A stretch of 64,000 nt of DNA from Auricularia sp. M13 (Eukaryota; Basidiomycota; Agaricomycetes; Auriculariales; Auriculariaceae), in NCBI GenBank assembly GCA_037042915.1, contig CM073201.1:3658001-3722000 (forward strand). The letters are read 5' to 3'. A program made the position numbers and the translations under genes. The notes under the pieces are model-generated. The model was not told the DNA's origin, ran no database searches, and worked only from the letters and a program-made list of their open reading frames with translations. Positions 1 to 64,000 of this stretch are shown in pieces. The first letter of the stretch is position 1, and each line of letters starts with the position of its first letter.

Positions 1-88
1 CCGCGAGGGAGTCGTACGGTTTCAGGGAGAGCGACGCCGCGAGCGTCGTGTAGGCCAGAAGGGCGGAGAGCGCGCGCGTGAGCTGCAT
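1..88 (-). CDS. Secreted protein, N-terminal fragment (cut by window edge)
   Basis: Reading leftwards from an ATG at 88-86 gives about 29 codons that begin with a classical signal peptide: M-Q-L-T-R, then a hydrophobic stretch (ALSALLAYTTLAAS) and a small-residue cleavage region, continuing off the left edge without a stop. The protein should enter the secretory pathway. A TATA-like box lies about 60 bp upstream, which supports the start. Only the leader is visible, so no family can be named. Confidence 0.6.
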   Translation of the reverse strand, partial: MQLTRALSALLAYTTLAASLSLKPYDSLA

Positions 89-145
89 CGTTGGCGATGT
101 CTGAGCCTGAGGGAGTGAGACTGCCAGACTGAGCGAGGAGAGGAT

Positions 146-156
146 ACTATATACCC
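146..156 (-). promoter_or_regulatory. TATA-like box of the secreted-protein gene
   Basis: On the minus strand the sequence reads GGGTATATAGTATCC, a good TATA element about 60 bp upstream of the ATG at 88. Spacing is normal for a fungal promoter with a short 5' leader. Confidence 0.45.
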
Positions 157-2298
157 CCGCCGGCAGGGTGACTGCACGTTCAGACACGCACGGAGGCGTT
201 ATGTCAGCCGCGCGCGCGCAGGAGGGGCCAGGAATAGGTACCTCGTCCGAGTCCACTCGAATGACAGGAGTTGTGATTGGCTGGGTCGCGCCGTAAATGA
301 TAGGCTATTCCTGCAGCGCGCAACCGGGGTTATCCTCGAAGAAACAATGGAGCTGCGCACTGGCAGGACGGTCGCTCCGCTTCGGGTCGGGTTCAGGGTG
401 CTGCTGCGGGCGCCGACGCGTAAGTCGAGGCTGGAGAACATTACACTTCTCGCGGGTCCTATTCGGCACGGCGCTATTATCGCAGGCCGAATGGCATCGA
501 CTCGTGTGACAGAGTGCCACGAGGTTGGTTCATTCTGAGGTGCGATGAGGAGTCGTCATAGAACAGAACGCACGTAGAATTCGTCATATAGCAGAGCGCA
601 CGTAGTCAGATCCATTGGGCAAACGTGAGCAGAGGGCGGTTGGGGAGTCACACATGATAAAGCTCCCGCTAGTAGGGTTGAAAAGCACGCCGACGTCAAA
701 ACCGCGTCTTGCGTTGGAAATGGGACGCCGAAGGGATCAGAGTTGCTGCCGCAGATTTCCAGTCATTTCCGCGCGGAGTCACAGTTGGGGTTACGCCGCA
801 GACAAGAGCCAGCTGTCATCCGGCCGTACGACAACAGACGTCCAGGGTCAGAACAGTACGGTACGGCGATACGAGAGAACCCAATTTGTTATGAGCGCGA
901 GTAGAAGGATGGGCGCGCGAGGATAGCGCCTAGGTTAAGAGCAGCAGATGGTGAAGCGGTGTGCCGATCCCTGGCAGAGCGATCCGGCACTGCAAGTCTT
1001 CATTGGCAACAAATCTGGGAAGAGAGTCGATTTGGCTGAACGAATGGAAGCTGTCACCGTCAGCATTTTTCGAGCCCTTCGTGCCCACTGCCGCGAGTCT
1101 CCTTGATAAGAACGCGCTAGTTCAGCGTTTCCAAGCAAAGCAGCCGCATCCGGCGAGCAAACGCTCGCGTACGGCGAGTCGCCCATAGCACACGGAACCG
1201 CCGAACAAAAACGAGGGCAAATAAAGAGCGAGAAAATGGCATCTGACGCAAGGGGGAGCCCGAGGGCGGAGATACAGCGGAATGAGGAATGCGGCATGCC
1301 TGAGTTCGTGGAGAACGTTGAGTGGATTGGAGTTGCACGGGAAGTAGAGCTGTGGCTGGGATAGTACATCGCGCTAGATCGCTGCGGGCGGATTTGAGCG
1401 GACGTCACGGACGACGAAGGTGATTTAGAGAAGGAGACCATAGAGCGAGAGTCAGACACGGCTGTCCAGACCGCCCGGAAGAAGCAGGAACAGCAGAGGA
1501 ACCGAGCAGAGAACGGGCCCCAATGGAAAAATACGCCCAGAAGTCCAAGCAGAATTCGACATACAGAAGCGCAGACCCGGATTATTGAGCAACACGGCTT
1601 TGAGTTGGATCCATGGAAGCGCTGTAAGTCAAGGTCTTTGCAATTGACATCGAGCGCTTCCAAGGCCCCAGGCAGGTAGCCGCTGCCCTTGCGCGTCGTG
1701 CACCACCGCAGGCATGTGAACTGGACCTCCAGATATGTACTGTAGATAGATGACGCGGAGAGGACAACCTCGAAAGGGCCAGACAGAAAGCGATTGTCGG
1801 CGCAGAAGCTTGAGGGCGTGCAGGCGTGTTATCTTCCAGTTCGAAGCTTCTGAGACAAGTTGGCGGGCGACGGGATACACCTGCAGCATGGTCCAGGATC
1901 AGGATCAGGATGCGTGGGCATTTGGGCTGACAAGGAAGCACTGGGAGAATATAGACGGAATATGAAAGAGGAGGGCGCTTGAGCGACAGAACACGTTAGA
2001 ATATTTTCGTGAGCTGCTCTCTAGCAGTCGTGAGCAGTGAGGTGAGCAGTGAGCACCAGCGCTAAAAAAACAAACAAATCTGCCATGTCAAGCACATGGC
2101 CGCCAGCGCCAATCGCGCGCGCAGTCACAAAGCCATGGGCGCGCGGAACGGCGCAGGGTCATACAGCAGGGCGGCACCGTAGTACATGGGTGACTCGGGC
2201 AGTCGAGGTCGGAGAAGAAGAAAGCAGAATGTCGGACGTTTGAAGTCCGACACGCTTCGCACTCTTGTCCTCGCACCACCACCACCACCCACGACAGT
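157..2298. other. Intergenic, no gene recognised
   Basis: About 2.1 kb with only short overlapping reading frames on both strands and no protein family signal. A near-repeat ('cgcacgtag' context) occurs at 569-576 and 599-606. An (ACC)n run lies at 2273-2289, just upstream of the next gene. It presumably holds promoters and untranslated regions. Confidence 0.4.
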
Positions 2299-3171
2299 AT
2301 GTCGAGTCTGCCGCCGGTCTACATGCTCGCGCGCACCGCGTCGCTGCTGCTGCGCACGTTCTCGCCGGCGGACGCGCCGACGTTCCGCGCCTACCGCGCC
2401 GACGCCGACACCGCCCGCTTCCAGTCGTGGGACACTGCCACGTACGAGGGCGACCGCGGCCTCGCCGCCGCCGCTAAGTTCTGCGCGCAGCATCACCTGT
2501 TTGGGGCGCATGTCTTTGGGCGCATCGGTGCGTCCAGCTGCTTATTTATTTATTTACTTTATTCTTGGTGCTGATTGCGTTGGTGTAGACTATACAGCGC
2601 TGCGCGGGCGGTGGATCCAGCTCGCGCTGGAGTGCGCTGAGCGCGGGCACGTCGGCGACGTCGGCGTGCTGCTCAGCCCGGACGGCCGGCAGGCGACGCT
2701 GGGCGTCACGCTCGCGCCGGCGGCGCGCGGCCGCGGCTATGCGCGCGCCGGCCTCCGGATGGCGCTGGACTGGCTCTTTGCCGCCGTGCCCGTCGCCGAC
2801 CCCCGGCCCCAGAACAAGGGCAAGGGCAAAGAGACGGCGGAGGACGGCGAGGATAATGCGGTGGAGAAGGAGGACAAGGCCGCGGAGCCCGAGGACGGCG
2901 TGTACGTCCCCGGCGTCGCGGTGCACCGTGCGAGCGCGATGATCGACGCGCGGAACGAGCGTAGTGCGCATTTGCTCGACTCGCTGGGCTTCCGGTGCGT
3001 CCATTCCTTTTTTTCTGATACCTCGTTTTATTCACGCAGTCCCGCATCTGCAGGAAAGAAGCGCATCATGTTCAGTCCTCGTTCTACAAGAACGAGTGGT
3101 GCGACGACGACGTGTGGGCGACGCTCCGCACCGAGTGGATGGAGCGCAAATATCCTGCCGTCGCACAATGA
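2299..3171 (+). CDS. GNAT-family N-acetyltransferase (Acetyltransf_3 / RimJ-like)
   Basis: Three exons, 2299-2527, 2589-2994 and 3054-3171, join in phase to a 250-residue protein (introns 61 and 59 bp, GT-AG). The acetyl-CoA binding motif A is visible (GVTLAPAARGRGYA, with the R-G-R-G-Y core). The usual C-terminal signature follows: N-E-R-S-A-H-L-L-D-S-L-G-F-R, then SSFYKNEWCDD. The family transfers an acetyl group to small amines or protein N-termini; the substrate cannot be told. Between the two motifs is a charged insert of about 40 residues rich in K, E and D, likely a flexible loop. The start is the first ATG after the (ACC)n run, giving MSSLPPVYM. A longer frame from 2186 crosses the introns and is not real. 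Confidence 0.82.
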
Positions 3172-4725
3172 TCCTGCCAGCGTATAATTGCCGCTCTGGA
3201 GGCGCCGGCGTATAATGGCCGCTCTCCCGGCGCGCCCACGGACGATCGACAAGTATCAACGTCAATGTAGATTATTCATCTCGTGTACTGGGTATAGTAT
3301 ATTGCCGCCGGCTCACTATTTTCTCACGTTTCATGTTTCATGTTTCACCGCGCCGCGCAGGCTTGCACTCTCGGAGTCGCGCGATCCACCGTCAGGATTT
3401 CCGCGACGCACGCGTGCGACGACTATCTCTAGGGCTACGACCGTTTCCACCGGCTTGGGGGATTGAATATCCCCTTGACGAATCTGAATCAAAGGGCCTG
3501 GCGCGCGCGATGCTTCATTCTCAGATGCGCAGTGGATAACTTGGGGGGAAGCCTGCTGCTATCAGTGCTCTAGAGTATTCGACACGGTGCCCCGTGACGC
3601 CTACGAGGTGGTATTCCGGGAACCTTGAAGCCGGTCCTCCGCCACGTCTGCGCCGGGGGAACGAGCAACGAGTGGATATTGGATATCCATTTTTTGGAAC
3701 TGTCACCCGCCGCCTCATCGCGTCCCTCCTCCTCGGACGACCAGAGCGTTAGATAGCTGCGCTTGCGTACATACTGTAGGTCGCAGGTGCGGATGCGAGG
3801 CTTCTACGTTCCTGAGTTGACGTTGCACAAGTGTTCGAGTTGCGGACCCGGTACTTACAGTTTCCCCACACTGCGACCATATCGGATCGCGTTGTTCAGT
3901 GTCTCCGGCAATGACTCGGGCTCGGAGCTGAGTACTTCCGGTATGCTCCAGTGGTCGTTGTCTTAGCCGCTAGGTTCGCTGCTCCGAGTCTCGGTACTGT
4001 ACAATTGTACAATGTATGAGACTGTCAGCACGCCTCTACGGTAGATGACGCGAATCTCACACAGCACCGCCTGACAGCGGTACGATTTTTTCTCCCAACG
4101 CCACTGGTCTCGCGCAGTTCGTGGGGACGCGTATGGAAGGCGGTTGTGGGGGACAGCCTAGTCTGAGTTCTGCCAGGCTTGCGCCGTGCACTGAGGAGCG
4201 GAGACGCCAGTGAGAAAAGGCAAGGGAGTGCAGCCGCCCACATAATATAGCATTTGAATGAGAAGCGGGACTGCGTACTTGACTTAGTAGCCAGCCGGGA
4301 ACGCCATTTGTATGTTGATTGGGTAGACCGGTTTTGGAGGATACCAGTTTGAGTTCGGAAATACGTCGAGTACTAGTACTACAGTAGTAGCTGTCGCGTC
4401 AAATTCGGTGGATGTCGCCGCGTCTGCATGAAGATGAGGAGACGGGCGGAAACGCGGTCGGGCGCGGAGTTTACGGCGCGTACCTTGTTCCTGACCGCGA
4501 CCGACCGTCATCGACCGCGCGACCCAGCACCGCCCTCGCGCGCACCCGCAACGTCCAGAATCGATGTCATCGCCGCCCTTGACGCGCTCGCTCATGATGC
4601 ACGACGACGACGACGACGGGTGATCGCTGAGTGATGGGCCCTGCCAGGGCACAGCGCGCAGCGCATGCTCATCACGGCGGCGGCGGCAACTCCGCTCCTC
4701 GTTGCTCTTCCTCTTCCCTCGCCGC
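3172..4725. other. Intergenic, no gene recognised
   Basis: About 1.55 kb between the acetyltransferase and the subtilisin gene. No ORF has a recognisable family. A short (ACG)n run lies near 4599-4617. The last part is the subtilisin promoter. Confidence 0.35.
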
Positions 4726-4796
4726 AAGGCCTTTTCTTCTATCCCTTGTTTTTTCTTTTTTATCCCCCTTCTTTCTATTTCTGCGATTTTAGTACT
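4726..4796 (+). promoter_or_regulatory. CT-rich tract before the subtilisin start
   Basis: About 70 bases dominated by pyrimidines run directly up to the ATG at 4797. Such CT tracts are common just upstream of well-expressed fungal genes, usually around transcription starts. No TATA box is evident. Confidence 0.4.
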
Positions 4797-7700
4797 ATGA
4801 AGGCGATCAACGTCGCTTTCAACTTGGCGCTCGCCGCCGCCGCCGCCGTCGCTGCTGAGCCGAAAATCAAGCTCGAACGGTGCGCACGATTATAATGCGA
4901 TATGTGGGCGCGCGTAGCTGATTGGATTGGATGGGATGGGATGGGCGATTAGACACCCGAAAGAGTCGGCGTTTGTGGAGGGCAAGGTCATCGTCGAGCT
5001 GGCGAGCACGGCCGTGCTCAACGGCAAGCGCGACGAGGTCGACGTGCGTCCCCCATCCCCTCCCCCGCGCTTGAGTTGACGGTTTGAATAGCTGCACGCG
5101 CGGTTCTTCGACGAGCTGGACAAAAGGCTGGCGCCGTCGGCGTGGAAGGCGAAGAAGGTGTACGACTCGGACGTGTTCGTCGGCGCCGCGCTCAGCCTCG
5201 CCAACCCGGCCGACGTCGAGAAGCTCGCGACCATCAAGGGCATCAAGGCGCTCCGCCCCGTGCCCGTCGTCCATGCTCCCAAGTGCGCCCTTGCCTTACT
5301 CCCGCTATGATGCTGATGCGTAGACGGTGGATGAAGGGTGCAGATGGGCGCGCTCCCGAAGAAGGGCGACATCAGCGTCCCCGCGGACCTCTTCCCGCCC
5401 AACGTCATGACCGGCGTCGACAAGGTCCACGCCATGGGCAACTACGGCAAGGGCATCAAGATCGGCATGTGCGTCTTCCTTCTCCTCTCTTCGTTGTCGT
5501 GCTGATGGACGTAGTATTGATACGGGCGTCGACTATACGCACCCTGCGCTTGGTGGCGGATTCGGCCCTGGCAAGAAGTTTGTCGGTGCGTTGCGCTTTC
5601 GTTCTTCGTCCTTCGTCATTCGCCGTCCCGCGCTGTTTTTCCTGCCTGCGCCGCGGATCGGAGGCAGACGATCCGCCGCGAGCGCTCCGAGTTCCATGCC
5701 AGATACTGGCCGAACGCGCGCGTATTCTCCTGTCTGCGCGCACGCAGCTGACCTCGTGCCCCGTCATCTCGCGCACCGCTGGCGTCCTCCGGCACGCCCA
5801 CCCCGCACAGCGGGCTGGCGGCGCAGCGCAGGGCTCAGAGAACCGCACGGCGCGCCCGAGCTCGCCGTCTGCGAGGTTGCGTACGGCGTCGCGCCCGGGC
5901 CCGTTTCGTGCTAACGGCGTGGTCTGCGTGGGGGCGCATGCTCGTCTTCTGCGTCGCGCACGGGCTCGTCTTTTGCGCCGTGCGCGAGCGAGGATTCTGC
6001 GCTGCGCCCGAGCTAGAGTTCTGCGCTGTGCGCGAGCGAGTATTCTGCGCTGCGTCCGAGCGAGTCTTGTGCGTCGCGCGCGAGCTGGCTTTCTGCGCCG
6101 CGCGCGAGCTCGTCTTCTGCGTCGTGCACGAGCCCGTCTTGTGCGTCGCGTCCGAGCGAGTCTTGTGCGCAGCGCTGGGGCTGGCTTTCTGCGCCGCGCC
6201 GGAGCGAGTCTTGTGCGTCGCGTCCGAGCGAGTCTTGTGCGTCGCGCCTGAGCTAGAGTTTTGCGTCGCGCCTGAGCTAGAGTTCTGCGTTGCACGCGCC
6301 CGAGCTCGTCTTGTGCGCCGCGCTCGAGCTCGTCTTTTGCGTCGCACGGGAGCTCGCTTTCTGCGTCGCGGGCGAGCGAGTATTCTGCGTCCAGCGCATG
6401 CTCACCGTCTAGCTCACGCACGGGCTCGTCTTTTGCTCCGTGCGCGAGCCCGTCTTGTGCGTAGCGCGCGAGCTGGCTTTCTGAGCTGCGCCCGAGCGAG
6501 TCTTGTGCGTTGCGCACGGGCTCGTCGTTTTGCGCCGCGCCCCAGCTCGTCTGCGCATCGCGCACGCTCTGGCCTCCGCTCGCCGCGCAGCCAGACGGCG
6601 GCGGGGGTGGGCGTCAGGCGTCACCCAGCCGTGTCGTGCACGCACTCGCAATCTACATCGCTCCTCCGCCGCGTCGCCACCCCGCCTGCCTTCCCCTCTC
6701 TGCCCTCTGCCTCTCTCCCGCCTTCCTCTCGCTCACACCCACCCTCCCCTTCCCTCTAGGCGGCTACGACTTCGTCGGCGATAACTACCCGCTGGGCGAC
6801 CCGGTGCCGGACGCGGACCCGCTCTCGCAGTGCAACGGCCACGGGACGCACGTCGCGGGCATCCTCGCGGCCGACCCCCTGCTGAACGATTATAACATCA
6901 CGGGCGTCGCGCACCAGGCGACGTTTAGTGCTTATAGAGTTTTCGGGTGCATGGACTCGACGGACGATGCCGTTGTGGTGGATGCGCTTGTTAGGGCGTA
7001 TAAAGACGGGAATGATGTGCGTCGTCGTTTTCCATTTGGCATTCGCTGACGCTGACGTATCCTGCCTTGCCTCTTCTTTTTCGCGCGCACATTGTAGGTG
7101 ATCACGCTCAGCCTGGGCCACGTCGACGGCTGGACGGAGGGCACGGCGAGCGTCGTCGCCGCGCGCATCGCGGAGCGCGGCCGCGTCGTCACCGTCGCCG
7201 CGGGTAACTCGGGCGCTAAGGGCGCGTGGTACACCGAGAGCCCCGCCAATGGGCTCGCGACGATTAGTGTTGCGAGTACTAATAAGTGCGTGCTGCCTTC
7301 TCGACTCCTTGCTCTTGCACCATACACGCTTGTCTTGCTCGACCGCGCTCTTCGCTCGGTTCGTGTTGCTGACGCGCTTGCGCCTTCGTAGCGCGGTGTA
7401 CGGCCCGATCCGCGCGGCCGTCGCGAGCGTCGAGCATCCGCCCATCGTACGTCTTTGCTTCCCATCCCCTGCTTTTTTGCACCACTCTGATGAGCACAGC
7501 TGTACTACGGCGACGAGCTGTTCATGGACCCGAACAACCCGAGCCCGGTGCCCGTCGAGGGCGCGTTCCCCCTCTACGCGACGTCGCGCGACTCGAGCGT
7601 CGAGGACGACGCGTGCAACCCGCTCCCCGATTCGACGCCCGATCTGAGCAAGTATGTGACCATTGTGCGCAGGGGGACGTGTGATTTTGTGAGTGGTTTT

Positions 7701-9453
7701 GGTTTTGATGCGGGTTTGGGTGGATTTGGGGTGCTGATGGTGTGTGTTGGTGGGGTTGTGGATGTAGGTCGAGAAGGTTGCGAATGTGCAGGCGAAGGGT
7801 GGGGAGGTCATCCTGATCTACAAGTGCGTCTTTGGCATGCGCGGCATTTCTGTTTGATGCGTGCTGACGCGCGCGCAGTAACGGCGGCCTCTTCGCGCCC
7901 ATCATCTCGCGCTCGCCCAAGGCCGCGCTGATCCAGGAGGCCGACGGGCTCTGGCTGCTCGACCAGTTCCTCGCCGGCAAGAACGTCACGCTGAGCTTCC
8001 CGCCCGCCGGCGCGTACGGATACATACCGAATAGCGTCGACGGCGGCTTGGTGTCGGACTACACGACGTACGGCCCGACGTTCGATATGAACTTCAAGCC
8101 TGCCGTTGCGGCGCCTGGGGGTGGCATTCTGAGTCTGTGGCCGACGACGATGGGCAGCTATGCGATTAGTAGCGGGACGAGTATGGCGACGCCGCATGCT
8201 GCGTGAGTCGGCCTCTTTCTGCTCGGTGATTAGTCGGCTAGAAAGCTGATGTGTGGTTGTGAAGGGGTGTGGCGGCGTTGATATTGAAGGCGAAGGGCAA
8301 GGCCGCGGCGAAGGGCATGCGCGAGCTGCTGGAGACGACGGCGCAGGTCGTGCCCGCCGCGCTGGACGAGGGCGCCGCGCCGCAGACACTCATCCAGCAG
8401 GGCGCGGGCCAGATCAGCGCGTACAACGCTATCACGTACACCACCTCCGTTACGCCGGGCGAGCTACTCCTGAACGACACGGCGCACTGGCGCGGGAGCC
8501 ACACGATTTGGATCAGCAATCGCGGCAAGAAGGCGCGGACGTACAGGCTCAAGCATGTGCCTGCTGGTACGGCGCTCACGCGGCAGAAGGATAGCATCCA
8601 GCCGGCGTACCCGCCGCTGGAGCAGTTGACGACGGCCGCGCAGCAGGTGCGCGTGGCGTTTGGGCAGACGCGCGTGACGGTGCCGGCTGGCGGGCGGGTG
8701 CCGGTGCGCGTGACGATTGCGCCGCCGAGCGCGAAGGCGCTGGACGGGAAGCGGGTGCCGGTGCTGAGCGGGCAGATCGAGATCGCGACGGCGGGCGAGA
8801 CGCTGCGCGTGAGCTACCTCGGCGCGGGCGTCGCGCTGAAGAGCGTGCAGGTGCTGGACGACACGGACTTCGAGCTGGGATACCCGACGCCGCTGCTGCT
8901 CAACGCGCTCGGCTGGGTGCAGGACGTCGAGACGAACTACACGCTCGTCGGCGAGGACTACCCCGTGCTCGCGTGGCGCCAGATTTTCGGCACTCCCAGC
9001 GTCAAGGTCGACCTGGTCGATGCGGGCGCCAAGTTGCCGGCGCATATCGCCAACACTAAACGCGATGCGGTTGAGGCGCGCGCTGCCTCGGGCAAGACGC
9101 CGAAGAAGCAGCAGTGGGACTGGGTGCCGAGCTGGTGGTGGCCCGGCCTGTTCAAGCCGCGCGCGGGGAGCAGCTTCGCGAAGGTGCCGACGCTCGGGCC
9201 GCTGTTCCAGTACGACTACCTGTGGCGCAACGACCTCGACGACCTGCCGTACTTCGAGTCGGCCGTCCGCGCGTTCGGCAACGGCACCGCGCTGCCTATT
9301 GGGCGTTATCGGGTCCTGGTGCGCGCGTTGCGCGTGACGGGTGACGCCAACCGTGAGGAGGACTATGAGGCGTGGCTGAGCCCTGTTGTGAGCGTTATTG
9401 ACCCCAAGGACGCGCCGCCTGCGCCCGAGCCGCCTGTCGAGGAGGAGTGGTGA
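4797..9453 (+). CDS. Subtilisin-like serine protease (peptidase S8, Vpr-like with PA insert)
   Basis: Twelve exons join in phase: 4797-4879, 4953-5043, 5092-5282, 5337-5468, 5515-5585, 6760-7016, 7098-7285, 7392-7446, 7500-7688, 7768-7823, 7879-8202, 8265-9453, giving 941 residues. An N-terminal signal peptide (MKAINVAFNLALAAAAAVAA) is followed by a propeptide. Catalytic Asp is in I-I-D-T-G-V-D (about 168), His in C-N-G-H-G-T-H-V-A-G (about 217), Ser in S-S-G-T-S-M-A-T-P-H (about 539). A protease-associated domain lies between His and Ser (VRRGTCDFVEKVANVQAKGG). About 390 residues follow the Ser, including the Fn3-like part typical of Vpr/C5a-peptidase relatives. It is a secreted or vacuolar endopeptidase. 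All introns are 46-106 bp except one of 1,174 bp. No frame breaks. Confidence 0.92.
5586..6759 (+). other. Very long (1,174 bp) intron of the subtilisin gene
   Basis: Donor gtgcgt at 5586 and acceptor ctctag ending 6759 join F-V-G to G-Y-D-F-V-G-D-N-Y, exactly the continuous S8 sequence expected between Asp and His boxes. The intron is more than ten times longer than its neighbours and GC-rich. It contains the 24-bp repeat array listed separately and ends in a normal CT-rich acceptor region. Confidence 0.85.
5940..6543. repeat. 24-bp degenerate minisatellite, about 25 copies
   Basis: Successive units of 24 bp (type GCTCGTCTTCTGCGTCGCGC plus 4 bases) are visible almost without interruption; one unit near 6276-6303 is 28 bp. 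Because 24 is a multiple of 3, several frames on both strands stay open and produce false ORFs of 8-residue repeats (E-L-x-F-C-x-A-x). The array lies wholly inside the long subtilisin intron. Confidence 0.85.
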
Positions 9454-9547
9454 GCGTGAGCTGTGCTGTTTGGGTTTGGGATTTTGGACTTGGAGGTAGT
9501 TTATTTTGTTCTTATTGAACTATTTTATTCGTCTATCTTTTTGTCAT

Positions 9548-10623
9548 TCACAATGGACGGTGTCGAAGTGGGACAGGGTTCAGGTGAACAGCGGCAGTGT
9601 ATGAGGACGCGGGATCCTGTGCGGGGTCCGCCGTGTAGTATTTCCCCACAGCCTGCGCGAACGTCGTGGGCGTCCAGCCGGGAACGAGGGCATTGTGGTT
9701 GTGCCCAACGTCGCTGTGCCCCTTGCTGAATAGCCAGAAGAGATACTCGCCCAGCGCCGCGACGCCCTTCTGCTGGATCTCCTCTGAGCAGCGCAGGTGC
9801 CGCCGAGCTTCTCGCCAAAGGCGGCGGCGACTTTGTTCCAGCTCAGCTTTTCGTCCTCGATGCCGAGGCGCGCGTTCTCCAGCTGAGACGCGGGGACGTG
9901 CGTCAGCGAGTAGGCCATGAAGTATGCGATGTCGGGGCGCGTGGTTAGTGTGAACTTGACGTCGCCTGAGCCGACGTTTCCAAGCGTCTTCTTCTCCTTG
10001 TCGAATCCCTGGAAACTGATTTATAGCGAATCAGAATGCTGGAACTCACGCTTACGCGAAGGATGGCAGCTTACAAGAAGAGTGACATGCCGCAGAACAG
10101 ACCGACGTAGTACGATCTCCTGGAGGTACTGCTGAAACTTGGTTTCGAACGAGAGCAGACCGTTTGAAGGGATCGCGTGCGACAGGACGCCGCATTCGCT
10201 GCCGCGCCCATCAGACGAGCCGTCTCGAGAAAACAAACATTATGGCTAGGTATGCGGGGACCAACAGCTTCACACCGGACGCCTTCGCGGCGTCTGCTAG
10301 CGCGGGCTGGTGGGCGAGACGCCTCCGCGGTACATAGCTGAGACGACAACGTCGATGCTCTGGAGCGCGGAGCGCAGCTCGTTGGGACTTGTGTAATCTA
10401 CGGTCTTTGGTGTGGCGCCCTCGGGAATGTCGGGATTCCCGCCGCGCGTGAGGACAGTGACTTTCGCGCCCTGCTTTAGCAGCTTGAAGACGATGAACGA
10501 GCCGAGGGAGCCGGAACCGGCGACGGAGAACGAGGAGTAGGTCAGAGAGATATGGCTACTGGGTGCGCTATCGAGGCTCAGTCGGCCGTGGACATTGATA
10601 TCGCCGGGCTGAGTGAGCGCCAA
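9548..10623 (-). pseudogene. NmrA-like / isoflavone-reductase-like NAD(P)-binding protein, degraded
   Basis: Pieces of one NmrA-type protein are read in order on the minus strand but in different frames. They are the nucleotide-binding start S-V-A-G-S-G-S-L-G-S-F, then VVVSA, then HQPALADAAKASGVKLLVP, then FETKFQQYLQEI, then YYVGLFCGMSLF. A probable intron follows, then GFDKEKKTLGNVGSGDVKF, and finally EEIQQKGVAALGEYLFWLF to the stop at 9548. At least four junctions need frame changes no plausible intron explains (near 10310, 10250, 10115 and 9785). The order and conservation argue for a fairly recent pseudogene rather than random frames. The family reduces small phenolic substrates or acts as a redox sensor. 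A poor assembly is the alternative, but the adjacent subtilisin gene is error-free. Confidence 0.7.
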
Positions 10624-11011
10624 CGTCCTGCACCGAGCGCGCCGGCGTTAACACTATTGCATATGCCAGCATCGTAGCAATCGCCCCGAGCTAGACACTT
10701 AGCAATATTATCGGGGGATAAGTCACTTCATTCCTATCGCGAAATCGGATCGCTTCTGGACCAAACGAGTTTCGGCCAGGATTATGCCCGCGTTCCACTC
10801 GCCGCTCATGATTCTGGTATGTCCTGATGATTTTTAATGTTTACACTTCCAACAGTCTTGAATGTCTGGAAGCCGGAAGCGTCTTGGACGTACGCACTAG
10901 TGAGCGCTACAGTCGCTTTTAGCCACGCACCCGTGCTCAACTGTGTTCTGGGTCAGCAAAGGAGCAGGACTGGATGCATGATTAGAAGAGACCGTTATGG
11001 TCGTATTCGCA
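10624..11011. other. Intergenic, no gene recognised
   Basis: About 390 bp upstream of the NmrA remnant. Only a short unmatched frame, no family signal. It ends at the inverted-repeat element. Confidence 0.3.
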
Positions 11012-11831
11012 TGTCCCAAAAATCGCAAACTGGTGATCAGCGATTATGCTCTTATCAGCTCACTATGTTCTGTGATAACTGTCTATACACACCTATAGGA
11101 TGCCTTAATTACTTGTCGGCCTTGGTAAGTACTGCTAAGCCGTCAGTGTAGAGTGATAATGGTGATAAGTGCCGATCAGCGCACTGCGGCCGGTGACAAG
11201 GTCTTACAAGCGGTGATAAACCTTCATCACCAGCAAGTCCCCCCACTAAATTTCAACACAAGCCCTACCTGCTAGTAGACTAAATTATCCATGAGAACAT
11301 AATTACGAGTCTTTGGGAGCCGTGGGAGCCGCAGTCATCGGAGCGGAATGTCCAGTGGAGCTGTGGAGCAGGCTTGTATCCTTCGCTCCACCGTTACAGA
11401 CAATTGGCAGAATGGGCTAGGTGGTAGCTCGCGCGAGGACACAGGTGGCCTGCAGGCGAGCCCTTGGTTCGAATCAGGTCAAGTCGGAAAGTAAATAAGA
11501 AATGTAGAACTGGAGTAAGATCAGTGTATGTATACAGAGTAGTAATACGAGTAAGTAATAAGTGTACATATGTAGTAACATAAAGTAAGACCAGCTGCCG
11601 CATACGAGCGGCAGCTGGGGGAGTTTTCATAATATTGGGCGGGGCCGCTGATCAGCTCTTATCGGCCCTTGTCCACATTATAAAGTGTATCGGCCTTGTC
11701 AGCCGTATAATAGGCCTGTAGGCGAGTATACCCCCTGAAGCTGTTTGATCAGGTAGGGGGTCGGCTGACCCTGTTATCAGGACTCATCACACCTTGTCAA
11801 CCCTCATAGCCAACTTGCACTTTTTGGGACA
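11012..11831. mobile_element. Putative non-autonomous DNA element with terminal inverted repeats (820 bp)
   Basis: The ends mirror each other: 11012 reads TGTCCCAAAAATCGCAAACT inward and 11831 read backwards gives TGTCCCAAAAAGTGCAAGTT. That is 11 identical terminal bases plus an imperfect extension of about 18. Both sub-terminal parts are rich in TGATAA/TTATCA and TGATCAG motifs (for example 11073-11080, 11152-11175, 11653-11670, 11773-11780). No transposase frame is present. A clear target-site duplication is not visible, only CA on each side, so the superfamily is open. Confidence 0.5.
11405..11480 (+). repeat. tRNA-like (SINE-head-like) segment inside the inverted-repeat element
   Basis: An A-box-like stretch (GGGCTAGGTGGTAGCTC, able to form a D-arm) is followed about 45 bases later by a good B box (GGTTCGAATC) in an imperfect T-arm. 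Spacing fits an RNA polymerase III internal promoter. No clean acceptor stem or anticodon arm forms, so it is not a functional tRNA gene. It may be a tRNA-derived SINE head or a decayed tRNA. Confidence 0.35.
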
Positions 11832-12214
11832 CACTGCGAAAAACACATCCTAGCGACATGAAGTGAATCTCACGATCAGCTTTCATCTTTAAGCTTCAAA
11901 ACCTGACTCCAACCTCAATATCGTCGCGCACTAAGTTGGGAGTCGCGCTCTCTGAGCGGCAGGGACGTGTCCTTTGGGGTGCCTATCTCCGGTATGCGTG
12001 TAATTCATGGAACTATCTCCTTCCCGCAAGCAACGTAAAGCTAGGTCTGCACATGGGTGTGCAGGCCTAAAGCTGTGAACGATCCGGTATGCAAGCGTGG
12101 GGGAGAAGAAAGCAACGCTGCAACAAGAATTACGAAAGGCAGTGTGGCGGCCTTCGAATTCAAGCGTTTCCGGCTCGATCCGGCTCGCTTCCGGGTCAGG
12201 CTTTGGCGCGAACC
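11832..12214. other. Intergenic upstream of DUF6535 gene
   Basis: About 380 bp; no independent gene seen. A longer frame from 12057 that enters the DUF6535 gene crosses its first intron and is not used. Confidence 0.3.
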
Positions 12215-14233
12215 ATGTCTGGCATCGACGCATCCGATGTGCTCCTGGCGAATTTCGCAAAGGTATTATCGCCAGCCTACTAGCCGTATCCGTTTTCTAA
12301 TGAAAATCGCGCAGGACTTCATGCCCAGGCCGGTGGGCGTAGACCATGAGCATATCCCGCACGCGCCGCCTGGCGACGAGTTTCAGTCCTGGAAGAAATG
12401 CTCAGAGCTCACAGAAAAGTACGACAAAGATATGTGCGAGGCATACCGCGAACAGGTCGATACTCTGCTGGTTTTTGTCAGTGGTTGTGGCTCATCCAAC
12501 GGCGTGCTAATCACTGGCTGTCAGGCTGGTCTTTTCTCTGCAGTGGTCACCGCATTCACTGTCGAGAGTTATCAATGGCTTAGGACTGATTCTTTGGATG
12601 CATCTGTGCTGCTTTTGGCCCAAATCGTCGACCTACTGAGCCCTAATCAAACGATCTCGCGTCCGCCGCCGTCCACATCTGCCATTTCGGACGCCGCTGC
12701 GACTCGCATCAACATCTTTTGGTTCCTGTCTTTGTCTCTGAGTCTATCCGCTGCTCTCCTTTGCATCCTGGTCAAGCAATGGATCCGCGAGTACGACCGA
12801 CCAGCGGGCAAGAGGCATCCGGATACGATCGCCATCCGCCAGATGAAATACCAGGGACTGGAAGCGTGGAGGGTCGATGATATTGTGCTCTCCATTCCTT
12901 TGGTTCTCGAATCGGCTCTTGCGCTGTTCTTCATCGGAGTTCTGGACCTGCTCTGGCGTCTGAACCGGCGTGTGGCGATACCACTCACTTGCGTGGCCAG
13001 CTTCGTTGCCTTGTTCTATATTTTGACGACGTTCCTCCCCGCTCTCCAGCTCATCTACTGGTACCTAACTCCGCACTCAGATGCTGCGCAATGCCCATAC
13101 AAATCGCCGCAGGCTTGGCTCGTCTTCCGCCCAGTCAATGCAATCCTCACTCTCTTCCCTGTGCGAAAGGAATTTGCTGACCCTGTCCCGGGAATGGAAG
13201 TTTTTTTGCCCGATATTTCTGTCCCCTCGTTGCAGCGGGCCACGTCCTGGACCTCTTTCGATGCCGACTGGACCGCTCTCAGCGACACAGAAGTGTCTCC
13301 GCGTCCTCAATATCGATATAAAGCGCTGGCATGGATTCGGAAACATATGGATCACCGGGAGCTGCGTGACTGGATATGGCACTGCATTCGACCCGATAAC
13401 CGGTGTGAATATGCCTCTATGCGCGTTTCATCCAACATATCCTGTGTTCTCGATTACCAGGCGCCGGTGTCTGTTTCATTCCCTCCATTCGCTAGCGACT
13501 TTGCCGAACGATTTGTGAAACCTGGCATACTCTTTCTTGCTTATGAGGCGGAGACCGGTGCATCGGAGAACGTATTCGTCGAGCTCCTCTATCGCGTATT
13601 CTGCATGATGTCAAACCGGGGGCCTGAGTTTGACATGTGGCTACGCTCTCGGATCGCTTGGCTTGACGAGTCATTGGAAGACAAGGTAGCTGTACGAGTA
13701 AGAGGTCCTTTACTTCGTGCCACTCTGTCACTCACCTACCTACTGTACAGCTCGACATTTACGCCGCCGAGCGACTGTTTGAAATGGTCCATGATATGTC
13801 TCTGCGATGCGGCAGAACGACGTGGTTTGGGGAGACGTTGAATCACGCAGCGTTCATCATACGTAGCCCCAACCGCTCAGATCAACGTGACATGCTTCAC
13901 CTGGGCATCTGCGCACTTCTACGCCATTGGATAACTGCTACAGTTATTGACGGCTCCCGGTTGAACATACAGCATATTAAAACGGCTATCAACGTACTAG
14001 AGGAGGTCTCTTGGTGGCTTCTTGGATACACTCGTGCTGATAGGACCTATAATCAGACGGTGTTAAATCTGCAGATAGTCAGAGAATTGGCAACCGCCAT
14101 CGACAACCTACGGTCCGATCCACGAAGCGCGGGGCTAGAGGAGGAACTTTGGAGCCATACCGGGTCGCGCTGGCCGCACGCAGAAATTCGGAACCTGTTT
14201 GACAATGATGTAGAGCATTGGTGTTGGTCTTGA
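12215..14233 (+). CDS. DUF6535 domain membrane protein
   Basis: Exons 12215-12262, 12315-12476, 12525-13697 and 13751-14233 join in phase to about 621 residues. The start MSGIDASDVLLANFAK has a good context (aaccATGtc). The DUF6535 block follows: W-K-K-C-S-E-L-T-E-K-Y-D-K, then DTLLVFAGLFSAVVTAFTVE once a 48-bp in-frame intron with a gctaatc branch site is removed. About four membrane segments are visible: the AGLFSAVVTAF helix, NIFWFLSLSLSLSAALLCIL, LVLESALALFFIGVLDLLW and VASFVALFYILTTFLPA. A KQWIREYD motif follows the second. The C-terminal half is soluble. This family is widespread in Agaricomycetes and has no known function. No damage seen. Confidence 0.82.
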
Positions 14234-14740
14234 GCATCAATAGGATAGGTTTCTGTAGGTGTTGAGGGTTTGGCTACGACAATGAAGTCATTGAATCGTC
14301 TATCCAACAGGTGAAAATTGGATCGACATCATGAAGCGCCTGTTGCTTTTGCGTGTACTGCTGAAGAGAGAGATGGACTATATCCAGCCCATGGCGGAAA
14401 TAATAAGTCAGAAGATGATCTGGTAGAAGCGGCGCGACGAATGAGAATCAAAAACTCGAATAAAGGCTCGCGGGGTTCACCTACAACGCGAGCTACTGTT
14501 GGTAGTGTGTAACCTCAGAGCACGCTGCAAGGATTGCGGCCTGCAAGGCTCTTGCGCAGTGATCTGAGATGATGGACGAACTGTGCGGCTTCGGCGTCAA
14601 TGTCAAAGTTGCGGAGTCGGAGTTCAAGTACTACCTTCGGTTCAAAACTTTACAAAACTCCGGGGTGTTTGGGACTCAACTTCCGGGCGCTTGTGTTACT
14701 TGCTTCCAATCCATAGTGCGCAACACGCGACGCTCGACTA
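14234..14740. other. Intergenic, no gene recognised
   Basis: About 500 bp between the DUF6535 stop and the beta-lactamase-like remnant; only short random frames. Confidence 0.3.
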
Positions 14741-16326
14741 TGGGCTCTGTTGCGCCTAACGACGGAGTAGCGTCAAAAGTTAAAGATATTCTGACTGATG
14801 CCGTACGCTCGGGCGCCGTCGTTGGCGCGCTTTTTGCAGCCATGGACCGACATGGATCCATGCTCGTTCAAGAATCAGATGGGCTGCGCGCGCTGGGCAA
14901 GCCCGAGCCTGTCAGTTTCCTCTCGTGTCGAATGAACACCTGGTTATGTTGACCAACACCGTGCAGATGGACGAAGACACGTACTTCCCGCTGTACTCCA
15001 TGACTAAGATCGTAACATCAATTGCGTGCGTTTGTCTTATTTCTTCTCGGGGTATAGATCAGTTGATGCTAATTGATATGAAGTGCGCTGCAGCTCGTAG
15101 ACCGCGGCGATCTCTCGTTGGACAGCCCGATCGACCACATCCTGTGCGCACGCTCGTAGCTCCCGGAGTTTCAGTCCGTCCATTAATCGTGAATGTCGCT
15201 CCTTCAGGCCAGATCCATGCCCCGGGACGCTCAAATTGCTCACTGACGCCGGCACCCTCGTCGACATCTTGCGCGCGCCGACGCTGAGGATGCTGTTGGC
15301 GCACGTCTCGGGATTCACGTGAGTCCCAGCTCCATCTACGCACGAGCTTCGAGGTCTGCATCATCAGCTTAGCGGCAATTTCAACTTTTGGACAGATATT
15401 CCACCGGAAACGAGAAGCTGGCGGCCTTCCTCGACTCCCGCGACGGCGCGGACAGACAGAACGAGTTTTCGGGCGAGTTCTGGCCCGTATTAGACTGGCC
15501 GCTCGTGTTTCCCGTGCGTGTATTCCATTTAAAGTCTCTTCAGACCGTTTTGATTGTGCGGAAGCCGGGAGCGTCTTGGGCATATGGCACAGGTATGAGA
15601 TCTCGTCCCGGGTGCGAATGCCTGTGCTCAAATGTGTTTTGTGTGAAGGCTTGGACTGGGCGGGACGCGCGATGAGCGCATGACGGGCGTCTCTCTCGGC
15701 GCATATTGCCAGGAACATATCTTCGCGCCGCTGAATGTGAGCTTGAAATTCAAGTTCATCCCGCTATCCCAATATTTTCAATGACTAACTCACTTAGATC
15801 ACAGATATGGCCTTCCGCATACCAGACTCGCAGCTGTCCAACCTCGTGGGGATGCATACCCGGCTAGAGAACGGCTCGCTCGTTCCCTCTGGTACGCATC
15901 TTCCCGTCTCTCACCTGCTCATATTCGCACGATTATGCAGCTATCCGCGCAGAGTTCCAGGGATCGGTCTTCCGAATCAAAGCTGTACTCACCTGGCATT
16001 CTTTGCGTGCCTAGGACGACCTCCCAACTGGCCGACGCGCATACTCGGGCGCATGGGCGGGGAACGTCCGGCCATCGCGTACTAGCCGTGCTGATGACTC
16101 AATCTGACGCGCACGGAGTTTTGACAGCGCGGCCAATTTGTACTATGCGTGCGCACTGACTCCCGTATATTGCGAGAGACAAGCTCATCGAACACACAGC
16201 GTCGACCCCACAAGCGGCATCGCGCATGTCTTTATGGCACATAGCGCGCTGGCCTTCGATCCCGTCGTTGTGGACGTATGGAGGAAGGCTGAGACTGCGC
16301 CGTATGAGGCACTTGGTGTGAAATAG
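14741..16326 (+). pseudogene. Beta-lactamase/transpeptidase-like serine hydrolase, degraded
   Basis: A multi-exon beta-lactamase-like (class C / LACTB-type) protein is recognisable in order. It has MGSVAPNDGVASKVKDIL, the S-x-x-K active-site box (Y-S-M-T-K-I-V near 14996-15017), ALQLVDRGDLSLDSPIDHIL, TLRMLLAHVSGF, DWAGRAM, SLGAYCQEHIFAPLN, ITDMAFRIPDSQLSNLVGMH and the C-terminus DPVVVDVWRKAETAPYEALG. Typical introns separate most parts. Breaks: in-frame stops after DHIL (15150-15200), and a frame change at about 15673-15680 where one base seems to be missing. The segment 15950-16200 no longer matches the family. The gene is therefore probably dead. Intact relatives are secreted or mitochondrial hydrolases of unknown substrate. 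Confidence 0.7.
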
Positions 16327-18641
16327 GTTTACTCCCGTGATAGCCAGAATGGCGCGACAGAATTCGCCGCAAGATTGAGAATTTAAGGTCACAATGCGAA
16401 AAAATCGTCGTCCCGCGTTAAGAAGTGGTGCCAAAACAGAATGCGCAGCGAGGCGCAGGCGGGTTACAGCAGTTCGAGGCAGCACGGTGCGAAACAGGGC
16501 GCGACCAGAGAGTTTCGCCGCAGTGACGGACTCGAGCAGAGCCAGGCAGCCACCTACCGCGCCGCTAATTTGAAGTCGCTCAGATACAAAATTTTGAGCG
16601 CGCGCAGTCCGCAGAGACCCGCTAGAGCGACGGCCTTGACTTCGAGCATGTCTACTCCTAATTTCCGCAGAGGTACACGCGCTCGACGCGCGGGAAGCAA
16701 TCCGTGAACGTGCTCTCGAGGATAGATTTTGCTTGAATATCTCTTTTTTAATTTACGCCATGCCTGCGGACATTTGGTGAGCGACGCGGTGCGTTCTTGC
16801 CTGTCTGCAGTAAGTACAGTACGCACTGCCCAACGCGCACAACCGTCAAAGGCGTAACCTATATTATGGCGCCGGTCAATGTGTCCTTTTATGTGCAGGA
16901 AAAAGCAGGTGGATCGTGGTGAGCAGCTCTGACGTGGTTTGTCGCAAGCCGAACTCCGAAACTCCGACATTATTTTTTCGTCTCTTCCTTCATCCTGCGT
17001 CGCGCCCGGCCGTACGGCGTACATTGAGCTCTACCTGTGAGCCAATGCTTCCCATCTCGTAATCTGTTATCTGCGCCGAAAAACTGTGCTCCTTGGCCCG
17101 GAAGAGGGGCTCTGTTACTTTTTTTACGTTCTTCTGATTCTGCGGCATCTGTCAACTGGGAAACTCTGGCGCCTGAACCTCGAATGAAGGGCTTGCATTT
17201 GGGGTGCTGCTCTCTGGCTAGGCACTGACTGTAGCGCGTCGTCTACCTGACAGTCAAGACTCCGCGAAAGCATGCCAAAATTCGTAGACTCTTGATCCTC
17301 ATGCTAGATATCGGCCTTCCTGGAGAACAGTGTTTAGTGCCGCTTTCACAGAGCTGGGCGACCGCTCGCAGGCCGTGGATCTTCTAGGCTCTATGTCGCA
17401 TTCTGTTGTCCTCGGCAGCATCTATCGCGCACATTTTCTCGAGATTGTGCCGAACAAATTCACGAGAGCCAGTGCCGTGCACACAATGGGTACACGAAGA
17501 ACGAAGAACCCCGCTGCCGACACACGCCCGAACTGCCACCAGCGCCGCGCGGACCAGGTAGTTGCTTGACATGTATCTGGCGCTTCGCGGGCCATATTCA
17601 CGTCCGCTCCAACCTCGCGGGAAGTTGCATCGACGTGTAAGCGCGCAGATCGATCCGGCATGGCGGGGAGACTTCGATGCGTGGACATCCCGCGGTATGC
17701 ACAAGTTTCCGCTGACGTCTTTTCGCGGCCATCTCATCCCACCCCATCGTTGCTTCTGCATTTCCGAGATCTGGGCACTTCTGTCCCGTTCAGCGCTTCG
17801 CTGTGCGCCGATGTAACACGAGGCCGCGATATTCCATCTTGTGGTAAAGGTAAGATCTGTGTTGTGGTTGTGCAAGCAGGTACACGTAACTTACCGCCAT
17901 CGAAGCGTACGCTGTCTGGTCCTCCCCGATACGCGATCTAATCTGCAGTGACTCCGGCAGTCGGGAACATGATTCAGTTTCGGGATTCCTAGCCGGCACC
18001 CGGACCGGAGTCTGCCCTTTGTGTTCAAGCAATCCATTCAACAAACCCGGCAACCCTTGGCGCGCGTTCATGGCGAGTGACTCGACGCTGCATCGATGTC
18101 GATGGGGATGGACTGAAGATAGCAGGTAGGTCAACAGCAGCCTTTCATCGATGAATGGCTAATGCACATTGCAGGTGACCACCACGCCCCTCGAAGCGCG
18201 ATGCGCGCCTCTCCCGAGAGATCACGACAAAGAGCTCAATGCACAAGCTTGCAGTCGGTTTGCACGTGTCCTAAAAGGCAGATGATCCCGGACCGATAAC
18301 AATGCCGGGAATACGTCGGCCACCTCACATCGGGGCTCTAGGCTCGTGCAGCACGGCAGCTGAGGGGCGCAGGCTGCTCTGGCCGCGCGCCTCGCACGCC
18401 GCTTCCTCGAATCGTGCGCTTCGGCACGTAGGGAAAGCGCTTCGGGAGTGGACTGCGCACCGGGCACGATGCGAGATTTGCCGGATTGGGCGATAGCCGC
18501 GGTTCGGTTGGACGTGGCGCGTTTCCTTTCAACAACCCAACCACCCGCGCGGTTTAAAGCGGGCGCATTCCGGGAGTCCCTTGCTTGCCCTTTCCCCTCC
18601 AGCGTGCGCGGTGTCCCTTGCCCTCCTCCCCGTCCAACGCG
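16327..18641. other. Intergenic, no convincing gene
   Basis: About 2.3 kb. Minus-strand sequence near 16570-16700 reads a leucine-rich stretch (LEVKAVALAGLCGLRALKIL) that could be a decayed F-box/LRR remnant, but it is short and the frame breaks. Frames at 17384-17875 have no family signal. Confidence 0.3.
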
Positions 18642-19109
18642 ATGCGCGCGCGCCAGCAGCCCGAGGAGATCGCGCACATCCTGGATCCATGCTACCACAT
18701 CTCGCCCGCATCGCCGCGCCCGAGCATGCTGTCTGTGCGGTCCACAACGACATGGCGCGACGACACGGGCAAACACGATCCCGACTTTAGGCCCTTCCCC
18801 GCGTCGCGCAGCCCGTCGTCGTCCAGCGGGTTCCACTCGCCGCGCGCGTCGTTCGATTATCCCATTGTGTCCGTGCCCGCGTCGCCGCCCAGCAAAGCCG
18901 AGCGTCGCGCGGCGCGGCGCGATCTCGATCCCGTCCTGCGCGAGGCGCTGCGCGCGCACGAGCGCGAAGTCGCGCGGGAGAACCGCCGGTCGTGGTTGTT
19001 GTGCTCGCGAAGGCGCAGACGCGACGATGAGGTCGATGACGTCCCTGTTTTCGAGTACGAGGATGCAGACGAGCCCGTGGCTACACCGTACGTTTATCCG
19101 TTTGTCTGA
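18642..19109 (+). CDS. Small hypothetical protein, basic/disordered (155 aa)
   Basis: Single exon from MRARQQPEEIAHILDPCYH to a stop at 19109. Strong GC3-type codon bias supports coding. The middle is Ser/Pro-rich (RSPSSSSGFHSPRASFDYP). A charged helix follows (PSKAERRAARRDLDPVLREA, then R-A-H-E-R-E-V-A-R-E-N-R-R), then a CSRRRRRDDE cluster, then an acidic tail ending YVYPFV. No membrane segment or known domain. A TTTAAAG box at about 18553 could serve as TATA element. An upstream in-frame ATG at 18585 would add 19 residues; the later start is preferred. Function unknown. Confidence 0.55.
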   Translation: MRARQQPEEIAHILDPCYHISPASPRPSMLSVRSTTTWRDDTGKHDPDFRPFPASRSPSSSSGFHSPRASFDYPIVSVPASPPSKAERRAARRDLDPVLREALRAHEREVARENRRSWLLCSRRRRRDDEVDDVPVFEYEDADEPVATPYVYPFV

Positions 19110-20022
19110 CAGCGTCCGCGGCGCAGTGGCTCACGCGCTGGATCTGGATCACAGGACACGCGTCCCGCGCAAAGATCGCATCCGGCTTCAGCTCGCGGGC
19201 CTGTCGCTGCGCGTCGACCTTGCCGTCTTCCGCGCCAAGAAGAGGCTCCGGGCGCGCCTCGGGCTTTCATAGTGCGCAGCCGTCGCCATTGCCAATGGAC
19301 ACTCTCCGCGCGCACAACACATGCGCTCCCTCCGTGTCATGACGCGCAAGGGCGGGTCCTTTGCGCCCGACGCCTGTCCCGATTCCGTCCCGTCTTCGCC
19401 TTGGTCTTGGTCCACGTCACGTCGCATCGTCCCGTCGCATATGTCCCGCCCCGCACACCAATCGCCACTGACTGCTGATCTGTCCCGCATGCATGTTCCC
19501 TTTCGCTTCCACCGTTCTGTGTCGTGTCGACTGTATCCATGTACCCCTCCCGGTTTTGTGTTCTGCCCAGCGCCCACATGATCCACGCTTTCGCTCTGCT
19601 ACGTCGCTGTTTCCGTTTCTGGTTCTGGTTCTGGTTTGGTCCCTGCACACTTGCAACTTGTATAACGCCCGCACCGCAATTGAAACGACCCTTTCATGCC
19701 CTTGATTTCTCCGCGCTGTCCCTGAACCTGAAAGCGAGAGTCGGACCGAACGTGAATGAGAGGCCGTTCCCCACACCGCGCCGACCTTTCCCCGCGCGCC
19801 CTTTCGCCCACGTTTTCCCGTCCGGATCGGCCATCCGAGTCTGCATAATGGTGAGAACGAGGCAGCGATGTCATTTCTGTTAGTGCTCGGGCACGTGTTA
19901 GCTGGTGTGACTCGGGGCGCAGTGGACACGTGATCTATCTGCCGCGGCCGGGCGCTCCGGGTTCCCCGCATTCCGCGGACATTCTGTCAATTGAACTTGT
20001 CATGTCTGCGTCTGCGGTTTGT
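19110..20022. other. Intergenic, low-complexity
   Basis: About 900 bp without a recognised gene. It has a short TCTGGT repeat at about 19619-19640 and several long overlapping frames typical of GC-rich non-coding DNA. Confidence 0.3.
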
Positions 20023-20859
20023 TTACTGTGATTTTGGGCGGCTCAGTCGTGAGGTCATATGATGCGTGTTTGGGGGATGGGATGGGTTTATCACCGTCCA
20101 GGCAGCCCGAGGCCTCGTTGTGAAGAAAAGTATTATCTGAGCCTCAGGATCCCAGATGCGCCGATCCAGATGGTGGACTACTGCCCGCTGCGGGTCTACA
20201 TTGGGAAACAGCATGCGAGGAACGGCGGGATAGTATGATTGATCAGGTGCTACGACTCGGAGCTCTCTGCACGGCGTCAAGTTAGAAATGCATTCGGCAT
20301 TCTGGTGGGCCGCCGCGGTGGCAGAAAGCATCCATCTAAATTGGAACGACGGCGCAAAATCAAAATGGTGGACTGAGATAAGTACTAGATTAGAGAAAGA
20401 TTGACAGCCTGACTCGGAGAAGACCGCGCACTGACCGAGTTTAATTCTATATCCAACGTGAGCACGAACTTTGAAACCCATTTGCAGCAACAGCGGGCCT
20501 TGGTGTTGTGGAATAAATGGTGCCGCTGCATTGGTAGGTACTACGTATGGGTCGAACATCGAGATCCTCGCCGCGCTGCTGGAGGGAACGGTGAGCTGTG
20601 CGAGCCGCCGGCGCGGAACGCACACCGCGAGTCCAAGCACCAGAATCAGATCAAACTCTGGCCTGCAGAGGCCTCGAGAATCGAGATGCACGCGCGCCGG
20701 GAAAGCCGCGGGATGTTGGAACACGTGCACATCACTGGATATAGCGCCAGGTTCATGCCACGTCGAGTGGGATGTGCGTTTTCTCGGAGATCGCGGTACG
20801 CCAGGGTGCCGTTTGGTCCACTCGGCGTCGGGTTCGTGTGAACAAACCATGGACGGCAC
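20023..20859 (-). CDS. Hypothetical protein (up to 278 aa, exon limits uncertain)
   Basis: An open frame runs from an ATG at 20859 to the stop at 20023. The second half looks protein-like: SMFDPYVVPTNAAAPFIPQ, then VVAPDQSYYPAVPRMLFPNV, HHLDRRIWDPEAQIILFFTT. A hydrophobic stretch (FDLILVLGLAVCV) lies in the first third. The stretch between (about 20290-20460) is less protein-like and may hold one or two introns read through by chance. No known domain recognised; function not proposed. Confidence 0.4.
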   Translation of the reverse strand: MPSMVCSHEPDAEWTKRHPGVPRSPRKRTSHSTWHEPGAISSDVHVFQHPAAFPARVHLDSRGLCRPEFDLILVLGLAVCVPRRRLAQLTVPSSSAARISMFDPYVVPTNAAAPFIPQHQGPLLLQMGFKVRAHVGYRIKLGQCAVFSESGCQSFSNLVLISVHHFDFAPSFQFRWMLSATAAAHQNAECISNLTPCRELRVVAPDQSYYPAVPRMLFPNVDPQRAVVHHLDRRIWDPEAQIILFFTTRPRAAWTVINPSHPPNTHHMTSRLSRPKSQ

Positions 20860-21978
20860 GCATCGTGCGCGTGCCTAATCGATTTTCGAGGAAGTAGTAC
20901 GATTGAAATATGAAAGCATCATGTTGCTCATTAATATAGATGTATGGACCAGCGGCGCCAGAGAGTCGCCATTCTCTGGACAGTGAGAAGAGAGCACAGC
21001 ATCAGATTCGGACATTAGAATGAGAGTGAAACAGCCAGTAGGTAGTATTTGGGATAGCAACGGAGGAGGTACTGCGATCGAGCGGGAGTTTGTTACTGTC
21101 CTGACTGTCCTGTCACAGCCCGTCGAGGCAAGTTGTCACCGCACACGGATCCCGAGTTCTAGTTCCGTTGAGATTACGGTTTGAAGAGCCCGGCCATGTA
21201 GCCATTCTATCCGTGGACGAAGGATCTATATACCCATTCTCCGAGCAGATACTCTAACGAAGCTCCAACGCGTCAAGAGGTAGGTGACACGGGCAACAAA
21301 CAGGACAACCAACCACTGAGTTGAGCCCGAGAGACCCGGATTTTGAGAATTGGGTTTGCAATTGGGGGATGCGCTGCGGAGTATGTTGCGGTTGGGTGGG
21401 AGAATCTCGAGAGGTATGCGGTGCTGCCTGCGGACTCTGAGCTCCGTACAACGACGGCTGCCTCGACAACAAGCCCATGCAGCTCTCAATAATACGCCAG
21501 GAGACGATGATGATGTGATGTACACTATTTTCCGGCGCGGGTGAGACGCGGATCCGTTTGCTTCAGGTCCACTCCGCGTCTGAATCCAGTCACTATACGG
21601 CCATCAGAGAAACAAGACGGGGCGATTGATGTTGAACAAGAGCTAGCTATTGGTAAGAGCGTGACGGTCAGGCAAGACTCTTCGTCAAGGCCAATCGAGA
21701 TGCTTGCCCCGTCTTGAATAATTTCACAGTTCAACTAGTTACATGTACAAGTCATTTACTTTGAATCCACGATTACAGAACGTGCATAGGTTTTTTAGTG
21801 GAGAACAACCACAACCTCCGACCGAGCTGAGCAATCGCCCCGTTCAAGAGTCTGTCGGGCCCGGGGGATCCACTTGGCGCCCGCCTGGGATCCGCGGACG
21901 TGGCGGAGTCCGGCGGCAGTCTTGCACCCGGATTTTGGCTCTTGACCAGCAACTGACCACGACGCGCTATATGGCGGG
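20860..21978. other. Intergenic, no gene recognised
   Basis: About 1.1 kb, lower GC than flanks, only short frames on both strands. Confidence 0.3.
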
Positions 21979-24900
21979 ATGGCACTGGACGCGCTAGAAG
22001 TGCCCGAGCCGTCGACGGGCGCGACGCTCGCCGAGCGCCGCGTGCTGTGGTGGAGGCGTATCCTCGTCAATTCCGTCTTCGTCGTTGCTTGGTGAGTACG
22101 ATGCCGTTGCGCTCGCTGTGTTTGGTTTGGTGGGCTCGTTGCGCGTGGAGTTCTGGGTTGCGCGTACTTGGATTGTGCTCGCTGTCTGGGTCGACGTGGA
22201 CGCTGGCTTGGCTGGGACGCACGGCGATTAATTACGGCGCGCGCGTGTCACTGCTGCTAGCCCAGGCGAACCGGTTACCGCGCTGCGCTGCGCGCTGGAC
22301 GAGCGAGCGTGGGTTCTGGGCGCTGTGGGCAGACGACACGCACGAGCGCTTTGCTTGACGTCGGCGAGCAAGCGGGCGCGCGCTGCCGGCAGACATGCTC
22401 GACGTTACGGCAGGCGCTGGCGGCCGCGGCGCACGGCATATGCTGCCAGACGGCGGGCTGCTCGGTGGTCTTTGGCTTGCGCTCGGCGTCGGTGTCGGCA
22501 CTGGGCACCGGGCAAGTCTGCCCGCGTATCCTTGGTGCGCACCCGGTTGGCGAGTGACGCGCCTGCGAGCTGCTCGAGTCGGAGCCGGGCACGGCAGGCC
22601 GCGCGCCGGGGAGGCGGAGCCAGGCAGCCCTGCCCGCCGCGCGTACAGTGCTGTCGCGCCGTCTGCGAACCGGCGTACCGCGCGCTCCGGCGTCGGCGTC
22701 GGGCAAGCCGCCTCGTTGCGTGTCACAGCCGGCGTGCGACTGCTTCGGCGGTGGCTGCGCGCGGTCCATCGCGGCAGCGCGCATACTCGTGTTGGAGCTG
22801 GGCGCCGCCCCGCGAGCCCCGCGCACGCTGGGCATGGTCTTGTCTTAGCGTACAGTCCGTCTGCCAGCTCGCGGACGTCGAGCGCGAGCTCCAACAGCTG
22901 CGCGCGCTCGTCTATGCGTGTGCTTCGCGTTGGAGGCGGGCAAAGCAGCCTGCGCACGCCAAGTCGGCCAGCGCACCGCGCCTCGCGAGCGCCAGTCTCG
23001 CTCCCGTGCGCGTTCGCCCTGGTCTTCCCAGTCCGCCGCGCGTGCCGTTTACCAGCCAGCGTACGCCGCGCTCAAGCTCCAACGGCTGCGCGCGCTCGTC
23101 TATGCGTGTGCGTCGCGTTGGAGGCGGGCAAAGCAGCCTGCGCTCGCGGAGTTGGCCAGCGCACTGCGCCAGTCTCGCTCTCGCGCGCGTTCGTCCTGGT
23201 CTTCCCAGTCCGCCGCGCGCGTGCCGCTCGAGCTCCACCCGCTGCACTGCGCCCGCGCTTACTTCGCCTGTATCCATCTCGTTCCCCAAAATGCTGATTT
23301 CAACCCGCGCTGCAGGTTCTCGTTCTCCGCGCTGCTGCTGCTGTACAACAAGGCGATCGTCAGCGCCGACCACTTCAACTTTCCCTACCCGCTTTTCGGC
23401 ACCGTCGTACAGGTGAGCGGCTTTCTTTGCCCCCGTCTACGTCCACCCGCACTCGTCGATGCCCGCGCTCGGCGTTGTCGACGCCATGCTGCCGTCCCTC
23501 TCGCACTTGCGCCATCCACCCCCGCGCTGCTAACTGCCATCTGTACCTTGCGCGCTTTTCTGTTTGCGCTGCGCTGCGCTCGCTGCTCGCTATTCTCCCC
23601 ATCCCGCGCCATCTTCACCTGCTATACAGGCACAGCGCTCTGCGCGCTGGCGTACCGGCCCCGCGCTGCTCGCTGTGCGCCTCGTACCACACTACTTGCT
23701 GCCGATCCCGTCCTGCGTCGCTTTCCGCCATCCACGCCCTGTATTGGGCTCTCCTCTCCCATCTACTCCTGCACTCGGCGCCGCTGCGCGCTGCGCGCTG
23801 CTCGCTGCCCACGTCGCTCCGCACCGCGCAACGCACGACCCGCCCCTCGCGCGCTGCCATCCACATCACATCGTGCGCTGCCCGTCCCTCACGCGCTGCT
23901 CCTCCCGCCTTCGTCCACTCCGTCCCGTCCCGCGCACCTCGCTAACATTCGCGCAGATGCCCATCCAGTTCGCGCTCGCGTCCGCCTGCCGATACCTGCG
24001 CCCGAACCTCTTCCGCCCAGCGAATAACCCCAGCAGGCGCGATTACTTGTATGTCCTTTCTTCGTGTGTGCATCTTTCTCGCGTTTGTGCGATGGCGTCT
24101 TGATGTTGCGTTGGTGTGGTGGCGGCGTCTGGCGCGTTTGCGTTGGTGTGGCGGCGTCGTTGTCTGAGGTGTTGGCGTTGGCGTGGTGGCGTCTGGCTGG
24201 CGCGGTGTGCGGCGTCCGCTTGCCGTTGCGCTTCCGCGGCGTCGCCCGGCTGTCGCGTCTGCGCGGCGTCGTCCTAGTCTGACTCGTTTACGTGCCAGCC
24301 GCTGACCGTCGCGCTGGCACGGCGTCGCCGTCTGGCGCGTTTGCGCGGCGTCATTCGACCGTTGCGTTGGCGTGGCGTCGTCCGACCGTTGCGTCGTGGC
24401 GGCGTCGTCTGGCGCGCTTGCGCGGCGGCGTCAGGCTGTCGCGGTTGCGCGGCGGCGTTTGACCTGCGCGTTTGCGCTGCGTTGTCGTCATCTGACTGGC
24501 GCGTTGGCGCCGTCGTCCGGCTGTTGCGTTGGCGTGGCGGCGTCTGACGCGTTTGCGAGGCGTCGTCTAACACGTTTCCGCGGCGTCGTCCAACGCGTGT
24601 TTCTTTCGTCGTCGTCGTTGGCTGACCTGAGCGTGATTTTTCTTTTGTAGCCTTAAAGTCCTCCCGACCGCCGCGGCGACGGGGCTCGATATCGGCCTCG
24701 GCAATTTGAGCTTGAAGATTATTACTGTGTCGTTGTATAGTGAGTCTTCTTGTTCACTCCTCGCCCCCTCCACCTCGCGTCCTCTTTTTTGAGCCCTGTA
24801 TATGTGGGCGCGCCGTGGTCGCCGTCGTTGCGCGATGGGCCGTGTGATGCGTTCGTTTGCCGTCCGCGCGCGCCCGCTGTCGTTCTGTCCGGGTTCATCA

Positions 24901-27076
24901 TCCCCGGCGCGCCCCATTTCTTCTTCGTCTCCCGCCCGCTCGAACCCTCGTTTTTCGTCGGCGTGCGCGCGGGACACCCAGACCTTTCGACGCTCGCGGG
25001 CGGGCCCTGCAACGCGTTGCCCGTCGTTTGTCTACGTTTGCTTGCTGCCCGCGCCCGCCGTTCTGCCTTTATCACCCCCCCCCCCCCCGCGCACCCCCGG
25101 TCTGCCTTCAGCGTCGCACGCACTCGTCCATCCCTTCGTCCCCGTGCACCCGTTCTTCGCGCACATTCCTCCCCGCGCCGCGCGCAGGCGGCCGGGACAC
25201 CTGTGCGCGGATCGGCGTCCTTGACCTGTGCGAGGGCTGGTCATCGCGTGTCGTCGCCGCAGGAGCCCGCTCCGTGTGCGCTGCGCGACGGCGCCCATAA
25301 TCTTCGCGCGTGTTGGCATTCCGTACGCGGGCGTCGAGTGTTGCGGGCACTCCAGCGCGTTGAAGGCGCCTGGTCAAGCGCGCGGGCACTCCCTCCACCG
25401 CCTTGTGGGTACGCTGTCGAGTGGGTCGCGAGCTCGCCGTCGAACATATCGCGAGCCGTCTGTCTGACACGTTGGCGATACGTCGACCGCGTCGCGAACC
25501 TGCCACACAGCGCGTTCGAGCACTTTCGAGTGCGTCGGGGACACCCTGTCGAACGCGTCGCACCTACGCCATTGAGCGTTGCGGGCAGTTCATCGAGCGC
25601 GTTGTGGGAACGCAGTCAAGCGCATCGCGGGCACTCCGTGCATGCCACGGTCGAGCGCGTTCTCGTCAGCCCCGAACGCAGCGAGTCGCCCAGCTACCTC
25701 ATTTCCTGGACCTCCATCGACGCCCTAGCCGCCGTCGTCCAGCTCGCTGGCGCCGTTGGCGTGGTTCATCGTGGAGTTGAGTGCGTCGCAGGCGTCGAGC
25801 GCGCGGGCGCGCCTTCGAGCTCACAACGCCGTACAAGCCGTCTGTCGAGGGCGATGCTTGGTCGCGCGTCGCGATGGGCACTCTGCTGCTCTGCTTCCTC
25901 GGCGTCTTGCGCTGCATCCCTCGAGCCGCTCCAGTGCCGCTGCGCCATGAACGATGTTCTGAAGCGCGACACATGTGCGCCCCTGGACGCACGAGTCTGT
26001 TGTCGTTGGAGGCGGCACACTGGTAGCGCGCTTCATTCGAGCTTTGTCCACTTCAGAATGCTCTGTTCTTCTTTCTATCCCGCGCGCCGTCGTACCTTGC
26101 TCATCGGATTCCTGCAGCGATGGTCAAGTCGTCCGCTCTCATATTCGTGCTCGGCTTTGCCTTCCTCTTCAAGCTCGAGAAATACTCGCACCGACTCGTC
26201 TTCGTCATCGGGCTCATCACCATCGGCGTCTTCCTCATGACGTTCCAAACGACCGCGTATGCGTGGGGCGGCGTGGCGCTGGTGCTCGCGAGCTCCGCGC
26301 TGGCAGGCTTCCGGTGGTCCATGACGCAGCTGCTGCTACGCCGCTCTGACGTCGGGCTGGACAACCCGGCCGCAACGATCTTCTGGCTCTCGCCGCTGAT
26401 GGGCCTGACGCTCGCCATCGTCAGCCTGCCTGTGGACAACTGGCCGCGGATGTTCGCCGAGTCGCCGTTCTTCGCGACGTGGACGAGCACTCTGAAGACG
26501 GGCGCGATGCTCGGCCTGCCGGGCGCGCTGGCGTTCCTGATGGTCATGAGCGAGTTCTACCTCCTCCAGCGCGCGGGCATCGTCACGACGAGCATCGTCG
26601 GCATCTTCAAGGAGGTCGCGACGATTAGCCTGGGCGCATGGGTGTATGGCGATGTGGTCACGCCGCTCAAGGCGACGGGCATGGCGGTCACGCTGTGCGG
26701 CATTGCGATGTACAGCTACCATAAGTACCGCAAGAGCGTCGAGGGCGGCGGGGACGGGCATGGGCATGGGCATGGGCCGGCTACGCGCGAGGTGGGCGAG
26801 GAGGGGTATGCGCTCGTGCCGCCTAAGGAGGACGACGAGGTGTTTGCTGTTGGGGTCGACGACGACGACGATGAGCGCGAGGGTGGACGGAGAAGGCTGA
26901 GCGACGACGATGATGGGCATCTGGCGCGACATAGACGACACTCGCTCACTGAGGCGGAGGACGCGGATAGCTTGTTGGAGCATGTCCGCGACGGCGAGGA
27001 GGACGCGCGGAGCGTGCGCACGGTCAATACCGTCAACACGATCGGGAGCACCGCGCGGCTGTGGAGGGAGCGGTAG
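21979..27076 (+). CDS. TPT/SLC35C2-like (Ymd8-like) nucleotide-sugar transporter
   Basis: Five exons join in phase: 21979-22091, 23316-23412, 23957-24048, 24651-24739 and 26118-27076, giving 449 residues. The protein begins MALDALEVPEPSTGATLAER and has about ten hydrophobic helices, e.g. ILVNSVFVVAWFSFSALLLL, ATGLDIGLGNLSLKIITVSL, MVKSSALIFVLGFAFLFKLE. The DIGL-NLS, SLYTMVKSSA and FRWSMTQLLLRR motifs place it with DMT-superfamily TPT proteins related to human SLC35C2 and yeast YMD8, thought to work in the Golgi/early secretory pathway. The cytosolic tail of about 110 residues has an H-G-H-G-H-G stretch and Asp/Glu runs. Coding sequence is intact, but introns total 3,748 bp. The stop is at 27074-27076. 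Confidence 0.85.
22092..23315 (+). other. Transporter intron 1 (1,224 bp), repeat-filled
   Basis: Donor gtgagt at 22092, acceptor ctgcag ending 23315; splicing restores V-V-A-W-F-S-F-S. It is GC-rich with a 188-bp near-identical tandem duplication (listed separately) and many shorter degenerate copies of the same words. The overlapping frames of 300-360 residues within it are artefacts. Confidence 0.8.
22889..23240. repeat. 188-bp tandem duplication in transporter intron 1
   Basis: The block starting CTCCAACAGCTGCGCGCGCT at 22889 recurs at 23077 with few changes, then a partial third start near 23226. Period 188 bp. Lies entirely inside intron 1. Confidence 0.75.
23413..23956 (+). other. Transporter intron 2 (544 bp)
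   Basis: Donor gtgagc at 23413, acceptor cgcgcag ending 23956. CT-rich on the plus strand with degenerate 'CGCGCTGCTC' words. Splicing joins GTVVQ to MPIQFALASACRYL in phase. Confidence 0.75.
24049..24650 (+). other. Transporter intron 3 (602 bp), G/T-rich repeats
   Basis: Donor gtatgt at 24049, acceptor tttgtag ending 24650. Filled with loose repeats of the type GGCGTCGTCTGGCGCGTTTG (about 20-40 bp spacing) from 24110 to 24600. Confidence 0.75.
24740..26117 (+). other. Transporter intron 4 (1,378 bp), repeat-filled
   Basis: Donor gtgagt at 24740, acceptor cctgcag ending 26117; joins ITVSLY to TMVKSSALIF. It includes a run of 14 C at 25075-25088 and loose GCGGGCACTCC / CGTCGAGCGCG repeats from 25320 to 25830. 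Confidence 0.75.
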
Positions 27077-27411
27077 CGGCCCGCCGAGGCTCGGTCGCGG
27101 GCGCGAGAGCGACCCGGTCGAGCAGCAGCGACTTGGTCCACGGGGCGGCAGCTAGGGAGCGTCTGCCTTATTTTATTTCCTGTGCGTGCGCAAAGTATTG
27201 ATGAAGGCGGCGTGGATAGATAGAGGCTCGAACTGAATCTTGGGACGTGGTATCTTGTGCATTAGGACTTGTCATACTCATACATCCGCTCTTTCTTGCT
27301 TGCGTCTGACGCGGGGGACTCGCATTAAGGTGATTCTTCCTTGGCAACGGACGAGGCGCACGGCGTCTGGACTCTGCAGTGATTGTAGATGAATCAATGG
27401 TGGAGCCTGTG
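27077..27411. other. Convergent 3' region
   Basis: 335 bp between the transporter stop and the stop of the minus-strand Zn2Cys6 gene; presumably both 3' untranslated regions. No other gene seen. Confidence 0.4.
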
Positions 27412-28055
27412 TTACATTTGCGAGGGGTGTGCGGGGTCATCTAACATGAGCCAGGTGGACTCGAGCTGCGCGTAGGCAGCGTCTCCGGTGAAAAGCGGTG
27501 GGTATGGGTGGCTGTGGAAGGTGTGCGTGTCGTTCTGGGTAGGGAAAACAGGTATCCGAGGCAGGAAGAGATGCGGGTGGACGAGTAGGCTGGAGTTCTC
27601 GGTGAAGGGTTGCGCGAACAGCGGTTGGGTGCTGACGCCGTCGAGGAGCACGCCGTCTGGTGTTCTGGGAGGAGACTCCGTGTCAGCCTGCGATTCTGCA
27701 GCGCGGGAGGACTGTTGCTCGGTGAATCAGCGTCGGTGTGAACACGTCACGCGTGGCAGTTGATGTCGGCGGTACTCACCTGCCCCGACTCGCCGTTCGC
27801 GAGCAAAGCCTGCATTTTTGCAAGTGCTTCTCGCAGCTGCATATTCTCCTCCAGGAGCGACGGGCACTGCTGGCAGGCGGAGGTGCGCCCGGGGACCGTA
27901 CGACGGTCTTGTTCGGGGTTCCAGACGCACTGGGAACGACGCGTCTGGTTAGATACCACGCGAGTTTAGATATAGAAAGCGTACCTGCAGTCCTTTTGCG
28001 GCACACGCTGTGCATGTCCCAGAGAGAGGCCCGTTGCATTTGGACCCCTAGAAAA

Positions 28056-28266
28056 ACGTGCGCAGGGTGCGTGCGCACACGTGCGCAGAATTTTGCGTGC
28101 GCACAACTTGTGTGCGCAGTTTTCAAAATGCGTGCGCATGGTTTTCACTTGCGTGCGCAGGGTCCAAAACTCTGAGCGCACGCTTTTCCTCATGTGTGCG
28201 CAGGTCATGGGTGTGCGTGCGCAGGTCAGAAGTATGCGTGCGCAAGTCACAAGTATGCGTGCGCAA
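28056..28266. repeat. Left sub-terminal GCGTGCGCA array
   Basis: About ten copies of GCGTGCGCA or close variants (GTGTGCGCA, ACGTGCGCA, one inverted GCGCACGC near 28176), spaced about 18-24 bp, separated by AT-richer spacers. Likely transposase binding sites by analogy with other elements. Confidence 0.75.
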
Positions 28267-28618
28267 GTCTGGGGTTGCTAGTGTATTGTATTATTCTTGA
28301 TGGATAACACACATTCAAAGTCATTGGTATACTAAAGCTTATCTTATATTCAGCATACACATCAGAAGCCGCAAGTGTAATGAACTAGAAACCACGTTAC
28401 TGCCGAGGAAGTCATCGGCAGTGTGGATTACAGAGCTTGCAATGCATGTTAAAGTGATCAGTTGGAGATTACATTAGGCCCAAAGATTAATGCACACTAG
28501 ATATCACAAGTGTAATGAATTAGAAGTTGTGTTACACTCGAAGGTTAATGCACACTTGAAGTTGCAAATGTATTTGATTGCCAATTAACTTTCATCCATT
28601 CTTGCATCCCACAACAAG

Positions 28619-29218
28619 ATGACAGTAGCTGAAGCTTGGGATCAGTACCAAGTTCAGTATAAAGGTCCCAAGCAGCAGGTTGACCTGGACGTGTTTGTGT
28701 TGTCCATCCTAGAGGACTTGATGCTTGATCAGTCCTTTGACCTAGGCTTATCTGCTTTGTCACAATGGGGCCTTGATGCTGGTCACCACCAGCATCACTG
28801 GAATCCCTATGTGCATGGTCCAACAGAGGATAGACATGATGAAGCAGGATGGAACATAGAGTCTGAGGAATATGATTTGGCTATCACAGTAAGTCATTCA
28901 TTTTTTGCTTTGCAGAAGTTGATTCAAACACAACAATGCACAGCGTGGACCAGACTATAGGGAAGATTCACACAAAAGACCACCCACCCCCGAAATGTCA
29001 AATGCAGAAATGCGAGAAACACAAAGTCAAAAAAGGTTAAGTTTTTGGTGTCATCAAATTTAGCAAACTTACTGACCTGCTTTTACAGACAATTCTTTGC
29101 AGAAATGGAAATGGACGAGGAGGAACAGGAGCGGGCTGCAGCAAAGCGCCAGAAAAGCAAAACAGTGGCAGTTGCAACAAAGCCTGTCAAAAAACCAAAG
29201 ACACATAAAAGAAAGTAG
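28619..29218 (+). CDS. Small gene inside the mobile element, unknown
   Basis: An ATG at 28619 opens a frame (MTVAEAWDQYQVQYKGPKQQ) rich in Asp/Glu that stays open to 28957. A second protein-like exon follows an intron at about 29036-29087 and reads FFAEMEMDEEEQERAAAKRQ, then KSKTVAVATKPVKKPKTHKR, ending at a TAG at 29216-29218. How the middle part (28890-29030) is spliced is unclear because the frames change there. The basic Lys-rich tail could bind nucleic acid. No transposase or known domain is visible. Coding status is a reasoned guess. Confidence 0.4.
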
Positions 29219-29475
29219 CACTAGGTCTGATGTATATTCATGTTGAGATGCACTAATGTAATAACCACATGGGCTTTGCTTCATTGGAGATTAGTACTTA
29301 AGGGCTGGTCAACCAACTATAACTTTGGTAAACCAGACCTGTCTGTCAGAATGTAATGTTCTTGATAACGAACAAGACGTGAACTCAGAACATGTGATCC
29401 TTGTCCAGTAATTGAACACTCATTTATGAGGGGTGCATGTAGGCTTAAGAAGTGCTTGTGTACATTTCTTCAACA

Positions 29476-29885
29476 GCGTGCGCAAAGTCCAAGTGTGCGT
29501 GCGCAACAATTACGACTGCGTGCGCATGTTCCAACAGTGCGTGCGCAAGGTTCCAACTTGCATGCGCAGAGCGTGAGCATCTTTGCGCACACATTTCAAT
29601 AGCGTGCGCATCATGCAAACTTGCGTGCGCATACTTGCAACATGCGTGCGCAGTGCGTGCGCAGGCGCACATTAGTTTTGCACACGTGCGAGGTGCGCAC
29701 GCAAGTTGAAATGTGTATATCAACAATATCTCTGTGGATATTTAAGGTTTGATGACCGTTGTTGGATAATCACATGCAATGGTATGATAGCTACCACAAT
29801 CACCTTCAACGATGACAATATCTTATCTAAATGGGCTTCTATGGTTGAATTAATGTTGCGCACGCACCTTGCGCACGTGCGCACG
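29476..29885. repeat. Right sub-terminal GCGTGCGCA array
   Basis: About a dozen copies of GCGTGCGCA variants, mostly at 20-22 bp spacing, some inverted near the outer end. It mirrors the left array. Confidence 0.75.
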
Positions 29886-30063
29886 TTTTTCTCATGACCC
29901 GTTGCATTTGGTCTTTCTGCCGAACGAGGGGGTACAGTAGTTCAGAGCTATCCGCTGTGAGATTGGAGGAAACTGCGTACTTGGTGCGGCAGCTCATGCA
30001 CGCGCTCGAGGTGTGTCTGTTTTTCCTCCTGTTGTGACTGGAGGGCTGGGTGTGTGCGGACAT

Positions 30064-30861
30064 TTCGGGGCGGGGCAGTCACGGTTGAAGGAGTTGGAAA
30101 AGAAAGGTGGTTGAAAGTTCTCCGATCCGTGACGCTGTTCCATTGACATCGGCTCAGCAACAGTTGACTTTACGACCCTACGGCAATGCAGTTCGTCTGT
30201 TAAAATTCTCTTCGCAAGTCTCAAGCAGTACGCTTCAACTACCGGAGATATCTGTAGCACCTCGAGATAAGGCTGTGTTTCTGGCTAGCAGATTCGGGCG
30301 ACGGTTTTAAGTAATCTATGAGTTACAAAGCCTTTTCCCACGAGTATATAATCAAATCTACTCCTTTTTCTCTGTGTGCTGTAAGGGAAGGATGAGCCCA
30401 TCAGCGCTAGCAGCAGGCTGGAAACCGGAAGCGCCCGCTGCCGGCCGTTCGTCTTCCTGGCCTCGACCAGTCCCCCTCAGCAACGCGCGCTATGCAGTTT
30501 CCACGCCAGTCGTTGTAGTAGCTGGCACTCAATATGACGACGCGGTGGCCAATGCCATTCAAAGTTGTTCTTGGACACTTGGCGATCGTCAAACGCGGCG
30601 CGCGCACGATATGCACACTGCACAGTCTGACATGTCGAGCACCGTGGTGCTAGCAGATGCAATGTATCACCTTGTCGATCTCGGAGGCTGGCTCGTACGT
30701 GCGTCACCCTAGCTGACCACAACCCATTTGATACTTCATTCAGGAAAGGCCATCGAGCGTGCGGTGCCCCTTCATCGCTCGCGCCGCTGTGCAAGGCCTG
30801 TGAGATACACGATGGTGGATAGCTGAACGAATACGCGTAGGCAAGATTTCAGAAGCTAAAT
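30064..30861. other. Intergenic upstream of the Zn2Cys6 gene
   Basis: About 800 bp with one 112-codon plus frame (30374-30712) and overlapping minus frames, none with a family signal. Confidence 0.3.
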
Positions 30862-31167
30862 TCAAGTGTAACATACAACGCGGGTCAGGTCATTGAGTCC
30901 TTCTGGGTCACAGGAGATGCGGATGTGTTGCTCGTCAACGCTGAGCAATGGCAAGTCAGCACCCTCGGTCTGGACGTGCTCAGAAAGGAACTGAGCAAGC
31001 AGATGCGGGTTGACCAAGGTCTGTCTGTCCGCCTCCTGCGTGGCGAGCTTGACGGTACCAAGTCCGGGTGCAACAAGGCGGCCGGATTGGCGCATAGTCT
31101 CAGCGTCCAGCGCGCAATCGCAGAGGATCGTCAGCGTCATGAGGCGCGGGAGATTCAGGTTCGGCAT
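30862..31167 (-). pseudogene. Possible F-box/LRR protein fragment
   Basis: Minus-strand frame starting MPNLNLPRLMTLTILCDCAL and ending T-R-V-V-C-Y-T. The LxxLxLPxLxxLTI spacing resembles the C-terminal leucine-rich part of basidiomycete F-box proteins. The frame continues upstream with LTISLASGSRP. No F-box is found nearby, so it looks truncated. Weak evidence. Confidence 0.3.
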
Positions 31168-31654
31168 GGGACGCGACCCAGATGCGAGACTGATCGTCAG
31201 TTAATGCTCATAGATGCCTAGAATCTGGCTAGGCTATTCGACGAAATAATTCGAAGTGATATATTGCCAGATAGCCCTTTTCAATGCGGTCACGATGGTA
31301 TAGCAAGACTGGGATTTTGATAAGCGCCGGGATGGGAAATTGCGAAATAGAGTTCCCGATGGACCCGGCATGATCCGGCTTCGTAAAAATATGCTAAATT
31401 GGGGGAATATTGGTGGAAAGGTATCCCCAAGGTATCATGGGTGGGGGACCACTGGATGCCGGGATATTGATTGTACCTTCCTTATTGGGATGGTATGCAT
31501 CACTGTTATGTCATTACATGTTCACAATGTGAATTTGGAGAACTATAGGAGCAGCAGCAGACTGAATAAAATATTTTAATCAGGTTGAGAAGATATGAGA
31601 AACAGGAATTCGAACTATGGTGAATGTTGATGACAATAGATTAACATAGTTCAT
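31168..31654. other. Intergenic
   Basis: AT-richer spacer with no recognisable gene. Confidence 0.3.
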
Positions 31655-32345
31655 GCAGACACACATGACCGCTGTTGGCTCATCATGCCACTGGCCAGAC
31701 TGACTCAAGTGTCATCCAGAGGACATGTTCTGCTTGCTGGGGTCTTTGCTTTTGATACCAGGGTCCCTGGCCCAGCGGACTTCAGCCTGGAGCAGCAACT
31801 TGGATGCTTCCGGGCCGTCGGAAGCATACAAGAAGTTGTATGCTTCCGGGCCGCCGCCCACACATGACCGCTGTTGGCTCATCATGCCACTGGCCAGACT
31901 GACTCAAGTGTCATCCAGAGGACATGTTCTGCTTGCTGGGGTCTTTGCTTGTGATACCAGGGTCCCTGGCCCAGCGGACTTCAGCCTGGAGCAGCAACTT
32001 GGATGCTTCCGGCACCTCCAGCTCCAGCTCACAGCTTCTGTCACCTCACCGCACTTGTCAATACAGCCTCCAGATGGCTCTTGCAAGCGTATCTAGCTTC
32101 AAGACGGCTTCGCCCAATCGAGGGGTGACCTGTGGTTGAGCCCAATGCCTCAACTTGGATGCTTCCGGGCCGCCGCCCACACATGACCGCTGTTGGCTCA
32201 TCATGCCACTGGCCAGACTGACTCAAGTGTCATCCAGAGGACATGTTCTGCTTGCTGGGGTCTTTGCTTTTGATACCACGGTCCCCGGCCCAGCGGACTG
32301 ACCCCAATGCCTCAACTTGGATGCTTCCGGGCCGTCGGAAGCATA
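31655..32345. repeat. Three direct repeats of about 150-200 bp
   Basis: A block beginning CATGACCGCTGTTGGCTCAT recurs at 31664, 31863 and 32182, each followed by the same TGACTCAAGTGTCATCCAGA sequence. Spacings are 199 and 319 bp. Copies 1 and 3 continue with GCTTCCGGGCCGTCGGAAGC, itself a hairpin. No coding function is supported. Confidence 0.7.
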
Positions 32346-32560
32346 CAAGAAGTTGTATGCTCAGATGGTCTTCATCTTCTTTGTCGATGTGCAGTCTAAC
32401 ACGGCGTCAGTGTGAGCCTTGCAGGTGCATGACCAGCCCATACGTTCCCCGGAAGGCATGGGAAATTGATGGTTGTTGACAGAGCGGCGACTTGAGCGTG
32501 CTGGAGTTTGCAGACGGCGCACTGGTGCCGCAGCGCGCAGGGGTTGATTACTTACCATTC
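32346..32560 (-). pseudogene. RBR ubiquitin-ligase fragment (RING start)
   Basis: The minus strand reads LRHQCAVCKLQHAQVAA, almost the same as the minus-strand reading near 35230-35300. C-A-V-C fits the first cysteine pair of a RING1 domain in fungal RBR ligases. It is a fragment without neighbours in frame. Confidence 0.35.
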
Positions 32561-32639
32561 CCTACTCAGTGCTCAGTGCGTGTCAATATACCGGAACACG
32601 GCATGTACGAGGCCGGTGCCCTACCGGTGCTGGGGGGCC

Positions 32640-33640
32640 GGAACCCCGCCCGGCATGTACGAGGTCGGTGCGTACCGGTACCGGGTGCTTTCAATCTCTC
32701 ACCAGGACGGCCATGCAGCTGAACTCGAGACGAGGGCAAAATCCAGCCCTCGGTCTTGAATCCTCTCTCCATGGTTCTACGCTTGCATGTCACAGTACTG
32801 CATACCTTCAGTGGATGAAACGTATGTCCCAGAGCACTGCGATCATGCGGAATAGTCGCACTCATGCTGCTGCTGCCTGTGCCGTAGGACAGGGATCATT
32901 GTTCAAGTACCGGCCAACTAAGCTGGTGAGTCGTGCTTGTTTGATTGCGCTTGGCCGCGCAGATCGTCTTTAGATGCTGAAGCGCCCTCAGCCCCGGCAG
33001 CAATTTGTTTCTTCATCGGGTGCAAGGGCTCCAGGGTATGTCTGCACCATGCTATCTGCTTCTTGATACGACGCTTTTCTATGGGCTGTGGCTGGTTTTG
33101 CTGATCATATATGGCCTCTGCAGACCGACTCATAACTGCAAAAGATCACGCTTCGGTCCAAATCACCGTCGTCGACGTAGACGCAGAGGGCCGCTGTGCT
33201 TTGCCGCTGAGATATTTGCAAAACGTTCGACGACTGAGCCAGCTTTGTTGAGTTCATGTTAAACCTGATCCCTCCCCCCGTAGGACAGGGATCATTGTTC
33301 AAGTGCCGGCCAACTAAGCTGGTGAGTCGCGCTTGTTTGATTGCGCTTGGCAGCGCAGATCGTCTGTAGACGCTGAAGCGCCCTCAGCCACGGCAGCAAT
33401 TTGCTTCGTCATCGGGTGCAAGGGCTCCAGGGTATGTCTGCACCATGCTATCTGCTTCTTGATTCCTCATTAGCTACTCTCGATGGATGACTCTGGATGG
33501 ACAGATGTCCTGGCTTCCAGCCAAGGACGTCATTGGAGCGGTACCTTGATCGTTCTCCATGGCGGAAGTTGGGAACTCAGCGGCTCGGTTCTGATGTACA
33601 GATATGTGTCCTTTGAACAAATGTGCCTATTTACGCCCTC
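32640..33640. repeat. Segmental duplication, copy A (partner 61266-62266)
   Basis: About 1 kb is collinear with 61266-62266 at a constant offset of 28,626 bp with only scattered substitutions. Internally a block of about 185 bp starting GTAGGACAGGGATCATTGTT occurs twice (32886 and 33281). Confidence 0.85.
33125..33200 (+). pseudogene. RPS21: Ribosomal protein S21 exon fragment
   Basis: After a ctgcag acceptor the frame reads RLITAKDHASVQI then T-V-V-D-V-D-A-E-G-R, matching the conserved core of eukaryotic 40S protein S21. It then runs into unrelated sequence. Pseudogene fragment. Confidence 0.65.
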
Positions 33641-34573
33641 GACGGAGCGCGTGCTGAACCTATGTCCCTTGGAGAAGCACAAGCAGACGAGCTTCAAGCG
33701 CCTTTGTGCCTTTCGCATAGCAACTCTGCAGCTCGGTTCTGATGTACAGTTATGTGTCCTTTGAACCAATGTGCCTATTTGTGCCTTTTGCATAGCAATG
33801 TCAAGCCTCAGATAAACTTCCCTTGCAGTAGAAAATCGGCGAAAATGATTTGATAGTGCTACAACAAAGGGTTTGGACTTGGACCACATCTCCCAGTACA
33901 GTAAGAGGGAATTACAGATTACAGGACTTCCAAGCTTCAGGCCTAAATCCACAAGTCCGGCCGGAGATCATCTTCAAATGTCCACGGATAACAATCCTGT
34001 GGAAAGGTCCTGCCACGAGAAGGCGCATAAGTAGGTTAGGTTAGGTTAATATGGTAAAATTCCGGGCACAATGCTCCCTGAGCAAGATCGCCATACAGCA
34101 GAAATGATAACTAAGCAAATGGGGTGCGAGACAGTGCTACCAGAACGCTCGTTAGTGCCCGCTGTGGACTGATACTGATATCGTCAGTTTATGTAATGCC
34201 AGCCTCTTTTAACCTCATCCCCTGCGCCTTTTCCAGGGACTTACTACTCACTTGCAGCATTAATGATTGCAGGAAGGGATTTACGTTGATCTGCAGTGTC
34301 TCATTCGGCCCTTTTAAATATGATGCAAACGATCAGCAATCCGAGCCACAATTCGAGGCGCAAACGGACCCCGGAACCGCCCTTTTGATTTCGTGAAAAC
34401 CGTCCGATTGCTTGCAATCCGGAAAGGACCTCCGGAGGTGCTTTTAGTTTGCAATCAAGCCGGATTGTCGTGTTTGCTGGCGCTACTGAGGCCTCCGACT
34501 GACGGGACGGTCGATTTTCACTTTTCTTGGCGCCGGATTGCGGCGCGTTTGCGGCTTTCGGATTGCGGTGCGC
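33641..34573. other. No gene recognised
   Basis: About 930 bp. Partial copies of the GGTTCTGATGTACAGATATG sequence occur near 33587 and 33735. A short (TAGGTT)3 run at about 34032-34048 is telomere-like but too short to interpret. Confidence 0.3.
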
Positions 34574-34641
34574 ATTGCACCATAGTTGAAAGGGCCTATT
34601 TATTTGGAAAAATGGTCTGTTAGAATGCGGTGTATCGGATT

Positions 34642-34679
34642 TTGCCGACGCAAACGCCAGCTGGCGTTTGCGTCGGCAA
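34642..34679. repeat. Dispersed palindrome, copy 1 (38 bp perfect)
   Basis: Two 19-bp arms with no spacer, centre CAG/CTG: TTGCCGACGCAAACGCCAG followed by its reverse complement. Confidence 0.85.
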
Positions 34680-34856
34680 GTTCCGAAAAGAGGGGGCAAG
34701 GGCCGTAATAGTACTTGAATAGTACAAGACGTGGATGCACGGCACGCGCGGGCTCCGGCCGCCCCGGATGCGGCTCCCACAAGCTGGGACTGCACCATAT
34801 TTGAAAGGGCCTATTTATCTGGAAAAATGGTCTGTTAGAATGCGGTGTATCGGATT

Positions 34857-34894
34857 TTGCCGACGCAAACGCCAGCTGGCGTTTGCGTCGGCAA
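34857..34894. repeat. Dispersed palindrome, copy 2 (38 bp perfect)
   Basis: Same sequence as copy 1, in the second unit of the tandem duplication. Confidence 0.85.
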
Positions 34895-35229
34895 GTTCCG
34901 AAAGAGGCTTAAGGGAAATACCCATTCCGCCGGGGGCAAGGGCCGTAATAGTACTTGAATAGTATAAGACGTGGCTGCACGGCGCGCGCGGGCTCCTGTC
35001 GCCCCGGATGCGGCTCCCACAAGCTGTGCATTCGACGCGGGACGAGCTGTATGAAAGGACGAACGCGAGAGGGTCGCCCATCATGAACGGACGAACCTTC
35101 CCAGACGGTCTTCATCTTCTTCGTCGATGTGCAGTCTCATACGGCGTCAGTGTGACCCTTACAGGTGCCCATACGTCGACTGGAAGGCTTGGCCAAATGA
35201 TGGTTGTTGAGTGATGGTGGAGCGGCGAC

Positions 35230-35688
35230 TTGAGCGTGCTGGAGTTTACAGACCGCGCACTGGTGTCTGCGTTCCGGAGAGCGCAGGCGTGTGAAGGCCA
35301 GAACGCGCCGGGAACCTTACGGGGATCGAACGGGCGTGACAATCGTGGCAGGCAGGGGGACGCGAAAAGCAGCTGCCTGAGCAAGCTCTCTGTCTCTGCG
35401 TGCTATCCGCTCATCCTCTTCGATCTGGGCGAGAAGATCGGCATCGCCGTCCAGAGCTACAGCGAGACGGTAAGCCAGTTGGCGATCAGCGAGTTCTTGC
35501 CCATAGAGTGCGAAGGCCAGCTCTTCATCTGTGAGGCTGTTATCGGATCGCGCCTTGCCCATGCGCTGTTCAGCCACGTCTTCAGCGTCGTAGAGAGCCA
35601 AGGCCACTAATCGACGGTCAAGTGCGGCAATGTCAAAGTCGACGTCTCCGTCGTCGTCTTGCAGTCGAAAATCTTCAGAGGAGATCAT
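35230..35688 (-). pseudogene. RBR E3 ubiquitin ligase, truncated N-terminal part
   Basis: From ATG 35688 (MISSEDFRLQ) the minus strand reads an acidic, Ala/Leu-rich region: DIAALDRRLVALALYDAEDV, SLTDEELAFALYGQELADRQ, AQIEEDERIARRDRELAQAA. This is the composition and order seen before RING1 in basidiomycete RBR ligases. A RING-like start (RHQCAVCKLQHAQVA) lies just downstream at about 35295-35240. After that the sequence runs into the palindrome tandem repeats, so IBR and RING2 are missing. Normal role would be ubiquitin transfer through a RING2 cysteine. Confidence 0.45.
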
Positions 35689-36329
35689 GGAGGGTAGTCG
35701 ACCGTAACTTTGGCCGTTGTCCGCTACAGAACGTTTGTGCCACGCTGATCTGGAAGCAATGGCGGTCAGTTGGACTGAGATGAGATAGCTGCCTCTTTGC
35801 CTTAAAATGTTGCACGACCTGCCCATGAAGAGCACCAGCGGCTTCCCAACGAACTATGGTGCAATCTGGGGATTTCTGCCACTGGACAGCGTATTCTCCC
35901 ATAGCAAACAGCACGGTGCGCGTGTGATTGCGCGGGAGTTGTCCGGTCCAAGGTTGCCGGACGGACCCGTCACATACTCTTGCCCTCGTACTCCCATCCC
36001 CACGACCGCCGCCACTCGCGCCCATGGCCGCCGCGGGCTCGCCCATCCTTGCCTACGCTGTCCGAGCTACCAAAATGAGTATTGTGTGCATGCTGTATGT
36101 GTCGGCCTGTGTTCCCGCTTTCTGCGGTGCCAGTTGCTGATGCCCGTGCTTTCTGCTCAGTAGCGCCTATGTGTCCACGGCCCGTACACGCAGTTCGGAG
36201 CGCCGGGATGCACACTTCTCGACTGCCATCCTGCACTGCCGCTTGTGTCTCCCGGATTTACTTGCTCGGGGATCTTACTGCTGCTACTGTCCGTGCATCA
36301 TTGTTCAAGTATCGGCCAATCGCGTTCGG

Positions 36330-36475
36330 TCCCGATTAGTATCGTCGACGTCGACGCCGAGGGCCGTTGTAAGCCTCCAGCGTTCGGTCTACTCCAAGCT
36401 GGTGCTGACGTTGAATTTCTTCAGTGCTGCGGAATGTGTGGTCATACCAAAAGTGACCGCGCCGCGACGCTGGTT
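36330..36475 (+). pseudogene. RPS21: Ribosomal protein S21 fragment 2
   Basis: Reads S-V-P-I-S-I-V-D-V-D-A-E-G-R, followed by LLQAGADVEFLQ, which corresponds to the intron sequence of the better copy at 36867-37120. DNA-level, intron-containing copy, not a retrocopy. Confidence 0.55.
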
Positions 36476-36600
36476 GTCCAGGATCCTACTAGCTTCGAAC
36501 ATGCAATAGACCCTGCCGTTGTGCTTTGCCCACGCAATATTTGGGAAATGTGCAACGGCTGGGACTGCTATGGCCTTGTTGAGTTAGTCTTGAACCTCTT

Positions 36601-37120
36601 ATGTCCCTCGTCGCCGTTCCTTGCCACCACCACTGCCTCGCGGACCTCTTCCCGCCGCGCTGCTGCCGGCAAGAGTTCCCCGTCGAAATCGTGCGGCCCT
36701 TGCTGGCCGCCGTGCTGCTGCAGCGTTTCGAAGCCAATGTGACGGAGCTGCACACCCTGCGCGCGGTGTATTGCGTGAGCCCCGTGCCCCGGAAGTGCGC
36801 GGCGACGAGTGCGTCCAATGTTTTTCTATGAGCTGTGGTTTTGCTGATCATATATGGCCTCTGCAGACCGCCTTATCACGGCAAAGGACCACGCTTCGGT
36901 CCAAATCAGCATCGTCGACGTCGACGCCGAAGGCCGCGCGCTGCCGACCTCGACCTCGTTCGCCCTCTGCGGCCAGGTCCGCGCCATGGGCGAGAGCGAC
37001 GACTCGCTCAACCGCCTTGCCACCAAGGCCGGCCGTAAGCTGGATGCCTTCTGTCTACTCCAGCTGGTGCTGACGTTGATTTTTTCAGTCCTGCGCAATG
37101 TCTGGTCTTACCAGAAGTGA
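36601..37120 (+). pseudogene. RPS21: RBR (IBR) - ribosomal S21 chimera
   Basis: The first part reads DLFPPRCCRQEFPVEIVRPL then ELHTLRAVYC, typical of the IBR domain of fungal RBR ligases. It passes directly into V-P-R-K-C-A-A-T at 36784-36808, then a 58-bp intron, then 36867-37034 and 37089-37120. These read NRLITAKDHASVQISIVDVD, STSFALCGQVRAMGESDDSL, NRLATKAG and LLRNVWSYQK, ending TGA: the C-terminal three quarters of 40S protein S21 with correct splice sites. The S21 N-terminus (M-E-N-D type) is absent. The joint is at the shared Y-C/V-P-R-K region. Most likely a rearranged pseudogene; the working S21 gene must be elsewhere. Confidence 0.65.
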
Positions 37121-37149
37121 CCGCAACCCTGGAGCTCTACTCGGTTAGA

Positions 37150-37560
37150 ATATAAAATAGACCGCGTGCCGTTGTGCTTTGCCGCTGAGATATTTGCAAG
37201 ACGTGCGACGACTGAGCCAGCCTTGTTGAGTTCATGTTAAACCTGATCCCTCCCCCACCCCTGCCTACCTCTTCGAGGCATCCATGACGGACGGGTGGCT
37301 CTTCCCGCCGCGCTGCTGCCGGCATGAGTTCCCGGTCGAAAGCGTGCGGCCTTTGCTGGCCGCCACGCTGCTGCAGCGTTCGAAGCCAAGGACACGGAGC
37401 TGCGCACCCTGCGCCGGGTGTGCTTCCTCGGCGCGCAGACCGCGAGCCCGGCGCCGCGATCGCATGCAGCTCGCGTGCCCCGCCTGTGCGGCGGCTACGT
37501 GCTCGGTGTGCTCTGCAAGCGCTGCCGTAACAATCCCATGTCTCTAAGCATCCATATGCA
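37150..37560 (+). pseudogene. Second RBR/IBR fragment
   Basis: Reads LCFAAEIFARRATTEPALL, an intron-like gap, then FPPRCCRHEFPVESVRPLLA, LRTLRRVCFLGAQ. Same IBR family as the preceding chimera; it shares its leading sequence with 33190-33283 and 61816-61909. Degenerate, no RING domains. Confidence 0.5.
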
Positions 37561-37619
37561 TATGATATAATTCTGTGCTCTACGTATTGCCGACCTTGGA
37601 ATACATACGCGCTTCTGAG

Positions 37620-38738
37620 TCAAACCATCTCCCCGGGATCCAGTGCCCTCGCCTCCTCTGAGCCTTCCTGCGATTCGGCGTCCATGTCTCTGAGGTCCGC
37701 GTCCATGGGAACCGAAGGGCCGACGAGCAGGCTGTTGATGTCCTCGTCGTCGTTGGACAACATGAGCTGCGAGATCGTGCTGTCGTCGTCGTCGTCGTCG
37801 CGCCGCGAGCTCGAGGCGCCATCCTCGCTCTCGCTCTCGCTGTCGGGCCGCTCCGCGCTCTGCATCTTGATGGAGTTCGGACGACTGCGAGTCCGTATGA
37901 AGATAACGTCTGGCTCGGCCGGCGCCACCGGGAGCCCGAAGAGGTCCTGCTGCGAGGGTGCGCGCGAGAGCGCGGGCTGCGAGTGCGTGCGGACGTAGTA
38001 CTTGAGCTTCGGCTGGCGCACGGTGGCGGGCGGGGCGACCACTGGGGGCGGGCCGCCCATCGACATCCTGGATCTCGGTCGCGGCGGCCTGATGGGCTCT
38101 TCGTCGCGGTCCAGCGATAGCGAGCGCGCCCAGGGCGAGGACGGCAAGGAGCGCGAGCCCGCCTGCCGGCGTGCGTTCGGCGCGTGGCGCGGGCTGTCAT
38201 GCATAACGGGAGCTGCGAGCAGGGACGTCGCCGCGCCGAGCGCGGACAGCAGAACGGAATCCGGATCGCGTGGCGCATTATGAGTTGACAGCGACCGCGG
38301 TTTGAACACCGGGTTTGTGGATGCGGCACCAGGGAAGACGTCGTTTGTGGACGAGCGGCGGAGAGGTGGCAGGCGCTCCGTGGATGCATTGGACCGCTCG
38401 TCGAGGAGGCTCAAGGTAGACACCATTCTGCTTTTCGTGCGTCCACGCGAAAATGAGGGCCGCTGCGTGTACGACGAATGTGTGATGGAGGAAAGGGACG
38501 ATTGCGAGGAGCTGGGTCTAACTCTCCTCTTTCCATGGGGTCTTCCCCTGGGCGTCGCGTCGTTGTATGGCTGTCTGCGACCGGCGGTAACGGTCTGGAC
38601 GGGTGCTATTTCGGGCGAGTCCAAAGCATACGGCAACGCATCCTGCCCGATAGGCCACCTGGCATTCGGAACAGCATTCCCCCTCCAAAAAATGTATGGC
38701 ATGTATTGGTACTCATACCAACACCAAGGATTGCACAT
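37620..38738 (-). CDS. Hypothetical intrinsically disordered protein (about 360-372 aa)
   Basis: Open frame on the minus strand ending at 37620. The first residues (MCNPWCWYEYQYMPYIFWRG) look atypical, so the true start may be at a later Met or after an intron. The body is Ser/Pro/Arg-rich (RVRPSSSQSSLSSITHSSYT, RPPRPRSRMSMGGPPPVV) with the island SVLLSALGAATSLLAAP and a KLKYYVRTHSQPALSRAPS motif. The tail is strongly acidic (RRDDDDDDST, SNDDEDINSLL). Aspartates are encoded by a (GAC)n-type run near 37787-37801. No known domain. Probably a regulatory or scaffold protein, by composition only. Confidence 0.6.
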   Translation of the reverse strand: MCNPWCWYEYQYMPYIFWRGNAVPNARWPIGQDALPYALDSPEIAPVQTVTAGRRQPYNDATPRGRPHGKRRVRPSSSQSSLSSITHSSYTQRPSFSRGRTKSRMVSTLSLLDERSNASTERLPPLRRSSTNDVFPGAASTNPVFKPRSLSTHNAPRDPDSVLLSALGAATSLLAAPVMHDSPRHAPNARRQAGSRSLPSSPWARSLSLDRDEEPIRPPRPRSRMSMGGPPPVVAPPATVRQPKLKYYVRTHSQPALSRAPSQQDLFGLPVAPAEPDVIFIRTRSRPNSIKMQSAERPDSESESEDGASSSRRDDDDDDSTISQLMLSNDDEDINSLLVGPSVPMDADLRDMDAESQEGSEEARALDPGEMV

Positions 38739-38958
38739 TTGTTGATAGATGGCTAATTTTGGGCATGGTGCTCAGCGAGCTGTCGCAGACGATGACGCAG
38801 GAGGCAAATGCGGTCATCTACGACCTTTCCAGTGAGGAGCTGTCTGGAGTCTCCCGGCTAAGTTCATTCCAGGTCCGATGTCGAAAATCGAAGTTACGTG
38901 GGCAAAACCTCCGCCCGATATTGCCTTATAATACAGGCGTGATTGCATATCTTGCCTA

Positions 38959-40803
38959 CTAACTGCAGGAATACCATGAATCTCTCCACGCTTCATGAAT
39001 CTCTCCACGCTGAGAAGAAACTGCAACAGGGTTTCCACGCTGCGAAGAACTGCAACAGAAGTATTGGCGCCAGGGCTCAACATTTCGGCTAAACATCAAG
39101 AGACGTCGAAAGGGGTTTACAAATGAACATGCCTGATAGATATCTGGAACGCTGGTCTCGCCGGGCTCAAAGACACCACCTGCGGTGTTTCTAAACCAGT
39201 CGGGCGGCCTTTCCTGCAATACCCGCACAGAAGCATCGGGAGAGAAAAAAACGAATGAAATACGACCAGGTGTGATTTCATCGCCGATGTGATAATCGTG
39301 GGGAGTCCAGTCGTCGACGAAATGCCAGAGTGCTGCTGATCGAAAAATGATGATGTCACCAGGCCTATAGCTGCATAAACAGATCAGTAGAGAGGCGTAA
39401 ACATAGGACATGGTTCTCACGCAAGCTTCAAACCAAGGTCTGGAAGGTAGAATGCACCACCGTCATAGTAGCCACCGTTGAGCAATAGGCACCATTTCCG
39501 ATCCAGAGTATCCCTGTGACAGCGGCTCTGGCACTTCCAGACAATGACCTGTGCAAGAAAAGGCCCCATATCCCCGTCGATGACATTGCCTGCAAGGTAT
39601 GATGCCTCGTATAGCCTAAAGTCTTCCTCAGGGACTGCGGCCTGAAATGTCTTGCGTAGCCATGCGCGCTGAAGAACTGTGTTTTTGAAGTACGCGTCCA
39701 CGCACATCTTCTTGTGGCAGTTTCCGAACCCAATCATCTCTTTCGAGACAAATAACCGTTCCTAGTGCTGGTTAAAATTTCGCAGATGGGAAATTATATC
39801 ACGCACAGTTTCTCGGTGACCACTCATGTGCCAAGCATGAATCAGGTGCAACGTCGTGACATTCTCGTGGAACCGAATCCACAGATCGGAGCGGACGAAA
39901 TGGTCGTTGGACTGAGCCTTCCGCAAAGCTTGCAGAATGTCTACAGTCTCCGCACATAGTGAATAGCGCATGTACGGGCCAGAGCCACCACCATGGCGTG
40001 AGCTGTCGTCAACCTTTGCCCAGGTAGTGGGCGCAAGACTAGCTACGAGCAGCTGCGTCTTGGCCAAGAAATCGTCTAAAAGCTCAGGCTATTCGCCGTT
40101 AAGTTAAGTGTGAAATGACACCGATGAATAAATATGACATACAATAAGACCATGAACACCATCCTCCTGAAGACACCTCGCATATACCTCTTCGAAGATT
40201 TGATCATCGCTCTTACCCGCGCTCTCAGATTGAGCCTGGGCAATAAGTGATTCCAGTAGATCGCGATCCGCGGCAAAATAAGAGACTAATCGCTCGCCGT
40301 TCTTGTCGTTCCATTTGCCTGACCAGCAGGTTGCAGGAAGATCGCGCATAGATGCGATCTTGTCCTCGGCCTTCTGACGCTCTGAGTCCGTTGCCGGTCG
40401 GGCCGCTAACTGCTGGACGTCCACATCCGCAGTGAACTCGGCTATGAAGGTTATTCGAGTGTATTCATACCAAAGGCACACTCACGAGCACTCTCCACCC
40501 AATTGCAAAGTCTGCGGTCCTGCTGGAAGGTGCGCCAGCGCTCGTTGGTGCGACTCATCGACCTTTTCTTCTCGTGGCCTACGGCAGGCTTTGGTAAGTC
40601 ATTCTTGGGGGGTGGGGCCTATTAAAAAATGAGGTCATCGAAAAGTGGCCCGGGAGAAAGAATTGCACCTTGGGCAAGGCAGCAGTTTGGTCCTCGTTCT
40701 CAGGTAAATCATCATCGACAGCGGCGTTGTATTTGAGGCTTCCATTGAACCCGACCTCTACCGGGACACAGATATTGCGTGGCCTAGTGGAATGATAGGC
40801 CAT
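38959..40803 (-). CDS. TET/JBP-like 2-oxoglutarate/Fe(II)-dependent dioxygenase
   Basis: Six minus-strand exons join in phase to 526 residues: 40803-40669, 40618-40486, 40441-40151, 40075-39807, 39761-39421 and 39370-38959. The last two form a double-stranded beta-helix core. The iron ligands are H358-R-D360 in QSRCHRDTLDRKW and H406 in RSAALWHFVDDW. The 2OG-binding Arg is R426 in T-P-G-R-I-S-F-V-F-F. GGYYDGGAFYLPDLGL and YRPGDIIIF are in the spacing typical of fungal TET/JBP and related 2OG oxygenases. Such enzymes oxidise 5-methylpyrimidines in DNA; a protein or RNA substrate is possible. The N-terminal half is unique. An in-frame TAG at 39762 lies in a 45-bp intron with a gtgcgt donor. The extreme C-terminus contains a short repeat (QRGNPVAVSSQRGE). 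Confidence 0.68.
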
Positions 40804-41850
40804 GGCTCGCCTCGTGTTCCTATACTCGATCGGAGAATGTTTTGCAGAACGCTGCAGGGCTATCAGTAGTGGCTACTACCAACGATTTCGAGCTTACACC
40901 ATCAGGAGACGTCTTCAAGTCTCTTAGGCAGATTCGCACCCTACAAGTAGCGGCCGCTGGGCGAGTGTGACGAATGTCACAGCATTTTTGAGTCTCGGTT
41001 GGCGACCTCAAAATAATTTCTTTATCCAGGACAACAGTCGGACTACGAGAGGGTCAATGAAGGTAAGCGGAGCTCAGATATTACTGACGCCTTGGGTGTT
41101 GCTTTCACAGGCTGCTTCGAACGAGTGAACTGGAGACTATCAGAGGTTCGTTTAGCCGGATGTCTTGGAGCTCTACCTGACCGTCTTTGTGATGCGCAGG
41201 ACCAATGCTCTGGCGGCGTATCTGCCGGGATTCGCTTTTTTCACGTTGGCGTCGAATGCGTCGTGGACTCCCGGCGGGGGAACTGGCTCGCAACATGTCT
41301 CGGGAATATTTTTTGCGCGCCGCTGCAATTGAATGCAGCGGCAAACCCCGATGTGCCTCTATATTGTTGGCTACCATATCCGATTTGCGACCATAGGTTC
41401 CCGTCGTGCGGATTATCCGCCAGGGGAGCTGAGCTCTGGATTATCTAGGCTCAGTCTTTCAACCACCAGCCGACACTTACCGTATCCGATTTGCGACCAT
41501 AGGTCCCCGCCGTGCGGATTATCCGCCAGGGGCGCTGAGCTCTGGATTATCCAGGCTTAGTCTTACATCCAAGCGCCTACATTCGACGGATTCTGGAAGG
41601 TCGATCATCGAAGTCATCAAGGCTTTTCTAGTTCTGGCCAGCTTTCATATCTTCCCTCTTTGACAAGTGGTGCTTCGCTCACTCCTTGGTAATTTAGGTT
41701 GGGGTACACTTGAAGCCATGCATGATCTCGAACGGCCGGTTAGGCTTTCTTGGATTCGGATTCGCTAGGTACACTTCCTTAGTTTCTCGGCGGAGTTCAA
41801 ACTTTCCTTCACGTCCACAAAAGGCGCAAAATAACGACCGCGGCGGCGCA
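40804..41850. other. Divergent intergenic region with a protein remnant and a tandem repeat
   Basis: About 1 kb between divergent genes. At 41180-41337 the plus strand reads VMRRTNALAAYLPGFAFFTL then ASNASWTPGGGTGS, a protein-like remnant of unknown family. A 106-bp tandem duplication starting TATCCGATTTGCGACCATAG lies at 41377-41567. The rest serves as promoter space. Confidence 0.35.
41377..41567. repeat. 106-bp tandem duplication
   Basis: TATCCGATTTGCGACCATAG begins at 41377 and 41483; both copies contain GTGCGGATTATCCGCCAGGG, itself partly palindromic. Confidence 0.75.
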
Positions 41851-44800
41851 ATGACCAACAACCCACCAAATGTTGTGGACGTTGATACCATGTCATTGAT
41901 GATCACCCGGGTCACCCAGATGACAGATGCTCGAGGCTTGTGCAAGCATTGGAAGGTGGGTCGGTTCTACATTTTGCTGGGATGCCTGACGACGCATTGG
42001 CAGCCATTGCTTGCAGAGGAAGGCTTAAAAATAATCCCCACGTCACGCCTCGCTCCACAGGAGGCATCCGAAGTTTATGACGTGTAGCCCTAGTTTTTTT
42101 TCTTCTGCAAGGTTGCATAAACTGAAATTCTAGCTTAGGCTTTGCGCCTTTTCAAGGCTGAAGGTCTCTCCAGCACACTTGACATGGCCTCCTCCGACAG
42201 GCTTCTCGAGGTTGCGCAATCCGGCCGTCGGCTGCTGGTTCAACGCCCTCGTCCAATGCTTGTCGGCTTGTGTGCCCCTGAGAGTCGGCCTGCATGAGCT
42301 CAAGGAAGAAGACAGGATGGCAAGAAATATAACGTGCCTAATTGACCGCAGCATCCCGCTGCACGATGCACTCGTGCTTGACTGGCCGCCTCCAGAGGCC
42401 TTTTTGCACAGTTGTGGCCTTGGTACGCTGCTCTGGCTGAAGGCGGTTCGCTCATCTTAGCCTTTCAAGGCCGAATCCACCAGATGCTAGGAAGCAACCA
42501 GCAGCAGGACGTGCGGGAGGCCTTTGAGGTCTTTTCGGAGCTCTGAGGTCCGCAGAGAATCTCCGTTGCCTTCTTTGTTACTCACGTCTCGCAGAAAATG
42601 CGGCGCGGAGGAATCCACACCTGCTTCTATGTTCGAGGCCCAATACATAGAAGCTGAGATATGTGGACAGAAACATGTTGCCGCCCTGTCGACCGTAAAG
42701 GAAACGCTGTTCACGATCCAAGTACGTCGTGCAACGCCATTCAACGATTTGGACGCCACCGTCCTCGACATGGGCGAAAGTTGTTCCGTTGCGTAAGTTC
42801 AATATACCATCTAATGAGTTCCATTGATGGGCACACTCTCAGAAACTGCGGCGGGCCGAAATACAAGATACGCCTGGTGTCGAAGCCTCCCCAAATCCTC
42901 GTCATAGATGTGATTCGCAACGTCGGGAACAGGAAAGACTCCTCGCAACTGGAATTCATCTCTGATCTCGATAACATCATAATCCCCTCGGTAAGCATGT
43001 CCCGTATCTGCCACCGTGGTCTCTGAGCTGGTTAGGTGGACGGACACTACCGGGCATTTGCTGTTGCAAATCATGCTGGCCCAACGGTGGCCGCAGGACA
43101 CTGGACTGCACACGTTCACAAAGGTCCAGATTGGATTCTCCTGGATGACGCAGAGCGTGCCAAGGCCGTACAGCCTGCCAAGGTCCTCAAGGATGCAGGC
43201 ATGTTGTTCTGCATAGCTGACAGAACGGTGAGGCCAAATATGTTCTTCCTAGCAAATGCTGACCGATTCAGGCCTTGGACAGTCGGATTCCCGCACTTGC
43301 TGAACTGAGCCTCCCAAATCAGAAGTCAACCAGGAAGCGACCTAGGCGCGTTTCGGAAATAACAGCTGACCCAGCCCTTCAACTTGGTAATCGCGGTTCC
43401 AATCATCATCTGCCATCTAACAGGCTTCAGGATTGAGAGAACTGGATGATATACAAGCAAAAGAAAAATCTAGAACGACGGCGTTGCGTAAAGATCAAGC
43501 GGCAGGTAATCCACTATTGCGTCCTCGTTGTCGCTAGCTGATAATTGTCCAAATTTCAGTGCTCATCCAGCTGCGAACACATCGGCAAGTCACCGTACAG
43601 GTCTCTCCCGGCTTAAACGTTGCAAAAAGTAAGGAATAGACCATACTAGCAGAATTCCAAACGTCTGAAAGACCACAGTTTTACCCGAGAATCACGGTTT
43701 CACACGTGTTATTTTCGTACACGATTCGGCTGAAGGTCTACTGGCGCCTCCTGGCGGAATGCACAACATGCTAGACTGGGAGATCCTGAGATTCAAGAGG
43801 GAAATGGGCGATTACTGCTTTGTGTTGGACCGCACAGTGGAGCGCCCGTTGAACCCTCTCATCATTTCCACACTGGGCGAAAGCTTCAGAATCGATGTGG
43901 TCACAGGCCCTACGAACGAACCATCGTTGAATTTCGAGGCGTTCATATGTCCCCAGACAATATCGCCTGTACGACTGCCCTTCACTGGGATTAGCTCCAT
44001 CCTCTCTGGGCTCCAAAAAATCGTTGAAGCAGGGAACCGTGGACCTATTCTTGTTGTCGCAGAGAGTGAGTGATATTGACCTATGTTTCCGCTGCGCAGA
44101 ATTCAGTCTTTGACAGATTGGCCCATGGTTGTCATTTTAAGCCAATACGTGGAACGGCTGTATTTTCGCGATATGGGCCTCAGATTCTTATTGCCGTCCG
44201 CTACTATGATGGAGGTCGACAAAGGAAAAGGCCAAATCTGCATACTGGCCACTGCCTCCACATTGTCCTTTCACCAGTTCGAGCTCCCGGAAGTGGCGCA
44301 CGTGATAGCACCAGATGGCTTCCTGAGCCCTTTTTGCATTAAGGTGCGCTTCTCGTGTGACCATTGGGCCGCTTGTGATTGAACGTGCAGTCGAACGGCA
44401 CCCTGCATGCGTATTCCCGAGAAGCACCTGTAGACTCTGACTTCATTCCTTCGGCTTTTCTGCTTGAAGCAGCCGATCTGTGCAGGGATCAGCCCCTTTC
44501 TCAAGTTATCTCGACAATGGCACCTACTTCAGCCTGTGGGTTCTGTGGTCTCACTGGGATGAGATCGCTCATCACAAACCTAGGGCTACATGCCGCCGAA
44601 GAATACATCAAATGGCAGGGGAGCCGGGCTAAGGTTGACACACCATTTATATGCTTTCCACCGGAACTTTCGGCCGCCTATAACGCTTTACGACGACGTT
44701 CGCCCGGGCCGCGGGAACTCGGACTCTACATTCTTTCGCTCAAAGCATCGTTCTCTGCATTACAGTCCTGGGCGACTGTCCCGGCGTGCATGGGCATGTT

Positions 44801-45381
44801 TGAGATCGTTGACACATACTGTCTCCGGAACGTCCTTGCCCGTGAGGCCCTACTGAAGGAAACTCTGGCGCTAGCCAAGAGTCTTTATCGCTTTCTTGCA
44901 AACGACACGAGGAACGGAGTGAGACAGCAGGGTCCGGCAGAAAGGCTGATCAAGAAGGAGGATATGCTTACGGTTTTCGAAGACCTCTTGCCCATACATA
45001 CGAAGATGTACGACGGCATGCTCGTAGTGAATTCGGACGGAAATCCGTGGCAATGGGTAACGTCTCACAGCTTGAAGGTTGGAATTGTTTCTTCAATTAC
45101 AGCACGCGTTGATGACGCTCGGCAGCCTGTTGTCCTGGATGGTCTGGATGCGCCCAAGAGAGTCACCGATCATATGATGATATTTGGACTGGTGAGCCAA
45201 CGACAAACATCCGCGATATGTAGCTCATCGAATCTCAGTATCAGTCTCATGGAGTTGCCAGAGCATTTGCACCCATACCCTGTGCCCCTCGGCGTTGATA
45301 CAGATTCCCGCCACGGGTGGCTATCTTGTCTTTGGCGGAATTTCAGCACCAACAGATGAGTGTTGCGTTGTCGGTGGATAG
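41851..45381 (+). CDS. USP-type deubiquitinase domain fused to a large unknown domain
   Basis: Fourteen exons can be joined in phase to about 920 residues: 41851-41955, 42004-42081, 42134-42422, 42461-42528, 42611-42792, 42843-42990, 43036-43227, 43323-43386, 43431-43505, 43560-43628, 43679-44065, 44117-44343, 44391-45191, 45304-45381. Residues 79-350 form a peptidase C19 (USP) domain: Cys box GFSRLRNPAVGCWFNALVQC (C95), QQQDVREAFE, PPQILVIDVIRN and His box AAGHWTAHVH (H312) with D327/D328. A basic linker (RKRPRR) and about 550 residues of no known family follow (ENHGFTRVIFVHDSAEG, LGLYILSLKASFSALQSWA). USPs cleave ubiquitin isopeptide bonds. The junction 42529-42610 is least certain; a longer exon would hit a TGA at 42541. 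Stopping at 43447 is an alternative. A degenerate paralogue of the C-terminal region lies at 62333-63138. Confidence 0.62.
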
Positions 45382-45583
45382 TCAGGCAGATGTGCTGGTT
45401 CTAGTCATTACCACGCCTTTGATATATTCATGCTACAATGGCTAATTTTGGCTGTGTTGTTACATACAACGAGAAAAGGTCAGTTAAACGCTCGGCACAT
45501 ACTTTATATCATACCCCAAGGATATTTCTTAGGCAAAGAGGACGACAGTATCGTTGGCAATATGCTGGAGAAAGACTCGGAGT

Positions 45584-45621
45584 TTGCCGACGCAGACGCC
45601 AGCTGGTGTTTGCTTCGGCGT
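45584..45621. repeat. Dispersed palindrome, copy 3 (imperfect)
   Basis: Left arm TTGCCGACGCAGACGCCAG, right arm with several changes (CTGGTGTTTGCTTCGGCG), centred at 45602/45603, about 210 bp upstream of the next gene start. Confidence 0.75.
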
Positions 45622-45827
45622 TTGCGGCGGTTTCCGCCGAGGCGCTAGTTCCGGCCCATCCCTTTTGATCCGGCTTGGCTGCACATGGGCAAGGAATATT
45701 CCGCAGAAATTTTAGGAAAAGAACGTATCGGCCTTCAGCGTGTCGTGGTGCACTGGATGTGATGACACAGTAGGAACGCGGGTGCCGGACCGTCGGCGTT
45801 TGAATACTCTTTCCTCCCTCCGCGACC

Positions 45828-47423
45828 ATGGCCAAGCGCAAGACGTACGCGCGCGTCCCACTGGCCTTGCGCCACGATCTGACAGGCTTCTGAAGGAGCA
45901 ACTCTGGGCCGCGCAAGTCCAAGAAAGGCCGAAAGGCGTACGACACCGCGTCCGACAGTGACGCAGATTACGTCGCCGGGACGAAGCGCAAGGCGTACGC
46001 GCGCGTCCCATTCGCCTTGCGCCAAGCTTTGACACGCTCTTACAGGACTTCATCTGCGGCACGCAAGGGCAAGAAGGCCCGAAAGGCGTCCGAGTCCGCG
46101 TCGGACGTTAACGAAGAGTTCCTCGCCATGGCCGGCGCAAGAAGGTACATTTAGCACCGCTATGTACTCCCCATTTACGCAAGATCAGGGGCGACGACTG
46201 GAAGGTCACGGAAGCGCCCCGTGACTACTACAAATGCACTCTCGCAGTAGAGGTGGATCCAGTTTTTGGCGACGTTGAGTACTGGAGCTTTCCTCCAGAG
46301 GACCTCATCGACTCGGACAAACCTGGTAAGTCAGCAATGCTCTCTGAAGTTTACGGAGCCTGCTGACGCATAGAAGTGCGCATCGTATACATGCACAGCT
46401 ACAACTGGATAAGCAACGATGTGCCAACCGAATGGATCGCCACGGCGGAAGTGCGCTTTGATTACCCATATCATGCTCATACTCACCGTCGGCAGTGGCT
46501 GCCTCGACTCCCGCAGGATGGGCCGCTATTGGCGGCGCTGCCCTTCGCGAAATTTCCGGCCGACGTGCGCGACGAATTTGCGGCCAACATCGACCAGCGT
46601 TGCCTTCAATCTGGTGACGACTACCGCTACGAGTCGCGCATCTACCCGACGAAGGAATACGCATGTGAGAGTTAGACTCCCTTATCTAAGAGAAGTGCTC
46701 ATCCATGTAGGTGCGCGGCTCCAGGTGGCGGCGGTACGACTCGCCAAAGGCGACGGCGAGCTCGCGCGCAAGTACCTGCAGAACCATCCTGATTACTTCA
46801 TGCTGCCCGACCGCACATTTCCCATCCCCAAAATGGTGCGGGGCAAGTTGTTCAAGAAGCAGCCCAAGATCCCGCTCCCCAAGGCGCCCGGGAAACAACC
46901 AGTTTCCCCGGACGTAATCGCGCGCCGCCACGACAGCCTCATGGAGGGCAAGATCCCCGACGACATGAAGAACGATGTCGCCGCTGACGACGAGCAGGAG
47001 GGCGACGAGCAGGAGGGCGAGAAGCCGGGGGACGAGGAGCCGGGGGACCAGGAGGATGGACTCGACCCTTCCAGCCGCAGCGACGATCGTGCTGAGCCGA
47101 GCGCCGGTGCGCACTCACAGGTCGCGGGCAAGAGGCCAAAGCCCATATTAGTCGCCGGCGCCTCTGAGCAGGAGGGCGACGAGCAGGAGGGCGAGGAGCC
47201 TGTGGGCGAGGAGCCGGGGGACCAGGAGGATGGACTCGACCCTTCCAGCCGCAGCGACGATCGTGCTGAGCCGAGCGCCGCTGCGCACTCACAGGTCGCG
47301 GGCAAGAGGCCAAAGCCCATATTCGTCGCCGGCGCCTCTGCCGAGCAATTGGCTGCGCGCCTGTCAGACGACCCAGACGACTCCGAGAGCGAAGACGGGT
47401 CCGATGTCGCTGGCGACAAATAG
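45828..47423 (+). CDS. Lys-rich / acidic-tail hypothetical protein (probably nuclear)
   Basis: Exons 45828-45844, 45896-45994, 46046-46144, 46189-46325, 46374-46664 and 46711-47423 join in phase to 451 residues. The N-terminus is basic and repeated (MAKRKTSNSGPRKSKKGRK, then GTKRKATSSAARKGKKARK), like nuclear localisation signals. The centre is a compact unknown domain (DDWKVTEAPRDYYKCTLAVE, VRIVYMHSYNWISNDVPTEW, RQWLPRLPQDGPLLAALPFA). The tail is acidic with a 58-residue perfect-length tandem repeat (EQEGDEQEGE, DGLDPSSRSDDRAEPSA, VAGKRPKPI). Exons 2 and 3 are both 99 nt and introns 1 and 2 both 51 nt with near-identical sequence, showing a 150-bp module duplication. An in-frame TGA in the unspliced reading lies in intron 1. 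Function unknown. Confidence 0.68.
46992..47341 (+). repeat. 174-bp in-frame coding tandem duplication
   Basis: GAGCAGGAGGGCGACGAGCA starts at 46992 and 47166; 174 bp = 58 codons, few substitutions. Duplicates the acidic plus VAGKRPKPI segment of the protein. Confidence 0.85.
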
Positions 47424-47596
47424 TCTCTCGCGGGTGACACGGAAACTTGCGCCGACGGTGTAGCCGATGAAGCGTCTTGATCTGCCTGCTTGTCTCCGCA
47501 TCTTGCCCATGGACGAAACGTATTGCATATATAGCCGTGCATCTGAAGATAAAATCTGTTTCTGCGCTCGCAAATACATGTACAGAGTTCTTGATC

Positions 47597-48490
47597 TCAA
47601 GGGACCCGTCCACATAGCAGCTTTTCGAAATACAGTTCCCCATAGTCCAGCAGGAGCTCTTCGCCTTTGGAGATGTCCCTTGTCGTCCTTATGAACAATG
47701 TCGATGGACTGTGGGCGGCGTTCGGTGCCATCTAATAATGCTGTTGTGATCAATCGTAACTTTTGCAAGGTAACGCGCGCACCTCGCAATTATGTCCCTT
47801 TTTGCACGCGAGACAGCGTTTATTTAGACACACAGAGTTGAGGAAACGGGCCGGTCCAGCCATGATGCAGGCGTAGTCCTCCTTGTGGTGAGCATCCGGG
47901 TAGTCGACGGCGGAGGGGTGCACGCTGTCATCGGCCAAGTGAAGCGGCGCCGACAGATAACCCGGGAGGCAATAGAGGGAGGTGCCCTTGTCGATTCGTG
48001 TCACGGCGCGAACTCCTATTTGCATCTCGCCAAATATGGGCGTTCTGAATAACTTGACGGGGTGCGTGTTGCAGTGAATCCAAAGGTGGGAATGGAGAAG
48101 CCTACTCAATTGTGAACCCGTTGAAATGAAACCTAATACCGCTCACCTCTTGTAGCGCCCGAGGGCGGGTGTGTATGTCCTGTTCGTGACAGGCAGGATC
48201 GCATTTGACAGATTGATGATATCCGCCATATCGAAGGACGATGCCGTGCGAAGGGGGTCCCAATTGAGCGTCGGCAGGGTCCTATGTTGACTCCCAAACA
48301 TTGGGTAGGCCTGAGCGACGCATGGCGCGTCGAGTCCAAACCCATGCACGGCGTACAGGTGCTCGACGATGGTGTTCTCCATCAGGTTAACGTAGTCCGC
48401 GTGCGGAAGACCGTTTATAGCCCAGTCCTGGCCATCCTGCCGAAAATCAAGTTGGGCAAAGGGACACGAGCTGAAGAGCCTGTCGAACAT
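47597..48490 (-). CDS. SET-domain protein (putative lysine methyltransferase)
   Basis: Three minus-strand exons, 48490-48147, 48101-47783 and 47731-47597, join in phase to 265 residues. SET features appear in order: the N-terminal strand (FGEMQIGVRAVTRIDKGTSL), the G-P-A-R-F-L-N-S core (usual G-x-A-R-F-x-N-H) and the end motif RDISKGEELLLDYGELYFEK. The Asn/His pair after ARF reads N-S-V, so His is replaced by Ser; activity may be altered. Cysteines occur after the core (C-L-A-C-K-K-G-H-N-C). There is no post-SET Cys cluster and the protein stops soon after the DYG motif. SET proteins methylate lysines of histones or other proteins using S-adenosylmethionine. The neighbouring TET/JBP-like and JmjC-like genes suggest a chromatin role, by inference. 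Confidence 0.68.
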
Positions 48491-48615
48491 GTTGTCGGGT
48501 GGGCAACGTCGCGTGGCGGACTTCGAAACACGGTGCGGGATTCGAAAACCGTGTCATTGATGCCGCTAGTTCAATGCGCAACTTCGCGGAATTAATCACA
48601 TTTTACACTTTTGTA

Positions 48616-50013
48616 TCATTCTATAATGTTGAGCCACCCATCACGATTCCCGAATGAGAGGTCTGGTTTCTGCACAATCCTAAAACGGTCTCCAAGGCTA
48701 GGCACTCGGACGCCGTTCAGGATGTACACCGGCAGCAGCGGCTTGTAAGTAGCGCACAAAACGTGGTCCTCAAGGAAGGCGTTAATGGTTTTGTCGTCCA
48801 GGGCGACTTGATTTTGAATTTCTGGGACGCCGACGAAGCCAACGCGGCGCAGCATTGGTGCCCGGGTAGTCGCCGCAAAGTCCAGGTTGTTTTGCTTGTC
48901 GTCATTAGACACGAGCAGTAAGATGGATCGAAGCGTGGGGCACGCGTAGGCGATGTTATTGTTAGGCCAAACGCCTAGGTGGACGACCATGTGCGCTAGG
49001 AAGGCACCAACTGGTTCGAGCAGTAGAGCCAGCAAGGGAGAGCCATCGGTGGACCAGCGCCTTGTGAGTCTGCGGACGATAGGTGGGGAAGTTGGCGGCC
49101 GTTTCATGTCGGGGACAGTCATGGGTAGATTAACTGGCCCATTTTCAAGGATAACGCATTCGACGAATCCTTCGGACGTCGAATACAAAAGAAGGCGATC
49201 GCGAGGGCTAAATCTAGAGAATATAGCCGGCGCCTGCGTAGCGAATCTGTCTACCAGTACGTCGATGTGGCGGGGCACGAATTCCACAAGAGATATAGCG
49301 GCCTCGAGGTGACAGTCCACGTCGTATGTCGAAGGTGCGCGAATACAAAGTGAATGTTCAGGCCGCGAGTAGGTGAACTCTCGAAGGAGACCTTCCGAAA
49401 TTGTCACCGTTGCAGTTGGGAAGAGCCCAACGAACTGCCGAATGGCAACGTCGACGGGGTGGCCATTTCCGTGCACTGCACACAGGTGTATGTGCACAGA
49501 TATCAGGGAACGAAGGGTCTGAAGCAGGCCGTGATGGGTCGTGTTGAGTGGCACATAGACTAGTTCGAGATGTTGGACCTGCCCAATGAGAGGTCCAACT
49601 GCAACCAGGAGTTTTTGGGAGACCGCCTCACGCTGCCATCGCGCGATTATGCGCACAGATCGAACACGCCCCAATTTGCACAATGTGCGCAGGATACTTC
49701 GGAGGAATAGCGCATATTCGTCCGCTGCACCGATGTGGTCGAGGGCTGGGGATCCTTTGATGACGATCTGTAGGTTGGCGCGCCCACGTTGTCCGAAGCG
49801 GCTTTTTTTGAAGGATCGAAGACGTTTACAGGCGTCACTACGGCGGGCCGCCGAATTATAAAAACCGAAGAGTACGTCGATGGTGCAGTCCATGGCGATC
49901 CTGAATAGCGAGCGCGACGTAAGGAAGAGCGCATGCAATATTCCAAGGTCGATGTAGAGAAAGACATGGAGCCATATCTCAGGCGGAAGCCGCTGGGTGT
50001 ACTGGACAAGCAT
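48616..50013 (-). CDS. F-box-like protein (465 aa)
   Basis: Single intact exon from MLVQYTQRLPPEIWLHVFLY to the stop at 48616. Residues 8-45 form an F-box-like motif (LPPEIWLHVFLYIDLGILHA, LFLTSRSLFRIA), which would bind Skp1 in an SCF ubiquitin ligase. The rest is a leucine-rich substrate-binding-like part without regular repeats (VQHLELVYVP, LRSILLLVSNDD). Basidiomycetes have hundreds of such genes. Target unknown. It diverges from the JmjC-like gene across a 414-bp intergenic region that holds palindrome copy 4. Confidence 0.72.
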   Translation of the reverse strand: MLVQYTQRLPPEIWLHVFLYIDLGILHALFLTSRSLFRIAMDCTIDVLFGFYNSAARRSDACKRLRSFKKSRFGQRGRANLQIVIKGSPALDHIGAADEYALFLRSILRTLCKLGRVRSVRIIARWQREAVSQKLLVAVGPLIGQVQHLELVYVPLNTTHHGLLQTLRSLISVHIHLCAVHGNGHPVDVAIRQFVGLFPTATVTISEGLLREFTYSRPEHSLCIRAPSTYDVDCHLEAAISLVEFVPRHIDVLVDRFATQAPAIFSRFSPRDRLLLYSTSEGFVECVILENGPVNLPMTVPDMKRPPTSPPIVRRLTRRWSTDGSPLLALLLEPVGAFLAHMVVHLGVWPNNNIAYACPTLRSILLLVSNDDKQNNLDFAATTRAPMLRRVGFVGVPEIQNQVALDDKTINAFLEDHVLCATYKPLLPVYILNGVRVPSLGDRFRIVQKPDLSFGNRDGWLNIIE

Positions 50014-50321
50014 GACGAACGAGATTGAAACTCAGCACCGTCAGAAGATTTCCGGAAAACACGTTGTCCAGTACAATGGTGATAGGATGATCACACTCAA
50101 AACAATATTGTGCATTAACTGAGGCACAGTCGGGTCCACCATGTTTTGTTGAGCATGTCTTAGAAGGAGCAGACGGTGGACTTCGGAATCCACGGCGAAA
50201 GCTAGACCGAAACAAAGACTACAAACAGGGTAAATGTCAATGCTGGTTAAGACATCCCTATTACCGACGAGTGCATGGGCAGCAGCATTGATTTTGGGAA
50301 GGGGAGGCTGAGTCTCGGCGT

Positions 50322-50359
50322 TTGCCGACGCAAACGCCAGCTGGCGTTTGCTTCGGTGT
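50322..50359. repeat. Dispersed palindrome, copy 4
   Basis: Left arm TTGCCGACGCAAACGCCAG identical to copy 1; right arm diverged (GCTTCGGTG at its end). Centre 50340/50341. Lies 70 bp upstream of the next ATG and shares its extra downstream sequence (TTTGCGGCG) with copy 3. Confidence 0.8.
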
Positions 50360-50427
50360 TTGCGGCGTTTGGCTCGGTGAACGCCGAATGTTGACGCTCC
50401 GTCGCTCGCAACTCTCGACGCACCACA

Positions 50428-53400
50428 ATGGCCGCACCAGCCGTAGACCTGCCGCCGACGTTCGACATGACACAGCTGGCTCAAAAGGCTCTGCATCTGA
50501 TGTCAGCAGAAAAGCACCTTAGCCAGCTAGGGCTGTTTGACCGGCCGCTGCCCATTCAGCTTTTGTCGGATAGACGGTCGTTTGTTGAGGCGCGAACGAG
50601 TGTAATTGAGGCGGCCTACCCATCGTGTGAAAGGGAACCGCCTGCGTCTACCAATCAGGAAGACATAGCCATCAACATTCTGCGTTCGTGGGGTCAGGGT
50701 TACGAGTCCCTCGTCAAAGATGCCGACAGGCCAATCGCGCCTTTGCCGTATACATATAACGAATTGCTCACGAGTACGCACGACTCATTTTGACCACACT
50801 TTTTTCGCATATCTTACATGCCAAGGTTCTCGACTGCCGACAACAAACGAAGTCATCAGCAGACGAGTTCGGGACCGTGAGGACGGTATCAAGCCGCTCC
50901 TGAGGATGAAAAAATCAATGTATTGCATGGAGCACGTGTTCGCGGCCGGTACGGAGCTGCTCAGGCTCATGTATGAGGGTACTTTCTTCCCAAGGCGCCA
51001 AGGTACTGCTCGCAGGGACCTGAAGTTCAAGAGCGTCGTGGTTGCGCTCACTGTCAGCCCTGTCGTGCTGTTGGCACAACGGAAGGTGGAGAAGATTAAA
51101 GAGGAAGGAATAGTATATGTGAGTTTCCTGCTGCATTTTTTGGCCCCCACATGACCTGCCCGGCTATTAGTTGCACTCTCTCGTCCTCAAACATATGCGC
51201 AGCAAGGCGCGTGAGCTCGCAGAGATCGAGTATGGCCTTCTGTATGCCATCTTCCGGAGCTGCTGCCGCGACAACGGTAGCTTGGATATTGTTGTCCAGG
51301 CGTTGGCGACTCTTCCAACATCTCATCGCGATCTCCCTCCTTTGGCCGACACACTACCGGTGTCCAAAAAGTACAGGCGGGTCGACTCGGACGGCTCAGA
51401 GCCGGAGCCGGAATACCTACCCGCTCCCTCGTTAAAGTGCGCGGAATTTCTATTTGCAGAAGAACCTGAGTTCTTACAATGCATCCACAGACAGGCTAAT
51501 GACGCGGATGAAGACGGTCTGGCCAGGTCCACGGCGGCGCTGAGCATCGATACTAGCGGCAGCGGAAGGACTGGTCGCCAACTCAAAAGGTCTCTCCAAT
51601 CAGATTTTAGTTCACGTTTGTGTAATAATTTTCCCCGCAGCGCCTACCTTGTCGAAATCGAATCGGGTGCAGAGGACGAGCACCCACACTCTCGACTGCT
51701 GGAGTCCGCACCTGTTGATCTTAACCATGGCGACGCTGACGACGTCGAGAACGAGGCCCTCGGACATGCGCCTGAATTGCATGCGAATCTGACGACTATG
51801 AAACGTATGCGCTTGCCCAACGATGAAGACTCAAACTCCGGCTTTGGGTATCAGGCCATTCCTGCGTCGAAGCGGGCACGATGTGTGACTGAAATACTGA
51901 GCAAAAAAAGATAGCTTCTTACGGAGCGTCCACAGTTTCGCCATCGACAGCGTCAGGGACACAGGCGCAAAATGTCCGCCCACCGCCTGCCTCACTACAA
52001 CTGCAGAAAATGCAGACACACCGCTTGCCACAGGGGAAGGCAAAGAATTTGAAATGGATGTTGACGGGCATGGGAACGACGACGCTTCCAAATCAGCTGC
52101 CGTCAAAGGGTATGTTCACAGAGAGCGGCATCGTTCACAGAGAGCGTAATCCCCAGGTCTAATGAGGCGTAGGACCTCGATCTCTGAAATCTCAGAGCTG
52201 CTGAATGGTGCAGGAGCTATGTCAATCTGTGGCAGCGAATCCGCAGAGCTTTCTAACCCGACCGACGTTACAACCACGATAGAATCCTGCCCGCTCAAGG
52301 ACGCCGACACCATTATTCCTTCAAGGCCTTCAATTTTCGACAGGTAAGTCAGCAATATGGCCAATCGCCCTTTTACATGGGGCGTAGTGCTCCTGTTTCA
52401 GGACATCGCGATACGCCTGACAACGAAGAAACGCTCGAGAGCAAGAACGATGTCCTGCAGATGGACGCCAACATCACCGCGGGCGAGGGGACTCTACCAT
52501 TCAGGCGCGTGGAGGAGGGCCTTTCAATGGATGTCAACACGGTCAGGAACGAAGGTATGATTTGTCCTTCCAGTTCCACCATTGTCAACGGGTAAGTTCG
52601 ATAACAGCACTATCCCAAAGTCTAATGAGGCGTAGGCTCCCCACCTTCGTGGTAGATAGCGCCGGAACAATGATCGAACGTTGCGAGGACCGAACGATGG
52701 ACTCCGAGCCGCATGGGGACCATGTCACAATTCGACGTTCGGCCTCGCTGCCCACCACCGCGTACGTTCGGGCACATCAGCTATCCCGATTTATAATGAA
52801 GCTTTCTGCGCATAGTTTTCAGCCTTTCGAACCGCGCAGTGATGTCGAGGTCTCCGCGGCGGACATCGCGATGGAGATGGATCTGCGTGAACACTCCGAG
52901 TTAAATCCCAAAGAACGATCTCTTGTCTCGGAACATCCCACGGGCGACTTGGATGAGCTACCGGAAGACACGCATGAAGCAGAGCAGGATCCTCCCAATG
53001 CCGTTGCCGGGAAGGCCAGGTTTGTCGTGTCTTATCCGATTACCATTCAACGCCGCATAATAATCATTACAGGTCCAGTGCGCGACTGGCGAAGCAGAAA
53101 AATGCTGCACAGCCTGGCAGCCTGAAGGTCCCACCGGCCAGCCGACCACCAAGGCGTAAACGAGCGGCTGGCACACGCGTAGCGCAAACTCCCCCTGCAG
53201 ATGCCCCACGTTGCGCACTGGAGATTTTTCCGCGCCTTGACTTAGGGGTGGATGGTTCCGCAGTATACGGTACTACGGCACCGCCGGTGAGTCCTTCTGT
53301 CAGATGTCAATAGGGGACATGCTGATCATGCCTTCAGAACACCCTTTGTTGCGTTGGCTACGACATTCCTGTGAGCAAAGCTACACCACATATTTCGGCT

Positions 53401-54798
53401 TTCTTGTCGTCTTTATGTGGGGATACGGGCATTATTCGCCTGCCAGACACCGGCGCCTCGTCTGTTCGCATCTTGCCGCTTTGCGACCTTTTCAACGGCT
53501 CGCGCAGTGTGATTCAAAGCAACATCCTGGTCCGGGGATTGCAGCCAGCCTTGCCGACATCATTCCGATCTGCTCTGGTTTCCGGAGAGCGCGCAAATCT
53601 AAACGGCCTTGTACGCGTGCAAGGTACGAGGCCTAGCTCTTGGCCTCGCGCTTCTTCTGACCCTTCTTAAGTGCCTTTTCTCGCAGATGCGAAGGAGGGA
53701 CGTATGCGAGTCTGCTCGTGGAGAGCCTTCATTGATGCTGGAGATTATCCCGCGGCAGTTGGTCTGCAAACATCAAAGGTATCATGTTCGCGTCTATCAG
53801 GAGATGTAGAGGACGTCGTCCGGTTCGTGCCAGTTATATCCTCCGCTGCTTGGTCTGATCAGAGCTGAAGGACCATCTATCCTTTGGATGACGTCTGGTA
53901 TCAGACCGAGCTCGACCTGTGCACCGAAAGTTCCGGACCCCGGCGCGGTCTTTCTGGTTCGCCGCCCAACGCGGCGCCGTCGACGAAGACGCGATGGACC
54001 GTGCCGGCCGCGGTCTGATCCTGCATTCCGAGTATGGCAGGAGTTTATTCATCCTTCGGTCAATCGGGGAAGCAAGCGCGGAGGAGCCGGGTGCATATGC
54101 TGTACTCCTGGATGCAGGCGATATCCTGTGAGCTTTCGTGGCTCCCGCTGCTGCACCATCTTCACAGTAATTTCAGGTATCTGAGGCCCGGGCAGCCATT
54201 CACAAGGATTACCTTGTCGCATTCAGTGATTTCGGGATCCTACACGCTTGCTCCAGAGACGATGGAGCAGACTCTGCGAACTGTCGCTTTTGCGCCTACC
54301 GGGGGAGATTCTGCAACGCATCTTGATCTTGCGTGGACTCGCTCGCATATCGCGCGTTTCGGTCTACATCAATTCGCCTTCTTGCGCGGCTACAACGAAG
54401 ACAAATGGCGCTTGGACGGGACCTTGGAAGCGCCCGATATCGACAACACCGATGTTAGGGCCGCCTTGATGCGGTGTGTGGCTACCATGGTCATTGCCTC
54501 TCGCATCCTCGGCGTGGACAGCGACCAACGGAAGGCGAATCCCGCAGCGCGCCGCAGCGCGCAGGAGCTTGACATCGCCCTAAATTTCACAGGCACATTC
54601 ATGGCGTGGGCACATCAGAGGGGAGAACGGGGATGGTGCCCATACAACACGTTGATATTCACCGTCACGCCGGTCATGGAGTTTGCAGAGGCGGTCTACC
54701 AAAAGGAGCTCCCACTTAAGGAGATTGGAAAGCTCGTCGAGCAGGTCGTGATGGATCACGTGCAAGAGCTCTGGCCAGAGGAGGTCCAGGAAACCTAG
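50428..54798 (+). CDS. Large JmjC/cupin-like protein, probably frameshifted
   Basis: Clear 5' exons: 50428-50773, 50826-51118, 51171-51589, 51641 onward, reading MAAPAVDLPPTFDMTQLAQK, SMYCMEHVFAAGTELLRLMY, LAEIEYGLLYAIFRSCCRDN. The frame ends at a TAG (51912) right after a run of seven A (51903-51909); the next frame continues with protein-like sequence (ENADTPLATGEGKEFEMDVD), suggesting a one-base slip. The middle (52000-53130) has repeated acidic modules, then RPPRRKRAAG and NTLCCVGYDIPVSKATPHIS. The C-terminal part (53920-54798) resembles a JmjC/cupin barrel: FWFAAQRGAVDEDAMDRAG, GAYAVLLDAGDILYLRPGQP, SGSYTLAPETMEQTL; the usual His after P-G-x-P is Phe. A second frame change is likely near 53925. 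Two genes is an alternative. Confidence 0.5.
52140..52640 (+). repeat. Tandem exon-intron module in the JmjC-like gene
   Basis: The intron end TCTAATGAGGCGTAGG occurs at 52159 and again at 52622, each followed by an acidic/Ser-Thr exon. The coding modules also resemble each other (EFEMDVDGHGNDD versus GLSMDVNTVRNEG). Period about 463 bp. Confidence 0.55.
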
Positions 54799-55990
54799 CT
54801 TAGGTATTTTTCATATGTGTTGGCATAAATCAGTGTCTTTCCCATAATATTTCAGTCTCTTAAACGGGTAGGAGTCAAAAAATGACATGCGCCTCCATTC
54901 GGTGGAATTTATAAATGCTCGTAAAACCAACAAGTGGCCTTTCTTTGATGGACGAACGTAGCCCCCGTACTTGAACATACAGCAGCCGGTTACACGCCAA
55001 GAAGGGCCCTGTTACCGGACGCGAAGTCCTTTGCGGCTATTCACGCTGTAATGATATACAGCAGTCACCTTGTTGGCGGTCGGTTTCATCCAGTTTTATT
55101 TTCTTGGACATTAAAAATTGTGCTTATATGAAATTTGGACATCGATCGTATATTCCAACTGTGTTGCACGATCAGGTTGGCGGCATAAGAGATTACTTGA
55201 ACTTTCTCCTTTCCTGTAGACGCACTAACGGCTTTTCAGTGTTCCATTCTTCTCTTCGGACGTGAGAACTAATCTTTCCAGGTGGTGGACATGTCCAGGC
55301 ACCTTGCACGGTAGGTCTTCCGGCTATGAAGTATTGCATTAGGCAGTGGGACATGAGTTTACCCCTTCCGATAACATAACGTGGACCTCATACATCCATG
55401 ACCAGCAATGCGGGCAACGTCCCAATCCACTGGACTCCGGACGGCCCCAAGTTCCATGTAGCTCTCAAGATGATTGTTTCAACAGATAAGATAAACTGGA
55501 TTGACAACTGGAACACCACTAACTTATTTGTCATATTTCTTGAGTTCACAACAGCACCTCCTGCAGTTTGATCAGGAGCAGTTATTCTCATAGATGCTGG
55601 AAACTGGGTTGCTGCGTAGAGGGTCAGATACGTTCTGTGCTGCGGTGCATGAGTGATACCAGCCAGTGAGCGCTTTTACGGTCTTGAAGGTAGCCAGAAC
55701 TGCCTGGAATGCTAGTAGCCCACCCTTGTCACTCCAAAAACATTCTGTGGCTGTTTGTATGGTGGCTCTTCGATCAGCTATCACGGTCTGCAATACCACT
55801 CAGGCAGGCTTGAAGGCCACAGCAAGAGGACCCTGCAGCAGTATTCATAGCATATTAATCTTACTCGTCCGTCGCCTTAAACCCGATGGTTGTCGACAGA
55901 TTGTTTCGCCAGTTCTGGCCGGCGCCAGGCACAACGCCGTGTGACGGAAAGTTCCGAGACAGTTTTCCTCCTTCCCATCCAGATTCCGGA
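54799..55990. other. Intergenic, no gene recognised
   Basis: About 1.2 kb of AT-richer DNA; only short frames, none with a family signal. Confidence 0.4.
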
Positions 55991-56067
55991 GTTCTGCAGC
56001 ATGACCAGCCGACGACGCCGCAAGCCTCCTGTGTGGGTATCCCAAACTCATTATAGAGCTTGAAATA

Positions 56068-57041
56068 TTGACAGTGTTCGCCAGCGCGTCGTTTGTTGGA
56101 ACCGTTCAAACTGCGCGCAAGCATTTCGACGACCTCGGCGCCATCCAGGATTGGACGACGACCGACAAGCAAAAGCTCAATGATGCAGCGGTGGAGCTCC
56201 TGAAGTTGTGCAGGGACTTCTTCAATCTGGTGGACGGCCGCGTACTGTCACCGGAAACTGTATCGAAACTCGTTGAAGCAGGAAATCTTCGTACGCCGGT
56301 GGATATTACGTCAGCTGCCACCTAACAATTCCTACAGCGAGCGACACGTTTCGTGCCCCTGCATAATCCCGTCATCAGATTGCTTTGATACGGAGCTGGA
56401 ATTGGGTCAGCACTCAGTCAACTGTGACGGGGAGTAGGATCCGGGCTGACTCTGACACAGAGATGGACAAGGAGTCTGTCAACGGAGAAGTAGATATTTC
56501 GAGCACGGACGCAAACACAACAACTGACTGGTCTCGTCCGGTCTGTCTCAGCACGGGATTGCTAATGCCTTTGGCTGAAATTATGCTATCCTTCCAGTCC
56601 ATCGCGGTCGATGAGGCACAGACGCGGCGGGCTGAATTTGAAACGGACATGGACCAAGATTCTGCCAACGGTGAAGCCAACATGGCGTCCCACACTTCCA
56701 CGATGACCCCGAGCAAGAAACGGCCTGCCTCGGTTTGTTGCACCGTCGGCCTTATACTGCACAGTGCTGACACAGAGGTTCTCTTCAGACTGCCCCACAA
56801 TGCGCAAGTCCATCCAAAAGGGGAAAGTTGTGGGCAGGACAATCTCATACTTCGGAGGTTTGCATCCCTCTAGTTGTTCGAAGCTCTTTGACAATCTCAG
56901 TATATCCAGTCCAGCCCTGGCAGCCCGAATACGGACCTATTCTCTCAGCCGGCCAGTGCGAGTTCTCCTGCATCCACCCCGCCGCCGGATGATGTGGTCG
57001 CCAAAGAGATACCATTAGCCACAGAAAGTGTGTCACCCTGA
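56068..57041 (+). CDS. Hypothetical acidic/disordered protein (5' end unresolved)
   Basis: A protein-like exon (TARKHFDDLGAIQDWTTTDK, VELLKLCRDFFNLVDGRVLS) ends near 56290. Then come exons reading SRIRADSDTEMDKESVNGEV, EFETDMDQDSANGEANMASH, PSKKRPAS, PQCASPSKRGKLWAGQSHTS and YIQSSPGSPNTDLFSQP to a stop at 57039-57041. Splice sites near 56529/56579, 56732/56790 and 56867/56911 are consistent. The E-M-D-x-x-S-x-N-G modules are repeated and resemble those in the JmjC-like gene. The start codon and first exon junctions could not be fixed; an ATG at 56001 (M-T-S-R-R-R-R-K) is one candidate. Function unknown. Confidence 0.4.
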
Positions 57042-57487
57042 TCGTCCTCGTCGACCATGTGTTCAAAATTTATTAGGCCCAAATGGACGTGACGTCCAAG
57101 GGTCTCTGAGGCCCAGGTCCTCCAAGCAAGGTCACGGTACGCGACTTCGTAATTGTCTAAATTATCCTGTATGACGGTGCATGATTGGCAGATGGTACGA
57201 AAGCCGTTTCGAATACCATGGCTCCGACGCCGCCAGCAGTTGCTGGACGAGGTACGCTCACAGATCTGCATCTATCTTGAAATAACAGAAAGTAGAACAT
57301 ACAACAGAGCACATAAAAATAGGACAGAAAGAGCTCAGGCATAGTGCCGCAGTGGGCGTCACGGGACAGGAGCCAGGCCGCCACATCGATTTGTCTGACG
57401 AAAGCTCCGCAGACTGCGACCAGCGCTCAGCTCCTGGTGCGTAGACGCATCTATGACAATATTCTACTTACAACGTTGTCAGCTCAA
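57042..57487. other. Intergenic / 5' region
   Basis: About 450 bp. A minus-strand frame (57271-56945) reads some protein-like sequence but overlaps the 3' part of the upstream gene; not annotated. Confidence 0.3.
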
Positions 57488-58378
57488 ATGCAAGACGGTC
57501 AAGAGGGTCCTCGATCTGACGCCAGTCCACCGCAGCAAACGAACGAGGCACAGCGGATCCTTGCAGAACAGCATGCCATCTCGGTCAATTTCCGAATGTC
57601 AACTCACAACTCGTCTGCGCTTGTACGGGTGTTCTGCGAACACTGGTATTTTCCACAGGCGTTGCCGGGCTTTGACGTTCCCAGTTCTCCGGCCCTTCAG
57701 AGCGGAGTAAACGACTTCATCTCCGCGTGTCGCAACTCTCAAACGGGTGAAGGACTCGAAAAGATGTATCATGCTCTGGGTGATATCGAGCGTTTTAACG
57801 ACGCTGCATCTGGACTCTCTCTGGGTCGATTGAAAATGCTGATGGCGTTTCGAGGTACGCGCATATCGACCTTTTATCTTCATATTTCATCTGTTCCAGG
57901 CCTCTTGGTTGTTTGCTGGGATCTGTGCGAATGCACAACAAGGTTGCAACCCGTCGCCCAGATATCTCGGGTCATCGACTCCTTTCCCACCCGTGAATCA
58001 CGGGAAATAGTTCGGAGACATGTTTCTGCGGCATGGATCCTGTGCAGGGTGAGTCTGAGCCTTTACACAGAAGGACGGTGCTGATGGTGCTAGATGGGAC
58101 CGGGCTTTCTACTCGATGAAAGACTTCATAAAGTCGACATCTTCACGAAGCGTGTGGCCACTTGCAAGGCATTGGCAGCTTGCCTGACTGCCGCAAAAGT
58201 TTACCCGCGGGACAAACGCCTCGCAACCGGAAAAGATCTTTGGAATCCAATCAATGATGCGCTTATTGCACTGCGCCTCACTGATGCTGGTCTGCCAGAG
58301 CATATGCGGTCTGCATTTTTGTCGTCCTTTTCCATTCTGGTGCGTCCTTACGATGACTCTCTCATATTCACTAAATAG
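57488..58378 (+). CDS. Hypothetical helical protein
   Basis: Exons 57488-57854, 57900-58048 and 58094-58339 join in phase. The end is either read-through to TAG at 58376-58378 or a short last exon at 58379-58387. About 255-268 residues: MQDGQEGPRSDASPPQQTNE, LVRVFCEHWYFPQALPGFDV, CRNSQTGEGLEKMYHALGDI, FRGLLVVCWDLCECTTRLQP, LLDERLHKVDIFTKRVATCK, LPEHMRSAFLSSF. Mostly helical, no signal peptide or membrane segment, no known domain. A longer frame from 57344 lacks support. Confidence 0.6.
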
Positions 58379-58552
58379 TTTGCGTAGGTTGCGTGCGGAT
58401 ACGTGTGATTGCATTGCCAGCAATATACAGTGGTCATGAATCGTCATCATCGTCCGAAAATCCCTCAATCAGAATAGTGCAGATCCGTTTAATTGCGTTG
58501 ACAGCAAGGTACAATCATGAGCCGCCGATTCGTCTACATGTATAAGGCACAG

Positions 58553-59695
58553 CTAATCGTCATCATCGTCCCAATTGGCCAGGGGTTCGTGATAATAATT
58601 GATCTCTGGAGTGGACCACAGCTTATCACTGCCTGACCGCACTTCGGTCGAGCCGTCGGACAGTGTGACAACTTCTAGTCTATGGCAAGATTGAACGATC
58701 GCTTCGGCAGCGCGCAACGCGAACCCGTTCGAAAATTCCCAGCTTCCAGAGCTCCGCAGATGAAGAAAGCGCAACTGAGAAGCGGGCGCCAGAGCGTGGG
58801 CTAGAACATCGGGATCACAGAAACTGTCCAGCGCCAGGTCTATTGACCTCAAGTCGGGAAATACGCGTGCCAGGCGACTGATGTGGGAGAATGTGATGCC
58901 CTTGATTCTCACTATAGCTTCTTCAATCGTGAAGCTACAGTGCCCTTGCAGCCGGCGGAGCGGCGGCCACTGGCGGTGGTCAATCACGAAGGCTGCGATG
59001 GACTCGATGTCTCCAATTTCACGGATGGCGACCTTATCGAAGGCATAACAAGGTGTACTAGCACCCAATCCCCATATGACGGTGGAACTGCGCACGGAAG
59101 CGGAGACCATCCGATAGAGATCGTGGCTGAAGATGGAAAACAATATGCAGATTTCAAGCAGCGTTTGGCGATGTGTGCGCAAGATACTAGTGACCAAGGT
59201 CAGCTCCGATTCGATCCAAACACCGGGGATATGAAGGTTTTCGAGTCGCGCTGAGAATGAGCCTGCGCCAAGGGCGCTTGCCAGCATTGCACACAGGTTC
59301 ACTACGCGCGCATCATCGCGTACATATAGCGACGTGAGTCCTGTAAGATGTGGGAAGCATAATCCAAATAGTTGCGAGAGGGGCGCCGAAAGGTCTAGCG
59401 GCACATGCGACGTGGGCGTGCATGTAAACAAGTGCAGTCCCCGAACCAGGGATGCCTTGAGCTCAGACGCAGCGAGAGTTGAGATTATAGCGTTCGTACG
59501 GGCGATTGCACTCTGGGATGGCCCAAAGAATAGTGTGATGCGTCGGTAAAGCAAGGGATGACAGTCCCTGCTCCATCCTTGATCTAAGAGGCAAAGAGTA
59601 GACCATGTGGCTGGCGTGCAGAATCTCGCTATATGCATGCGAATATCCAGAAGCAGGCATGCGGGATGGGGACCATTGCGTTGTGGGGCGTCCAT
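58553..59695 (-). CDS. F-box-family-like protein (380 aa)
   Basis: Single exon. The preferred start is the Met at 59695 (MDAPQRNGPHPACLLLDIRM), giving a degenerate F-box region (LLDIRMHIARFCTPATWSTL, CLLDQGWSRDCHPLLYRRIT). A leucine-rich part follows (HLTGLTSLYVRDDARVVNLC, SRLARVFPDLRSIDLALDSF), then the acidic end NWDDDDD. The upstream frame to 59755 would be encoded by the perfect palindrome (M-P-T-Q-T-P-A-G-V) and is most likely not translated. Probable SCF substrate receptor by family; target unknown. Confidence 0.65.
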   Translation of the reverse strand: MDAPQRNGPHPACLLLDIRMHIARFCTPATWSTLCLLDQGWSRDCHPLLYRRITLFFGPSQSAIARTNAIISTLAASELKASLVRGLHLFTCTPTSHVPLDLSAPLSQLFGLCFPHLTGLTSLYVRDDARVVNLCAMLASALGAGSFSARLENLHIPGVWIESELTLVTSILRTHRQTLLEICILFSIFSHDLYRMVSASVRSSTVIWGLGASTPCYAFDKVAIREIGDIESIAAFVIDHRQWPPLRRLQGHCSFTIEEAIVRIKGITFSHISRLARVFPDLRSIDLALDSFCDPDVLAHALAPASQLRFLHLRSSGSWEFSNGFALRAAEAIVQSCHRLEVVTLSDGSTEVRSGSDKLWSTPEINYYHEPLANWDDDDD

Positions 59696-59711
59696 GCTGT
59701 GAAGCTCGGCC

Positions 59712-59761
59712 CGGCGATTGCCGACGCAAACGCCAGCTGGCGTTTGCGTCGGCAATCGCCG
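59712..59761. repeat. Dispersed palindrome, copy 5 (50 bp, perfect)
   Basis: Two 25-bp arms without spacer, centre 59736/59737; left arm CGGCGATTGCCGACGCAAAC then GCCAG. Its core is the same as copies 1, 2 and 4. Lies 17 bp upstream of the F-box-like start at 59695. Confidence 0.9.
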
Positions 59762-59990
59762 TCCGCTGACAAATTCTAACCGGGCTTGGTGACAAGGTTT
59801 TCATGAGGACAGCTCAAGAACATCACCCCGTCACTCCGGAAATACGCACCAGGATCAAGTGATATATTCTCCAAGGAGGTCGCTTGACAGTAAGTAGCTG
59901 GGCTACAGTGCATAATAGCCTGTGACGCAATGCGGCAGCTACCGGCAGTGTCAAACTCCGCATGGCAATCTCCGTTTCTTTAGTGGAGAG

Positions 59991-60830
59991 ATGGTCACTC
60001 TTCCACTGGAGCTTGTAATCGACATTGCCTCAAGGGCCGCTTGGGACGACACCTGGAACAAAAAGAGCAGGGTTGCCGGGCTGACGCTCGTTTCGCGCTC
60101 TTTCAAGCAGGCCGCTGACCGCGCACTCTTCTACTCAATCACCATCACCGGCGCGAACTGGCAGAAAGTCAAGCAATCCGCGGACGGTGGCTGCTCTGGC
60201 TTTTCCTGCACTCGAATGCTTTGCTGCGTCGACCTCCCACTTGAAGCGCCCTGGTCTGCAATCGCTGGGGTTTTTCCCCATGTGCAGCATATCATGGGTC
60301 CCCCAAACCTGGTATTCTCGCTTCTGGCAGTAAACTCTGCGCCGCAGCCCACCGCTGTCTGGCTCCTATACACGCCCGGTTGGCAGATTTCCTTCTTGGA
60401 AGTGCCTACGCCAACGATGCGCCGCTGCACGCACCTCCTTATAGTCATCAATACTCGCCGCTTTTTCACACGCAGGCGACCAGTCATGTTGAAGGAACTC
60501 GAGGCATTGACGCACCTTGCACTCGACGTACAACCGAACGGCCCTCCACCCGCCGAAATTTATCGCGCCTTTCTACCGGCACTACCGCCCACCGTCGGAC
60601 GTATACTGTTCCGCGCTCATGATCTTGTCTCCCCCGAAAGGTTTTGGCACGAGCTTGAGCAGGCCGTCACGGCCAGCAGGGACGGCCGGGTGTGGGTCGC
60701 GTCGACTGCGGGACGCCGTAGTTCGCTTGCCGGACGTCACTATGATTGCCGCTCGGAGCAGGAAGACCTTCGACGCGGGGTCGAGGCGTGGGAACTGGGC
60801 CAAAGGGTGTATACCGCGCCAGAGTGCTAA
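59991..60830 (+). CDS. F-box-like protein (279 aa)
   Basis: Single exon; the Met at 59991 (MVTLPLELVIDIASRAAWDD) gives an F-box-like start followed by L-T-L-V-S-R-S-F-K-Q-A-A-D-R, the usual second half of the motif. The remainder is FPHVQHIMGPPNLVFSLL, MLKELEALTHLALDVQPNG, SPERFWHELEQAV and the end Q-R-V-Y-T-A-P-E-C. The frame is open further upstream to 59922, but that extension lacks conservation. Divergent from the F-box-like gene at 59695. Likely SCF component by family. Confidence 0.6.
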   Translation: MVTLPLELVIDIASRAAWDDTWNKKSRVAGLTLVSRSFKQAADRALFYSITITGANWQKVKQSADGGCSGFSCTRMLCCVDLPLEAPWSAIAGVFPHVQHIMGPPNLVFSLLAVNSAPQPTAVWLLYTPGWQISFLEVPTPTMRRCTHLLIVINTRRFFTRRRPVMLKELEALTHLALDVQPNGPPPAEIYRAFLPALPPTVGRILFRAHDLVSPERFWHELEQAVTASRDGRVWVASTAGRRSSLAGRHYDCRSEQEDLRRGVEAWELGQRVYTAPEC

Positions 60831-61265
60831 ATTGCGCGTGGCTGGGATTCCGTTCTGACGAGCATTGTCATTTTATGTCCTTGAATAGTAATTATCACCA
60901 ATTCCATCTCTCCAAGTCTGTGGAAATAAACTTGCCTAATACGATGGAGATAAATTTGTCACTCAGGGATACAGTAAGCAAATCCTCGGTGACCCTTGCC
61001 ATGCTCGTGAGAGCTCCGAAGCAATATCATCGCGTGTACTGTATGATCCCAGAAACAGGCATCCGAGGACCCGTCGAGAGATGCGGTGTGCATCAGTCTG
61101 ATGCGACGACGAAGAGGTAGATGCCGAGCTCGCCGATCGCAGTGACCCACACTCCCATTTGACCTATTACAGAGCAAGGAGGCTCCCCCTTTGGCCGGGG
61201 CTTATAACCTGATAGGGGTGCAAGGGGAGCGGGTGATTTGTCCGCGCTCAGTAGGGAATGGGACC
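60831..61265. other. Intergenic up to the duplicated segment
   Basis: About 430 bp, no gene seen. Near 61240-61258 CTCAGTAGGGAATG appears as the inverse of CATTCCCTACTCAG at 32558-32571, hinting at an inversion at the duplication edge. Confidence 0.35.
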
Positions 61266-62266
61266 GGAACGCCGTCCGGCATGTACGAGGCCGGTGCGTA
61301 CCGGTACCGGGTGCTTTCAATCTCTCACCAGGACGGCCATGCAGCTGAACGTGAGACCAGGGCAAGATCCAGCCCTCCGTCTTGAATCCTCTCTCGATGG
61401 TTCTACGCTTGCAAGTCACAGTACTGCATACCTTCAGTCGATGAAACGTATGTCCCAGAGCACTGCGATCATGCGGAATAGTCGCACTCATGCTGCTGCT
61501 GCCTGTGCTGTAGGACAGGGATCATTGTTCAAGTACCGGCCAACTAAGCTGGTGAGTCGTGCTTGTTTGATTGCGCTTGGCCGCGCAGATCGTCTTTAGA
61601 TGCTGAAGTGCCCTCAGCCCCGGCAGCAATTTGTTTCTTCATCGGGTGCAAGGGCTCCAGGGTATGTCTGCACCATGCTATCTGCTTCTTGATACGACGC
61701 TTTTCTATGGGCTGTGGCTGGTTTTGCTGATCATATATGGCCTCTGCAGACCGACTGATCACGGCAAAAGATCACGCTTCGGTCCAAATCACCGTCGTCG
61801 ACGTAGACGCAGAGGGCCGCTGTGCTCTGCCGCTGAGATATTTGCAAAACGTTCGACGACTGAGCCAGCTTTGTTGAGTTCATGTTAAACCTGATCCCTC
61901 CCCCCGTAGGACAGGGATCATTGTTCAAGTGCCGGCCAACTAAGCTGGTGAGTCGCGCTTGTTTGATTGCGCTTGGCGGCGCAGATCGTCTGTAGACGCT
62001 GAAGCGCCCTCAGCCACGGCAGCAATTTGCTTCGTCATCGGGTGCAAGGGCTCCAGGGTATGTCTGCACCATGCTATCTGCTTCTTGATTCCTCATTAGC
62101 TACTCTCAATGGATGACTCTGGACGGACAGATGTCCTGGCTTCCAGCCAAGGACGTCATCGGAGCGGTTCCTTGATCGTTCTCCATGGCGGAAGTTGGGA
62201 ACTCTGCGGTTCGGTTCTGATGTACAGATATGTGTCCTTTGAACGAATGTGCCTATTTGTGCCTTT
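61266..62266. repeat. Segmental duplication, copy B (partner 32640-33640)
   Basis: Collinear with copy A at offset 28,626 bp, including the internal 185-bp direct repeats (61512 and 61907). Small differences are scattered, without long indels. Confidence 0.85.
61751..61826 (+). pseudogene. RPS21: Ribosomal protein S21 exon fragment (copy B)
   Basis: Same fragment as at 33125-33200: RLITAKDHASVQI then V-V-D-V-D-A-E-G-R after a ctgcag acceptor. It came with the segmental duplication. Confidence 0.6.
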
Positions 62267-62332
62267 TGCATAGCAACTCTGCAGCTCGGTTCTGATGTAC
62301 AGTTATGTGTCCTTTGAACAAATGTGCCTATT

Positions 62333-63138
62333 ACGACATCGAGCTCGCGTTCAAGTGGCTCATCTTTGCGCGGTACGGTGACACCCTGCAACTGTATCCG
62401 GCGCTCGAGTCGAGCGAGCTTACTTTGATCGTTCTCCATGGCGGTCGGTCGGATCGCGCGGACGCAGTTCTGATGTACACCAATACATAACAATCCTGTG
62501 GAAAGGTTAAGCGATCCACGAGAACAGCTTCACTGGCGTGACACATACCTCGCAATCGTCTTCGGGGGGGGGCTCCGTCCATGGGCTTTACCCCTGATCT
62601 TAGAGTTGCCTCGGCAGCGTTCCTACAATGTTTGCCCCAAGTGCAACAGCTGGGACTTCTTGTCATCTCACTCAAAGCCTCGCTCATGGCCTTGAATTCC
62701 TGGGTATCGGTACCGGCGAACATGCATATCTTTGAAATTGCCAAGGAATACTGCGTTCTAGGGAGCCAAACTCATGACCCTCTTCCGAAAGCAACGGGGG
62801 AGCATGCACTAAAAATTTCACATTTTCTAGATAACGAATACCTTCCTTGGACAGGCAGTCGGGGGAAACGGCCTGAAAATGTGTCTCTCCTCAAAGAGGA
62901 CAGACTTGCGTTTGTTTACTAGCTATACCCCATTCATGAGATCATGTACGACGGTACACACCTCGTCGTGATGTCGGACGAGAACAGAGTGCGCTGGGTG
63001 ACATCTCACAGCTTGGAGGTCAGACTTGTTGCAGCAGTTACATCAGACCCTGACGTTCCCTTGCAGCCTGTTATCCTTTTTTACTTCGAACGATTATCTT
63101 CGAACGTAAAGTCTGCGAAGGAGACTAGTTATCTTTGA
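62333..63138 (+). pseudogene. Degenerate paralogue of the USP-fusion C-terminal domain
   Basis: Reads QLGLLVISLKASLMALNSWV, then NMHIFEIAKEYCVLG, then IMYDGTHLVVMSDENRVRWV and TSHSLEVRLVAAVTSDPDV. These align in order with LGLYILSLKASFSALQSWA, MGMFEIVDTYCLRN, MYDGMLVVNSDGNPWQWV and TSHSLKVGIVSSITARVDD of the gene at 41851-45381. A stop at 62921 interrupts it and no USP domain or start lies upstream. The first part (62333-62490) reads FKWLIFARYGDTLQLYPALE, perhaps another relative. Confidence 0.6.
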
Positions 63139-63494
63139 GTATCTGTGCTCGCCGTTCCTAACAATCTGTGTGCATCACTGTGACTACGGCGCCTGTGAAA
63201 GATGCGGAGGACTCCGGGAAAACACCAAAGCTGACGAATGAAATTGGGAGCACCGACGACGGATGCGGAGCGAGATGAAAAGCAGCCACGGTCAGGACAT
63301 GTCCGAAAAAGCTGGCACGTGGACCGCGGTGAGCGACCTGGCGACGGTGACATCGCATTAGCTCATCGGTGTTATTAAAGGCATCCCGTCGCCGCCGTTG
63401 AATACTTGGGCGATATTTCGAGCAATTCTTTGTCGTGTTCTGAAGTATCTGAGCCATGTAGCTAGCCGGAAAGTTTTTTCCTTAGTACACCATT
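63139..63494. other. No clear gene
   Basis: About 350 bp; minus-strand frames look protein-like in short pieces (FNGGDGMPLITPMS) and may be 3' exons of the next gene, but no consistent splicing was found. Confidence 0.3.
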
Positions 63495-64000
63495 CTAGAC
63501 GGTATACATCAAATTACCCTCAAACACGATGTCCCCCTGATCCCTCATGGATTCCAGATAGTCAAGACCTTCAGATCCCATAAACTGATGCTGATCTGCA
63601 AGGCCAATGTTGACCAGCCGAATTATGCGCTCGGCGTCAACTCCCTCCTGATCCTTGAGTTCCTTGTCCATGAGTTTCCCCATCCGTCTCCGCCACAGTT
63701 GGAACCTGAAAGCAGTTTTGAGATGGAGAGGAAGGAACAACTGATATCATACCGTTCCTCGCGTGACGGTCCGTCTCCCTCCCCATTATTGTCGCCTGTG
63801 CCATTGGTGAAACCGCTCTGAATCGGCTGCAGACGAGAAGACGCCGCCTGGGACATCATAACCGTTGCATGGCCAGGCAGGCCAAGCTCGTCCCTTGCAC
63901 GATGTTCGTTGTTGATGAGAGGATCCTCCGCAACGTCACTTCCGTCGTCTTCGCCGTGGAGCTGCACACCGCCCGAATTGAGCTTTTGACGCTTGCGCTG
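63495..64000 (-). CDS. Hypothetical protein, 5' part beyond window
   Basis: Minus strand from the right edge reads Q-R-K-R-Q-K-L-N-S-G-G-V, EDDGSDVAEDPLINNEHRAR and GTGDNNGEGDGPSREE. It splices over an intron of about 45 bp (gtatga at about 63773 to ttttcag ending about 63727) into RFQLWRRRMGKLMDKELKDQ, RIIRLVNIGLADQHQFMGSE, GLDYLESMRDQGD. It ends at 63495 or continues through another intron. Acidic then helical; no known domain. Confidence 0.45.

Follow-up and report, generated by a model that had tools for sequence, protein, structure and literature searches.

Mutator-type transposons (MULEs) leave target duplications of about 8-11 bp, usually 9 bp, and their transposases are built on a D-D-E core with a C-x2-H motif between the second D and the E. 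Non-autonomous deletion derivatives and insertion in genes are general features of the group, and the Kaonashi-type MULEs of plants reportedly contain a ubiquitin-like-protease domain. In maize, Mu generates 9-bp duplications (PMC2774946). Rehavkus is described with duplications of the same length, a transposase that has a PHD finger and, ahead of the 3′ terminal repeat, a minisatellite; the group is reported there only from arthropods and annelids (PMC6446971). Transposon-borne deubiquitinases are described in VTD/OTU-carrying Helitrons, where they have been suggested to protect transposition proteins from degradation (PMC9741609). For fungi, the accessible text of a paper on TET-carrying transposons does not contain the terms "9-bp", "protease", "PHD" or "GCM" (PMC12730594).

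Here we analyze a 64,000-nucleotide stretch (C9:3658001-3722000, the window) of the 52.1-Mb genome of Auricularia sp. M13, which is assembled in 14 contigs (C numbers). In the window, a 1.86-kb insert interrupts a gene for a Zn2Cys6 regulator. Comparison with the rest of the genome indicates that the insert is very probably an internally deleted, non-autonomous copy of a large cut-and-paste transposon that makes 9-bp duplications.

Results

An earlier note, made from the letters of the window, had described a mobile element with a 15-bp inverted repeat at its ends, flanked by a 14-bp direct repeat. Both repeats are present: CCCGTTGCATTTGG, the direct repeat, spans 28030-28043 and 29898-29911, and AGAAAAACGTGCGCA, the inverted repeat, spans 28050-28064 and 29878-29892. 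When the locus was compared with other genomic copies, however, the true ends proved to be 8 bp outside those first given, at the left as well as at the right. The element as defined by the ends common to other copies is 1,859 bp long and occupies 28042-29900, on the plus strand as judged by the reading direction of a transposase remnant. It begins with GGACCCCTAGAAAAACGTGCGCA and finishes with TGCGCACGTTTTTCTCATGACCC, the outermost letters being GGACCCCT on the left and CATGACCC on the right. The left terminal inverted repeat (28042-28064, plus strand) is GGACCCCTAGAAAAACGTGCGCA, of which the inner 15 bp equal the right end and the outer 8 bp do so partly; the right terminal repeat (29878-29900) reads GGGTCATGAGAAAAACGTGCGCA on the minus strand. 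Flanking these ends is a target duplication of 9 bp, GTTGCATTT, at 28033-28041 and 29901-29909, its extent set by the same comparison. The 14-bp repeat consists of CCC, GTTGCATTT and GG, and the CCC and GG match the ends of the element itself: the CCC belongs to the flank on the left and to the element on the right, and the GG the other way round. The five extra bases of the direct repeat are thus matches between flank and element end. Wherever a copy has a duplication (16 of 25), its length is 9 bp, and the argument for novelty from an unusually long duplication falls away, as 9 bp is usual for Mutator-type elements.

Inside each terminal repeat is an array of GCGTGCGCA/GTGCGCA motifs, often spaced 21 bp apart, at 28065-28268 on the left and 29476-29710 on the right. 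The density of these arrays, noticed earlier, is borne out by counts on both strands, with GCGTGCGCA occurring 17 times in the element and 5 times in the remaining 62 kb of the window. Two lone GCGTGCGCA motifs lie outside the element at 27010-27195, on the 3′ side of the Zn2Cys6 gene.

The interrupted gene is on the minus strand. Our model has exon 1 at 29981-30063; a 5′ part of exon 2 at 29901-29916, which ends in the 9-bp duplication after cysteine 3; a 3′ part of exon 2 at 27985-28032, with cysteines 4 and 5; exon 3 at 27780-27929, with cysteine 6; and exon 4 with the stop codon at 27412-27711. As previously proposed, the insert separates two cysteines of the regulator, namely cysteines 3 and 4. 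Removal of the insert and one repeat restores a C-x2-C-x6-C-x7-C-x2-C-x6-C cluster, and the restored protein matches Pfam Zn_clus at E=1.7e-7; the predicted length of 187 codons was not reproduced, the frame having 198 codons plus stop. On entering the insert the frame of the gene reads KCNGS and then meets a stop, which is the third codon of the insert, and the insert has 27-30 stops per frame on the strand of the gene. From this reading, the stop three residues past cysteine 3 should destroy this copy of the gene. A paralogue near a contig end (C7:46503-47278) aligns in four collinear pieces (59-69% identity): two are strong matches, with E=5.7e-33 and 3.9e-15, and the other two, with E=0.0068 and 0.038, are weak. 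The exon interrupted in the window is uninterrupted in the paralogue, the piece in question being the weakest (E=0.038).

The sequence is repeated across the genome. The exact 15-bp terminal motif has 36 matches, compared with 0 for a reversed control pattern, and 19-bp ends with at most 3 mismatches give 52 matches for one end (control 6) and 66 for the other (control 7). The 19-bp matches take in a second, sister subfamily in which GAAAACCGTG replaces GAAAAACGTG. BLAST with the element returns at least 54 genomic matches, fragments counted, with 40 of 94 candidates scored. Copies with the same ends, which the earlier note had asked for, were therefore found. An exact 9-bp duplication flanks 9 of 16 two-ended copies of the window family (none in 7) and 7 of the 9 copies of the second subfamily whose ends were checked (none in 2), so that overall 16/25 have exactly 9 bp, 9/25 have none, and no other length occurs. 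Thirteen short copies besides that of the window were aligned: nine are 97.0-97.6% identical to it, L025 is 90.1% identical, and L009, L026 and L031 are more distant (69.6-73.6%). Two pairs are near-identical, L027/L028 (99.6%) and L029/L030 (99.9%). Since L027 and L028 carry different duplications, at least one of them seems to have moved recently. L029 has a duplication and L030 does not, a contrast that suggests rearrangement. The second subfamily has the ends GGACCCCTAGAAAACCGTG and GGGTCACGAGAAAACCGTG, often with about 1.65-1.7 kb between them, as in C2:3571963-3573650 (L049-L050) and C7:2757989-2759656 (L055-L056). Three matches to KDZ (Kyakuja-Dileera-Zisupton) transposases lie within 1-1.4 kb of members of this subfamily (C10:1809699, C7:3299619 and C1:2336489). 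Short introns, a Zn2Cys6 gene and the at least 149 KDZ matches of the genome together point to an agaricomycete-like fungus.

A much larger copy at C6:1499341-1512331 has both ends of the window family, with one mismatch in the left end, and is 94-96% identical to the window element across the shared parts. C6 positions 1499836 and 1511034 are adjacent in the window element, with an exact junction between 28598 and 28599, where the C6 copy has 11,197 bp more, nested insert included. Given this exact junction and the shared ends, the short copies of the window type are very likely to be internal deletions of a C6-like parent. By tblastn, the C6 copy matches a related transposase from C9 (described below) in pieces that are 25-44% identical and span residues 117 to 1511, apart from 609-744, and so encodes a relative of it along most of its length. 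A nested element, whose 481-bp direct repeats are 98.75% identical, interrupts the C6 copy. The reading frames of this copy are broken, and its flanks show no target duplication by eye. The only close match to its transposase is C6 itself, the next matches in the genome being at most 57% identical. Because this copy is broken and has no second, no working source with window-family ends was found in the assembly. The expectation of an autonomous partner elsewhere thus held as far as a coding partner with the same ends is concerned, but not for a working one.

Three other candidates were set aside. The ends at C6:330168-345361 (L017-L018, 15.2 kb) have a 9-bp duplication and enclose a short element in which a LINE-like retroelement, identified by eye through its reading frames, is nested. 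Two ends 21 kb apart on C5 have flanks that, by eye, do not match. A 7.6-kb element on C7 has the same ends, no duplication, and homology to the transposase only in the C-terminal exons.

The earlier note had also seen no transposase in the insert. None is complete, but the last transposase exons are retained from 28619-28890 on. This first interval, on the plus strand, is a C-terminal exon encoding P0001 (90 aa), which tblastn aligns with residues 1413-1511 of the spliced C9-family protein (63.6% identity, 99 columns) and which has no Pfam match at E<1. The last exons and stop codon follow on the same strand at 28947-29218, with borders drawn from the C6 and C9 comparison and splice sites set by eye. 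A genome-wide search with P0001 gives 20 matches. Thirteen are family copies with 93-100% identity, the one in the window among them; two are fragments (81 and 90%), and the other five are loci with 66% identity.

Among these 66% loci, the one on C9 (L035+L034) is an element of 7.8 kb that has ends of its own and GACGCGC arrays analogous to the GCGTGCGCA arrays of the window family. In this sister family a 9-bp duplication was present in both copies whose two ends were read (C9 and C7), the left border having been set with the duplication in view. The left ends of the copies on C4, C5 and C6 (L043, L040 and L041) were not found in the small stretches examined. On splicing, the C9 copy gives a frame of 1,588 residues that is open from the stop codon before it; exon borders were placed by eye and the start codon was left unset. 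A core exon of 320 residues is present in three of the five copies (C9, C4 and C7) and is 98-100% identical among them. The lineage of these transposases includes a third family, with L045 (C8:1655200-1663900), C11:1078577 and L065 (C2). It is 38% identical in the core exon and has the protease-like motifs discussed below; the match scores of C8 and C11 are identical, and no element ends were found for any of the three. In viral contigs, relatives were confirmed for neither of two alignments.

In the three aligned transposases (C9, C8 and C6, the last pieced together across broken frames), D125, D198, C238/H241 and E333 are invariant, giving the D-D-CxxH-E arrangement of MULEs in 3/3 sequences. 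There is also a region in which NSC, a cysteine pair, P..L, H and YD are likewise invariant in 3/3 sequences, with exon joins made by eye. In motif order, this succession of Cys box, cysteine pair, P..L, His box and Asp resembles a USP-type protease. An exon-by-exon search with PF00443 (UCH/USP) at E up to 10 gave 38 matches elsewhere and none at these transposase loci, and a PDB profile search with the region gave 0 matches. The N-terminal part of C6 has a GCM-like match (E=0.053), and a PHD-like match occurs in a C9 exon (E=0.045) and in C6 (E=0.31), the latter two short of the Pfam cut-off and all three at noise level; GCM and PHD are absent from a scan of the whole C9 protein at E<1. In the scan that gave the C6 matches, an unrelated family scored E=0.0071, and the GCM and PHD labels therefore reflect position and motif rather than score. 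No Pfam model reaches its cut-off with these transposases, nor does any transposase model match the whole C9 protein at E<1. The MULE model PF10551 matches 6 places in the genome, none of them at the C6, C9, C8, C11 or C2 transposases. In hhalign comparisons with the MULEs of this genome, the matches were weak (P-values of 0.014 and 0.16, and 0.016 for all together), to be read beside a MULE-versus-MULE positive control that itself gave 0.31. The alignment weakly pairs the E motif with the one in a canonical MULE from the same genome, in a comparison that is underpowered, as its control fails too.

Discussion

The earlier proposal of a mobile, non-autonomous DNA element agrees with the shared ends, the further copies, the 9-bp duplications and the larger coding partner. 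With terminal inverted repeats, a duplication of fixed length, several copies and no complete transposase, the insert has the makeup of a non-autonomous cut-and-paste transposon. The shared ends, the 9-bp duplications at different sites and the exact deletion junction against C6 can be read directly from the DNA. Building on these, we propose that the partner transposase would bind the GCGTGCGCA arrays and terminal repeats, that its D-D-E core, of RNase H type, would cut the element out, and that the short element would have been inserted in trans, by cut and paste, into the Zn2Cys6 gene, whose frame would from then on stop three residues past cysteine 3.

Could the insert instead be an ancient intron of the gene? 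In its favor, the exons on either side are still open, yet the same sequence occurs elsewhere with different 9-bp duplications, and the C7 paralogue lacks it, albeit in a short piece that is weak by itself. We consider an intron wholly implausible, and neither outcome that the earlier note had named as refuting its reading was obtained. Only slightly less remote is a small self-sufficient element moved by its own short protein. The P0001 reading frame is retained in many copies, but P0001 corresponds only to the C-terminal part of the large transposase, and of the 13 family copies, 3 contain stops within the matched part and 5 are matched for only part of the length. We therefore favor an internally deleted copy moved by a larger partner.

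As to what that partner is, both the length of the duplications (exactly 9 bp in 16 of 25 copies, none at the C6 partner) and the D-D-CxxH-E pattern are Mutator-type features, and we think it probable that the transposase lineage is divergent Mutator-type (MULE/Rehavkus-like). A derivation from KDZ elements, which are abundant in the genome with at least 149 matches to PF18758, appears very improbable: among the 149 matches listed, from 150 of 163 candidates scored, none is in the C6, C9, C8, C11 or C2 transposases, and Zisupton duplications are 8 bp (PMC12730594) rather than the 9 bp found here. A more serious competitor, although we still judge it unlikely, is a separate, undescribed superfamily of 9-bp-duplicating transposons outside the MULEs. 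It would account for the C9 protein escaping every Pfam transposase model at E<1 when PF10551 and PF18758 do match elsewhere in this genome, and for a combination of DDE core and protease-like region that is absent from the accessible text of the literature searched. Against it are the 9-bp duplication, the D-D-CxxH-E pattern and the weak hhalign pairing of the E motif. For the window element itself, we keep to a description as a non-autonomous DNA transposon that works like Mutator-type elements, without a firm MULE assignment.

Within the Mutator-type reading, the closest systems differ from these elements in several respects. MULE/MuDR elements share with them the 9-bp duplications, the D-D-E pattern, the deletion derivatives and the insertion in genes. 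In contrast, the present families are missed by PF10551, have short terminal repeats (a 15-bp identical inner part) accompanied by motif arrays, and carry a fused region with protease-like motifs. Compared with the description of Rehavkus, the 9-bp duplications are alike, whereas the PHD-like finger here is a weak match, the arrays are at both ends and the host is a fungus. Kaonashi-type MULEs resemble them in joining a transposon to a cysteine-protease domain of the ubiquitin world, and differ in that the motif order here is nearer to USP than to ULP. The VTD/OTU Helitrons offer a likeness in their deubiquitinase, but are rolling-circle elements with another protease class.

To judge from their motifs, these transposases probably have a fused region of USP-like protease type and may have GCM-like and PHD-like fingers. 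The fullest version, a single long protein with a GCM-type finger, D-D-E core, deubiquitinase-like cysteine protease and PHD reader in an undescribed fungal lineage of 9-bp-duplicating transposons, we put forward tentatively and at somewhat less than even chance; it is rated lower because the GCM and PHD matches were no stronger than an unrelated one in the same scan. By undescribed we mean that no Pfam model reaches its cut-off and that no account was met in the literature searched.

The short element is by itself ordinary, a gene-breaking, non-autonomous transposon, and the partner family matters more. Its type of transposase escapes current Pfam models, yet one such family is represented in this genome by five related copies, all of which would go unnoticed in a Pfam-based annotation. 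If the protease-like region is confirmed, fungal cut-and-paste elements would join the transposons that seem to carry a ubiquitin-handling enzyme, and the role of such a domain could be tested in a simple two-part assay. If the four-part protein is real, the element may resist ubiquitin-dependent removal of its transposase and read host chromatin. Apart from these transposase loci, the window has at 42388-43209 (C9:3700388-3701209) a match to the ubiquitin-protease family PF00443.
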